Shown in pieces: positions 1 to 64,000 of a DNA stretch of 64,000 bases. Below the pieces are notes generated by a model that ran no database searches, was not told where the DNA came from, and saw nothing but the letters and a program-made list of their open reading frames with translations. Numbering within the stretch: position 1 is the stretch's first letter; each line of letters starts with the position of its first letter. The position numbers and the translations under genes are program-made. This DNA is from Gymnothorax reevesii. Lineage: Eukaryota; Chordata; Actinopteri; Anguilliformes; Muraenidae. The stretch spans positions 12,896,313 to 12,960,312 of the forward strand of contig CM056578.1 in NCBI GenBank assembly GCA_029721435.1. The letters run 5' to 3'.

Positions 1-703
1 GCACATTAGGGGAAGGGGCGTGCCTCCCACAGGAACATCCTAATATTTTACCAGCAACTGACAGTGTTCTCCATAAAAAGTAGTATGCATTTCATAGAGA
101 CCGTAGGGATCACTATTAATCAACTATTGAAGTAAGAATCTTCCCGTTTGCTTTCTCCAGTATGAAAAACCGGAACCGGTGTCATTATCAAGTACATTCT
201 ACTATTGAACTCTAACTTCCATGGTATTTACAATCTATACAAACTTTGAGGAACAATTCTTTAAATTATGTTTCAGGAAAAAATGTCCTAAACGGAGTTG
301 TGTAGCTTGTGTTTTCCATGTGTGTTACACATTATCTACAAAAAAAAAAATCAATTTCTTTTATATACACATTATGAGTTTTTGTGATTATTGAAAATAA
401 AAAACAATCACGAATCAAAACGTAGCGGTGGACACGAAGCCCACTCACTTCAGCAACATGCAGAGAAGAGAAGCCGATTTCAAGATTTTCACACCATTCC
501 AGAGACAAACTTGTGGTTTCACTCGGATCTATGAGAAGGAATATGCTCATAATAAGTCCTGGAAAATTTAGTCTTTTAATATGAATTCAGAAAATATGCC
601 CAGAGTGTTCATGAGAATTTTTTTTTCTAAAAATAATCTAATTACCATTGAGGTTTCACACCTAAAATGTGAAATATACTGAAATAAATTTTAGCCTCCT
701 GAA

Positions 704-895
704 GTTACTAGGTTTTGCCATGGAATGGATCAACACAGATGGTACTTACTAGGTTTGGGCATGGCATTACTCAAGGAATGGGTGGGCATTTCTCAATGAA
801 CTGTATGTGAACATGAACCACAAAACGTAGTTACGGCAAAAATAATGTTAACTCAATTTTGACCAAAATGACAGTTACTAGGTTCTGCAATTGGA
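704..895 (+). repeat. Three short copies of a TTACTAGGTT motif
   Basis: The motif TTACTAGGTTnnG occurs at about 704, 745 and 873, each followed by a related CATGG or CAATTGG stretch. It looks like a small decayed local repeat. No function is evident. Confidence 0.35.
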
Positions 896-2019
896 CAACA
901 GAATAATAGTATTACTGAGCATAGAAACACAAGCATAATTTCAATTTTACATTTTCATTCTTGGGTTCCTGCAGTCCATACTGTATTTTTGCATTGCCAG
1001 ATGTTACTTGAGTGCTGCTGAGAGAGACACAGGTCTCAAAGTTCATTTTCCCATGATCTATTGGTCTTAAAAATGTCACTGCTGGGTCAGAATGTTCCAA
1101 AGACATGTGGCCTGTTAAAAGTAAGTCCAATATTTACCTCGGTGAAAATGGAGTGAAATACTCGGTGATAATCTGAGCTCACATTTACTTCACCCAAAGG
1201 AATGAATACGTACAGGACCTGCTGCAAGTGTTTCTAAGAAGGCGGGGCACCCACATGACTGATACAAGAAATCACTCCTCGGTGAAGGGTCTATCTCTTC
1301 AGTCTGTGATGGTATTCGTGCTTGTTCACTTGTATTAGATTGTGTTACGGGTCAGTAAGTATGCGTACTGGTCAAATCAAGTGTGCCTCTCACGAGATTT
1401 CCAGCGGGATTCTCACTTGAAGTAGTATCCTCGTTTCAAGCAGTATTCTCGCGATATTAACATGGCGCCACCCCCAATGTCTATCGATGGAGACGATGCA
1501 CAGGTGCTGCTATACATGGTGAAATTTGCATCGCAATTTACAGAAAAATCCTCACATTTTTGTGATGCGAAGCCGGGCATATTTTTTCACTGCAAACTCT
1601 TCTGAAGACATTGTATTTGAATCTCATATGGAAGACTTTCTGTAACTCACAATCAATGGCGTGTCGTCAGATGTCAGACTCAGGAATGCCTTCAGTAACA
1701 TCACCCTTTCCCGCATAATAGCTGTGAAACTGTTTGCGATCAAGTTTGCCAGATTAACAATCAAACAATTTATTAACTGAACAACCACCACCAATGCATG
1801 ACACGTAATGATAAAGAAATGCTAATTACAAAGAGATTGCCTATTGGCTATGTTGATATAATTGATGTGACTCCGCAAATATGATAATCTGCAAGTAAAT
1901 GAGAAACATTCACGGACTTCGCAGCAATTATTTTCGGCATCACTCAGCTGTGCATCGTACCTAACTACTCATTTTAGCTGTCCCTACATTCAGACAATAG
2001 AACGGATTTTCATGGCTTA

Positions 2020-2340
2020 TTGCTCAATGAGCCTCGCAAACTAATTTACGCAAATCTGTGGTTTCACATGCTACATGAGCACAGAAATGATAAAGACGAA
2101 TTGATATATTTTGTAGTAATTGATGCGCAGAAGAAAACTCTGTATAATTTCGTAAAGCAATGTACAACAAGGCTTTCAAAAATAAATTAGACTCTCGTCG
2201 GTTCTACCTATCAGTCTGAGCAACTTTTGCTGATTGGGAGAGGTAAACTGGGAGAGGTGTAGGTCATTAAGTAGTGAATGGCGAGGTTATTGCTGGACCT
2301 GTGTTTCTGCCGATGGACCGCCACTGCTCACAATATTGCT
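2020..2340 (+). mobile_element. Fragment of a PIF/Harbinger-like element, copy A
   Basis: This segment aligns by eye with 43455-43770, the right half of the element at 42571-43929. Shared stretches include TGAGCCTC, AAGCAATGTA, AAAATAAATT and AGTC.GAG.AAC in the same order and spacing. Terminal repeats are not recognised here, so the borders are uncertain and the copy is probably old or truncated. The adjoining 1450-2020 may be interior sequence of the same element; no intact transposase frame is visible. Confidence 0.55.
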
Positions 2341-3159
2341 CCCAATAGGTGTTCAAGTCATTATAGGGCAGAGACCTGAGGTAAACATGAACTTTAAACA
2401 TTGCATTTTACTGAATCAGCATTTGAAGGTTTATTTTGTCATTCTTTCCTTAAAGCCAGTGATTGTATTTGTAGAGGTTTCAGTGCAGAAGTGTGATGTT
2501 ATAAATCTACCTTTGTCGAAAGGACCACTCACTAATATTATGGGCTCCTGTGCACATTTCCAACATACAATGAATATTGTGAAGTCTACTGAACATTGAT
2601 ATAAACCACTTACTGGCACTGGCTACCTCAGTATGATTTTTTTTTTTTCCTGTCTGTCAATGAACTTATTTTCAACTTCTGAGGCAGCTGCTGCATTACA
2701 GGGCTGCTGCTTTGGGGTTCCTCTAGCTGCGCTGGTTCTAGAATTGAAAGGCCAGGCTCCAACAGAGTTGTTGGCATCAGGGATGTAACATTATTAACAT
2801 GATTATTTCTGTTTTGTTTGACTGTATTTTACATTCTTTTGCACTGCTGCTTGTGATAAGTTTGCAGAAGCGTGCGGTCTGTTGCAGTGTTGATGGCTGA
2901 GGGTAGTTCAGCTGGCAAGGGTGACGGTTCAAACAGAATAATGTAACACTGCATTGAAGCAGATTTTTTTGCTTGCTGTGTGTACATAAGTGTTGTACCT
3001 TGGTAATATGGTGTTCGCAGGGGTATAGTGATGTGCAACTTAAAAAGAATGTTGGACTAGGACGTGATTGGGGTGGGGTGGGGTGCAATGGCTCCCCATA
3101 CTTTCAGAGCCTTTGAAATGATATCGGCTTATTTCTTGGTTATGCATTGATCATTGTGC

Positions 3160-3330
3160 CAGTGGCATGGTGGTGAAATGGGTAGCGGTCTTGCCTCAGG
3201 AGTTTGGAGTTTGCATGTTTTCCCTGTGTTTGTGTTGTTTTTTGTTTCCAGATAGATGCATATCAGGTTAATTGGAGACGCAATTGCTCTGGTGTGAGTG
3301 TGCGTGTTTATGGTGTTTGCATAGGAGCAT
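3160..3330 (+). repeat. Dispersed fish SINE-like repeat, fragment
   Basis: Starts with GGCATGGTGGTG and continues through GTAGCGGTCTTGCCTCA and GGAGTTTGCATGTTTTCCC to AGGTTAATTGGAGACGCAATTG and a TGTGAGTGTG segment. This order is typical of a repeat found in very many fish genomes. Related pieces lie near 8.8, 14.2, 52.7 and 57.1 kb in this window. The formal class is uncertain; the head is tRNA-like. Confidence 0.6.
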
Positions 3331-4690
3331 GAACAATGGCGTGATATTGTGTCAAGAAAGTGATGAAGTGCTGTTAAACGTGATCAGTCCTTCAATATTA
3401 TGCCATTGCCTTCTTCCCCTCTTTCTTTAACATGGCCTTGAGGCATTACCTCTTGGTTCCCTAAATAATAATACAAACGTACAAAAAAAATAAATACACT
3501 ATGCATTCCTTCAAACGTACAGCCAGACTCAGAAACTGTGTGCCGTCAAGTGTGTAACTCAATTTGGAGCCCAGGCAATCCACTTAAGGGGTTACTACCT
3601 CCAGCAATATTGTGCGTTTCGCTTGACAGTGAGAAATCCTCGGAGGAAGCCTGGGCATAAAAAAGTGGCCAAGTTATCAGACCATGTCTCAGAGGTGCTC
3701 GTCTGTGGAAGGCCAGGAGCCAATGTCAGCGCTGGCGGGTCGAAAGGTAGAGAAACAATGACTTTAGTGCAGGATAAATGTTGCGGCAATGCCTGTCCTT
3801 CCAGGTGGCAGTTTCAAAATGGTGCATAAATTATTAAGATTTTGAAAGATACCGGCCAAGGGATACCCCCAGGGAAGTTGAAAATTATAAATATGAATGA
3901 TCAGACAGCAGCGCCCAGGGATTGGACCCTGACGTTCTTGTTCTTTGTCAGCACTGTAACTAAGGGCGGTTTTCAATGCAGCATGGATTATAGAGGAAGT
4001 GCATTTTGTTGTTGTTATTATTTAAAGAGAAGACTCTATTTCTATAATAAGAAGTGATCTTTGAACTGCTATCCCTGCCAAGACTTCCTGTGAGCAAGAC
4101 TAGGGACTGAAGCAGTGAGTCAGTGGCTGAATGCCTTCCGGGGACTTAAATGCTCATTTGCATTCCTTCTTTTTTAGTCCCTGTTTGACAGAGTAATAGG
4201 GATGAAATTAACACCTGGACCTGGGCTGCACTTGGTAATCCAAAGCACAGTGATTTTCTTGGGAAAACAACCGGCTGTTTTTTCCCCTTCATTAACTGCC
4301 ACCTGCAGTAAGATTTCCTATATCTTTTAAGGAAATAAGTGTTTCCTCTCTCAGAGAAAACCTCTGCTTTCCCACTATTTTGCAGCAAAGACTAATTTAT
4401 GGGGGAATATTCTACCATTTACGATTATAGTATTAAATTGGTGTGCATTCCAGCACCTTGGGCAAAAACAATCATTGATACTCAATTGTCAATTTTTCAC
4501 ACTTAAGTCATGTGGTAACCCTCTCAGATGAAGCATTGTGTGTTAGGTGCCACTCATTAGCATAGCGCAGTTTGTCAGGGTCATGCAAGAATCAGCCAGG
4601 AAGAAAATCCTTCAAGTGCATTCAGTCAATCTTCCTGCAGTGGCCACTGCTTAGGGGTCAGATTCTGTCATCCTGCTCTTGACTCTGGAG

Positions 4691-5323
4691 CAGAGGTTCC
4701 CAAACTTGGTCCTGGGGCCTCCCTTTGTATGCTGGGGTTTTTTTTTCCAACCATGATTTCAGTCTTTGGATTTGATAATTAGGACAAGTTAACAGCTTTA
4801 AGTGCATTTTGTGTTTTGTGTCATTTGCTGTCTTAAGCCAAAGTTTAATAGAAATTTCCACGTGTGCAACAAAGAGTCAAAGACCCTTGAACGTGTAGTT
4901 TTTTTTTTTTTTTTTTTTTTTCTGTACTGGCAACAATTTCGAGGAACAACATATTGAGATCAAAGTAGACACTGAGAAAATCAGTCAGCTCCAAATTAGG
5001 TTGCCAAACACAGGTGTTCAGAGTTCTTTCAAAGTATTCTTGCACTTAATAGTAAAAACCTAACACAAAATAGGTCTGGCTTTGTCACTTGCATTTCTGA
5101 TTAAATGCTAGGTCTTGCCACCATGTGTCCACAGTTTCACCAATTAGGATCCTATTGATTGCTTTCTTATTATAATTTTTTTCACTCTTTTTCTCTTTTT
5201 TCTTTACTGCATGCATGGATATCTGTCAAAATATGTCTTAAAAAGATAAAGAAGATTGAAATTATGGTTGGACCAATAACTCTTATACAAGGGAGGCCCC
5301 AGGACTGATTTTGGGAACCCCTG
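4691..5323. mobile_element. hAT-type palindromic element, copy 1
   Basis: Starts CAGAGGTTCCCAAAC and ends with the inverted GTTTTGGGAACCCCTG-like sequence; the terminal arms also share the CTGGGG and TATGCTGG/CTTATAC portions. The flanking 8-mers CTCTGGAG (4683-4690) and CCCTAGAG (5324-5331) match at 6 of 8 positions, as expected of an old hAT target duplication. The copy at 61235-61816 belongs to the same family. The interior has poly-T and no coding region, so it is non-autonomous. Confidence 0.72.
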
Positions 5324-8300
5324 CCCTAGAGTCATACCAGCTACAGAGGAAATATGTAGAATCTGGCATCATTCACTTTCAGTAGCAGTCTGTTGGGTCC
5401 ATGCTTGAACCAGAACAAAACCTCAACAGAAACCAAACTGGAGGACCCATCCATGAATTGGAACAGCACTTTAACAGATACTGTGGCACCCTTCATTATA
5501 CTGGAATACAGCCTTAAAGTTTCCATATTATGTGACTTTTTGTTGGTTATTCTTGTATTTTTGAAGTTTAGTAAAAGAGGTTTAAATGCATCTTCATGCT
5601 GGCCATTTCTGCAGTACCTGTCAATGAAACGCTCTGTTGAGGTCCTGCCCCCCCCGAAAAATCACAGCACACTGGGGTTGTCAACTTTATCACTCGCTTG
5701 TGATTGGTCCACCGTTCGTGTGTGTCGCAAAAAAAAATGTCACGCCCCTTACCCTAAATGGATTTCCGCTCCAGAGTGCAATTGAGCTCTAAAAACAAAT
5801 ACTGGCGTAGCCTTGTGGGCGTAACCTACTTGATTCAAGGGCATTCCAAACTATCTGCTTGGCATGAAAATTCAAATGGTGACATCACCAATATATGAAA
5901 AAAATGGCCAGAAGCTATGGGGGCGTTTCAGTGAACCCTGGAGCAGTGTGTTTTGCGGCAGAGTGCTCTTCTTTCTGGAGGTGACTTTTCTTCTGGAGTT
6001 TGTTTACAGGCACAGAATTTTAAAATGCGCATAAAAATGATATGATTCACACTACGATATTAAAATAATGAAAAACCATAATAGGTGCACTTTAAAGGTC
6101 GCACATTATGAAAATCTATTTATTTCTTAGCCTCACACGTGAACTTTGGTCCTCCATCCTCCTAACATCTGGCAATATTTGAAACTAGATTTTCTCAGCA
6201 TTATTGCTGCTGTACCATTTCTGGACAATGTGCTTGAAGGACCCGTTTCACTTCAGTGCCCCTTCTGATGTCACAGGGGATTTCACTCGCATAATACAGC
6301 CCAGGACTGACAGGTTTTGGTTTCTTGCTACCTCATTTTACTTTGCATCGCAATGAGGCAGCCAATTAGAGCAGAGCCTAATTTTATTGACTCACTGCCC
6401 ATCTCAGAATGGCACTTAGTAATGAAGGGAGAAATTTAAAGGCTGGAGGCAGCCTGCAAATGCAGGATTTGGGGGGGGTTGTTTGTTGTTCTTTTCTTTT
6501 TGCTACAAGGTTCATAATCTTTCATGGACTGACAGGAATTGTTGTAAATAGTAAATGAAATGGCAGCTTTTATAGATTTCAGACAGTGAAACCCTCAGAG
6601 TAGCCTTCACAAAAATTTGAAACACGGGGCCCAGCCGTGAACTAGAATGCAGCCATGTGGTCCATGTGGACACTAGCGCAGCATGAGCGCCCAGCAGTTT
6701 CGATGAGTATTTGGTAGCATATAACAGCTCGTCACAATAGCAATTTATTTTTCATCTAAAGGGAAAGGGATTGGCTGAGAGAAACCTCCCTATAATAACG
6801 AATGGATAATTATGTACCCTGTCCCCCTCTTGCTATCAATACCTGTCAACTTGCAATGTATTGTGCTCAATTTTGAGTTGCTCTTCCCCCCTCATATAAT
6901 TTAGCCGAGAGGCTTGAAACCCGGCGAGCTTCTCCAACAGCTCTCTCTGAGAGACTGTAGAGCAGGAGGAGAGTGAGCGAGCGAGCGATTCAAACCGCCG
7001 TAATCAAATTGAGCGGCATGCGGTGCCAGCCCTGAACGCTTTGTAAAACTGGCATCGTATTTCACAGAGATACAGAGTCCAGCGCTCTCTGTTCACTTTC
7101 ACGGGGGCCTAATTGGCCCTGTCTCGTCTCTCCGGTTCAGTCATCCCGCAGAGTACTGACTTTCAAAGAGCAAGAGTCGTACAGTGAGCGAAGGTGCGTG
7201 AAGTGGACACGAGGTTTGGCCAAAGTCCAGATTGAGTAAGCATTAAAACGTGTTAAAAAAAAGAATGCCTCTCAATCGATATATATAAATATATATTTTC
7301 TTTCAACTTGAGACCTCTCAGTCACTCATCGAGATAGCAATGGATCTTTTTTTCATACTGCAATGGGAAAATTAGAGATCTCAAGAAAATCAGGACTAAA
7401 TTATGATTTTTTTTTTTTTTTTGAGAAAATAAAGCTCATGTTTGGCTTCTTGGGGAATGGCGCTCCCTGATTTTGCAATATTCTTTGCCTCAGTTCTGCT
7501 GTTTTCTTTGGATTATCACCATTTTCTTTCCTTTCCACTTTATATTAAAACACTGACAAGACAGCGAGTCACCTCCCTGGAGCCCAAATGGCAACTCAGT
7601 ATTGCGCTGCATGAACTCTTTATAATAAAAGGGGGCAGAATGGATTCATAAATAAATTAATAAATAAATAGAATATGCCTGTGCCTTAGTGGGAAAGCCC
7701 TGCTTCTGTCAGCTAGCATGTTAGAAGCACTTGCAGTGAGAACGATGAAAAATCCACAAACATTTTGGGACATGATTCAAATTTAAAGGCTGGTAATTCC
7801 AACACAGTCCTCTGGATTCTGATATTTAAACACTGAAATGATTGCTACTCTGAGTGTACAGTGTCATTTTTGCAATAAATACAGACTCCGTTGTAAAAGA
7901 GAGGTTTTTTTTTTTTCGTTACTATTTTCTGGACGCAGATTTTACACGTCTCTAAACAGACGTAATATGTCTGTTGACCCAGGCAAGCGTAACAAGTTCA
8001 GGCCTGTAGATCTGCATTCGGGCCACGTGTCTTTGAGAGCTGAGTAATGCAGAGGCTGTGCTGCTCCAGGTCTGTCCCTCCTCTCCTCTAATTAGATTTT
8101 GTCTTTTGAAATGCAGATTATCTTTTTCTTTTCTGCAGCTCACCGGGGGACGGGTCCGTCCATCGGTATTTCAGCTGTTACCCGATGATAAGCTTCCCCT
8201 AAAACCAGTCAGAACTGACAGTAGAAAGATAAAACAATACAGATAAATGAATTGAATGCATCGGTTTTCTAAGATATTGGGCCAGCTAATGCATGTAAAG

Positions 8301-8799
8301 GGTGTTTTGTTAGGGATGTAACTAATTTCCTTTACTGTTTCAGAATGTTTTCCTCCTTTAATTGCATTTCCACGACACGCAAATACTAAATATTCAGTTT
8401 GTTTGAGCAAGAGTGATGAGCGCAGGGTCCCAAAAATGTCTTCATCTGCTTAAGTTTTTTCTAAAATTATTTTTATTTTTTTAATTTGTATGTTTTGAAT
8501 GTTCAATTTACATTTGCTCCTGAGCCTGCGCAGCCCGAGTCTGTTCAGATGTGTAGCCTGCTTCTCAAACAAGCGCTGGTTCGGGTTGCAGCTTGTCATG
8601 GCGCAGACTGCCGACCACAGCTGTGCCTGTGCTGTCTGGAGTCTAATGAAGCTGTTACGTGCCGCTTTAACATGCCGTCCACGGGCACTCGACAGACCAA
8701 TGATGGCAGCCAGCAGAACAATAAAAGGCAGACCGCTAAATGACTGAACTCACCGCATGTGCGCTGTCCGTCAGAGTAACTGCCCCACAGCCAGCACTG

Positions 8800-9060
8800 G
8801 TTTGGCTTGGGTGCGATCCAAGACTGGGACTCATCCCAAGCTGTCCGGGCTGGCGCCATTACCACTCGCCTGATGTCATATCTGAAAGTTGGATGCCCTC
8901 CTTTGCTCTTGGGCCTTTCTGTGTGGAGTTTACATGTTCTCCCTGCGTTCGCACGGGTTTCCTCCGAGTACCCTGGTTTCTTCCCACATGCCAATGACAT
9001 GCATGTCACGCCGATTGGTTGGCTGTAAAATTGCCAATAGATGTGAATATCTGAGTGAGT
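8800..9060 (+). repeat. Dispersed SINE-like repeat copy
   Basis: Contains GTGGAGTTTACATGTTCTCCC, GGGTTTCCTCCGAGTACCC and TTTCTTCCCACATG in the order typical of the widespread fish repeat described at 3160. It is preceded by a tRNA B-box-like GGTGCGATCC. Moderately decayed. Confidence 0.6.
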
Positions 9061-11819
9061 AGAATGCGATTCCATTCCTACACACGTTTGAGGGATGACA
9101 TGATATAAGCAATAAAATATAGTGCTAAAAGTGTCCCAACACACTAGATTATTGACAGACTTGAGGAGCCATGAAGGGCCTGCCCAGTTCCCATCAAAAA
9201 CATGAAGATGTGGAGCTGCGGGGTGCTTTTATATTTCTCTCGGAGTGACAGCTGACACTGATATTGTCCCTGGATCAGAGGAGTCATTACAGAGGTGTCA
9301 CAGAGCGCTCGGCCGTGATAGATAATTGCACAATTATCTAAGACAACATCTTGTCATTTCCGCGCGTCCCCGTGGTGACGCGAGCTTTGTCAGAGCTCCA
9401 TTGCTTGCTATCACACAGCTGCGCCACAGATGTTATCGTCCTTTTTTTTTGGAATGCGTATGCTGTGCAGTCAGCATTTGGATAAACACATGCATGACAC
9501 GCCTGTAATTCTTCAGAAGACCGCCCATTGTGCATGTGAACACACTGACTAAGCACCTAAACCTCATATCCATCGTTTCATTTCAGTTTTGGTTGAGTGC
9601 ACAGAGGAAATAACTGTCCAAATACTTACAGACTAGGAGGAATGCACTGCTAATCCATGGCTGATGGTGAGTCTGTGGTTCCCATGTTACGGCTGTATTA
9701 ACACCCTGCAGTCTCCACAGTTGTAGCTTTCCCGCGGTCAGCTGTGAAGGAACGCCACATCTCTCACTTCAGCTCCGCTCAAGTATTTGCCGGCTGTGTC
9801 TGTTTGCGATGTTTCAGCATTTTCAGTGCTCAGAATGACCAATTTATTCCATATTTATGGAGCACAATCATATTACCGCTGAGCAGGGCGGGCAATAGCT
9901 TCTGTTATCGGTTTAATTCCCAATAATATTGTGGGTCTTTTAAATGTGCCTGTCCCTTGGGGTTTATAAAACTGCTACTGAATGAATTATGTTGCCTCCT
10001 AAGTTATTGTAGTGTTCCACTATGTTTTTGTCAAACATAAGATTAGAATGTTGTCGTGAATGAAGAAACCTCAAAATAATTATTTACACAAAACACGGGA
10101 AGGGTATTTTGTTTCCTCCTGAATCTGCCATTGTTGGCAACCATTAAGATATTTTATTGGAAAACTGGGGAAAACCAAAAGTGACTGATCGCTTCTCTAT
10201 GCTTTATGAGAAGATTTTTTTTTCTTCTCTTTCAGAACTGGGGTGTGCTTAGCATTCTGGGCCATGGCTGCACTCCAAAGGTACAAGGTTGAGAAAGGAG
10301 CCCCATCTAGTTTTCCAGTTCAAGGGCTCTTTGTCAGCCAAAATTATTCAATCTAGGAGCTGTCATGGTTTTCACGCCTATGATAGAGGGTTTCATAAAG
10401 AACTAAAATGGATTTTTCCATTGACTTAAGCCGAAGTATTCTTTCTTCTGCAAGTGTAGCAGAGATGGAGAATCTGTCTGTCAACATGAAGGAGATCTAT
10501 TATGGATCCTAGTCCAAATCAGAAAATATTTCTTAAAATATCAAACAGATTTTTGTGTACTCCTGTTTTCTTTATTCCCCACTTGATCCAATTACGGGTG
10601 CATGTGGTGTCCATAATGAATGACGAAACTGGAATATTTTTTGGGACATGTTCCTTGATGTTGTAAAAAATTTCAAGGGATGATCCACTTGTCCCTAGTA
10701 GCGTTGCCTGTGGCCATTTCAAAGCTCCTCCAGCCAGGAGATCCCGTTTTACAGAAATGAACACAGTGGCGAGAACAAAATGGCGTGGGTGTAAAATGCC
10801 TGTTATCGTGGGAATGTGCCTTGCAGTACATATTATTGCCAAAGTGGGATTTGAGGGTCGTATTTTGTAAAATGGAAGAACAGTCCTCTCCTTCAAATGG
10901 GAGGTGTGTGAGTCATTATCAATGAGCTCCTACAGCAGAAGGTGGCTGAAGACTGCCAACAGAATCCATTACAGTGAATAACAAAAAAAAAATCATTAAA
11001 TCGATGAGTTAGTTTTTTTTTTTAATTTGAAAAAGAGAAAACTTATTTTTATTACTTTTTGGCTCAATAAGACACATCTTCCAATTGGGTGAGATAATTA
11101 GACTCATTTACAGATTTGCTGATAAGTCCATTTCAACTGTCAAGCACACCAAATTCAAAACAGTATTTTCCACAGAAAAGAATGAGATTTTACATCCCAT
11201 AATAAGACTGAAACACTTGTCAAGGCAGACATGTTTTGCTGTGTAGAGGTTGCCCACAGAATCCAAATGTTTTCTGCCCAGGATATGGCTGTTAGTGTGA
11301 TAGCTCATTCAACCACTGAGCCGCTATGCGTTGTGATGCTACAGAGAGGCCTACAGCAAGGGAAATAGGAGTCAGAGGCAGAGTCCAGTTCTGGCTAATG
11401 GAGAAGGCTAACGCAATGTGGACTGAAGCACTGCTGACCAAGCTGAATTAGTATGCTAACCTGCTGTTTATCCAGCTGCTCAGGGCTCTCGGTGCACTAG
11501 CAGGGGATGGGCTGAAACAATGTTAATAAAAATAAATGCTACCCTGTGGACCCCTGGTGGATAGGCGTCCACGCTTATGCCATTATAAAAAGGAGACGGT
11601 CAGCGATAAAAAGATGTGAAAGTTTCCATCTGGGCAGGTGCACTACCAATAAGTGGAGTTGATTAGGAGTTGACTCATCCTTTTATGACTTTTATGGACA
11701 AGGAAAGTAGACTATATGTACGGGGAGGGGGAGTTAAACTGTAATTGAATAAATTACCTGTGTGACATTTGACATATTCTGTTGGGAATTTTTTTTTTTT
11801 ACATTTCCCAGTTATTTTT

Positions 11820-11950
11820 GTCTCCCCCCTGGAGGGGGAAGGGGGAAATATACCTTTCAGCATGTCTGTCTGTCTGTCCGTCCAGATGTGATCTATTTCT
11901 GTCAGGAGCATAACTCCTGAACCGTTTGCATGATCCTAACGAAACTTTGC
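11820..11950 (+). repeat. Element fragment with CTGT/CCGT simple repeat
   Basis: A short hairpin (CCCCCCTGGAGGGGGAAGGGGG) is followed by TGTCTGTCTGTCTGTCCGTCC, then CATAACTCCTGAACCG. The layout resembles the reverse complement of the right end of the element at 28081-28564 (hairpin, GGAC repeat). It is probably a related or convergent mobile-element end. Beyond it to 12180 I see nothing identifiable. Confidence 0.4.
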
Positions 11951-12360
11951 ACGCTTACTACTCAGGTCCTGCACTGGTGCCTTTTGGTATTTGCCCTTTT
12001 TGTCTGTTCGCCTGTCTGGCCGTCTGGTGGGTAAGGCAGGGAAGGGGGCTGGGGGGGAGACATGCGTCTTTACGAGCAAAAACACATTCTAGTTTTTGGT
12101 TTAATGTCTCAACCGCTAATCAACATCGTTGTAAAAAACTGCGAACTGGTACTTGCATGTGAGTGAATGATGTGTGATCTGTATGATAGGTTGGATACTG
12201 TCTACCCCAGCCCAAACCATGACCCTGATCAGGAATAATCAGGTTGGTAATTCATGGATATGATGCCATGATTAAAAATAAGGTGGACCAGTTTTACTTT
12301 AAGCAAAATCCTGGTAACCAGAAAAGCCATTTTTTTTACTGTGATATTGCAAATATTACA

Positions 12361-12491
12361 AACCCCTTACCACTCTGACGGCCCGTATACGGGCCCATCA
12401 GTGAAGTTAAAAACGAGAAAAGCTTTCATTTTACCTTGAGTACGTCCTTTATAGGCATTTTAAAAAAATGTTACCGGAGTGGTAAGGGGTT
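12361..12491. mobile_element. Small MITE with 16-bp perfect palindrome
   Basis: Terminal inverted repeats AACCCCTTACCACTCTG (left) and CGGAGTGGTAAGGGGTT (right) differ at one base. Just inside the left arm, GGCCCGTATACGGGCC (12380-12395) is a perfect self-complementary palindrome. TTAA follows the GGGG at the right end (12490-12493), reminiscent of piggyBac-type TTAA targets, but the left flank does not clearly repeat it. No coding capacity. Confidence 0.68.
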
Positions 12492-13097
12492 AAATGTGGT
12501 CATGCATTGCTGTTACTGGCTGAAAATTGATCACATCTGAATTTTGGTCTGGTGAGGGGACGTTGTATGATGAAATTTTTTAGGAAGCAAAATGAACTTC
12601 TCTATTGCTACTCTAAAGTGTGCTACTGCATGATTTTATATGGCTTCGAAGGGCAAAGATGTCACTGGCAGGGCTGAACGCAGTCATGTCATGCAGAAAG
12701 CTTCACATTTATAAATAAATACTAAAGTGGCACAGTCACATGGCCTGGAGCTAGAAAAAAACCATAACAGCGTAATAACAGCATCAGAAACAAGAAGCAA
12801 GGCTGCACTATAATTATTCATTAGACTGAGGGAGCATAAACTACACATTACCTGCGCAGAACCCCCCACCACCCCACCCCACCCCACCCCCCACTGGGCA
12901 CTGTTCAGAAATCAGCGATCCGTGTCTGACGTATTGTCATGCTGCTGTACTTGAGGCATTGAGAGGTAGTCCCCGATATGTGCAGCATCTGGCTTGGCTT
13001 TACGCTGCTCGGTGAGTGAACTGTGTTTATTTGGGGCACCTTTTTTTTTTTTTCTTGCTGTGCTGTATAGCTGCTATGATACCTCTGCATTTGCATA

Positions 13098-13560
13098 CCT
13101 CAGCAGCCATACTACTACATGATCCGCTCCAGCTGCGTGGCTGAAGCTAAGCAGGTGTGAGCTTGGTTAGTACTTGGATGGGAGGCCACCGTGGAAAACT
13201 AAGTTGCTGCTGGAAGTGGTGTTGACGGGCCAGCGGGTTGCGATCTTCCTTCTGGTGGAATAATCTTCAATGCCTTAGAGCAGTGATGGGGACTCTGTAC
13301 TGAAGGAGACGCCGTCTTTCGGATTTGGATCACTGAATGTGCAAAAGATCCTATGACACTCTTCGACAAGAGTAGACTGTTACCCGGTGTCATGGCGAAA
13401 TTCCCAACCTAGCTCTTTCAACCTGCCACCTTATCGTCCCCTGATCTGATTGTCTTTGCAAATTGATCCCTTCCTCTCCACCTCAACCCCCCAGGGCAAA
13501 AAAGAGATTTCAGTCACAATGGGACTTCTCTGGTTAAATAAAGGTAAAATAAAAAAATAA
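13098..13560 (+). mobile_element. 5S-rRNA-derived SINE (SINE3 type)
   Basis: The head contains GCTGAAGCTAAGCAGGTGTG, GCTTGGTTAGTACTTGGATG and GGGAGGCCACC, which are the internal promoter and 3' portion of 5S rRNA. The body carries GACGCCGTCTTTCGGAT and the tail ends AATGGGACTTCTCTGGTTAAATAAAGGT before an A-rich end, a tail common in fish SINEs. The 5' half of 5S rRNA is decayed, so this is a SINE and not a 5S gene. Confidence 0.85.
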
Positions 13561-13723
13561 AGAAAATTTGAGTCACTGTGTGTGTTGGTTGTTCTTTTTT
13601 CGTGGTGATGGCAGGAGATTGTGTGAAAATATGATCTTGATGGACATGTTTTGGGCATCTATCAAACACGCAAATATGGGCTATGCAATAATAGGGTCTT
13701 GGAGTATTACGTGGTCGACATTG

Positions 13724-13976
13724 GAGGAACATATTGTCGGCCTGCTGATAAAACCTTGTATCTTCAAAATGATAAACTTTACAGGAGAGCATAAGAAATG
13801 TTTAATGTTGCATGTAAGAATGCAGTTGAGCTGTCTTCGGGTAGGATGACTAGTTTTCTTCCAAGAATATATTTTGTATTTTGCAATGTCTATGTTATTA
13901 TCATGGACATATGAGTTTCTGTTTCTTATCAAATTTGCAGATACGAGGTTTTATCAGCAGTTCGGCGATATTCCTC
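13724..13976. mobile_element. 253-bp MITE with about 36-bp inverted repeats
   Basis: The left arm (13724-13763) and the reverse complement of the right arm (13939-13976) both read GAGGAA..TAT.G.CG..CTGCTGATAAAACCT.GTATCT with few differences. The interior is AT-rich and non-coding. A target duplication is not clear; TTG may flank both ends. The superfamily is unresolved. Confidence 0.7.
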
Positions 13977-13989
13977 TTTGTATTTGCCA

Positions 13990-14262
13990 GAAGGTGACTT
14001 GGACTCAGAGGGTTATTGGTTTAAGCCCCAGTGCAATCAGATCAGTGCAGCTGTTGGGCCCTTGAGTGAGGCCCTAGACCTCTGATTGTTTTGGGAGTAT
14101 TTCCTGTTTGTAAATTGAGCAGTGAGTAGTGCTATACCTCACAACACGAATGCTCCGAATCTGAATTGGGATCTGAGGCCTCTCTGGTGTGGAGTTTACG
14201 TGGTCTCCCCCTCTCCGAGTGGGCATCCTCCTCCGGTCCATGTTGGGTCAGCTGCGGGGATC
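13990..14262 (+). mobile_element. tRNA-derived SINE copy
   Basis: A tRNA-like head with a B-box-like GGTTTAAGCCCC is followed by CAGTGCAGCTGTTGGGCCC and the fish-repeat core GTGTGGAGTTTACGTGGTCTCC. The TCAGTGCAGCTGTTGGGCCC segment recurs in antisense at 17118-17222. Starts within 15 bp of the preceding MITE. Confidence 0.6.
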
Positions 14263-14485
14263 TTCTTAGTTATACAGTTGTACATACACATGCTGTTGTA
14301 TCTACGAGAAATATGTTTTTTATCAAGTCATTATGGTCGTAATGTTTAAACCAAACTCATTGCTGGTCAAATTTGCCCTGTAACTGCAATGTGAGTAAAC
14401 ATATTTGCCCTGTAACTGCAATGTGAGTAAACATGTAATATTCTGTAATTCCATGTTATACTCTGGCATACGTCTCGGGCTGTAG

Positions 14486-14761
<276 letters not shown>

Positions 14762-16439
14762 TAAAGCGCATGTTTTTCACATGTTTTTATTTTATTGTTC
14801 TTTCAAAATGCCAAAGAAAGAGTTCTAGAACTCAATCGCCTCCAGTCACCAGTATTTTCTGTTACATCAGCATTGTAATTACCGTATACTGTACACTTTG
14901 AATCATCAAAGTGCTGATTTTTTCTTTCTTTCTTTATTTTTTTGTCTAAGTCAATTCTTCACCCGTTCACTGCGTTGAGTAGCCAGTAGTGATTGTTCAA
15001 TTAACATCGCTGTGTTCTGATATAGTACTTCTATTCACATGTTTGCGTGACCTCATACCTTGAGGGGGTAGAAAGTTGATGAATGAGAGGTACAGACTAT
15101 ATAGACCAAAAACGGGCTCATAATTTGTAAATTTGCATCTTCTTTTGGTTCAGTTGATAAAATCCATGTTCAGGGACAGCGGCGAAACAAAGCCCGAATA
15201 GATACTACCACTTGTGTTTGTCAGCTAAGTTTATGAGCTCCATTGCTGTTTACTGCTGTCGTTCCCGTTAATTGGAGTGGTCTGATGGAGCAAGAATAAA
15301 GGTCTTGTGACTTTTAATGAGGCCAGTCGAGATTTATCTTAATAAGGCATTAATATTCAGCTCACCGAGCGCCTGACTCCGGCAACAGCGCCATGCAAAT
15401 GTATCTTTAGGCTGCGGAAAAGGAACAGAAGGTCAGTATTTTAGAGACATCTGGCGCCTATTTTAGGTTCCTTCAACTGAGGCCCATAGTAGAGAGTATC
15501 TGACTCTTTTGAGGAAGGAATGGTGATGGAAGACCAAGGGAGAAAAAGGGTTGATGGTGTTTGAGGACCATTGGACAGGATGGAGTGAGACAAATACGAC
15601 ATCCTGCTACATTCACCTGCTTCTCTCAAGAGTGCTGCCTGGCTGACAGTCAAATACCGATATTCATCTCAGCCGTGTCATGTTAGCTGAGCTGGAAGTG
15701 CACTCAGTAGACTGCATACCACCGCCTGCACCATTGTTTTTGATCTTTTTCTCCAATGTTGACTTTGACTTTTAACCTTGGCATGTGAAACTTTCACGAC
15801 CTCTTACTCCCGCAAAGTTTCATCAGAAATGGTTCAGAACATTTGCCCTTATCCTGCTCACAGACAGACAATGAACAGTCACAGACAGACAATGTTGAAA
15901 ACATCACTTCTTTCCAACTTTGTTGGTGGTAACAACAACTCCAGATGTATTCTCTGATCTAGTAAATGATTCTTCCTGTTTCATTTGGAAAACGATAGCT
16001 TTTCATTTTTCACATTATTGTATACAGTGATACATTATTATCAACTACTGAGACAAGGATTGATAAGGGAAAATTTATTTGGTCCTTGATATTTCCTCTG
16101 AGGAAGTCACTTGCTTCTTGTTTTAATGGTTTGTAAAATACAGCCTTGCCCTGTAAGTTCAATATTAATGAACAGTGCACATCAGTATTGTTTAGAATGG
16201 CTGATTTGCCCTCCAAAAATTATCACAAGTCATGTGATCGTATCATCTGACCCTCTCATGCCACATAGCACATTGTCAATCTTCACCCATGATATGACTC
16301 TTAAATCTTACACATGTAGACACTAGAGTAAATACAGGATGTGTCGTACATCTCCGCCATGATTAACGGGAGGTGGTGAGAAGCTGGAGATGTTATCGCC
16401 ATGGTAACGCATGATTGACAGCCTGGGCCATCTGCTTGA

Positions 16440-16784
16440 GCTCTGGGATTTGTTACAGAGCTCTCCTTTTGTGTGTGTTTGGACATCACGTTTGTAATTA
16501 TGTGCTCACCTGGTGTGCGTGTGTGTATGAGATCTTCTTTTGTGTGTGTGTGTGTGTGTACACTACTTTTGTGTGTCTGTGTGTGTGCGTGTGTGTCTGG
16601 TTAGGTGCTCTCTGTGTGTTTCTGGGTGTATTGGAGTATGAGGTCTCTTGTGTTTGAATGTGTGTGTACGAGTATAGGTGTGAGTGTATGTGTCTGCATT
16701 TTGTTGTGAGTGCGCGCGTGTGTGCTTACATGTGTGTGCGTGTGTGAGTGTGAGTGCGTGTGTTTGCGTTTGAATTTGAGTGTT

Positions 16785-16818
<34 letters not shown>

Positions 16819-16820
16819 AA
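16440..16820 (+). repeat. GT-rich microsatellite region
   Basis: About 380 nt dominated by interrupted TG dinucleotide repeats, with pure runs near 16541-16558 and 16790-16818. Open frames across it reflect the repeat and not a gene. Confidence 0.9.
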
Positions 16821-17117
16821 TCTGTCCCTAGAGTTGGCGCTTACGAAGCTCCAGATGGCTCAAACTTGGGCCGATATCAGGCACACAGGAATGTAGATCA
16901 GGAGGACTTTGGCAGCTGGCCGGCGACATGCTCTACTGGAAAATTCATACCTTGTGCTTTCAAGCTTGTCGAGAAAAAAATCTGCTTTTTAATCTGTGTC
17001 ATTCTTTTAATCTAGCATACGGCACAAATGGTAATAAACGGTTTGTTCTTTGGCAGCCATGTTTGCGAGTGCATAACTGGTGTGTGCCTGCATGTAAACA
17101 GAGCGACTTAGGTTGAT

Positions 17118-17222
17118 TATGAGACACAGCAGGGGGCAGAGGTCCCCCACTGGAGCCATGTCTAGCTAAGGGCCTTGCTCTGGGCCCCAACAGGTGCACT
17201 GATCTTATTGCAGCCACACTTG
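17118..17222 (-). mobile_element. SINE fragment, antisense
   Basis: The reverse complement contains AATAAGATCAGTGCACCTG, TTGGGGCCCAGAGCAAGGCC and CTTAGC, matching the body of the SINE at 13990-14262. Lies about 190 nt before the TM2-TM3 exon. Confidence 0.55.
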
Positions 17223-17317
17223 GGCCCGATCCTTCATAGGCCGGTATTCCCTGCTAGGCTAAAGACAGCCTCACTGTCATGGGGATGCAGGATATTTTGT
17301 TTTCATTATTTGCTTAA

Positions 17318-17626
<309 letters not shown>

Positions 17627-18339
17627 TGACCAACCTCAAACGTCCCCCTAATCAATAGGCTATTTATTTTCGTCGGAAATCATCATGTCCAAGGTGGTAT
17701 GGAGCTTTGCACTGTAAAATCACTAATTATTACTTAATTTTACATCAACCAGTTCCTCACAACTGTGCCAAATAACTTCTGAATACCTCCCAAGATGGAA
17801 GCCCACAACAATTATTGAAGCTACTGTGAAGTTAGTGATCACAGTTGTGTGTCTTCAAATGTCCCTCATTGAAATATTCTGTGGTAATTTCAGCAAGGTA
17901 CATTTCATTAAGTCTACAAAGGTTGTGCAGCTTTTGTTGATATGATCATGGGTTAGGACTTCCACAAGTGTTAATTCTCCTACTTGTGTTTATAGAGAAA
18001 GGTCAAGCAGTCATTCATTTCCTTTGCTCTCAGATGGCCTGTTTATCACTGGCACCTCTTAAAGACTGCTTAAATCCTGCCTTGGAATGCAAACCATCAA
18101 TTGACCTTTCTGTGGGCTGCTGATTACCATGGTTGCAGTGTCCTTGTCTGTCAAGCTTTCTGTGATGAGAATTGATGTTCAAAGGCACTGCAGTTCGGGT
18201 TTGCATTTCACAACTCTAATATATTAATGCCATCATCAATTGGGATCATTCCGATGCATTCATAACTTATTAGTGAATTGGTAAAATGGACATTGAAAGC
18301 ATTTGATTGTATTCCCTTATGAAAATATCCCATAGTTAT

Positions 18340-20130
18340 TTCCTAGTAATACTGTAGTATTAATGGCATAACTATGGTATTACTAGAGTTTGCATTGTAC
18401 AACTAGATTAGTACTACAGCCATCACATTATAACTATAGTATTACCTCATTCAACAGTACCATAATATCACTATAGTCCACACAACTGTATTGCTGTAGT
18501 TTTAATAACTGTATTATCCAGTGGCGAACCATGAGCCCTACAGCTGGGCCTTCATCTCAGCCATCACCGCCGAGAAAAGACGTCATCACGGAAAAAAAAA
18601 GCAACGTTACAATGAATCGAAAGGGTTTAGTTATTTTGAGAAATCGTACTTCACTTGAGTTTTTTTTTTTTTAACAGGACTTTTACTCTACTACATTCAA
18701 AACATAAAAATTATACTTTATTACTTTGACCCTGGCCATTTCATTACAATTAAAATATGAATGTAATTCATCTTTTAAGGATTATCTGGGCTCCTCAGCT
18801 ATGCCTGATGTGCAAACTGCTCAATATACTTGCCCATACAATCTATCTAGCAGTTTAAAAAAAATTTATCTTGCTAGAGAAACAATCGTTGTCCTCTGTA
18901 GCAACCAGTTCAGCTACAGTGAGTCCATAGTATCCAAATTAGTAGTAAAGAAAAATCTATTTTCTAGAGCAAAAATTTGACATGGTATTGATCCTATGTC
19001 ATTCTACGATTAATTATAGTCAATTACAGTGGTTTTTCAAACTGCCAGTATACTCAAAGAAGAAGAAGAGGTCGAAGTTTATAAAGCAGAGACTGCCTGT
19101 TTGTTTTTTGAGTAGTTTCATTCACCTGAAAGTTGATTAAAGAGAAGAAGGAGAGGACGATGTGTGATCGCTTTGCTTCTTTCTATGCATACTATGAATA
19201 ATAATTTGTACTTGTACTTGCACTTTTGATACTTTTGATAAGTATTTCTTTTTCACAAGATACTGTACATTTAATGTGAGCTACTTCAAGACTTTTACTC
19301 AAGTAATTTTCTTATGGGTGACTTTAACTTTTACCAAAGTAACTTTAAGTTATGGTAATTCTACTTTTACTTTTTTTGGAGTACTTTATACACCTCTGGT
19401 GTTTTCTTACAGCCCGTTGTCCACACATAGCGCTGATAATTTTCCGTCTTGAAGTGCCTTTCCACTTCTTCAACCTTTTCTTTTAATTCCAGTTCTGAAA
19501 TTGGTTGTCCGTTTTTTTATTATTTAAAGTTTTTCTGTGAAAGGCCGCCATAAAAAAGGCAATGGTATCAAGCTAGCCACAACGTCACTTTCGTCTTCCG
19601 CCATTTAACTCTGTTTCTCACCCGCCCTCAGCACTCTGCAGTGATTACGACGTTCGGACTTCACGAAGGCCTAAGAGCTTTTGATTTTTGTCCTGCCCAC
19701 TTAAAGCTTTATGCATAGCTTGCCTTTCCCCCGGATTCATGAAGTCCTAACCAATTAATGAGCCAGCTGACAGGGTCTTGACAGAGACGGGCGATTCTGA
19801 TTGAAAAACATGTTTTCAGAACAGTAACCCTTTCATTGCTGATGTGAACTTGACAGTAAGCTTAACTTAAAACATAGATGAGAGAAAAATGTATTAAATG
19901 TATTTTATTAAATTAAATGAGATAGAAATTTTTCAAACAATAATTATTTTTTGGTCCAGATTTTTTTAGGCCTTCTCTGAAGGCGTAGAAGGCCCCGACG
20001 GTTCCCCTCTGATATTATCACTATAGTAACACTACTCTATAGTAGCGAAAATACCATCCATTTACTACAGAATAGCCATAGCTTGTAACTATTGTAATTT
20101 TTCACGAAGGTTCTGTTGTAGCACATTTCT
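18340..20130. repeat. AT-rich repeat with ACTATAGTA motifs, split by a hAT element
   Basis: Sequence on both sides of 18519-20011 is built from recurring ACTATAGTATTAC, CACTATAG, TACTACAG and CTGTAGTATTA motifs in both orientations. The left part is about 18340-18518 and the right part about 20012-20090. It looks like one palindrome-rich element that served as target for the hAT insertion. Confidence 0.5.
18519..20011. mobile_element. hAT element in the microexon-bearing intron
   Basis: Left end CAGTGGCGAACCATGAGCCC and right end GGGCC...GGTTC..CTCTG are inverted repeats of the hAT type. The flanking 8-mers GTATTATC (18511-18518) and ATATTATC (20012-20019) match at 7 of 8 positions. About 18640-19398 resembles another common fish element ending TTTATACACCTCTG, so a nested copy is likely. 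No intact transposase is visible. Confidence 0.78.
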
Positions 20131-21507
20131 AACACTGTACTGCCAATAGAAAACCCATCTTGTGCAAAAGATTGATCAGACTGAATTGGAATAAAACACT
20201 TATCAAAGTTTACCCTGACTGCAGAATTATTTTCTGCTACGTTAGGTCACTGTTCTTCAGATACTGTTTTGTGTCAAATTTCACTAGAGTAGAGTCTCAC
20301 AGGAAATTGTGACACTGAGGGTTAAGTAAATTCTTTTCAAGTTCTTTTGCCCTAACCAATGCGAACAATAGTTGTTTTGACACAAGTAAATTGGAGTTAT
20401 TGAGAAGATTTTTGCCTTAAGATTGAAATCAAACAGTGCTAACATTCTTTTAATGTGCATTATTACTGCAAATTAGTAACTGATATTAAAATGAGTGAAA
20501 AATAGATCTGATTACAGCTTGGTTTCAGCGGCAGATTTCATTTATTGTTCTGAATGCAATTTTCTCATGAACAGGCCAAGGGTTTCAGAAGATCTCTGTA
20601 AAAATGTGTTTAATTAATGTGCTTTTAATGATGCACTCTTCGGATGTTTGATGCAGATTGCGGTGAAAATGATGCGAAGGAAGAAAACGACACCAAGTTT
20701 CTATTTTACATAAAACCTCCCAATGTTGCATTTAAAGCAAGATGACTTCAACTTTAGCATGACTTGAAAGGGGTTGAAAAATCTGTCAGCCTTTATTTTC
20801 TCTCAGACCTCTTACATGAAGACTCGAGTTAAAGTAACCTGCTTGAGAGACGTTCCGGGTGTGAAATATAAAATTGAAAAAAGCACAGTTAAGAAATGAT
20901 GTTTGTTCAGAAAGTTTTTTTTTTTTTAATCATGTAGTCATAACAAATGTGTCCAGTATGCTGTTTGTTTCGTCCAATTTTTAGTATGTTTGTTTCTGTC
21001 TATGACGTTTTACATCGGGATGTCCTCACAAATACAGCTGTGATCCAAACGCAGGAAACTGCGGCATATCTGACACGGTGCTGATTCTTTCATATCACAT
21101 GGAAAATGGGTGTTATTTCACTTTGACTATTGGGGGGAAGAAATGCATGTACCTGGAGAACTGCAGCCCACTTGGGAGGTCCAGCTACATATATATTCCC
21201 CAAAATTTTTGAAGAACCTAGATGCACAGTGATTATTTCTGGCGAATTCTAAGGGGACAATACCAGAACACTGATCAGTGTATCCCATTTACCCACGTTA
21301 TCCCATCTCGGTTGTGTGAAATTATTCCTCTCATTATTACGCTGCATTATTGGGGGCGGGTTAACATGTGTTGTTTTGTAATATTGTGCAATGTTGAGAT
21401 TCTTGCCTGTAAATTACGGCCCTTGCTGTGTACCACTGTATCCCAACTGTGCGTCACCCTCTTTTAGTTGAACAACAGATGACTGACTGTGTCTCCTTAA
21501 ACTTTAT

Positions 21508-21578
21508 GTCTCCTTCTTTTCATACCTGTTCTTTTTTGTCCCTCTCTTCTTCTTTATCCCGCGTGTTCTCTGTCCCCC
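21508..21578 (+). promoter_or_regulatory. Long pyrimidine tract before the microexon
   Basis: About 70 nt dominated by C and T, with TTCTTTT, TTCTTTTTT, CTCTCTTCTTCTTT and TTCTCT runs, ending about 13 nt before the microexon acceptor. In mammals PTB represses the gamma-2-long exon through such elements, and a distant branch point is expected from a tract this long. Regulation here is inference from position and composition. Confidence 0.5.
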
Positions 21579-21592
21579 CGTCGGGAATAAAG

Positions 21593-21616
21593 CTCCTGCG
21601 GCTCTTTTCTTCAAAG
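21593..21616 (+). CDS. gabrg2: Candidate alternative 24-nt microexon (gamma-2-long insert)
   Basis: Exactly eight codons, LLRLFSSK, lie between an AG at 21591-21592 and a GT at 21617-21618 in the phase-0 intron. In mammals this intron carries the cassette exon encoding LLRMFSFK that distinguishes gamma-2-long from gamma-2-short. Six of eight residues are identical, one is the conservative Met to Leu change, and the serine at position 6, a known protein kinase C target in mammals, is kept. Position 7 is Ser instead of Phe. A 70-nt pyrimidine-rich tract (about 21508-21578) with TCTT, CTCTT and TTCTCT motifs precedes it. The final acceptor is GAATAAAG, a poor match with A at -3, and the donor is AAAG|GTATTG; both fit a regulated exon. 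Splicing itself is inferred, not observed. Confidence 0.82.
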
Positions 21617-23033
21617 GTATTGCCAGTGTCTGCGTAGAAGCGTATTGGCTGCATGCATCTGCTGCATCTCTCCTTTCTCCAAATTCACGCCCTCCCCTCC
21701 CGCAATCACGCAATGTCCGCCACTTCTGGTTGCGTTTCTATTGGATAATGCTTTATTTCACAGGTCGTTAATTGTAGTATAAACTGGGTAAACACCGGCT
21801 ACTTGCTAGCAGTCATTGGGTAACTGTTCTTGATTTCAGCGGTCAGTAACATGAAACGAGTTTTAAAATGCATCGTTACGGGCCTGTAAATAGGCTGAAA
21901 ATGCGCTGGTACTTACTGACTTCGTTTCATACGCTTAGGGGCTAAAAAAGGCCCAGTTTGCTTTTTTATCATAAATGTTTGTTTGTCTAACGCAGATTGT
22001 TTAGTGTTAGCAAATACTGTGTACTATTATTTGTGACAATGTATTATTTTTCAGCTAAAAAGTGCATCTGCTAGACTAAAAATACCACCACTTTAGAAAA
22101 ATGTCATCAGTCTCATGTTTCGGCCTAGTCAGAGTGAAGTTTGATGTCCTCTTTCCGTATTTATGTGAGACTGTTTGGTTTCACATTAAGTGAAAACCAG
22201 CTGGAGAACATATTTTGACCTCTGATCAACCAAGTGGAACAAAATCGATTCTTCTACCAGTGAAAAGCTGCCTGCAATTTTACCCACGTGACTTTGATGT
22301 TCAGGGGAAAAAAAAAAGAAAAAAAAGGATTTTATGCATTTTTATTCTTGCTAACCACTTGCTTTCCATTGATTTGCTGTATGAAGCATGAAAAATTCAA
22401 TTTCCTGCAGTTTTTCAGTTTGCCCATTTTTTAAGCCCCAAAGTGTAGCTCTGAAATCAAAATATACCCAATAATTACACAAGTAACTCGTAATCACCTG
22501 GTGCACACTGTATGTAAACACCTGTGAAATAAAGTCATACTATTTTTTAATTTAGTATAAAATTTATTTTGTATTGTCACAGTATTGGATACCTATAGCA
22601 TTTTGCAATCTGTACCTGCGGATAATTACCATAAAGGCATCCCAAGGGCAGAGATTGTACTGGAAAGCGCTGCTGCTATAGGATGTTTGCGCATTCAGCT
22701 GGACTGTAACATGGTCACTATGTGCTGTGCTCTGTCGTCTCTCTGCTTGGGGTAAATGACACGGATGGCTGATCACACCATTATTTGCATTAGGGGCACA
22801 CGCCGGGTCCCCCAAAGTTTTGGAGCTCTTTGCTTTTTCGCCCCTTGAGGGAAGCCAAGCTGTGTGCGGTGAAAGCCGATGCATAGCGGACAGTGGGTCC
22901 GGCCTTAACTGACTGAAATAGACAACCCCCCCCCCCCACCACTCCGCACCATAACCTGCCTCGTTAGTAATCAACTTTACAGCGCCACTGAGCAGAGATA
23001 CTTGCTGCCGCCTTTAACTTTAAGCTGAAGGGA

Positions 23034-23125
23034 CCTGTGTGTGTGTGATTGTGTGTCTAGTGTGTGTGTATGTGTGTGTGTCTGTCTTTGTTTGCGCGCA
23101 TGTGTGTGTGTGTGTGATTGTGTGT

Positions 23126-23161
<36 letters not shown>

Positions 23162-23360
23162 TGTCTTTGTTTGCGCGCATGTGTGTGCGCGCATGCGTGT
23201 GAACAGTATGTGTGAGTACATATATGTGTGCATGTTTGTGTGTTTATGTGCATTTGCTTAGACGTGTGTGCTTTTGTGTGCTCGCGTTGTTTGCGCGTGG
23301 ATGCTTGTGTGTATACATTCAGGTGTGTGTGTGTGTGCGTGTGTGTGTGTGTGTTTTGTG
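23034..23360 (+). repeat. GT minisatellite with duplicated higher-order unit
   Basis: Interrupted TG repeats in which a unit of about 70 nt is repeated. It is ATTGTGTGTCTAG, then TG repeats, then TCTGTCTTTGTTTGCGCGCATG. The two copies are at about 23048-23101 and 23117-23180. A third GCGCGCATG follows at 23185-23193. Confidence 0.88.
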
Positions 23361-25328
23361 CTTCTACCCTTGTTGGTGCATGTGACTGTGCAGGTCATTT
23401 AAAAGTAATACAGAATTAGTTCTATTTTCAAAAAAGCTTGCTGCACTGGTTGCAGATTTTGAAACTGAAATCTTTAAGACGCAGTCTGCACAGAGTGTAC
23501 ATGAGGGTATGTTTTTTATTTTTCCTTTTCCTGGGGCCTTTGCCTCCCCCTTATCGGTTGGTTGTCTGCTTTAGTCCCTTGGGGTCGCGATCACTCTGCA
23601 CTGTGTGCTAACCCCAGCACATGCAGCTATGCCTCCATACCCCAGTACATGGGGCAGGTCTATGCGCGCCACTGAGCTTCACTTGTTGCTTTTGACTACC
23701 CATGCTGTCTCTGCCAATGCCACTTACCCCTAACCCACAGTGCTGGAGCCACTAACCCTACTGCTTTACTGTGCTTATCCAGAGACATTAAAGTCCAAGT
23801 GCCAAAACTAACTCACAGCAAAAGAATGTTCAAACAATAGCTCCTCAGTACAGAAAATGTATACGTCAGGCTATCATTTCCCTTGAAATGTCTCCTGCTA
23901 ATTGCTGGAAAATGGCACTCCCTTGGTGTGTACCATTATTTGAATCAAAACAGAATGGGATATTCCATAACATGTAGTGCTTGTAAGGGGCAGAATCTAC
24001 AGAATTACAAACGAACATATTTTGAGATTTGACATTCTGGGAGTGTGTGCAATGTTTCTCGCAATAAATGGAAACGTTTATGGGACTTGGACTTTAAGCA
24101 CCTCATGTACTAGTGCTGGGATGATTTCAACACACTGTGATATTGTGGCCACTGACACTTGTAGAAATTGTGGTAGTCATTGAAAGACAAGAATGTTTAC
24201 CTAAAAAAAAACACAAAACTCATATAAAGGATTATGTAATTCTTAGAAATGAGGGTGAAGCTGTATTCATGGTTGAAATAGAATGGATGGAAACAAAATT
24301 GTGTTCTTCAGAAATATGTTTTTACATAACCATATCTTTTATATTTATTTTTTTCTGTGGGCAGACGATTCCTTCAATGTCAGTCCTCATGCTCAGAAGC
24401 TCTGCATTAATTAAATGATTAATGTAGAAGATTAATGCACCACAGAGCGATGATTATTTTACTGGACGACTGAGAGGAGACGAATGTGACCTCGTGCCAG
24501 GAGGCAAAAGCACTTGTAACAAAAAGGCAGGAAATTATTAATAGATTTCATATAATAAAAATAGCACAGAATCAGAATTCAATATAATACATGGCATCTA
24601 TGATATTCTTTCACAATCCATGCTCAATTTTTACGGCAAATTACTGAACAAGTTGTGCCTTAAACGGATTCGTTTTCCATGCACCGTAAAATTATAGAAG
24701 TGATTTTTACCTGCCCCGCCACCCCTAAAAATTTCTTGGAATTTATTGCCTTACTTGAGCTCTTAAAGTGGTTTCAAAACAAGTGTCCCATTCTCAAGCT
24801 CTTGTTCTGGATGCAGTGAAAATGCACATTCATGCAAGAGTTCAAATGACCCTAATGTAGCCCTGTTTTACATGAAGCAATTTCCCTGAGGATAGCTGTG
24901 TGTTCAGCTCAGTTCGGCTCTGACTGAGGTTACGCCTCTAAATATGCCGCGGCAAATATGAATACATGCTACCCAGCACTAGCAGCAGTGATGTGCCAAA
25001 AGAATTAAACAAGACCCCTTGAGGTCAAACTTATCATTGCTAAGGTATAATTTGCATAGACCTTACTCTGTTCTTTAGTAACGGTGAGGTGTCATCTGCT
25101 GAAGTAGCAAAACTGCTCTTTGTCAACAGTGGTTATGTTTTTTTGTGCTTTTGTGAATTTTTTTTTCTTCCGTCTAAAGGTAAGGTGTTGTGTAAATTGC
25201 CTTTATGATTATTTTGCTTTTAGCAAATAGAAAAAAAAAAACGGAGTATTTCAGTGGATGAAACAAGCCTCGCTCTGTTAAAATAGTGGCCGCTGACACT
25301 GTTTTTTACCCCTTTCTCCTGGCTTTAA

Positions 25329-25613
<285 letters not shown>

Positions 25614-26086
25614 ACCCCTACAGCATCTTTGCATAGGCCTTGGCCCGCTCTTTGCAAGATTGTTTCATGGTTTCTTAATTTCCTTTTTTCTTTTTTTCAT
25701 TAATTGGCCTGCCGTGATCAAAATGCAACAAAACAGCGAGCTTGCAAGTTGTGTCTTTTTATTTTTACGTTTATTTGCTCACAATCAATCCATTTTCAAG
25801 TTAGTTCGGTTCTTTTGAACAGCTCGTCACTACAGTTGAATGAAGCAGACGCTGTAGCAAAACCAAATGGGGGCGGAGCTGAGAGTGGGGAGGCGGGGGG
25901 GTGGGGCTTTGGGAGGGCAAGCTTTCTGTGATTGGGCAAAAAAAAAAAAGGAGCACAAATTGGAGAGTCACATGATTTCTCCTCATTACAGCAGGAAGGA
26001 CAGTCAAAGAGGAAGCCCATTCTCCTAATAAGATTCTTTCCCTGCAAAGCGCATGAATATAATTTTATAATATGGCGATAAAGAGC

Positions 26087-26092
26087 AATAAA
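26087..26092 (+). promoter_or_regulatory. Canonical AATAAA polyadenylation signal, proximal
   Basis: AATAAA about 475 nt after the gabrg2 stop codon. A plausible proximal signal; use is not shown. Confidence 0.4.
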
Positions 26093-26756
26093 ACCAGTCC
26101 ATTATTATTCCTTGGAAGGCATGGTTACATTGTAATACTTTACAAGGCCAGTGTCTAAGAATCATATCAGTCATCATATCAAACTTCATAAATGAAGCTT
26201 ATATTTGATGTTTTTAAATAATGTCGGACAAATCAAATTCAATGAGGATCGTCATGCACAATACTATAGTAAGGTCCCAGTTCTCACCCCCATATTTGTT
26301 TCTTTCTTTTCTGAAAAAAATTCATCTTTTCTTTTTCTTACATGGGTTGTTTATATTTCCTGCACCTTGGAGGCACCCTTGTACATGGAATGAGAATATT
26401 TTGAATATAATAGTTTGGGAAAACCGGATTTAACAAAGCACTTTAACAGTGGGATGAATTAACACAGTGAGTATTGTTTTTCAGTCAGTATTCATATATA
26501 CACAGCAGGAGGTTGTTGAACGACTGCAGTTGACTCTTTCTTTTTAACGTGTGGTCAGGGCTAGAAAAAAAATATATGGTCTATGATCAACTGTACAGAC
26601 ACTGTAAATATTTTAATATGCTGTAGTGGTTTATATTTATTGCATGCACCTTTAAGACCAAAATAATTATATGTATTGAGGTCTTCTACTGTCGTCTATG
26701 GAATTTAAAAAAAATTGCTTTACAGTCACGTCAATGTAATTGGACCTTAATGAGAG

Positions 26757-26762
26757 AATAAA
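26757..26762 (+). promoter_or_regulatory. Canonical AATAAA polyadenylation signal, distal
   Basis: AATAAA about 1.14 kb after the stop codon, downstream of conserved-looking AT-rich 3'UTR-type sequence. A plausible distal signal; use is not shown. Confidence 0.4.
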
Positions 26763-26780
26763 ATCAAATTCAACAAGTGT

Positions 26781-28080
26781 CCATTGAGTTTAAGATTTTG
26801 GACTTTCTAATGATTCTGTTCGGACCATGGAACATTCACTAGACTGCGGTTTTAGTACAGCTAACGTTGCAAATATGAATTCTTTGCCACGGATTTTAAG
26901 ATTGCCCCAAATCCTAACCAATGCTGGCTTGGCAAATGAGTGTTAAATTTGTTTTTTGTCATGCAATTAGAGAATGTGTAAAATTGATTAATTTTTTAAA
27001 TAAACAAAAAAATGTACTTACTTTCCATATCTTTTTAAAAAGCTTACTAATCAAAATTTGTTTGTTTATCACGGTATTCATCAATCTGCTCATCAGAGGA
27101 CCATCCCAACATAATTATCCTTTCAGTCAGTGGTAACCAGTTTAAGGAGCGCTTCGTATCCAGCAGGTTTTCACTCCAAAACTGGAAAAGCACACCTCAT
27201 CCAATGGTTAGAGATCTTGTTCGACTGATAATTTCTAGATAGGCCACCTATTCATGAAGTGACTGTTACTTCTTGAGGCGATAATCCCTGCAGTCCTGAT
27301 AGCTAAAGGACTGTAACTTCTAGAACACAAGGGATATTCACAAACCGCAGTTGGCAGGACCAACATCAGATGCCAGATGCAGTTATTTTAAGAACATGAC
27401 CTAGTTTGCCACTGTAAATGTTCAATCGAATCTCATCGGCTCCTCGGTGGAAGAACAAAACTGCTAATAAAACTGCAAGAAACATGCTGCACAAAATGAG
27501 ACTAGATTGCGTTTGGCACTATATACCCCCATGGCGTGCCCTAGTGCAGGAAAATCATCCACCCTGATTATTGACTTAGAAAAAACCAGGAAAAATCTGA
27601 GCTATAACCTTGCCCTCAAATAGGCTCCTGGAGACACCCAAATTTATATTTGAGGGCTATTTGTACGACAGTTCACCAGCTAGAGTGTGAACAATCGATG
27701 ATAAAACAGACTGAAGGTCGGATGGATAGACTGACAGTGGATGGGACAACAGTAGTCCATAGGCAACTGACAGTGGATGGGACAACAGTAGTCCATAGGC
27801 AAATGAATGGCCGAAGGGGTAAAAACTAAGATCTCTACCATACGGTAGGCATAAATATGTACTCAAAATCTTCAGAATAACGAAAACCTCTGTAAAACCG
27901 CATGCGAGTGATACCTGGATGGCCTCCTGCATTCTGCAGAATTCTGCTGTTTTTGATGGATATACACTGTGCTATCCCATGAGCCTACTGGCACTGAGAT
28001 GAAGAGATATTTTCATGGCGACAGAGCAGGCGATAGCTCTTGAGAAAACTGTACAACAAGCTGCTGACATTGTCAAGCAA
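26781..28080. other. Start of the gene-poor interval after gabrg2
   Basis: AT-rich sequence with no recognisable gene. It contains the 36-bp tandem duplication listed at 27730-27801. Nothing else is identified. Confidence 0.6.
27730..27801 (+). repeat. Perfect 36-bp tandem duplication
   Basis: ACTGACAGTGGATGGGACAA followed by CAGTAGTCCATAGGCA occurs twice back to back (27730-27765, 27766-27801) with no difference, implying a recent duplication or slippage event. Confidence 0.95.
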
Positions 28081-28564
28081 TATCCCCCGCAACGGGCATT
28101 GCATTTTTGAATAGAGAATATTTATATGCATTTAGATTTCTAAAGAACTGTTCAAATTGCAAAGCTGTTAATTTCCTCGCAAGAAAAATAGGCTGGAGAG
28201 TATGCATCAGAAAACTCGGAAAATTATACCAAATTGTTTTCATGACGCACCTTTATGTCACCTTGATGCGAAATATGATCACGATCGGATGATTAGTTTC
28301 AAATTTATAGCCAAGACAGGACACATTACAGATTTCCCACAAATCTGACGCTTTTTGACCCAAAACGCAAGCAACTGTAAAGATATTTTCAAAATTGTTT
28401 TCCATGACACACCTTTATGTCTTTTTACACCTTGATGCCAAATATGATCACTATCGGATGATTATTTTCAAAGTTACAGCCCGGACAACAAACGTGTTGG
28501 ACGGACTGACGGACGGACGGACCCCATTTTTATATCCCCTGCAACAACTTTGTTGCGGGGGATA
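28081..28564. mobile_element. 484-bp element with TATCCCCCGCAAC ends
   Basis: Left end TATCCCCCGCAAC (28081-28093) and right end GTTGCGGGGGATA (28552-28564) are perfect inverted repeats. The right end is also a local hairpin: TATCCCCTGCAAC, a 6-nt loop, GTTGCGGGGGATA (28533-28564). A (GGAC)n stretch lies just inside (28499-28521). A segment of about 90 nt is repeated inside (about 28229-28318 and 28391-28486). If TA is the target duplication, a Tc1/mariner-like or unclassified MITE is possible. Confidence 0.65.
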
Positions 28565-31370
28565 AAAAATAGACGATATACAGAATCAGCAGGAACTCTT
28601 CATTAACCTGCCAAATGCCTCCAATTGTGACGTAAAATTGTGTCTTTAAATTTTAGTGTCGGTCAACGTTATGCTTCATCATGCGTAAACCGAGTCAGGA
28701 GATGGGCATTGTAGTAAGTCCAATTTTGTGCTGACACTGCTGTAATACACATATTGTATCTACTTGACGGTTGAGTAGTAGGCATCAAAGCAAACTCTGT
28801 GCACACATATGAAGTATGGTCCTGTGGATATGCCCAAAGTTGCTCTTCTGAAGAAGACAGTTGAAGAAGTTGAGCAAGAGTACCAAACTGGCAACTGAGT
28901 GAGCTTTTATTGTGATTATTATATTTATTACACCTCAAACGTAGCCTTGTGCCAACTAATTAAGGTTCCAGTCAAAACCTACTGGATCTCGTGCCACAGG
29001 ATTGGTTACTATTCTTGGTTACCAACATAAACCTAAAGCTTTTCCTGACCAGATTAAGTGCAAACTAGTATATGACTGGGCCGCCAAGTGCTGTCTGAGA
29101 ATATGCGCCCAAGCAAAGGGTGCGCATTGGCGATACTAAATATTAATCTGAAATTATAAATCTCCCTTATCCCTCCTAAAAGGGCGCCCCCTTTTGAAAT
29201 CTTTCTAGCGAGTAATTAGCCGAAAAAAGGCTTGATACGTAATTCTATCCCTTTCTCAGAATCCCTTTTCCCATTTCAGTATTATTTACATTTAAAACAG
29301 AAACCTCTTCCCGTCGCACCCTATGAAACATCGGCTTCGTAAGCCTAGCCTCATGTGTCGTTTTATGAGCTACTCGAAGTCTGCACTCCCGAAAATAAAC
29401 AAATAATCCTCGGAAAAAGTCCTAAATTTGAAACAAAGTAATTCATCGCATTGTAAATGGCTTACTTTTTTAATTCAATCAACTATCTTTAATGAATGTA
29501 ACTTCAGTGTCACTTCAGCCAGCAGAAATACATCCAGGCAGCAGGCTAATCCCATAAAAGGCATAAGATAATGAGCCTGATTATCGTTCCCTTTGGACTA
29601 TCATCAGCATTCTTAAAATGCTCTGAAACTGGCGATTTTATTTTATTTTCATCTTTTTACTGCAGGTACGTGAAAGTCATTTTCAATCTTTCGGTAACGA
29701 GTGCATTCTTTCAAACATAAGCTGACGCAGTACTTGTGGCAAAGACTGTGCCCTCTGGGTGGTACTCCTTCATGGCCCAGGAATATAGACAATCTGATTA
29801 AATTTTACATCACTGTCCTGGCAGTATGTTGATTCCTAGCTGCAAACTCTGATAGCTTAGCGCTGATTAGAGTTACTCAAATCCTAGTGAACACATGTAA
29901 TGAATCAGAGTGCAGGCCTAACAACTTATGCTGACTCTTCTGCCTTTTCCCAGTTGCTCAATCCCCCCTTAACAAACAAACTGTCACCGTAGTTGTGCAG
30001 ATAAATCAACAAATACTGTCGGTTTCCTTAACACAATGCAACTTTAGCCATTTTTCAAAAAACCTCATTGAAAAGATCTGTCAAATCTCACCGTGCCGAA
30101 TTTTATTCCTTGAAATGCGATGCTTGGTTGGAAGGATCCCAAGTGCATGGCAGTGCTAAAGTTTCAGATCCACTGCTGATGCTCTTCACCCGAGCGACAA
30201 GCTAACTGGTGCTCAGTGAAAGCTATTGCGGTGGCAGAATTGTTGCTTAATTCTATCATCAGTAATGTTGCTTTCATCACTGTCCTTGCGTCCACGAGTA
30301 ATGTAAGTGTAAGTGTTTTACTTTAGTTTCCTTCTAAATTTTGTTTGGAGGGGAAAAACGGATATCCCTCTCTGCTTGCTGTCGTTCGCCGTTTTTGCAT
30401 CCCACAGCATTTGTATCAGCGCTTTCTGCTGCCTTGAGAAAGCGTTCCCTCAATACATAATTAAAAATGCGAAACAAATTCAGCCCAGATTTTTTAATGA
30501 AAGGTTTTAGACATAGATTGTACAAAACCGTTCTAACCCAATTCATGTATTTATTTTTCTGTCGTAATTTTTACTGTTTAAAGTAACTGTTACATTGAGA
30601 ATGCTATAAGTCTGCAGCCGCCACCGGGAAGTGCTGCAAAGGGAGAGGCGCCCTTGTAAAGTTAAACACATTAAATACGAATGACATCAACGCCTGGCTG
30701 AGCCAACCAGCTAATCGTCGGTTAACCAATCGTTGAAAATATTCCCTGCCAGCCGACCAATCGCTGAACTTCTTCCCTGCCAGCCAGCCAGTGGTTGTAC
30801 TTGATCACTCAGGCGGATAGTCAGTCACTCGCTCAGCGACATTCGCCTTTATAGGGGCCTGGCAGCTGTTTGCGGCCCAGCCCAAAAATCTACTGTTCCG
30901 TTGGATTATCAAAACTACAGTAGTTACTCAGACCTGACTCTTTTATTTACAGCTCAATGACATCTCTAATTGTTGAATGCAATAATAAGAATTGGAGTCA
31001 AAAATGCCAAATTAGGGTTGGAGAGAAATCCTGCAGGATGATAAATCTTAAGGGACAGCGTTGGTTACCAGTGCTTTGGGTTTAACATGTGCTTTGATGA
31101 TAGAAAAAAAATGACTGAAATCATAAAAAGACAGTCATATTGTCATCCCCAGGGACACAGAAAAGAAAATAGAGACTTGGATATTTGCTCTTCATCCTAA
31201 ATGGTTATCACACCTGCGTGGTTTGTGTTCTTTTTGCATTAATATTTTAAAAAACCAACTTGAGCAAGTATGATTGGCTGAAACTGCTATACAAACATGT
31301 ACTGGCAACAGGACTGGTGCGTAAGCCTTACTCTAAATAAGGAAAACACTGTGGTCATATAGTTACCTAA
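28565..31370. other. Intergenic interval without recognised gene
   Basis: I see no coding exon, RNA gene or element with clear ends, apart from the short 31-bp duplication at 30725-30786. Confidence 0.55.
30725..30786 (+). repeat. Imperfect 31-bp tandem duplication
   Basis: Units ACCAATCG.TGAA..T.TTCCC followed by TGCCAGCC at 30725-30755 and 30756-30786 differ at about five positions, with a partial third unit after them. Confidence 0.8.
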
Positions 31371-31525
31371 GGGCCTGATCTGCTAAAGCCTCTAGCATGT
31401 GCAAAGCCATTTAGGTCCCACAAAGCCAATAACATAGCCACTGATTGGCCAAGGTATTTTTCCAGCGCCTATTACTGGCTTTGACATTAGTTTTGCGTGT
31501 GTGCCAAATGGTCTTAATCAGGCCC
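31371..31525. mobile_element. 155-bp MITE with GGGCCTGAT ends
   Basis: Left end GGGCCTGATCTGCTAAAG and right end CTTAATCAGGCCC form an inverted repeat. TAA lies before the left end and TTAA follows the right end, compatible with a 3-bp TWA target of PIF/Harbinger elements. Non-coding. Confidence 0.6.
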
Positions 31526-34500
31526 TTAAAAGGAGAAAAATTTAGGACATCTTCAGGGAAATGTTCATCAGACTCCCTTAAGAAAAAAAGGTTGTTTAAT
31601 CTTTTTTTTTGTTTTTTTTGAATAGCTTAAGAGTCAAATATTGCATCAAGTGAAGATCAGCGGTGCTCTGTGTGGGTGTGTAATATGTAGCCGAGGTTCA
31701 AACCAATGTCTTAATGTTTTACTGAACTCGTGTTCACAGGCTCAAGCTTGTGCTCATTCAGAGAAAATTGTCATGTCACATGTTTCCCTCATCACTCAGT
31801 GTGTATTATGATTTTCACATTGATCTCTATTTCCAGAAAATATTATCTGTTTAATCTTTACTTTCTATTTTCTAGTTTGAAGGGCCAAAGTATAGATTAT
31901 GATTAGTAATAATAATGATGATAATAATAAAACAATAGAAAACATCAACAGCATAATCAGGCATAGTGACATGATCTTGTTTTGGTTGAAGTTCTTTTGT
32001 TCTATTTCACCTTTGTCCAATCTGGAGTTACTGATTTGTTTGAATTGTTTCCATTATGACAATTAATTTTGTCTATATTATATGAGGATCTTAAAAGTAG
32101 TGCTAATGGCGGAGACCTATTTTTCCCCATCAACCGAGCATTGAAAGTACAGATTTTGAACTGTAATCCCAACCAGAGGCTGCCTTAGTTCGAAGGAATT
32201 CTTCAGTGTCATGAAAAACAAGATCTGCCATGCTCTGGGGAATAAGACCCACTATTGTTTTTTTTTTTTTTTTAAAGATATCTCCAGAACAGAGCTCTTG
32301 AACTGCAGTATTTCCCTTATACCTGATAAAAAAAGCTGTCATCAGCAGCTTTTGTTTTTTTCCCCCCATTTATTCATTAATTTATTTATTTTGGAAGTTT
32401 TAATTAAAAAGTAGCAGAAGTATTTTGCGCTCCGCTCCAACTGCCTACAGTGGTTCCGTGTTTTCTGCTCGTATCTACAAGAATCAAAATAGCTTCTTAG
32501 AGTGTCCTGTTTTAGAAATAAAAAACATTAAAAAAAAAAAAAACTGTTTTACATTCTCCTCTGGAAAAAGAATTTTCATGGCATTGGTAGATTCCTGCTT
32601 TTTTGCTGTTTTTTACGTTTGTTTGTTTGTTTGTTTGTTGGTTTAATATGTGGTCGAATGCTAAGTGAGAGAGAAATATGATGAAGTGGCCAAAGCGAAA
32701 AGGGAGTTCGGGGTTTTATGCACTTCCAAGGAATGAAAGTGAGAAATGTGAGTTTGTAAACTGGAATGGTTTGTGAGAAAAAGGTAGATACTTCTTTTGT
32801 TGTCCAGAAAAAAATAATAACTGACTTTCCTGAAATCTGCAGAAATTACCAATAAAGTTCTCTGATTTCAGATTAATTGTATATGTTGTACTTGGTGAAA
32901 ACAGATGTATGTTCCTATTTTTGAAGACAGAAGAGACTCGAAAGCAGGACACGTAAATAATTTACACAGTTCAATATTTTTTGACAGACAGATATATAAG
33001 CGTATTCAAACCAGTCAGAGTGCCGAGCAAAAGGCTCCCAAATCAGAAGAAAAAATAATCCACTAGCAATGTTATTTGTTTGCTATCATTGTATATTTCT
33101 TGAATAGTAAACAAAAAAGGTCACTGATTAATTGTTGTTCAGGTCTCCATAATTTACTGTATGTACTAAACAGATCCTTTTCATAAGGGAATTGCACACA
33201 GCTGTTGAAATTTACAATAAAATTGTTGCATTTGACAAAACAGTTTTGAGAAGTGTGTGGCTGTTTGGCTTATGCATCTTTATTTGTTTTTTATGCTTTT
33301 CTTAACTTATTTGATTCATTAGTTTTCAAATTAATATAGTCTTCTTCTTTTCTTCTCATATAGTCAAAGAATAAGCAGAACGTAATTGAGCTGAGTCTTT
33401 CTCTGGACCTGTGCTGATGTAGCATTGTCCTCACCAGCCCTTTATCTTTACCGTGTACTTTGGTCTTGATGATAGTTGTCATTTTGAAAAAGGTTTGGGT
33501 TCCCATGTGGTACAGAAGTGATTGTTCTTTTTGATCATTCTTAGTAAATCTTAAATTTTTAGTTTCCTGAAGTGGCTCAGATACTTAACTAAAATACAGA
33601 CATTTTGGAGCACGACTTCACAGCTATGTGATGAATAATTATTACAGCTGGTTTAAAGTGACTCAAGTTTCTGACATTAGAACATCATTCTAGTCCTGCA
33701 GAATATACATTTGCAATTTACGTAACAAAACAAGGGTATGGGCAAAAAATGGACAAACAAGCACCACTACCCCAGGCCTGGCACGGCGCTGTGCTTTGTT
33801 GCTTCATGTATTATATGCTGGCTAAGTAGCACTGACTACGTCCATTTGTGCACTTTCAGCATGGTATAAATTCAGCCCAAAAAACTGCACAGCTAATCAT
33901 TTATTTACCATTGCATGCTCATTCTTAATTATTAAAACAATAGCAGATGTGCGTACTTGATGTTGTGACTTTTCAGAAACTTTTAAGATAAGATACAAAC
34001 TATGAAGTTTCTGTTATCTTATGCATGCGCCGAGCTTGCATGACAGCACTTCACAAACAGACAGCATTTTCTGTTCAGCCTGTGATGTGAACGACACACT
34101 GTGCGTGAGCGGCATCAGGGTACGGGAGTGATGCTGCGGAGATTCCCTGATGCAGGGGATGCATCTGATCTCCATCTGCTCTGAAAAAGGTCTCAGAAGA
34201 AAGAAACGGATGAGAATGAAATGAATATCGACTTTATGTATATTTTATACACTTTATATAGTCTATATATAGACTTTATTATAACTGTGCTGCTGATCCT
34301 GTGAGAACTTAGAAATTTGCTAATCCTGTATAAGGGGAAGGAAAATAATTCAGAATTCAAATTTCACTAATATCGATTACAGTCAGCACCTACTCGGCTT
34401 ACCTTGATGTTTTAGTACTCAGAAAAACATTCAGGTTGTAAAAACGCAAGCGTGAATTTAGTCAAGAAAATTTAGACTTTAATTTATAGTGCTGATAAAC

Positions 34501-35521
34501 ATGGTAATGGCATATAACGGCAGCAGCTATGATACGGATGACGCACCGCGTGGCTAGAGTATGCACAGCATATGCATTTGCGATATTTTATATTAAAATT
34601 CAATTCTAATGAATGGTGTGTGCATCCTGCGAGTCAGCTGGGATGGGCTCCAGTTCCAGGTATAGAGAAAGAATGGATTTAATGAGCTTTGAGCATTCGT
34701 ACACTAAAAGTAATTTTGCTAGTCAGAATCAGCTATATACTTTGATCAACCTCATCTACTACAAAACCTATCAGTTCATGAAGCACGGGCAGTGCTCTGT
34801 GCAGTTGGGTTATCGTCATGAATCCATTAAGAACAGAGGAGGCTGCAAGCTCACAAGCTTGAAGTGTTTCACTTTCTAAGAATACATTTAGCTTTGAACT
34901 GTGTGGAAAACGAGATTGAACTGTGATCTTATACAGTAGCAAGTCGACTGTTTTGCTTACATTGTTTGCGATAGTGAATAATTTTATTTCCCTCTTAAAT
35001 AAAAATTGTTCATCAACATTTTATATCCCTATTAGGTATATAAATTGTTTTTCCAGTCTATGTTTAAGCCGAGTGCTGTTTGCCCATTCGGTACAGAGCT
35101 GTAATATGGGTTTTGCCATGGACATAGTTTGAGACATTTCCCAAGGATGTTTTATATTTCACTGGATATACAATTCGAAAATGGCTTCCCTTTCATTGCA
35201 ATGGAAATGGCTCAATGGTGCAGCACGCCGACGTGGGGGCCAAGCTTCCGGACCCACGCGGACATGCTCTATGTGACTTTTTGCTCACACATGCGAAGTC
35301 TGGGGCTCATGAACGCACTGGTATCCGAGGTGTCCATGACAACGGTTTGCACTCGTGGAACTCTGACCCAGGGTGCGTGTTCACGATCACTTTTCACTTT
35401 TCACCGGAAATGGAAGTCTGACCACTGCAGACTGCACCCTGATGTAAGTAAGAGCAGAAAGGGGGAAAAAAAAATGTCGGCAAAATAGTTGACTTGCTGT
35501 TGTGTAACGTGACATTGCTCA
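31526..35521. other. Intergenic interval, AT-rich
   Basis: Contains an AAT/GAT simple stretch (31903-31930), poly-T (32258-32273), a (GTTT)n run (32619-32640) and many AT-rich short frames. A fragment near 34614-34660 (GCGAGTCAGCTGGGATGGGC, TCCAG) looks like the tail of the fish repeat described at 3160. No gene seen. Confidence 0.55.
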
Positions 35522-35631
35522 GGAGTTCGTTTCCCAAAATCACAGATGCTAACTTCCATTGTTGGAATCATTGACTGTGAATGGACAAACGACATAAGTT
35601 GCTGCAACTACGCTTTTGGGAAACGCGCTCC
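35522..35631. mobile_element. 110-bp Harbinger-type MITE
   Basis: GGAGTTCGTTTCCCAAAATC at the left and GCTTTTGGGAAACGCGCTCC at the right are inverted repeats with three mismatches. The centre has a weaker dyad around CCATTG..GAATCATTGAC. TTTCCCAAAA termini with a gene-free centre are typical of fish Harbinger MITEs. Confidence 0.72.
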
Positions 35632-36139
35632 AGGCTTTTGACCTCTTCAGTTCAACGATGAATAAGAATATTAATGGAGTCAGACGATTCTCGCTCTTCT
35701 ACGTGCAAATTCCATTATCTTCTCCGGACTCAAGACAATAAACCGAACACACGGAGCCTCAAAGTTTTGTCAATTCTGGCAAGCTAATTTACTTTTAGCT
35801 AACACAACTTATAACCATTCCATGGAGTATAGTAAAATGTGGGTCTACCGTGAAATGTTACACACATTGTACTGCGTTATTTTTACTTTTGTTTTAAAGC
35901 TTCTTTTTTCTGTCTTTCCCGAGAGATAACCGAGCCTCTTAGAGTGCATTGAACAGTTCATCCAGAATTTCTGCATGTCAGCGAACCAGAGGCTGTGCCT
36001 TTCTCTCCACCCCCGGCCCTATTCCCTTTCCAATAAAGTCTGTCTTGATTATAATTTGAATACTGTCTCATTACATTTCTAAGTGCGAGTTAACATCAAT
36101 TGTAGTTGTGGTACTCAATTTTATGATAGTGGCCAGTTC

Positions 36140-36395
36140 TGCCTAATTTAGGCTAGCCTTTTCAGGCCTTTTTTGCCTGTGTCCCAACTTTTCTTAGACC
36201 TGTTGCAGCCAGAAAATTTGAAAGAAGCTCATTTTGTGGATAAAATTGAAAAATTTCTCAGTTTAAACATTTGAAATGTTATCTATGTTCTATTGTTAGT
36301 AACATTGGCTCATATAATCTGAAAGTCATTGCATTTTGATTTCATTCACAATTTACACTTCGTGCCAACTATTTCGGAATTGGGGTTGTACATCT
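36140..36395 (+). repeat. Dispersed vertebrate-type repeat fragment
   Basis: GTGTCCCAACTTTTCTTAGA near the start and CGGAATTGGGGTTGTA at the end, with TTCTCAGTTTAAACATTTGA between, resemble a repeat end I associate with many fish genomes. The class is not certain. From 36400 to 37200 nothing is identified. Confidence 0.35.
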
Positions 36396-37208
36396 ACTCG
36401 ATCTTCCTCTCATGCTCAACTGTTGCATTTTTTAAGACTCGAAGCCATTATCTTCCTTCAGATGAAAATCAGCCACACCGTCGAATCTGCCTGCATCACT
36501 CCCATTGATCTCAGATGCTGCTCACGAACGTTAGATTGTTTGGATTTCATATACTTTGACGTTTCCACCAACCAAAAACTTCAATCTAACAAAGGCTGTG
36601 CCACAAATAATGAAAATGTATGTTTAGTGCTTGTTTGGATCATGCACAAAAAAGTTATAATTTTGTATCTCATCTATCAAATTGCTGAAAAGTTTTGTCA
36701 TCAAGTATGAAGGTCTGTAAATAATGTAAGAATAAAGAATGGTTAATAAATGGTTTGCTTAGCAGTGTTTGAACTGAATTTATGTAGTGCTGTAAGTGCA
36801 CTCATGGACATTACTTTAGATGCTACTCAGCTGACACATTATGCATAACGCATCAAAATAAAGTTTTGTGAATTGGTGCTATTCAAAGTAATGGAACTAT
36901 ACAACTCAGTTCATGGATATATTCATATCATTTTAATATGAAAAAGTACGGTGAGTTTTGGCTGCGTACATGGTTCTAGGATTTCACAACAGTGGCCTTA
37001 GCTTACAGTACATTTTGCTGCGCTACATGAAGTGCGGCAATTGAGTTGCTACATATTATGGCCTTACATCAATTAGAATAAAATGGCAAAAATAAACTGA
37101 GAAACAAAGAAAAGTTAGCTAGTAAGGTAATGTGCTCTTATGGTCACTCAAAGTGACTGCAAAACAAAGAAAAGTTTGATGAAATAAGTGTAAATGTGCA
37201 CACGCTAG

Positions 37209-37385
37209 TAGTAAGTTTGATTTTGAATAATTACGTGCAAACTTATTCTCCAGTCTGCCTTTAATTAACTTGCATTTCTTTTGTCGCTCAGTAGTTTTGC
37301 ACCGTAATGCCAGCTCACATCACTGGCTTGGCTACGTCTATAATGTTGATCAGAGACGGACGGCAAGGAATGCCCATTTCTGGTG
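37209..37385 (+). repeat. Direct repeat, copy 1
   Basis: About 175 nt matching 37881-38060 in the same orientation. Shared blocks include CTTTAATTAACTTGC, TTTGCACCGTAA, GCCAGCTCAC, CTTGGCTACGTCT and TAATGTTGA. The pair is spaced about 670 nt apart. Confidence 0.7.
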
Positions 37386-37880
37386 TCCCCATATCCAGCG
37401 GCATGAGATGCGCTGCATACGGCTTATCATTAGCAAGTGGCCTCACTACCTAGCCTCTCACATGCCATAGACCGCATGCTGTGGCTCTTAGCACCACACC
37501 TTGTATTGCAAAACGCAGCGGATCTATGGGAGTAAACCCTGATCAAAAAAAAGATCAGCCCCTGCTTGGGTTAGCCCACTGGTCCTTTCAAGATAGCTCC
37601 TCTGGTGTTAGTGCTGGTGATTTGTGCTTCTGTATGATTCTACTCCAGACGCTACCCTCTGAGGAACGCAAGTACGGAAGTGGGCAGCCTGCTTGCCCAC
37701 TGCACAGGGCCAGCAACCCTTAATAGTGGTATTTAACCGGCTACGGACCCAGAAACATATTATAAGCAATCACATCAACAACTGCATCGTCAATCTGGGC
37801 TGGATAATAACAAGCGTGACAGAACCCGGGTAAAGCCTCGAGGACCTTGTGGTTTTGATCAGCCCAGATCTACTCGCAAT

Positions 37881-38060
37881 TAGTAAATTTGATTTACTAT
37901 GATAATTACGCGCAATCTTATTTTCCGATCTGTCTTTAATTAACTTGCGTTTCTTCTGTTGCTCAATATATTTGCACCGTAACATCGCCAGCTCACTTTA
38001 CCGACTTGGCTACGTCTTTAATGTTGAGCACAGACAGACGGCTAGGAAGCCCATTACTCC
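37881..38060 (+). repeat. Direct repeat, copy 2
   Basis: Partner of 37209-37385, diverged at roughly one base in five or six. The enclosed 500 nt shows no open frame of note, so the pair could be short LTRs of a non-autonomous element or two tandem insertions of one SINE-like repeat. Confidence 0.7.
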
Positions 38061-39164
38061 ACCCAATCACATCCACTGCAGTGCTAAATTCGGAGGAGAC
38101 GAGAATGCGCTTATATATGAGGACCCATTGGTGTTCGAATAGCCTGAATATAAATAAAACCATTTTGTCTTAGCCAAGAAACGAGGCATCAATGATTTAA
38201 AAGAGAAAAATAAACCGTTTCGGTATCGATAATTTGTGGCTGTGAAAAAAATTTATCCACGGATTTATCAGCGTGTCTTTTTCAATTATTCCCTACGGAG
38301 AAATTTTGTTTTGGCCCCCATGGCATCATGTGACCTGCAATATCAGGTTCACCTCTACGCCCATGTTGGTGTGTGTTCCAGCCTTCATTGCCTGTCCAGT
38401 TTTCCTTATAGACTGGAAAACGCAGAGAGGGATAACAAGACAAACCTATGGACAGACAAACAGCTCCAGTCACGGAGTACTAAAAGTGTATAGATTAGAG
38501 AAGGGAAAGCACAAAGTATTTGTAGAGACCCACAGAAAATCACAGCAGAGATAATTAGGGAAAGGCAAGGAGGCGGAGACTAGAATAGGGCGACTGCTGA
38601 GAGATCGTTAGTCAATTAGTAAGTGCAGCCATACAATCCCGAGTGCTTGTTAGTAAGTTAGTCAAAATATACAGGGTTAGTGTGGGTTAGTAATTAGCGA
38701 AAACAACAAACTGTTCGTATGTGTTATTAAGACCGTAAAAGAGAGAGTAAGGAAGAACACGAGATAATGAAAGAAGATTGAAACCCAGAAACCAATAAAT
38801 CACCCGAATGAGTGGCACGCAAGACAAGGGACCGTGAGCAAAGATACACACCTGACAAGACGGGGGAGACAAAGTGCAAAGCATGGCAATGTAAGCATGG
38901 CAAGGAAAATAAACATGGCTATGAAAACAAAACATGGCATGGAGACTATATAAACTAAAACATGAAAATAATAAAACATGAAATCCTTATAAACCAAATA
39001 CACAATACATGATCAAAGAATGGTCAGAAACAGGCAGTGGTCACTAAACACAAGAATCAATACATCATGGCACTAGGCCAGGCACAGAACTTGAACTAGA
39101 TATGATCATAAACATAGGACATGGCATGGCAAAGACAGAAAATGCAGGATCACAACACTCTCAG

Positions 39165-40605
39165 TTAACCCATTTAGGCCTGAGGCCTAGTCAAAAAATG
39201 CCTATGAAAACCTATGGGCGATTTTGAAAAGAACCTGAGGTTCTAAACCTGAGGTTTTCTGGAAAACAGCACCCAGGTGTCAATGTCTAGTAAAAAGCTG
39301 ATATCTCAGCCTCTGTAGCAGATAGAAACAAAATTCAAAGAGTATTTGAGAGCTTAGACCTGTGGCTTTCATGAGATTTTTTATCATTTAATTATTTGTG
39401 CAAATTTTTATCACAATATTTAAAAGACTGAACAAACTGTAACAAACTATAAAATATAATAAAACCAATAAAATGAATAACTAATCTCTATCTACATAAC
39501 ATGCACAACTCAAATGGAATAAAGAGGCCTAATAAATAAAAGTATAAGCTTTGCACTAGAGAATAACAAACACTTTCTCTTTCTTTGGAACAGGTGGCAG
39601 CAGTGGCGAAGACATGTCTCTTTTAGTCCTGGCTAGATCTCAATCATTTTCCTTTATTGTCGTCTTTTCCAACTATTGTAATTGGCAACTGAAGACACAG
39701 TTTCTCTCCACATGCGATCTAACAGCGATTAAATCGCGGGTAAAATTCAGCACAGTGGCGGAACAGAGAATTGGGTTGCACAAAACAGCTGTTTAAAACA
39801 ATAATAAATCCTGACCAGTTCTCAGTCATCTTCATGATTAACAGAAGGTTCACTCCGAGAGCGCTCCAGACTTAACACGTGCTGCTTGTTCTCCCCGATT
39901 AGGTAAGACGACAATCATTCCTCTCAATGCATATTTGCTGTATTTAAATCTACGTTATTCAAAATTGCATAGCCTACCTGTCGACTCTCACGCAAATGGC
40001 TTGAGCCGCAGGCTTGTTATAACCTAGGCTATTTAACTGCCGAGTGCCACTGTTTTTTTTTTTTTTTTTAAATCAACCCACAAAATACCGAGAGTGAGAG
40101 TCCTTGTTTTATTGGAACAGGGACCAGTTCAATCACGCGAAGCATTAGCCAATTAAAAAGTAAATTATTTTTCTGCACTGAACTTAGCCCATGATTTCAT
40201 CGCTGTTAGATCGCATATGGTGAGAAACCGTGTCTTCAGTTGCCATTACGATAATTGGAAAAGACGTCAATAAAGGAAAATGATTGAGATCTAGCCAGGA
40301 CTAAAAGGGAAATGTCCTTGCCCCCCCTGTACCTCTGCTATTGGGTGGCAGGCATGATATAGTGTCCGTACAAATAAAATAAAAATAAACATAAAAATAT
40401 AAAAAATAAAGTGTGTTGAATGGCATCTGCCCTAGTATAAAGTGCCAGTAAAAGAACAGCTATGAGCCCAGAAATGGTCGGAAAAGTAATGGAAATAACA
40501 AAATGATGTATCCGCTTTCCCGGTCTGAAGGGGAGAAATGCGTAACAGCGTCCCCGATTTTCAAGGTTTAAATGCGCACATGCTGTCCTTGTTTAAATGG
40601 GTTAA
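39165..40605. mobile_element. piggyBac-type element flanked by TTAA
   Basis: TTAA at 39165-39168 and 40602-40605 border inverted ends CCCATTTAGGCC (left) and the complement of AAATGGG (right). No transposase frame is visible. Without the nested hAT copy (39601-40343) it is about 0.7 kb. The right flank TTAATGTTTAGATTATTCCT and left flank CTCTCAG together match an uninterrupted site at 47462-47484. Confidence 0.72.
39601..40343 (+). mobile_element. hAT palindromic element nested in the piggyBac-type element
   Basis: Exact 8-bp duplications GGTGGCAG at 39593-39600 and 40344-40351 flank a 743-bp element starting CAGTGGCGAAGACATG. Long inverted arms (about 39612-39740 and 40195-40330) share TTTTAGTCCTGGCTAGATCT, CCTTTATTG.CGTCTTTTCC and GATCTAACAGCGAT. 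The same family recurs in the opposite orientation at 49147-49874. No transposase; non-autonomous. Confidence 0.88.
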
Positions 40606-41030
40606 TGTTTAGATTATTCCTCATACCTGTTGCCCCACCTAGCTTGTTACCCTTGTGCATATACAGTCCCTCACTTTTAGAGAGCTTTGTCAGACTGTTG
40701 ATCAACTTTTCTCTGTGCCGAGCTCTGTATACGTTAATGATCTGTTTGTGATTCTGTGTCGCCTTCCGTTTGATACCGAATTCTGTTTTTGCCTGCCCGG
40801 TTGTGTTCGCTCCTGATTATGACCCATTTTCTGCCCGACTCCGATTGCTATGTATTGCTGCCCTGGCATTTGGAATTCGGATTACGGACACTCTACTTCC
40901 CCACTGCCTCACGATTTGGTACTGTTGCCGGCGCTTTTCAGTTTTTTAACCCTTGCTTGTCTTTAGACTGTGCTTTATGGATTGCTCCTCTGTGCCGTCA
41001 CTGTGTTTACCTGGCTTTGGACTCGGACTA
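40602..41030 (+). mobile_element. Gypsy-like LTR fragment, interrupted copy
   Basis: From TTAATGTTTAGATTATTCCT through GTTGCCCCACCTAGCTTGTT and a C/T-rich stretch this resembles 47463-47860. Its left part was separated by the TTAA-flanked element. No coding sequence of an LTR element is visible beside it. Confidence 0.55.
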
Positions 41031-41135
41031 AGTAATGATCACGATTTTTGCACTTCTAAACTACTACTAAACTACTTGCAGTTGGATTTCTTTTCTCGGA
41101 GCATTACAGTGATTCTGACTGTGTACACACTGTGG

Positions 41136-41805
41136 CAAAAAGCTGCCGGTCCAGATAACGTCCCTGGACGCATGTTGAAAGACTGTGCAGAGGAGCTCAA
41201 GGATGTTCTCACAGATATCTTCAACACCTCGCTGAGTCAGGCTATGGTCCCCAGATGCTTCAAAGCCACAACCATCATACCTGTATCAAGGAAGCCACCC
41301 CCATCCTGCTTCAATGACTACCATCCTGTCACACTGACCTCCACCATCATGAAGTGCTTTGAGAGGCTTCTCATTGACCACATGAAATCCATCCTTCCTC
41401 CTGCCCTGGACCCCTTTCAGTTTGCATACCATTCCAGCTGCTCCACTGAAGAGGCTGTCCCCTCTGACCTCCACTCAGCTTTCACCCACCTGGACACAAA
41501 AGGCTCCAATGTGAAAATGCAGTTCATTGATTTCAACTCAGCATTCAATAGTATCATCCCTCAGCAGCTGATAGGGAGTCCGCCCCGCTGGGCCTGAGGA
41601 CTCTCTCACTGAGAGCTTGCAGTCAGTGTGGATTTGCGATAGCACATCGAGCATCATCACACTGAGCACAGGGGCCCCGCAAGTGTGCAAGCTCAGCCCT
41701 CTGCTCTTCACTCTGCTGACCCGTGACTGTGCACCAACTTACAGCTCCAACCTTTTCGTCAAATTTGCTGATGACATGACTGTGGTTGATCTCATCAGCA
41801 ACAAA
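41136..41805 (+). pseudogene. L2-type reverse transcriptase remnant, central part
   Basis: One frame runs without stop to about 41597; the next part lies in another frame from 41617 on. FADD at about 41764-41775 is the core of the RT active site. A deletion between GSPPRWA and the STGAP region removes about 40 expected residues and shifts the frame. It stops where the DNA element begins at 41806. Confidence 0.85.
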
Positions 41806-42438
41806 GGCCACGTTTACATGGGTAGTTTTCCTCAATCTGATTGAAATCGATCGAAATAAGTGAATCTGATTTGATCTGTATACATGAAGTTTCAGTCAAG
41901 AGATCCACGTTCAATCCGCGTTGACATGGCCCCAGCTGAATCCGATTGTATTGTGTTTTTTTACCTGCGCATTTTCACTCTGCCACTACCTGTAAATGTG
42001 TAAGAGAAGAAGAGCTGTACTTCCTGCTTCCTGTTTACCTCTATAAAGATGGATCAACGCCATGTTTCGTTGGGGAAGCTTATTGTGTCGTGGTTATATT
42101 TATTTGCGGTTCTGAAGTCGCAGCAGTTAATCGTCCTGAAGCGATATTTGGATATTTAGTTTGGCCGCGTTTGGCTCTGCGTACGTCGCTTCACTTACGA
42201 GCCTCTTACGTACTAGGAGTGCATGCGCGGACTGAACAATCCTCTTTATCAACACAATCCGCTCCACTCAGTCGTTTACATGGAGTATGGAGCGGATTAT
42301 CAATCGGCGTGGACTACCTCTTACAATCCGATCCGAAATTCAATCGGATCCGGGAGAATCAGATTGGCTAAGGTGTTTATATGAGACATTTTGAATCTGA
42401 TTGACCTTTCAATCGTATTGTAAATAGTAAACAGGGCC
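41806..42438. mobile_element. 633-bp DNA element nested in the L2 LINE
   Basis: GGCCACGTTTACATGG at the left and GTAAACAGGGCC at the right are inverted ends. Internal sub-terminal segments CAATCTGATTG and GAATCTGATTG are also related in inverted arrangement. LINE coding sequence stops exactly at the left end and resumes at AATGACAACACG at the right end. The target duplication appears short (AA or AAA/AAT). No transposase is visible. Confidence 0.72.
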
Positions 42439-42570
42439 AATGACAACACGTACTACAGAAGTGAGGTGAATAAGCTTGCTATGTAGTGCACCAATAACAG
42501 TCTTTCCCTTCAAGGTCCCTTATTATGCCACCAGGTACACTGCCACTCAGCCATTATGAGCCAGTTCAAA

Positions 42571-43929
42571 GGCCCGTATCCAGAAACGACACTCACACTA
42601 ATTGAGTACGAGTGAGTACTAAAACTTAGTTAGTGTCAGGTTATACTAAATGAGTCAGAGGTTGCCTTAACTCTCATTTGCTTTCAGAGACCTCACTCAC
42701 ACTGAAAATAGTGTCTCTTTCTGAGTGAAGGCTGAGTGCAGGGAACACCTCCCTTGAGCCGCACTAACTTGCACCGGTATTTCTTTATCATGGATTTCAG
42801 GTGGTTACAGACATTGGAAACTCTGGATCATTTACAGCCACGTGCTCGACGCAATCGCAACAATGCAAATTTTAACTCTGATGATGATAACGATGCCGGT
42901 AACTTACTAACTGACCACCTGGTTTCAGTCTTTACAAACTGCTCTGTGGTGAGCTCGAGGTTAGCATTTGTGTACCCACCAGTAGCTACTGGTGAACTGG
43001 CAATAGGGGAAGCTCAAAACCATCCCTTAAAGATAATGATTGAAAAAAGGTCATAACTAATCATTTAATAAAATTTTATTCACTTGAACTACAAAAATCC
43101 AAAGGATTATCATGTATTGCCAGTTCTACTTGTTAAGTTAGAATGAGTATTAATAATTGGGCTATCACCCTGTTTTCAATTCATTTAAATTACCATTGCA
43201 AATACTCTGAAAACTCTCAACAGTATCAGATGTGGCCAGTTTTCACGAATGAGGCATATCTATTAACTCTCACGCATTCAGATTTCTGGTGCTTTTCTTT
43301 ACTGTTGGGTTGGAAAATTCTGCGCTCAGCTGGCTCGTGGGGCGCGTGTTGATTGGTCTTTGTGGCTCGTGTAGCTGTAAGTCACGAGAATCCATTCTTT
43401 TCTACATTCTTAATTGCTGAACGGAGAAGGAAATGTCCAGCACATTTCACAGTATGTTGCTTAGTGAGCCTCCGGGGCTGTCCTGCGCCTTTCGCGAGCC
43501 ACTCGACCACAGAATTTATGAAGATATGCTGATATTTTATGTCGTCATTTATGTGCGAAAGACGCGCCTCAATTTTGTGAAGCAATGTATGACGATGCTA
43601 TAAAAATAAATTTGATTGTCGTTTTACCAATTAGTCCGAGAAACTTTCTAATCAAGAAAAGTAAACTGCGTCAGGTTTAGGTTATTCAGCACTGAAGGGT
43701 GAGGATTGAGCCTCCCTTTGCAGCTGCCGACGCACCGCCTCTGGTATTCAGTGCCCACTACTGTCAGTTATGCTCGAGTGACGTTTGTGAATAGCAACTG
43801 GCGAGGAGTGGGACCGCTCCCTCGGTTAGTGGTAGGTCGATCACTTTCTCAGACTCCAGTTGCATTTCAGTCGTACTCACTTTATGGTGAGTGAAGGGTA
43901 AGTGTGAGTGTCATTTCTGAATACAGGCC
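42571..43929. mobile_element. PIF/Harbinger-like element, copy B
   Basis: 28-bp inverted ends, GGCCCGTATCCAGAAACGAC followed by ACTCACAC at the left, and the complement at 43902-43929 with three differences. AAA flanks both ends (42568-42570, 43930-43932), a 3-bp duplication as in Harbinger elements, though the usual target is TWA. Its right half is homologous to 2020-2340. The frames inside (42736-43056) resemble no protein I recognise. It lies in the same LINE as the element ending at 42438. Confidence 0.75.
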
Positions 43930-44111
43930 AAAGTCTCCTTTACCTGACATCACAGAATAATGAAATCTGATTGACTGCTTAGCTGTAGGTGATCAATTCT
44001 TCTTGCCTCCGGTCGGTTACTTCCCCATGTGATGTCAAGAGGGAAAAAAAATTTAAATGGCTTGTAAAAACTAATTAGCTGTGCACCTGGGGACATAATT
44101 GGGGACCTTTA

Positions 44112-44740
44112 ATGTTGGGAAAACAAAGGAGATATTTATCGACTTCCGGAAAACACTCACCCATCAACGGCACGGCTGTGGAGTGGGTGAGCAACACCAA
44201 ATTCCTCAGCGAGCCAATCTCTGAGGACCTCTCCTGGTCAAAGAATGCAGCATCATTGCTCAAGAAAGCCGAGCAATGTCTTTACTTCCTTCAGAAGCCA
44301 ATGAGAGCTAGAGCCCCACCCCCCATCATGTGCAGCTTCCACTGAGGCACCATTGAGAGCATTCATACCAGCTGCATCACTGTGTGGTTTAAGAGCTGCA
44401 TTGCCTCCAACCAAAAGACCCTGCAGCACATAGTGCATGCAGCAGAGAGAATTGCTGGCTCCTCATTCCCCTCCCTCCTGGATATTTACAACACCCACCC
44501 TGCCCACAAAGCCACTGGTATTGTAAATGACCCCACCCACCCTTCATACAGCCCCTTCAGTCTGCTGCTATCTGTGAAAAGGTTAGGGAGAGTCCATGCT
44601 GGTTCCACCGGACTGTGCAACAGCTTTATACACCAGGCTGTCAGGAGGCTACACTCTCTCCCCTATACCTCAGAAAAATCTGGAATATTCAGAACTATTC
44701 ACTCTAGTATATGTTTGCAATATGATGATTAAGTCTAGTT
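44112..44740 (+). pseudogene. L2-type LINE, C-terminal coding remnant
   Basis: Two frame segments: INGTAVEWVSNTKFLSEPIS to SFH-stop, then GTIESIHTSCITVWFKSCIA through RRLHSLPYTSEKSG. These match the region after the reverse transcriptase in L2/Rex1 LINEs. An in-frame stop (about 44343) breaks it. Confidence 0.78.
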
Positions 44741-44792
44741 TGTTTGCACTATAATTATTCATTCTAGTTCAAGTTTGCACTAATTTCATTAG

Positions 44793-45868
44793 GGGCCAGA
44801 CAGCCTAAGCTGCCAGGACCGTATTGGTATCCTGCATGTTCTTCTTCTTCTTCCAAGGAAATCCTACTTCCCATGCGTGAAAAATCACCAAACTTTGCAG
44901 AAAGGTCCAGTGACCAGTCCCATGCCTGATTGCCTCAGCTGCAAAAACAGCCCAATAGTCCTGATGGTGTCGCTACACCAAGCCTCTAAAGTTCAAAATT
45001 TTGAAAATTCACAACAAATCAACCATCTGTGCTACAGATTTGCAGCTTTTGCCAAAATGTAACACCAGTACTGAAAAAACTTTTGTACATTTGAATCTAT
45101 TGCAAATTATGAAGTCCATCACTCTGTTTTTTTCCAAGAACTGTAAAACTTATTAAACCTATCTCCTCCCACAATTTTTTCTCAATTTACACGAAACTTG
45201 CTACAGAGCATCTTCAGACTGTCCCACACAAATGATCCACACAGATTTTTGATTTATCAAAAATTGAGCCTACAGTGCATCAAAATGTTTGACTGTAAAC
45301 AGTATTGTAAACATATACTTGCAAATTCTTGCTAAATTTCAATGTTCATTAAAAATGACAAAATTTTGGAGCCATGGTAGATGAAGTTTGGAAAATATAT
45401 AATATTATCTCTCAAAAACTGAATGTTTTACAGCATTTCACTCTCATGCAAACAACTGGACTCAATGCAAAAATGGCATTTTTAAATGTCAGTTTTTCAC
45501 TTATGGAGCCAATAAATCATTGTTAAAAATAAATTACCAACATCTACGTGCTGTCTAGGTGCAATTTGTGTATTTTCTGATTTTTGTCTTAATCACTGAA
45601 TTTTTGACAGCCATTTGAAATCTGCCTTCACACACTAACAGCTGCTGTCTTGCACAGAGGTGACTGGCTTAGTCAATTTGTTAAGCTAAATGTGACTTTT
45701 CCATTTGCCAATTAGCTCAGTGAGATAGAGCACAGTCTCTTGTGCCAAAAATTGTGAGTCCAAGCCTCAGCTGATGTAAAATGCACATTAGAATACCACC
45801 TTTTTCATCTTCCTACACTCTGCTTGCTGCTCAGAATTGCCTAATTTTGCCTAAAATTGCCCGGCCCC
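44793..45868. mobile_element. Possible DNA element in the L2 3' region
   Basis: LINE 3' sequence is interrupted between about 44790 and 45870. The interval starts GGGGCCAGACA and ends with GCCCGGCCCC, a short possible inverted repeat. It contains no coding region and near its right end a tRNA-like stretch. The borders are tentative. Confidence 0.4.
45708..45775 (+). repeat. tRNA-like remnant
   Basis: AATTAGCTCAGTGAGATAGA and GC form a good A-box and D-arm (GCTC/GAGC pairing). TGAGTCCAAGCCTCA forms a T-arm-like hairpin with B-box similarity. The acceptor stem does not pair, so this is a SINE head or tRNA pseudogene and not a tRNA gene. Confidence 0.5.
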
Positions 45869-46349
45869 GACCACTTCTGCACAGCAGTTATAAGTTCTGC
45901 TTTATTTTTGTCATTACAACTCTACATTTTTTTATCTTTTGCCACTTTATTCATCACTCATTTTGTGGATGTAATAACCTGTTCATTGTTTATATATTTG
46001 CAATATTCATTCTAATTGCACTTATATTTATCCATCGCAGTTTATGCATCACTACACACATTGCCTTGAGGTTCCCCGTTTTGTATTGTGTCTTCTTGCT
46101 CCAGCTTAGACGTGTAAATATTAAAAATGTTTTTACTTCTCTAGTATTTTTTTATTTTATCTATTCTACTTCAGTATTACTTTGCTCTGTCCCAGTGTTA
46201 CTTACTTTTTGTTTGAGCACTGCATGTTTACACCATGGGTCTGAGAAGAATAGCATTTTGATCCTCTATATATCCTGTTCATATGGCAGATTTGACAATA
46301 AAGTTGGCTTTAATAATTGGCACTCTTCATTTAGCACTTATTGTGACCA

Positions 46350-46700
46350 CCTCTGGCAATAGAAATAGTATGGAGTCTTTTGCTTTAAATTTTGACAGCG
46401 TTAAGGCATACATCTGGCAGGGTTTTGGGACCATTCTTCTAAGCAAACCCTTTGAAGATCCCTCACATTCTTAGGTTTGCATTTATCAACTCTCCTTTTC
46501 AACTCAGCTCACAGATTTTCAATTTTCAATTAGGTCTGGCAATTGAGATGGCCATTGTAGAACACTGATTTTTTTGTCACAAAACCATTCCTGTTTGGAT
46601 CTTGGGGGATGCTTTGGGGCATTGTGTTCCGGGAAAGTCCATCAATGGCCAAGTCTGAACCCTCTGGCAGAGGCAACCAGATTGCCAGCCAAAATATCCT
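46350..46700 (-). pseudogene. Tc1-like transposase remnant, C-terminal part
   Basis: Read on the minus strand it encodes IENL-stop-AELKRRVDK followed by KPKNVRDLQRVCLEEWSQ, the end of Tc1 transposases after the second catalytic region. Stops interrupt it. Opposite strand to the copy at 47955-48800. Confidence 0.75.
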
Positions 46701-46799
46701 GATAATTAAAAAAAAAATCATTCCCACAAGTGTGTATATGGAGGTAAAAATGTAAGAATGAAAAAAAAGCAAAATCATCCATTTTTTATGACACTTTAT

Positions 46800-47862
46800 A
46801 GGCATTGCGATATTTATTTATTTATTTTGTCTCTTGCTGTTTTGATCTGGTTTTCTTTATAGTCCACATTTCCCGTTACTCTGATTTCACTGTTAGGTTT
46901 ATTTGTATGTTATTATTTTTATCACCATTGCCAGATCCTTGCACCATTGTCTCCCCATCTGATGTATTGTGTCATCTGGGTATTTATGCCAGTGCACTTC
47001 CCTGTCTGTCACATTTCGGGTGATTTCAGAAGTTTTCCTGTTTTACAAACTTCCTTCACTTCTCGTTTGGCTTCCTTCAACACTAATTACTAAATAAGTA
47101 CTAATCCCGCTAACTCTATGTTTTGTTTAGTTTATCAACTAATTCTTACTAACATACTAATCTTGTAAATAACTAACATACTAACTTGCACCATTTGGGT
47201 AATATTATCGGACAAACTACTAACTTTACCAATTGGATCTCTCCGCTTTCCACACTAATCTGTAACTCTGCCCTCTTTGCTCTCTTGTCTTGGTTTCTGC
47301 AGACACTTTGCAACTACCTCTTCTACTAATCTGTTTCTCCCATCTCTCTTCACTTAGACACTCCTTGAATGGAGCTGTTATTGTGTAAGGATGTCTGGTG
47401 AAACTAGTCTTTGTTACTGTTTCCCATTTTGTACTGTTAATTACCTCTTGTACTTTCCCCTCTCAGTTAATGTTTAGATTATCCCTCACATCTGTTGCCC
47501 TGCCTAGTGTGTTACATCCCTTGTGTATGAATAGCCCCACTCTGCAGTCTGTTCTTTGTCAGAACGTTGATCTACTCATGCAGAGCCGAGCACCCAGTAC
47601 GCCTGTTTGTATTTAGAGATTCTGTGATGCCCTTCTGCCTGGCTTTGATTTTTTTCCAACCCCTTTGGATTTTTCTGCCCATCTAATTTTCTGGTTTCCA
47701 TCTCTGCTTGTTTTTTGACTTTTGAATTTTTTCCCGACTGTCTGGATTTTTCCTCCTGTGATCTCCGTTTTGACCCTGCCTGAATAAAGACAATGATTTT
47801 GCTTTTTCCCTCGCCCGCATCTGGTCCTTTTTGCCTGTGCTTTACATTTGCATAGTTTGAAT
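46800..47862 (+). mobile_element. Gypsy-like LTR or 3' end, largely intact copy
   Basis: Contains CTCTCAGTTAATGTTTAGATTA (47457-47478), GTTGCCCTGCCTAGTGTG, a pyrimidine-rich stretch, AATAAAGACA at 47781 and GCATCTGGTCCTTTTTGCCT near the end, an arrangement typical of fish Gypsy LTR 3' ends. The 5' border is uncertain. It matches 40602 onward. The 46800-47400 portion shares CTAACATACTAACTT-type stretches with the complement of 38600-38700. Confidence 0.5.
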
Positions 47863-47954
47863 GCATGTTTGAAGGCCTATTCCATGATTATTGATGGCAA
47901 AAAATTGTTTAAACTGGTTTGAGGCAACATTATTCTGCAAAATTACCTCTGATG

Positions 47955-48800
47955 GTCAGTTGTTCCTGTATATATGGTGACATGAACTTTGACCACAGTC
48001 ACTGTGTTTAACATAATGGCACAAAGGAAGGAGCTCTCTGAAATTGTTCGTAGCTGCATTGTGGCCTTACATGATGCTAAAGACTTTATATATTTCCATG
48101 GCACTGTAAGAAACACCATCAAGCTTTTGAAAGACACCGGTTCACTGACAACTAATGGCAACAGAGGTGCAAAATGAAAGTTAAGTGCCTCTGATGTTTG
48201 TTATCTGTATATGACAATTAAAAAAAAATCAGCGGTTGATAGCACAACAACTACTTTATGATATTAATAGTGCCAGAAGTGAACCGATGATAATATCAAG
48301 ATCTACTATTTCCAGACGTTTGTGTGAAAATGGTCTGATTGGCTGTGTCATTGCCAAGCGCTGGTAAAATCAAAAAGTTTGCCAAGACTTGAGTTTGCCA
48401 AGAAATTCAAGGATTGGGCACCAAATGGGCTGGGAACAAGTCCTTTGGACCGATGAATCAAAATTCAAAATTTTCTCATCCAAATGCAGAACTTGTGCAC
48501 CGTAGTCGGAGAACGATTTCAAAAATGACTATTTAACCCCTTCTCTAAAACATTATGATTTGTGGTTCAGACTGCTCAAAAAGAGCCGGTGATCTCATAA
48601 GAAGTGACAGGATCATGGATCAAAAGAAGTATCACTGCATCCTTGTGAGGTCAGCATTGCCACCTGGAAAGAGACAGATTGGTCCGAGATTTTATTTTCA
48701 AAAAGATATTGACCCTAAACACATCTCTAGGATTTGCAAGAATGATCTCAGTCAGAAAGGATCATCGGTTGACAGAAAAGTTATGTCAGATCCATAATTG
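47955..48800 (+). pseudogene. Tc1-like transposase pseudogene
   Basis: Starts MAQRKELSEIVRSCIVALHD at 48016. It continues through a helix-turn-helix region, SRSTISRRLCENGLIG, the first catalytic region WTDESKFKIFS (48446 onward) and the second, FQKDIDPKHISRICKN (about 48694-48740). Several stops (for example at 48175) and a frame change near 48500 kill it. The element's own inverted ends were not delimited. Confidence 0.85.
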
Positions 48801-48996
48801 TATTAAATTTACCACTCCATGAGCTGGGACAATGTTTGCTCTGTTAGAGTTAAAATAATAACACCAGAAAAGATTTTTTTCACCGAACATTTAGCTGTGT
48901 CCTGTTTGCATGCTGGAAAAAGGTGGAACAAATAGGCCCCTGCTTTAGGCAGACGTGTACAGTGCACAGCTCAGGGGAATTTTCCCAGGGGGACAT

Positions 48997-49138
48997 CAGG
49001 GGCGCATCCAGAAATGCTAACAACATTGAAGCATTCAAAGTGAGTTTACAGCAATAAATACAGCATGTTCAAATGAATAATATGAAGATAATTAAGATGT
49101 TAAAACAGTTGAATATGTTAATTCCTCCTATTTGGTAG
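48997..49138 (+). mobile_element. hAT-like 5' end fragment
   Basis: CAGGGGCGCATCCAGAA has the form of a hAT terminus. No matching right end is seen before the next element at 49147, so it is probably truncated. Confidence 0.35.
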
Positions 49139-49146
49139 CATATCAT

Positions 49147-49874
49147 TAGTGGCGTGTCTAGAACTGGAAATTGGGGGGGGCACAGACACGTCCCTTTTAT
49201 TCCTGGCTAGTTCTCAATTATTTTCCTTTACTGACGCTTTTTCCAATTATCATAATTGGCACCTAAAGACACGGTTTTTCTACATATTTGATCAAACAGC
49301 AAAGAAATCCTTATTAATAGGAAAATGCTTTGCGTTGATTGAACTGGTCCGCATTCCAATGAAATATTGCCTTTCACTCACGGTATTGCGTGGGCTGATT
49401 AAAAAAAGAGGCATTTGGCAGTTAAATAGGCTATAAAAAGCCTGCGGCTCATGCTATATGCTTGAGAGTCGACAGGTATGCAATTTTGAAAAATGTTGAT
49501 TTAAATACAGCAAATATGGGTCCAGATGAATGATTGTCGTCTTACCTTTGGGGAGAACAAGCAGCACCTGTTAAGTGCGGAGCGCTCTGGGAGTGAAACT
49601 TCTGTTAATCATGAAAATGACTGAGAACAGGTCAGGACTAATTGTTTTAAACTGATGTTTTGCGCCCCTCAATTCTCAGTTCTGGCTTCGCCACTGTACT
49701 GAATTTAGCCCATAATTCCGTGGTGTTAGATCACATATGGAGAGATACCGTGTCTTCATTTGCCAATTACGATAATTGGAAAAGGCGTCAATAAAGGAAA
49801 ATGATTGAAAACTTGCCAGGACTAAAAGGGTCGTGTCTATGCCACCCCAATTCCCAATACTAGACGCGCCAATG
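49147..49874 (-). mobile_element. hAT palindromic element, sister of 39601-40343
   Basis: Perfect 8-bp duplications CATATCAT at 49139-49146 and 49875-49882 flank 728 bp. Ends TAGTGGCGTGTCTAG and CTAGACGCGCCAATG are inverted repeats. The long arms contain the same CCTGGCTAG, TTTCCTTTA.TGACG and GATCACATATGG segments as the nested copy. The interior is in opposite orientation (GTCGACAGGTATGC here, GCATAGCCTACCTGTCGAC there). Non-coding. Confidence 0.9.
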
Positions 49875-50759
49875 CATATCATGTCTACCCCAGTCGTCTA
49901 TAATCTATGATCTCAACAGCACTTTTTTCTTTTTACCCTCTTTTTGTGAACGACTAGGCCACTTTTATGAAGTAATTGGTTTTCAGCGCCTCAGTTTCCA
50001 AAATGTTTATGATTCATTTGCTTGATTAACAAAAATGGCAGTGTTTGGAATACTTGCTTCATGTAATTTGATCCCAAGTCACGAAGATGATTTCTCACTG
50101 AAATGGACAAAAAATACACAAAAGTGCATATGAGGCACTTATTTTGCTCAATCAGAAGTGGGCCTGTAATATTTTAGGGCTGTCTGATCTTAAGTGCTTT
50201 TTATACTCATAACTGGTCAGCATTAAAGTGCATCTGTAGTACTTGCATCTACACTTCAACTATGCAATCACTTATCTCCTAAATGTAAACTCCTAAATGG
50301 ACTGCTTTTTGCTACTAGCATTGAATGTAATTAAATTAGCTTGTCCTGACCCCCTCCCACAGATGGAAAAGACGTGTATTTTCCTCCTCTGTTCTCTATG
50401 AAGATAACCCATTACTCAGTACAGTGACTTTAATCAGCCTTGGGGATTTACTGATTGCACCTCATTTTTATGCAGTGAATGCAGTGCTTTTTCTGCTTCA
50501 TTTCATTGATCCTTTTGCCACACTTTTTTCACTCAAGTCAGGAAAAAAAAACTAGCATGCAGGTGCATTTCAAGTCTCAAATGAATGTTAACCTACTAAC
50601 CTATGTAAATACTGGACTGCTACCCTTAGCAACTCAGGATTCAGTTATTCCATATGGCTATCCCATATCTACTTGTGAATTGGCTGATGAACTCTATGCT
50701 GAATGATATGCTCATTGTTTGTAAGGCCTGTACACCTTGCAAACAGTCATCAAATTCTT

Positions 50760-52224
50760 GGAAACACTTTACTTGACGGGTGCGTTCGTAACACATTCAT
50801 AGCAGCTGTCATGAATTGTTCATAAGGCATTCATGAGGGTTTCATAAGACATTATTCAACCTTCATACCCATCCTTTCATAAACGTGGAACACAGAATGG
50901 CGATAACTTGTCAAAATAAAAGTTCAACGGTCTCAAGGCAGAATTGCAGTTTTTGTTGTAAACCTGTTTGGCCTACCTGATCATGTCACATCTGATTCAA
51001 AGGGTTCTAGCAGTGTGATGTAATTTCAGAGCCTGGTGGGCTGCATCATGTACAGATTGAATTTGAATCCTTAATTTATTATTCACGAAGTTGAAGTCAA
51101 GAGTTCATGAGCGGAGCGGAACCCATACGCCAAACCTTCCTCTATTTATGAGCAACCTTGAAGTAGATCCCTCTATTGCTGTTTGAGGACGTGGTGGAGC
51201 ACAAGATTATTTCAATGTTTTTGATCTTTTCAATGTTATAGAGCTCTTTTAAAATGCAATGAAATTATAATCTGTCAGTGATTCGCAGGCCAAAATATGC
51301 GGGTGCGTCTTGACACTGCGTTGAGAATGGGAATGACCTTATTGGCTGCGCAGGACAGAAAACGGCGATGATGATGATTATTGTTATTATTAGGCCTGTT
51401 ATTATTATTATTATTGGACAGACTACCTAGTCCTTGAAAGGAAATTCAGGTTATCAGGCGCAGTTTATTTTGCCAGGCTGTTGATTCAGAACTTGAAGAC
51501 TAAATCAGTCTGTACGCAAAAAGACGCGACATGCAGTCCAATCAGAAGCTTGAATGAAACCAACCCGAAATCACTAGCACCTGACAACCAACGCACACAT
51601 AAAATAATGAGTTTTTTTTTTTTCATAATCTTATAATATCCCACATGAAAATGCATGTGAATGCTAATTGGCCTCTGGAATTTTCAAAAATATCTCAGGG
51701 GAACCCAGCCAAAAACCATGTTCTTTTTTTTTTTTTTTTTTGCACCCCCATTTTCAAACTTGTTCCGGCACTGCTGAAAACATAAAAAATTTTATGGAAC
51801 AAAAAAACTATTTAATCCATAAGAACACTATCGCAACACTGTTCATTGACTTCACTTTTTATTATTCAGAGCGAACAAAGCGTTTTGCCTCCAGCGTCCT
51901 CTCAGGTTCGGTCACCTGACCAGGCTGTGCATGGACCTTGAGTTGATTTGGAATAAAAATGTCTGTCTCTTTTGCACTGGACTTACCCTTTGAATCAGGT
52001 GTGACATGATCAGGTAGGCCTAACAGGTTTACAACAAAAACTGCAATTCTGCCTTGAGACCGTTGTACCTTTATTTTGACAAGTTATCGCCATTCTGTGT
52101 TCCACGTTTATGAAAGGATGGGTATGAAGGTTGAATAATGTCTTATGAAACCCTCATGAATGCCTTATGAACAATTCATGACAGCTGCTATGAATGTGTT
52201 AAGAACGCACAGTAAAGTGTTACC
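50760..52224. mobile_element. 1.47-kb DNA element with about 240-bp inverted repeats
   Basis: Left arm 50760-51004 and right arm 51986-52224 are inverted copies, from GGAAACACTTTACTTGA / CAGTAAAGTGTTACC at the tips to CTGATTCAAAGGG / CCCTTTGAATCAG inside. Exact 8-bp duplications AAATTCTT lie at 50752-50759 and 52225-52232. The 8-bp target suits hAT or a related superfamily. The interior (51005-51985) has TTA repeats and poly-T and no transposase. Confidence 0.88.
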
Positions 52225-52539
52225 AAATTCTTGTAGGTGTGAGATCACGGATATGTGATTAATGTTCTGAAACCTACTGGTGACTGAAACCAACAAAGTA
52301 AAGTGACTTAAAATTGTCTTCAAAGGGGTTAAATGCCACTAAATGTTTTTTTTTCTCTTTCTTTTCTTCTTTCATGGCAAGCTGGCAAGTGCTTATTCCA
52401 AAGCTATGCATCATGGTTTTTGAATTCAGGGCACGAAGAAAGGGCACATTTTCAATTTAACAGCTGAATACTCTGTTTTGTGACTGCGGCTGTTTTGTGG
52501 CAAATACCATACACAGCGCCATGGAGCCTGTGCAGGAGG

Positions 52540-52850
52540 TGTCTGCATGAAACCATAGCCTGATAATCCACCCAGCCATTATCTAACCTCCTTCATTTTA
52601 AGCATCTTCTACAGTTTGCCAATCCACTGCAGGTCTTGCACACCATTAAATTACACACTCATACCTATGGGCAATTTAAGGTCACCCATTAGCTTGGCAT
52701 GCATGTGTTTGGACTGCAGCAAAAAGCCCACAGGAAACCAAAGGAAACATGGGGAGGATATGCGAAATCCACACAGAAAGGCCCCAGACCTTCCTGCTGG
52801 GAGGTGACAGCGGAACCCGATGCTCCACTGTGCCGCCAACAGACTGATAA
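52540..52850 (-). mobile_element. SINE-like fish repeat, antisense copy
   Basis: The reverse complement begins TTGGCGGCACAGTGGAGCAT and carries the fish core, with the CATGTTTCCTTTGGTTTCC portion and ACATGCATGCCAAGCTAATG. Same family as 3160-3330. Near full length. Confidence 0.65.
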
Positions 52851-53029
52851 TCTCATGCATATTAATAATAACCTTCTTATGAGCTGTGCTCAGTAATCTA
52901 ATGTTAAGCATGCATTGCTTGAAGAGCAGTATGCATCTTTTGAGGAGCTTAAGATACAAAAACAGTTGTAAACATACTACTCGCTGTGCACCTGGCTTCA
53001 CAGAGTCACGAGTTACGATTAGCAAAAGT

Positions 53030-55085
53030 GCTTGAGTGGACCCCTTTCAAATTCCCCCTATATGCACACAGAAATGGATCCGTGTGCAACAGCCAACCCC
53101 TGAGTGTGTGAGGTGTATGAGGTCACTAATAATTCCATTAGCAGAATATTCTCACCTGGACATTCTAATGTCTGATGTAATAATTGGTACTCACACCTCC
53201 TGAAAGCAATTGAGTTTTGGAATGTAAAAATTTGAGCAAAAAAGACATTTCAAAACAAAAATCTACTGGAATCCTGGCCATGCCATAACTACCTGAGGCC
53301 AGAGGTCTGCATGAAAAAGACAACATTTGGCTCAGTCTTACAGGGGATAATAGGGGTCAAGCTGTTTAATATTTGTAAGTGTCATTGCTCTCCAGTGATC
53401 GCTCCTGGTTGGCCAGGTGTATGGAGCAGCACAAGCAAATTGTACGCTGAAAGTGACGGTATAGGCAGCGTGATTGCCCGTATGACTGCTGAATGTAAAT
53501 GAAGCAAGGGCTAGTTGTCATGTGCATCGGAGGTATAAAATGCCGTACCATCTACTGCCTGAGCTGATGGGAGCTGATTGCTGCAGTGGTCTCTGCAGTT
53601 TGGCAGAGTTCAGGATGGAGAAAAATGAGATCTCGCCCCAAAAAAATGATTGAGCATAAAAATAAATTGTGGCGAGATTGGATATTTTGGCACATGGCAG
53701 AAATAAAAGTAGGCAGTGGCGATATTCCCAGCGGGAGGGCGTTTCGGTGTACACAGCGCGGTGTCATTTGTTTAGCTGCTCCGTGGATGGAGCCAGCGTG
53801 CAGTGTTTGGGCCCGCGCCACCTCATCACACCGGTCGCTCCCTGGAGCCCCCAAACAGCTGCCAGGGACGAGACCGCGGCAGATTCCCCTGTCTGTTGCG
53901 TAACACGCGCTATCAAAGGTAGCCTTTCATCTGCAAAGGATGAAAAGTGGAACTGCAAGGACCCTTTCATCAATTATGCAATACGCAATGCATCTCAAAT
54001 TTTCTAATATCATTATCCGGGTGCCAACCTGAATTTGGTATCAGCCTCCAGGTCTGGGGCGAAGAGAGGAGAAGCTGTGGAAACATTTTGCTGGCCCTTT
54101 GAAGTCAGTTGCAATAGATACTTTTTTTTTTTTTACAGATAAACGACTGTATTGATTTCTTTTTCAGCTTTGATTAGCTTGTATGATGTTGGCCATAGAC
54201 CATTGACGGTCTGCTTTTGAAGTGTTCCCAGAAGATGCAGCGAAGACACTAGCGAGTCACAGATCTTGGTAAAAAAAAAAAAAAACTGGAGAGCAAACTG
54301 CCTGCTTACAGAAGCCAAAGAGTTCACAAGAAGTACTTGTGAAAAGAAAAATAAAAATCAAAGGCATTTAATTGTAATATTGTACTTAAAGGCTTGCTTT
54401 TCACCAGGGGAAGGTGGACTCGCTCTCACTGTCAATGCAGCCACAGACAGTTTCCATGAATACACACACACACACGCACGCACACACCGCCATCATGGGC
54501 AACAGTAATTTAAAATTGCCAACTGCCAAACGATCTTCGTAAACCTGTATTTAAATACACAAAAAAACATAAAAACTTCAGGGAGTCCATGCAGTTCAAG
54601 GTATAGTTCCAAACCCACTGCAACAAGCATTTCAGAGATTACCAGCTTTGTATGTCTGTGCATGCTTGCGAGTATGTGCGAGTGTGTGTGAGTGTGTGCG
54701 AGTATGTGCGAGTGTGTTTTTGCTTCCCTCACCTTGCACTATTCTTTACCTGTGCTTTGAAAAAAATCGCTAATGACAAGTGGAACGGTCTCCTCCATAT
54801 TTACTATGGACTTGCATAAATCGACTTTGTGTAAGAGCCCGTGGCCATGGTTACTGCTGACAGGGGAGGCGCATTGATATTCTGACAATGAGCTCTGACA
54901 ATTAATCCCTGTTTACAGATGACGGCCGTGATTAGAGACGGGCTATGCAACGGTTCTACTGTGGTTTCGGTCAAAATGTCACAAAGCCAACCCGAAGCAA
55001 TGGCGCTATCGCTGATGATACGCATAGACTCTTGCTCAGGAGATAAATTTACTGAAGTTGTCTGTGACCGAATGGGAGGTGTCTT
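53030..55085. other. Intergenic interval without recognised gene
   Basis: Contains poly-A and poly-T runs, a CA-rich stretch (54460-54490) and a GTGTGCGAG-type repeat (54665-54718). The GC-richer part 53720-53930 has several overlapping open frames but none resembles a known protein or shows splice context I trust. Confidence 0.55.
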
Positions 55086-55245
55086 CATGAATTCCATGGA
55101 AGCACTGCTATGTTGGAAGGTTGGTGGTTCAAGCTCCAGCGTGGGCTCTGTGCCGGTGAACAAGGCCTCAAAAGTGGGGATCTGGCCTTTGCTGGGTCAA
55201 ATCAACTGTACATCCTTTCAGATAAAAGCACAGTAAAATAAATGC
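55085..55245 (+). mobile_element. tRNA-derived SINE copy
   Basis: A head with GGTGGTTCAAGCTCC (B-box), then GTGAACAAGGCCT, then a tail TCAGATAAAAGCACAGTAAA followed by AATGCAATGCAATGC. The tail pattern is typical of fish tRNA SINEs. Confidence 0.65.
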
Positions 55246-58200
55246 AATGCAATGCTTGTGGTCAAATAAGAGCATGGGAAGGAAAGAGTTACAAGGATAG
55301 CAGACTAATGATGTTTTCCACTAAAAGTGCACGGGCCATATGAAGACTAATGAGAAATTAAAAGAAAACAACCCAAATAAATTTGTGGACAAACAAGACA
55401 AATGCAGATACTTTTGTTCATTTTCCGGGCATGGCCTGGGTCTAATTCCTCCCCTTAAAGTAGCAAGGGTCACAGCTAATCAATGCAGAGTTCATCCATG
55501 TGATTACCTTTATCTCCTATGATGAACCATTCTCACCATGATGGAGGCGATCTCTCTACGGATGACGGTAGCCCAAACCTCACAGGGCTCCAGAGGTCAT
55601 CGAATGGTTTTTATCAGTATGAAAATGACCTTAATCTCAACCTTCAGTCACTACCTTCAGTCACCAGATCTCTAACCAACTGAACTCATACTGGAGATTT
55701 TGTCAGACAACGCTCTCCATCATCATCATCAAAACACCGAATGAGGGAATATCTTTTTAAAGACAGGTACTTCATCCCTCCAGTAAAGTTTTACACTTGC
55801 ACACTCAATGCCAAGGCATATTAAGCTGATGTGACAGCTTGAGGGGGCTCAAAATCTTACTGAGTCTGTTTATGATGATTTTCCAATTAATTTGTCACCT
55901 GAGCAGTTATGCACCAGCAAACATCAACACATACAGACTTAACAGTTTTTCATTGCTTTGGTAGTTTTATGCAGTACTTGAGACCTAGAGATTCATAGAA
56001 ATATTTAATTTTATTTTAAAAGGATAATTAGGGGCAGTGCACTAGTATGCAATCACAGTTCATTCTGTGTACATCATACCACAGACAACAATATGAGTAA
56101 TTTCAAATAATCATTGGTGCCTTTTTAATTTCATTTTTATCTTATGATTTTTTGCCACTTATAGTATTTGTATTTATGGAAACGCCATGACTACAGATGC
56201 ATGTATGGTAGCTTTGCATAACTTATCAATGTAATATTTGTATGTTCAGTCATTTAATTTGCTGCGAGTAGTTCTTCTTTCTTGTTTATTATAATATATA
56301 ATAGACAAGGCAAGGGAGTCTGCAATGGGTCATTAATATCATTAATATAAATATTAATTAATCATGGTTTTTGGAGGCTGGCGAGCTTTCTTTGTTACTC
56401 TCGTCCGGGACGATATCGTTTTGCCCACAATCGGATTCTTTGGCCAGCTGGCATCAATTATGGGCAGCACCCAGACTCTATTTAAACCCAAGTTCTGCCT
56501 CACTGCCTTTGCTGGAGTGTCAGTGTTGCCATCGCACTGTAACACTGCAAGATCTCTAGTTAGAGAAGTTTTGGGGAATTAGTTGCACTAAAGGAAAGTG
56601 TTAGTTAGTAAACGGAATCTTTCTCTTTCCTTTCCTCTGTCTGTGCACCGTCTGGTGCTTTGTCTTTTTACCTCGGTTCCCGAGATTTTTCCTTTGTTTC
56701 ATACTGTCTGGCTCGCTCTCCTTCCTTCTTTCGCTCGGACTGGATTTATGTCCTTTAGCAGCACGGGTCTCTCCCTCCTAATTTGTCTTTGTTTGTCTCT
56801 CTTACATTCCTGTGCTTCCTTTCATTCCGGCCTCTGCATTTGGCGTCTCGAAACACCAGCCATCCCAAATATTGGCATATCTAGAGGTACCATGTTGTAT
56901 GAAACATGAATACAATTAATTCACATTGTTATATTTATGTATTTACATTGTAACTTATAAATAATGCTTTTAGCTTCCAGATACAGATCAGGTCTTGCAG
57001 TATCTGGTCCAACCACTGTGGATTTTCTGATTACAATAAATTGAAAGTGATTCAAGTGTTTTTTTTAATTACTCAGCAGCATTGCTGCGAGGAATTTCAT
57101 TGAATATTTGAGACTATTATTCCGAAGGGAGGCATGGTAGTGCAGTTCTGTGGTAGATTGGCATACTGTCTTGAATCTGTTCCTGCCGCTTTCTCATTAG
57201 CTGTTGGGGATAGGTTCCAGTACCCAAATTCTCTGAAAGACCATTCTTTAGCAGGCAAGATGATTCATATCTCACATATTTGCGACATCTGGCCCTTAAA
57301 CTAGCAAACAACATTTATTGTGCAGACAGGTGGAATGTTTTTGCAGTCGACCAATCAGGATGCAGGGCATGAATCCTCAATAAATTTGATGGGAAGGTTA
57401 ATTGCATTATTATACTAGTCATTCACTACCTTCAAATTCAGCTCTCTCCCCCTCACCATATACTCAATACTGTAAAAAACATCAATAAATAAAGGCAGGA
57501 ATAAATTTTAAAATTTAATATTTGACTAAATCAGTAAAGATGAAGATTGGAACCCTGGGGGAGGGGAAAGAGCATTCTAATCAACCAAATGGATTGCCCA
57601 CATTTTTAATGCATATTTTAATATGCATTAACTCTGAGCCTGATACTGAATTGGGGAACTTTAAATACTACAATTGCAACCCCAGTTCAGGACAAGGTCA
57701 GATCTGAGATTTGTGCATCATCATTTGAGGTGTGCAATCTTTTAACTCACGCTCTTCAGTAAAAATATGAATTTGCCTGGAGTCCCAATTCCATTGCTGT
57801 TTCCCGCATGAAAAAACATTAGTCAGAGCTGTAAGGCATGGCTGCCTTCAGATAGTCAACCAAGTATACATGTAAAGTGTACCCCCCCCCCCCTCTTTTT
57901 TGCTCAAATCCCTAAATGAAGAAACAATAAACCCAGGCATAAACTTAAATACTTATTTTAAAAGTTGCGCTTTCATTTGTGTTCTTTGTATGTGAAAACA
58001 CCGAAAAGCTATAATAAAGTGAAAAAAGGCCTTTCAGGCCCTAGTTTGTGGGCTTAATCATGCAATGCATTTGCACAGAGGAAAAGCCTCTGTGATGATT
58101 ATATTTGCTTCACTGAATACAGCAAAACATTGTGTACATGGCTGGCACAATGCAAATGTTACTGAATAAAAAAAAAAAATCAACATCTCAAGGTCGTCAC

Positions 58201-58680
58201 GCCTGTTAATCAAGAGTTGGAAAGCAATGCATTCCTTTCGATCTGCTTTTATTTATTTATTTTTTTCTAAATGCTATGGAAATGAGTAGTCTACATTTAG
58301 CATTTCATTACATGGTTGTAACAAATTCCGCCATTCTGTATGGCTGTATAAGCAAATGGCTGAGACACAACTGAGAGGGGAGGTTAGAAAAGGGCCTTGT
58401 GAAGGAATATTCGAACAGGCCTCCATGGGCCATGGGACGCACTGGTAATGGCCACTTCTGTGCGCCAGACACATATACATTTTGGGTCATAACAATGATG
58501 CGTGGTTCTGTTTACATGAGTAGACACACAAATATAATTACTCAATAATTCCTCAATAGTAGAATGCTTACTTTAAATCAAAGATTTACATCTGCCTTCA
58601 ATTTTCAATATAATCTCCATTAAGACACACTGTATCAAGCCAGCTGAGATAAATATGGTCTACCATTACATGGATTGAAC
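55246..58680. other. Intergenic interval with decayed repeats
   Basis: A possible LTR-like or Gypsy-related stretch (about 56430-56860, with GACTCTATTTAAACCCA then C/T-rich sequence) and a SINE-like piece at 57124-57250 (GGCATGGTAGTGCAGT). A C run at 57880-57892. The 72-codon frame at 56364-56582 lies in the LTR-like stretch and is not supported as a gene. Confidence 0.5.
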
Positions 58681-59114
58681 TCATTGCTCTCGCAAAGTCC
58701 TTCACAGGCCATTCAAGAAAGGATAGCAATGAGAACACTCAGGCTGAATACTGTAAAATGTGGGCTGTGGCCAAAAAAGAGCTGAGGAATACTAGAAGAC
58801 TGTATGAAAGACAAAAGGCAAAAACTAACCCGAAGCGCTTCTTTCAGCACAGTAGCAGAAAAAGGAAAGTAAAAGAGCTGGTTGAGTGCATAAAGAATAA
58901 AAATGGATCGCAGCTACTTGATAGCAAGGATGTTGCAGATACTTTAAACAGTTACTTTATTGAGAATTTTTATTCGGCCAGAGGGCATGTCCAATGCTCA
59001 AGATTTTTTAGCGGAAATTGAGGTTAGGGATAACAAAGTATTAGACAAGTTGCAAAAACTAAAGGCAGATAAGGCAGCGGGTCCTGATGGCTTAAATCCT
59101 AGGGTGCTCAGGAA

Positions 59115-60974
59115 TGTAAACACCTAGCTATTAGGTCAAGGAGAGTCCTAGCTGGTGCGGAAGGTCTCAGCGTGTTTGCCTTAACAGACAAGAAAAAGAA
59201 AGTCTTAACAGTCTGCATTATAATAATGGGGACTGGATACAGCGTCAGCCCAAGGCCCCGGTCCCAGATTAAACGTCTTTCACGTTTTGCTTATAAGTGG
59301 CCTGAAACGTGCCTTGCGGATGCTGCAGTCCTTATGTCTTAGCGGTCGCAATTCATCTGACTCCATGTGAAATTTACAATATAAAATTTTGTTATATGCA
59401 ATCGCGATTACCATGTGTTTGCGTAAATATTGACTTAGCTCTCAATTCATAAATTGGAGTCATGTTGTGCATCGGACCCAGAACTGGTCTATACATTACT
59501 CCTCCGGACCAGAAGCATCTGTGCAACCCACTTCAGTGGATTAACTCAGAGGCTGGCGGTATTATTATGCGCAGTTATTTGACATAGAAAATAGCTATGA
59601 CTAGGGATTACCGGGGCCCAAAGCAAGAGTCTCTGAAGTGTGACATTATCAGTTCAGGGACTTCGTGTTTGAAAGATTTCCGTTCAGGGACTAAGCCGAC
59701 TCGGTATAATGGAATCTCCTCGAAGCCTAATCATAATAAGACCAATCACAGCGTGGAAAATCCACTAATTACGCAGACCAAGTGTGTTGATCAGGCATCG
59801 CACTTACAGTCATACGTTACCCAAGAAGGAGACAGGGCTTTGAGCAGGAAGGTAATATGTTCATCCAAATCAGAATCCCTCAACAAAATACAATACAATT
59901 ATCAATTTATTTCTCCAGGCAGGCTCAAGCTTACATCACACGAACAAATTACATTTTTACAGAAAGGTAAAAAGTAGAAGTCATATCATACCTGGCACAG
60001 CTCAAAACTACACATATCCACACAAAGCATGAGGGAAGGATGTAAGCTTCCACAGCAATATCACGTCCAATCGCCCAAGATCTTCCATGGCTAGATTCAA
60101 GCTAACCACGGCATAGAGATGCGCATGGGGGAAGTTGAATGCAATCTTCCATTGTGATACCGGCTACACACATACAGATACACGTGTGGGGAGTCGGTTG
60201 CGATCCCTATTGGCTACATACGGCATGGAGATGCACGTGTGGGAAACCGGGTGTGGTCTTCCCTGAATCCTTTGTTTCTCTCCCTTTTAAGCTCAAACTC
60301 CAGAAGCGCTTCCTACAGCAGGGTCATAAATCATTTCGGGTAATCTCGAAGGCAACCCCTCCTCAGGGGGGGTTTGGGAGGGGGCATTACCGTGAGAAGC
60401 AGAAGTAGATTTCTTTTCATACTTATTGAATGAGGGTTCAGTACAATTTTAATCCCTTCGAAATATGCACCATGCGATTTTGGAATCTTGGTGGAGTAAA
60501 ATGATAGCAATCACGATATGCTTGTACTACAGTTTGCCGTTACAGTCCAGAATTACAAAGATAACTGGTAATAATGTTACCAATCCAAAAATACACATTG
60601 GATTTGCAACATTACGGGAAGTAATGTGAAGCATTTTCTGATGCAGTCTCTGAAAAATCAAGTTTATGGTACTGCAGCATTCTCCCTGCCCAAGTTGTGT
60701 CAGCTGTTTTCAGGTGAGAAAGGTGGTTTTCAAGACGTTCAGCGCCGACCTTTACTCCAGAAACTGTCCATTAACCCTGAGGCAGAGGGCTGCTCCAGCT
60801 GTTGTGACCTAAGTTGAGCAGACTCCGTACAGACCCTAATTGCATCTAGTCTCATGACCGCAGAGGTCTCTGCTAGGTGCCGGGGCCCTTAAGACAATAA
60901 GGGAACTTTACCAGTCCTGTGTTTGTGAGAGAGGGGCTGCGTTTAGTTCTGTCTGCATTTCACCGCGGCTTACA
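59115..60974. mobile_element. Candidate 1.86-kb LTR inserted in the CR1-like LINE
   Basis: Begins TGTAAACACC and ends GCGGCTTACA, the TGT...ACA form of LTRs. Flanking 5-mers AGGAA (59110-59114) and GGGAA (60975-60979) differ by one base. LINE reading is interrupted precisely between these points. Inside, three imperfect units of about 50-60 nt (60099-60270) share GGCTA.A.ACGGCAT.GAGAT and CACGTGTGGG. No gag or pol coding is seen, so a solo LTR or non-autonomous LTR element is likely. Superfamily unknown. Confidence 0.65.
60099..60270 (+). repeat. Three imperfect tandem units inside the candidate LTR
   Basis: Units begin near 60099, 60161 and 60212. Each carries a form of GCTA-CA-ACGGCAT-GAGAT followed by GCACGTGTGGG and a GGTTGCGATCC or GAATGCAATCTTCC segment. 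Confidence 0.65.
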
Positions 60975-61234
60975 GGGAAGTTGGTAAGATCATCTTTAAG
61001 CCGCTATCCGACATCTTCAGACGGTCTTTGGAAACTGGAGAAATACCAAATGATTGGAAACAGGGTAATATAATACCAATATATAAGAAAGGGGACCGTC
61101 CAGAGCCAGGAAATTACAGGCCAGTCAGTTTAACTTTGCGTGCAAAATATTGGGATCTATCATAAAAGATGAGCTGGACTTATTTCTTGAACGTAACAAT
61201 ATCTCGAGGGATAGCCAACATGGTTTCCATAAGG

Positions 61235-61816
61235 CAGTGGTTCTCAAATTCGGTCCTGGCGCCCCCCTGTGTATGCTGGTTTTTGTTCCAGCCACAACTG
61301 CAATTCTGAGATCTTAATAAGCTGTTACTTTGTCTTAATTAGCAGCATTCCATGTTTAGAGTAGTTATTTACCATCTTAAGTCACATTTGGATGGACACA
61401 TCCATTCTGCTATGGAGAATAAAAACCCTTGAACATCTTGTGCTTAATTTTCAATATTGCTGGAATTTTCAGGTGAAAACTTTTTTAAACAGATCAAATT
61501 AGACTCTGAGAGAATCAATAAGCTCCAAATTAGGTTTCTGAATGCAGGTGTTTTGAGTTTTTCCCAAATTACCTGCCTGAACCAAATAAAATCAACAGAA
61601 AACACAACAGGTGTGACTCCATTGTTTGCCAAGTAAATTGTCAGGTTTTACCTCCATGAGTTAAGAGTTTCACCAATGAGGAACCTGGGGATAGTTGCAT
61701 AAATGCTCCTAATTAAAACAAATCAACAGCTTGTTAAAATCCTAGAATTGCAGTTGCGGCTGGAACAAAAACCAGCATACACAGGGGGGCGCCAGGACCG
61801 AATTTGAGAACCACTG
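61235..61816. mobile_element. hAT-type palindromic element, copy 2
   Basis: Perfect 8-bp duplications CCATAAGG at 61227-61234 and 61817-61824 flank 582 bp starting CAGTGGTTCTCAAATTC and ending GAATTTGAGAACCACTG. Arms of about 60 nt pair (CGGTCCTGGCGCCCCCCTGT with its complement). It interrupts the reverse-transcriptase reading frame of the CR1-like LINE, and removing one duplication makes the frame continuous across the site. No coding; same family as 4691-5323. Confidence 0.92.
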
Positions 61817-62520
61817 CCATAAGGGAAGGTCATGCCTGACAAACTTTCTAGAATTTTTTGAAGAGGCCACCAAGGCTTATGACCAGAGTAGGGCTTATGA
61901 CATCATATATTTGGATTTTCAGAAAGCATTTGACACAGTACCGCATAAAAGACTAATTTTTAAAATGAGTTCCATTGGAGTTACAGGAGGTATTCTGAAG
62001 TGGATTCAAAACTGGTTGCAGGACAGAGCACAAAGAGTGGTGGTCAATGGTGTCTCATCTGAGCTAGGTATGGTAGGGAGTGGCGACCCCCAGGGATCAG
62101 TGTTGGGACCCCTGCTGTTCCTCATCTTCATTAATGACCTTGATAGGAATATTGAGAGCAGATTAGTTAACTTTGCAGATGATAATAAAAGGGAGGTTTG
62201 GCAAATAGTTTAGTGTCCACTAAAGTGATTCAGAATGATTTGGATAGAATCTAGAATTGGGCAGAAATGTTTCAAATGAAATTGAATGTAGGGAAATGTA
62301 AATTTGTACATGTAGGTAATAAAAACATTAGATGGGATTACTTCATGGGAGGTTTAAAACTGGAATGTGCTCCACACGAGAAAGATCTGGGAGTGTTTGT
62401 TGACCAAACCCTCACAGGCTCTAGTCATTGTGCCGTAGCAGTTAAAAAAGCCAATCGAATGCTGGGATACATTGCCAAAAGTATTGAATTCAAATTTAAG
62501 GAGGTGATCCTTCTTTTATG

Positions 62521-63595
62521 TTTTGTGTATTTCCCTTCAGAGGTCAGAAAAAATACTAAGATTTTTTTCTCCATTTCTTGTGAAATTGCTTGTTCACTGC
62601 CTCTGTAAAAATCCTGTATTACACTGTTTTTTTTTCTCCCAAATTATTACATTCTTACATGTCCAAAAGAATGATTTATAAATTTTACAGCTAAAATAAA
62701 AATAAAAAAAACACACAATAATCCATAATTTCTCAGCCATGCACTGTCTGTGATTCTCTCCCCTCAGAAGACTGTTTTCCTAGGGTATCCACTCTCTGAT
62801 GAGCTCTGCTTTGATTGGCTGATGACCAGAACTCCACATGAAACAGAACCTTAGTGCTATGAGGAAGGTAAAGGTGGGGAGGTCCAGCAATGCTGTAGGG
62901 CACCCAGGGAAGGGCACACAGACAGACTTGGTGGGCATGATGTATGCAAAGCCAGTCTGTGACGTAGAAAACAGCCAGAATTTTAAATGTTGTTTCAAAT
63001 GCTGAGGAGGGTTCTTGAAGAGGCCCTTCTGGCTAAAATGGGGGGTCATCAAAGCCAGTCTTCTCTGGATTGTCACACTTAGTGGACATACAGTAGACCA
63101 CTGCAGAGGTGAACTTAACTGGCAAGGAAATGTTTTTTTTTTTAATTATTTTTTTTATAAAATTGGACCTTCAAGGATACAAAATGCCGAAAAGAAGTCA
63201 GTAAAAACACAAAAGTAAATTAGAAACACTTATTAACAGGACACTGCCATGGCAAATTGTGTAATTGCACAAGGGAGATGCAGACTTTATAGCTCATTTA
63301 AAACTTTGGATGCTGAAGGCACATAATTTGAGTGGTTCAATTTTATAATTTGAGGTCAAGTGATTACAATAAACTTACAACACAATTTAATGGGGGCGCG
63401 TTCCTGTGCAGTCACGATATTCCATGAAAAAAAGCAGTGCTAATGGAATCCTGCTAATTAAGTGCCAGAAAAAAAAATGTGTAAGAAGAAGAGCAAAATG
63501 TAGTTATTATCATTTCAGTGAATACTATTTTACATTATGACTGAAAATCAGACAGGATTGATCAAAGATACACTAAAAAATGCAGACTGTTACTT
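62521..63595. other. Terminal interval without recognised gene
   Basis: After the LINE is cut off near 62518 the sequence is unrelated to it. T- and A-rich runs (62620-62710, 63131-63155) and no recognisable coding region. Confidence 0.5.
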
Positions 63596-63597
63596 AG

Positions 63598-63885
63598 CCT
63601 TGCTGCTCTCCAGGGGAACATGATGCTTGTCTCCAAGGGTACAGGTTTGCTTGTCGACGTGGGAGCAGGACTGTTGATTTCCAAGGGAACCAAACTGCAT
63701 CATCACCATGGGAACTGAACAGTTGATTTTTTGGGAACTGTTGGTATCCAGGGAGAACTAGATTCCAAGGTCTCCACTGGTGATATGATGGCTGGTTTCC
63801 AGGGAAACAGGAATCCTGGTCTCCTAAGCAACAGTAGTATTAATCTCTCAGGGATCAGGATTGCTATTTTGGTAATAGGACAAAT
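63598..63885 (+). repeat. Degenerate minisatellite, about 24-bp period
   Basis: About twelve diverged units resemble TGCTGGTCTCCAAGGGAACAGG plus two bases. Clear units start near 63601, 63625, 63649 and 63673, and again near 63788 and 63813. Unit length varies from 20 to 26, which argues against coding repeats. Confidence 0.75.
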
Positions 63886-64000
63886 ATAAGTTCAACATTA
63901 CAATTCTGTTCATCCTGTTTATACCTGTTCACTTTCTAGAAGTTTGTTTTACTAAGTTACCATATTCAGTTTTTTTGTAGTTTGTTTACCAGGGTAAAGC

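Follow-up and report, generated by a model that had tools for sequence, protein, structure and literature searches.

The window analysed here, 64,000 nucleotides of contig CM056578.1 of the moray Gymnothorax reevesii, carries coding exons of gabrg2 on its plus strand (Table 1). The intron preceding the last coding exon contains a 24-nt segment, CTCCTGCGGCTCTTTTCTTCAAAG (window positions 21593–21616), with AG at 21591–21592 before it and GTATTG after it. The exon upstream of this intron has CCG as its final codon (...KKKKNP) and is followed by GTGAGT, and the intron itself, between 17614 and 25335, is 7720 nt (7.7 kb) long. When the exons are joined, all joints are phase 0 and the frame stays open both with and without the 24 nt, which agrees with what an earlier note on this DNA had read from the letters, namely 24 in-phase nucleotides between AG and GT encoding LLRLFSSK. 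No Rfam family reached its gathering score in window 14000–27000. Downstream of gabrg2, the open stretches at 40950–41594 and 61746–62210 encode a reverse transcriptase domain (PF00078) and are retroelement relics.

Table 1. Features of gabrg2 and of the microexon surroundings in the window
Feature	Position	Strand	Remarks
gabrg2 TM1-TM2 exon (coding part used in the joined model)	14552..14702	+	donor TAG/GTGAAG
gabrg2 TM2-TM3 exon and start of the intracellular loop, 5′ neighbor of the microexon	17409..17614	+	ends KKKKNP, phase 0
Microexon 3′ splice region	21477..21592	+	AG-free 112 nt (21479-21590) between AG 21477 and acceptor 21591-21592
24-nt cassette microexon (LLRLFSSK), gabrg2	21593..21616	+	almost certainly orthologous to the gamma-2L exon of mammals; R-x-x-S and S-x-K around serine 6
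Microexon 5′ splice site GTATTG	21617..21622	+	off-consensus at +4, +5, +6
TGCATG (Rbfox-type) + 4 nt + TGCT (Mbnl-type)	21650..21663	+	motif match; TGCATG starts 34 nt after the exon
Tandem acceptor AGCAG (NAGNAG), gabrg2 last exon	25330..25334	+	upstream AG would add one Gln
gabrg2 last coding exon (loop end, TM4, stop)	25335..25613	+	after CAG; stop at 25613

The segment is 24 nt long with phase 0 on both sides, its peptide follows the pattern LLR[ML]FS[FS]K, and its host is gabrg2 rather than the gamma-1 or gamma-3 gene. Judged on these features, it is almost certainly the gamma-2L cassette microexon of fish gabrg2, orthologous to the gamma-2L exon of mammals. The earlier note had also placed it in the same intron as the mammalian LLRMFSFK exon. 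When the joined fish sequence is compared with PDB gamma-2 chains that contain LLRMFSFK, presumably human (the PDB answer gives the molecule name), the alignment runs through the insert ungapped (KNP-LLRMFSFK-APTIDIRP). With this query, 168 residues are matched in the chains with the insert and 160 in those that PDB names isoform 2.

To place the octapeptide among known proteins we considered the best 120 of 2416 and the best 120 of 145 matches from protein searches, 151 different proteins in all; the database entries are representatives of 90% clusters, and species names were taken from the search tables. The loop start HYFVSNRK was present in 61 of the 151 (three named gamma-1 and one gamma-3), and 22 of these 61 listed proteins carry LLR[ML]FS[FS]K. 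Twelve have LLRMFSFK (nine mammal and three bird records), seven have LLRLFSSK, all from ray-finned fish (Sphaeramia, Centroberyx, Puntigrus, the bichir Polypterus, Electrophorus, Triplophysa and Danionella, the last named only as a hypothetical protein), and three have LLRMFSSK (the sharks Carcharodon and Stegostoma and the ray Hemitrygon). One further protein of the 61, from the frog Leptobrachium (P0019), reads VIRSFGIK. The octapeptide is absent from 32, including the chimaera Callorhinchus (P0045), and six loops fell outside the search pattern. Each entry speaks for a whole 90% cluster, and absence of the octapeptide from the representative is therefore no proof of its absence from the species. 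Outside the count of 61 are three sturgeon records starting HYFISNRK and Centroberyx P0050 with a different loop; none has the octapeptide. Both long and short gamma-2 are listed for Electrophorus (P0005, P0017), Microtus (P0109, P0123) and Piliocolobus (P0012, P0032). The nearest database protein, P0007 from the moray Gymnothorax javanicus, has no octapeptide and equals the short form of the window (0 substitutions over 211 aa); its only name is "hypothetical protein", and it represents three clustered sequences.

Since the octapeptide occurs in sharks and a ray, the exon, as judged from these proteins, is older than the split between cartilaginous and bony vertebrates and hence also than the split of fish and tetrapods. 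The earlier note had claimed the latter age, and the listed ray-finned fish, sharks, ray, birds and mammals are in agreement with it. Lamprey or hagfish proteins were not found among the best 120 of 145 matches. Several loops are unusual at this place. The frog peptide VIRSFGIK has no serine at position 6, the residue phosphorylated in mammals. In the ray Hemitrygon (P0041) nine more residues, DIGKSTAPK, stand between the octapeptide and the last-exon sequence APTVDIRP. Two sturgeon (Acipenser) proteins, P0124 and P0125, carry the odd gamma-2 loop insert VSTVIVTISFS at the octapeptide position, possibly a misread intron.

A published zebrafish experiment provides a second line of evidence. The reverse complement of gabrg2_R, the reverse RT-PCR primer of that study (PMC6899022), consists of CT followed by the first 17 bases of the microexon (17/17), and the bases shared by zebrafish and moray include five third codon positions, all identical. 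The CT does not fit an intron-final AG, so the primer was presumably drawn from spliced sequence and ends two bases into the upstream exon. With the primer covering the first 17 bases of the microexon and two bases of the exon before it, the exon would be spliced into zebrafish mRNA and the reported time course would read gamma-2L. The forward primer matches the TM1-TM2 exon of the window at 18 of 20 bases, the product predicted on the spliced long form of the window is 262 nt, and the best site for gabrg2_R on the short form has 14 of 19 matches. As far as the available text of the article goes, expression was detected from 8 hpf, rose up to 5 dpf and went down from 6 dpf, with a weaker signal at 9 dpf; four gabrg2 transcripts through alternative splicing are mentioned with the exons left unspecified, and different primers were used for the in situ probe (PMC6899022). 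The term "gamma2L" does not occur in the main text. The "gabrg2" time course thus probably reads gamma-2L rather than all gabrg2, as far as the primer sequence tells.

The flanks of the microexon resemble those of a regulated exon. Pyrimidines make up 83% of positions 21493–21582 (-100 to -11), a level reached by only 3 of 7631 90-nt windows of the intron, all of them at this tract, which is thus the most pyrimidine-rich place in the intron. The last 100 nt upstream hold eight Ptbp-type TCTY motifs, the highest count in the intron, and the 100-nt windows with eight (79/7621) all start between 21452 and 21530. Shuffling those 100 nt gave eight or more in 231 of 2000 trials, so much of this count is explained by composition. 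The acceptor, AAAG, is off-consensus at -3, and the donor matches the consensus at 6/9 positions, compared with 6/9 for the exon ending at 14702 and 8/9 for the exon ending at 17614. Another GT lies nine bases past the microexon donor (window 21617–21627) and would make a 33-nt exon encoding LLRLFSSKVLP; its use was not seen in the loops of the 152 proteins examined.

Downstream, TGCATG at 21650 and TGCT at 21660 are separated by exactly 4 nt. In mouse Gabrg2, according to the available text of the mouse report, exon 9 has an Rbfox site in its downstream intron with an Mbnl site four nucleotides further on. The 2.17-Gb genome has 5902 copies of the composite TGCATG-N4-TGCT on one strand and 5890 on the other, so 0.00027 copies are expected per 100 nt of sense strand. 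It arose in 45 of 20,000 shuffles of the 100 nt downstream. The pattern written backwards has 235 and 240 copies and was not used as a control because it contains CpG. Further copies lie at 30144 and 51652 on the plus strand of the window, with none on its minus strand; three copies vs. 0.26 expected from window shuffles means that shuffles understate the rate of the composite. None was found within 140,000 strand-bases of seven other loci. A downstream cluster of Nova YCAY motifs was sought, and +1 to +400 holds seven vs. a mean of 7.05, i.e., no enrichment; the last 200 nt of the intron hold 0 vs. 3.5 expected. On these motif counts, part of a mouse-type splicing control region is apparently kept in this fish, and Nova control is not supported.

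Could the segment be a mere chance stretch between AG and GT? Open segments of this kind are common, with 13 open among the 23 AG-24nt-GT segments of the intron. Against this, LLRLFSSK scores 28 with LLRMFSFK (BLOSUM62; 6/8 identical) and the runner-up in the intron scores 4; the best other segments in the whole window score 9 on the plus and 11 on the minus strand. None of 1000 dinucleotide shuffles of the intron reached 28, and the top identity, 5/8, appeared in two of them. Fish, sharks, birds and mammals have this peptide, or one very like it, in the corresponding position, which together with the zebrafish primer match further argues against coincidence, and we consider this explanation practically negligible, in accordance with the first reading of the sequence, which had called a chance match very unlikely. 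The 2.17-Gb genome has a single copy of the exon's first 17 bases, and a genome search with the 321 bases around it returned that locus alone. A second explanation, that the segment descends from a true exon but has become a relic which this species no longer splices in, could draw on the off-consensus acceptor and on moray P0007, the nearest protein, being a short form. However, the frame, both splice dinucleotides and the peptide are intact, the peptide is identical to that of other fish, the primer shares all 17 bases, and P0007 is a hypothetical protein representing three sequences; a relic is thus very improbable. Equally improbable is a constitutive exon in place of a cassette. Such an exon would be compatible with the DNA alone, and counted by consensus matches its donor is as good as a neighboring exon's (6/9 each), but the teleost Electrophorus has both forms listed, the flanks are like those of a regulated exon and the protein listed for the nearest relative is of the short type.

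A more serious alternative concerns the control elements rather than the exon. The exon may be alternative with the UGCAUG-N4-UGCU element and the pyrimidine tract there by coincidence, the control in fish being different. This reading gains from the lack of Nova sites, from the share of composition in the TCTY count and from the other copies of the composite in the window. On the other hand, the spacing given in the available text on mouse is reproduced exactly, and the composite is expected so rarely per 100 nt that coincidental flanks seem to us unlikely, though by no means as remote as the explanations above. The favored reading is a regulated gamma-2L cassette exon with candidate control sites in its flanks.

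The acceptor of the last exon adds a further source of variation. Some fish proteins contain an extra Gln at this joint, as KNPQTPT in P0010, P0011, P0013 and P0030 and as the octapeptide plus Q in P0005, P0006 and P0083; the long forms of Electrophorus, Danionella and Triplophysa have it too, in line with use of the upstream AG at the last exon. With a tandem acceptor and an optional octapeptide, four loop forms are possible.

A genome search with the last exon gave one 100% match (gabrg2 itself), two matches that cover almost all of the exon at 75% and 60%, counts that are lower bounds, and at least five short partial matches besides. The 75% gene is read as gamma-1, its loop resembling fish gamma-1 in databases, and the 60% gene is presumably gamma-3, judging by its loop. 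In the corresponding introns, from about base 20 onward, every open stretch of 15 to 33 nt between AG and GT was scored, on a scale where the true exon reaches 36 (own peptide included in the scale) or 28 against the mammalian peptide. No counterpart was found in the gamma-1 intron (370 nt; best score -2) or in the gamma-3 intron (~6.7 kb; best score 13). A gamma-1 counterpart exon had been considered on account of F-rich inserts in gamma-1 of Tiliqua (P0055) and Octodon (P0081) and was rejected. Inserts near the equivalent place are seen in P0055 (skink), P0081 (degu) and P0049 (Callorhinchus), and a search with the Tiliqua loop gave four proteins, the other three (P0064, P0066, P0152) without insert. 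Rather than a counterpart exon, these inserts probably represent acceptor sequence that was taken for exon. Two further partial last-exon matches, at 12222315 and 12301090 on the same contig (G000:C6), lie ~0.6 to 0.7 Mb upstream of gabrg2, a position that would fit a GABA receptor gene cluster.

The presence of this exon in fish is not new to databases; it is an ordinary and old exon of a known kind. We found no paper whose title or abstract start describes gamma-2L in fish, and the strings LLRLFSSK and LLRMFSSK were not found in the literature searched, where LLRMFSFK occurs in four papers. Microexons can escape annotation, as the earlier note suggested for this one: 16.1% of 402 mouse-zebrafish microexon pairs, among which gabrg2 may be included, are missing from the Ensembl zebrafish annotation according to the available part of that study (PMC7821500), and moray P0007 has no octapeptide. 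However, since seven listed ray-finned fish proteins carry LLRLFSSK, the exon is not generally missed, and that suggestion holds only in part.

What the insert does in fish may be proposed by analogy with mammals. Skipping of the microexon would give gamma-2S, and inclusion would insert LLRLFSSK in the TM3-TM4 loop, adding a serine that the motif predicts to be in a PKC/CaMKII-type context; the fish peptide retains R-x-x-S and S-x-K around serine 6. In mammals, the available text describes S343 of the insert as phosphorylatable by PKC and CaMKII, the long-form loop as accumulating more at synapses, and mice without gamma-2L as showing mild effects only (PMC6116786). Inclusion of exon 9 drops in Mbnl2-deficient mice, and the exon is mis-spliced in myotonic dystrophy, as stated in the accessible part of another report (PMC9557336). 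Ptbp-type proteins bound to the long pyrimidine tract may keep the exon out as long as cells are immature or non-neural; as neurons mature, Rbfox bound to UGCAUG and Mbnl bound to UGCU four bases downstream may draw it in, as reported for mouse in the text available.

It is quite possible, if somewhat short of probable, that the exon and its developmental switch are ancestral to bony vertebrates, with Ptbp repression and a fixed-spacing Rbfox-Mbnl enhancer at the base and Nova added or moved later in tetrapods. If so, the zebrafish RT-PCR would be an unremarked gamma-2L time course peaking at 5 dpf, which the available text gives as the stage of strongest knockout phenotype (PMC6899022), and the published expression profile of zebrafish gabrg2 would need to be re-read as isoform-specific. 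The choice between gamma-2S and gamma-2L is a well-studied neural splicing switch, and this exon ties receptor switching in fish to that in mammals. Should fish have retained the control elements along with the exon, their larvae would offer a way to study the switch. The match in the control region and the zebrafish primer are worth following.

Compared with mouse Gabrg2 exon 9, the fish locus has the same 4-nt Rbfox-Mbnl spacing, the mouse value being taken from the available text and not from mouse sequence. Three TGCT sites were mutated in the mouse reporter, whereas the fish has one TGCT within 100 nt downstream, and the Nova YCAY cluster of the mouse downstream intron has no equivalent found in the fish. 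The gamma-1 and gamma-3 genes of this genome have an intron between the equivalent exons, in which no counterpart microexon was found. Ray-finned gamma-2 long forms, e.g., those of Centroberyx affinis, Electrophorus electricus and Polypterus senegalus, have LLRLFSSK at a position identical to that in the window. The mouse exon is 24 nt by its coordinates (PMC3907290). Relative to mammalian GABRG2 exon 9 (LLRMFSFK), the fish exon has Leu for Met4 and Ser for Phe7, and shares with it the length of 24 nt, phase 0, the position in the loop and the R-x-x-S-x-K motif.
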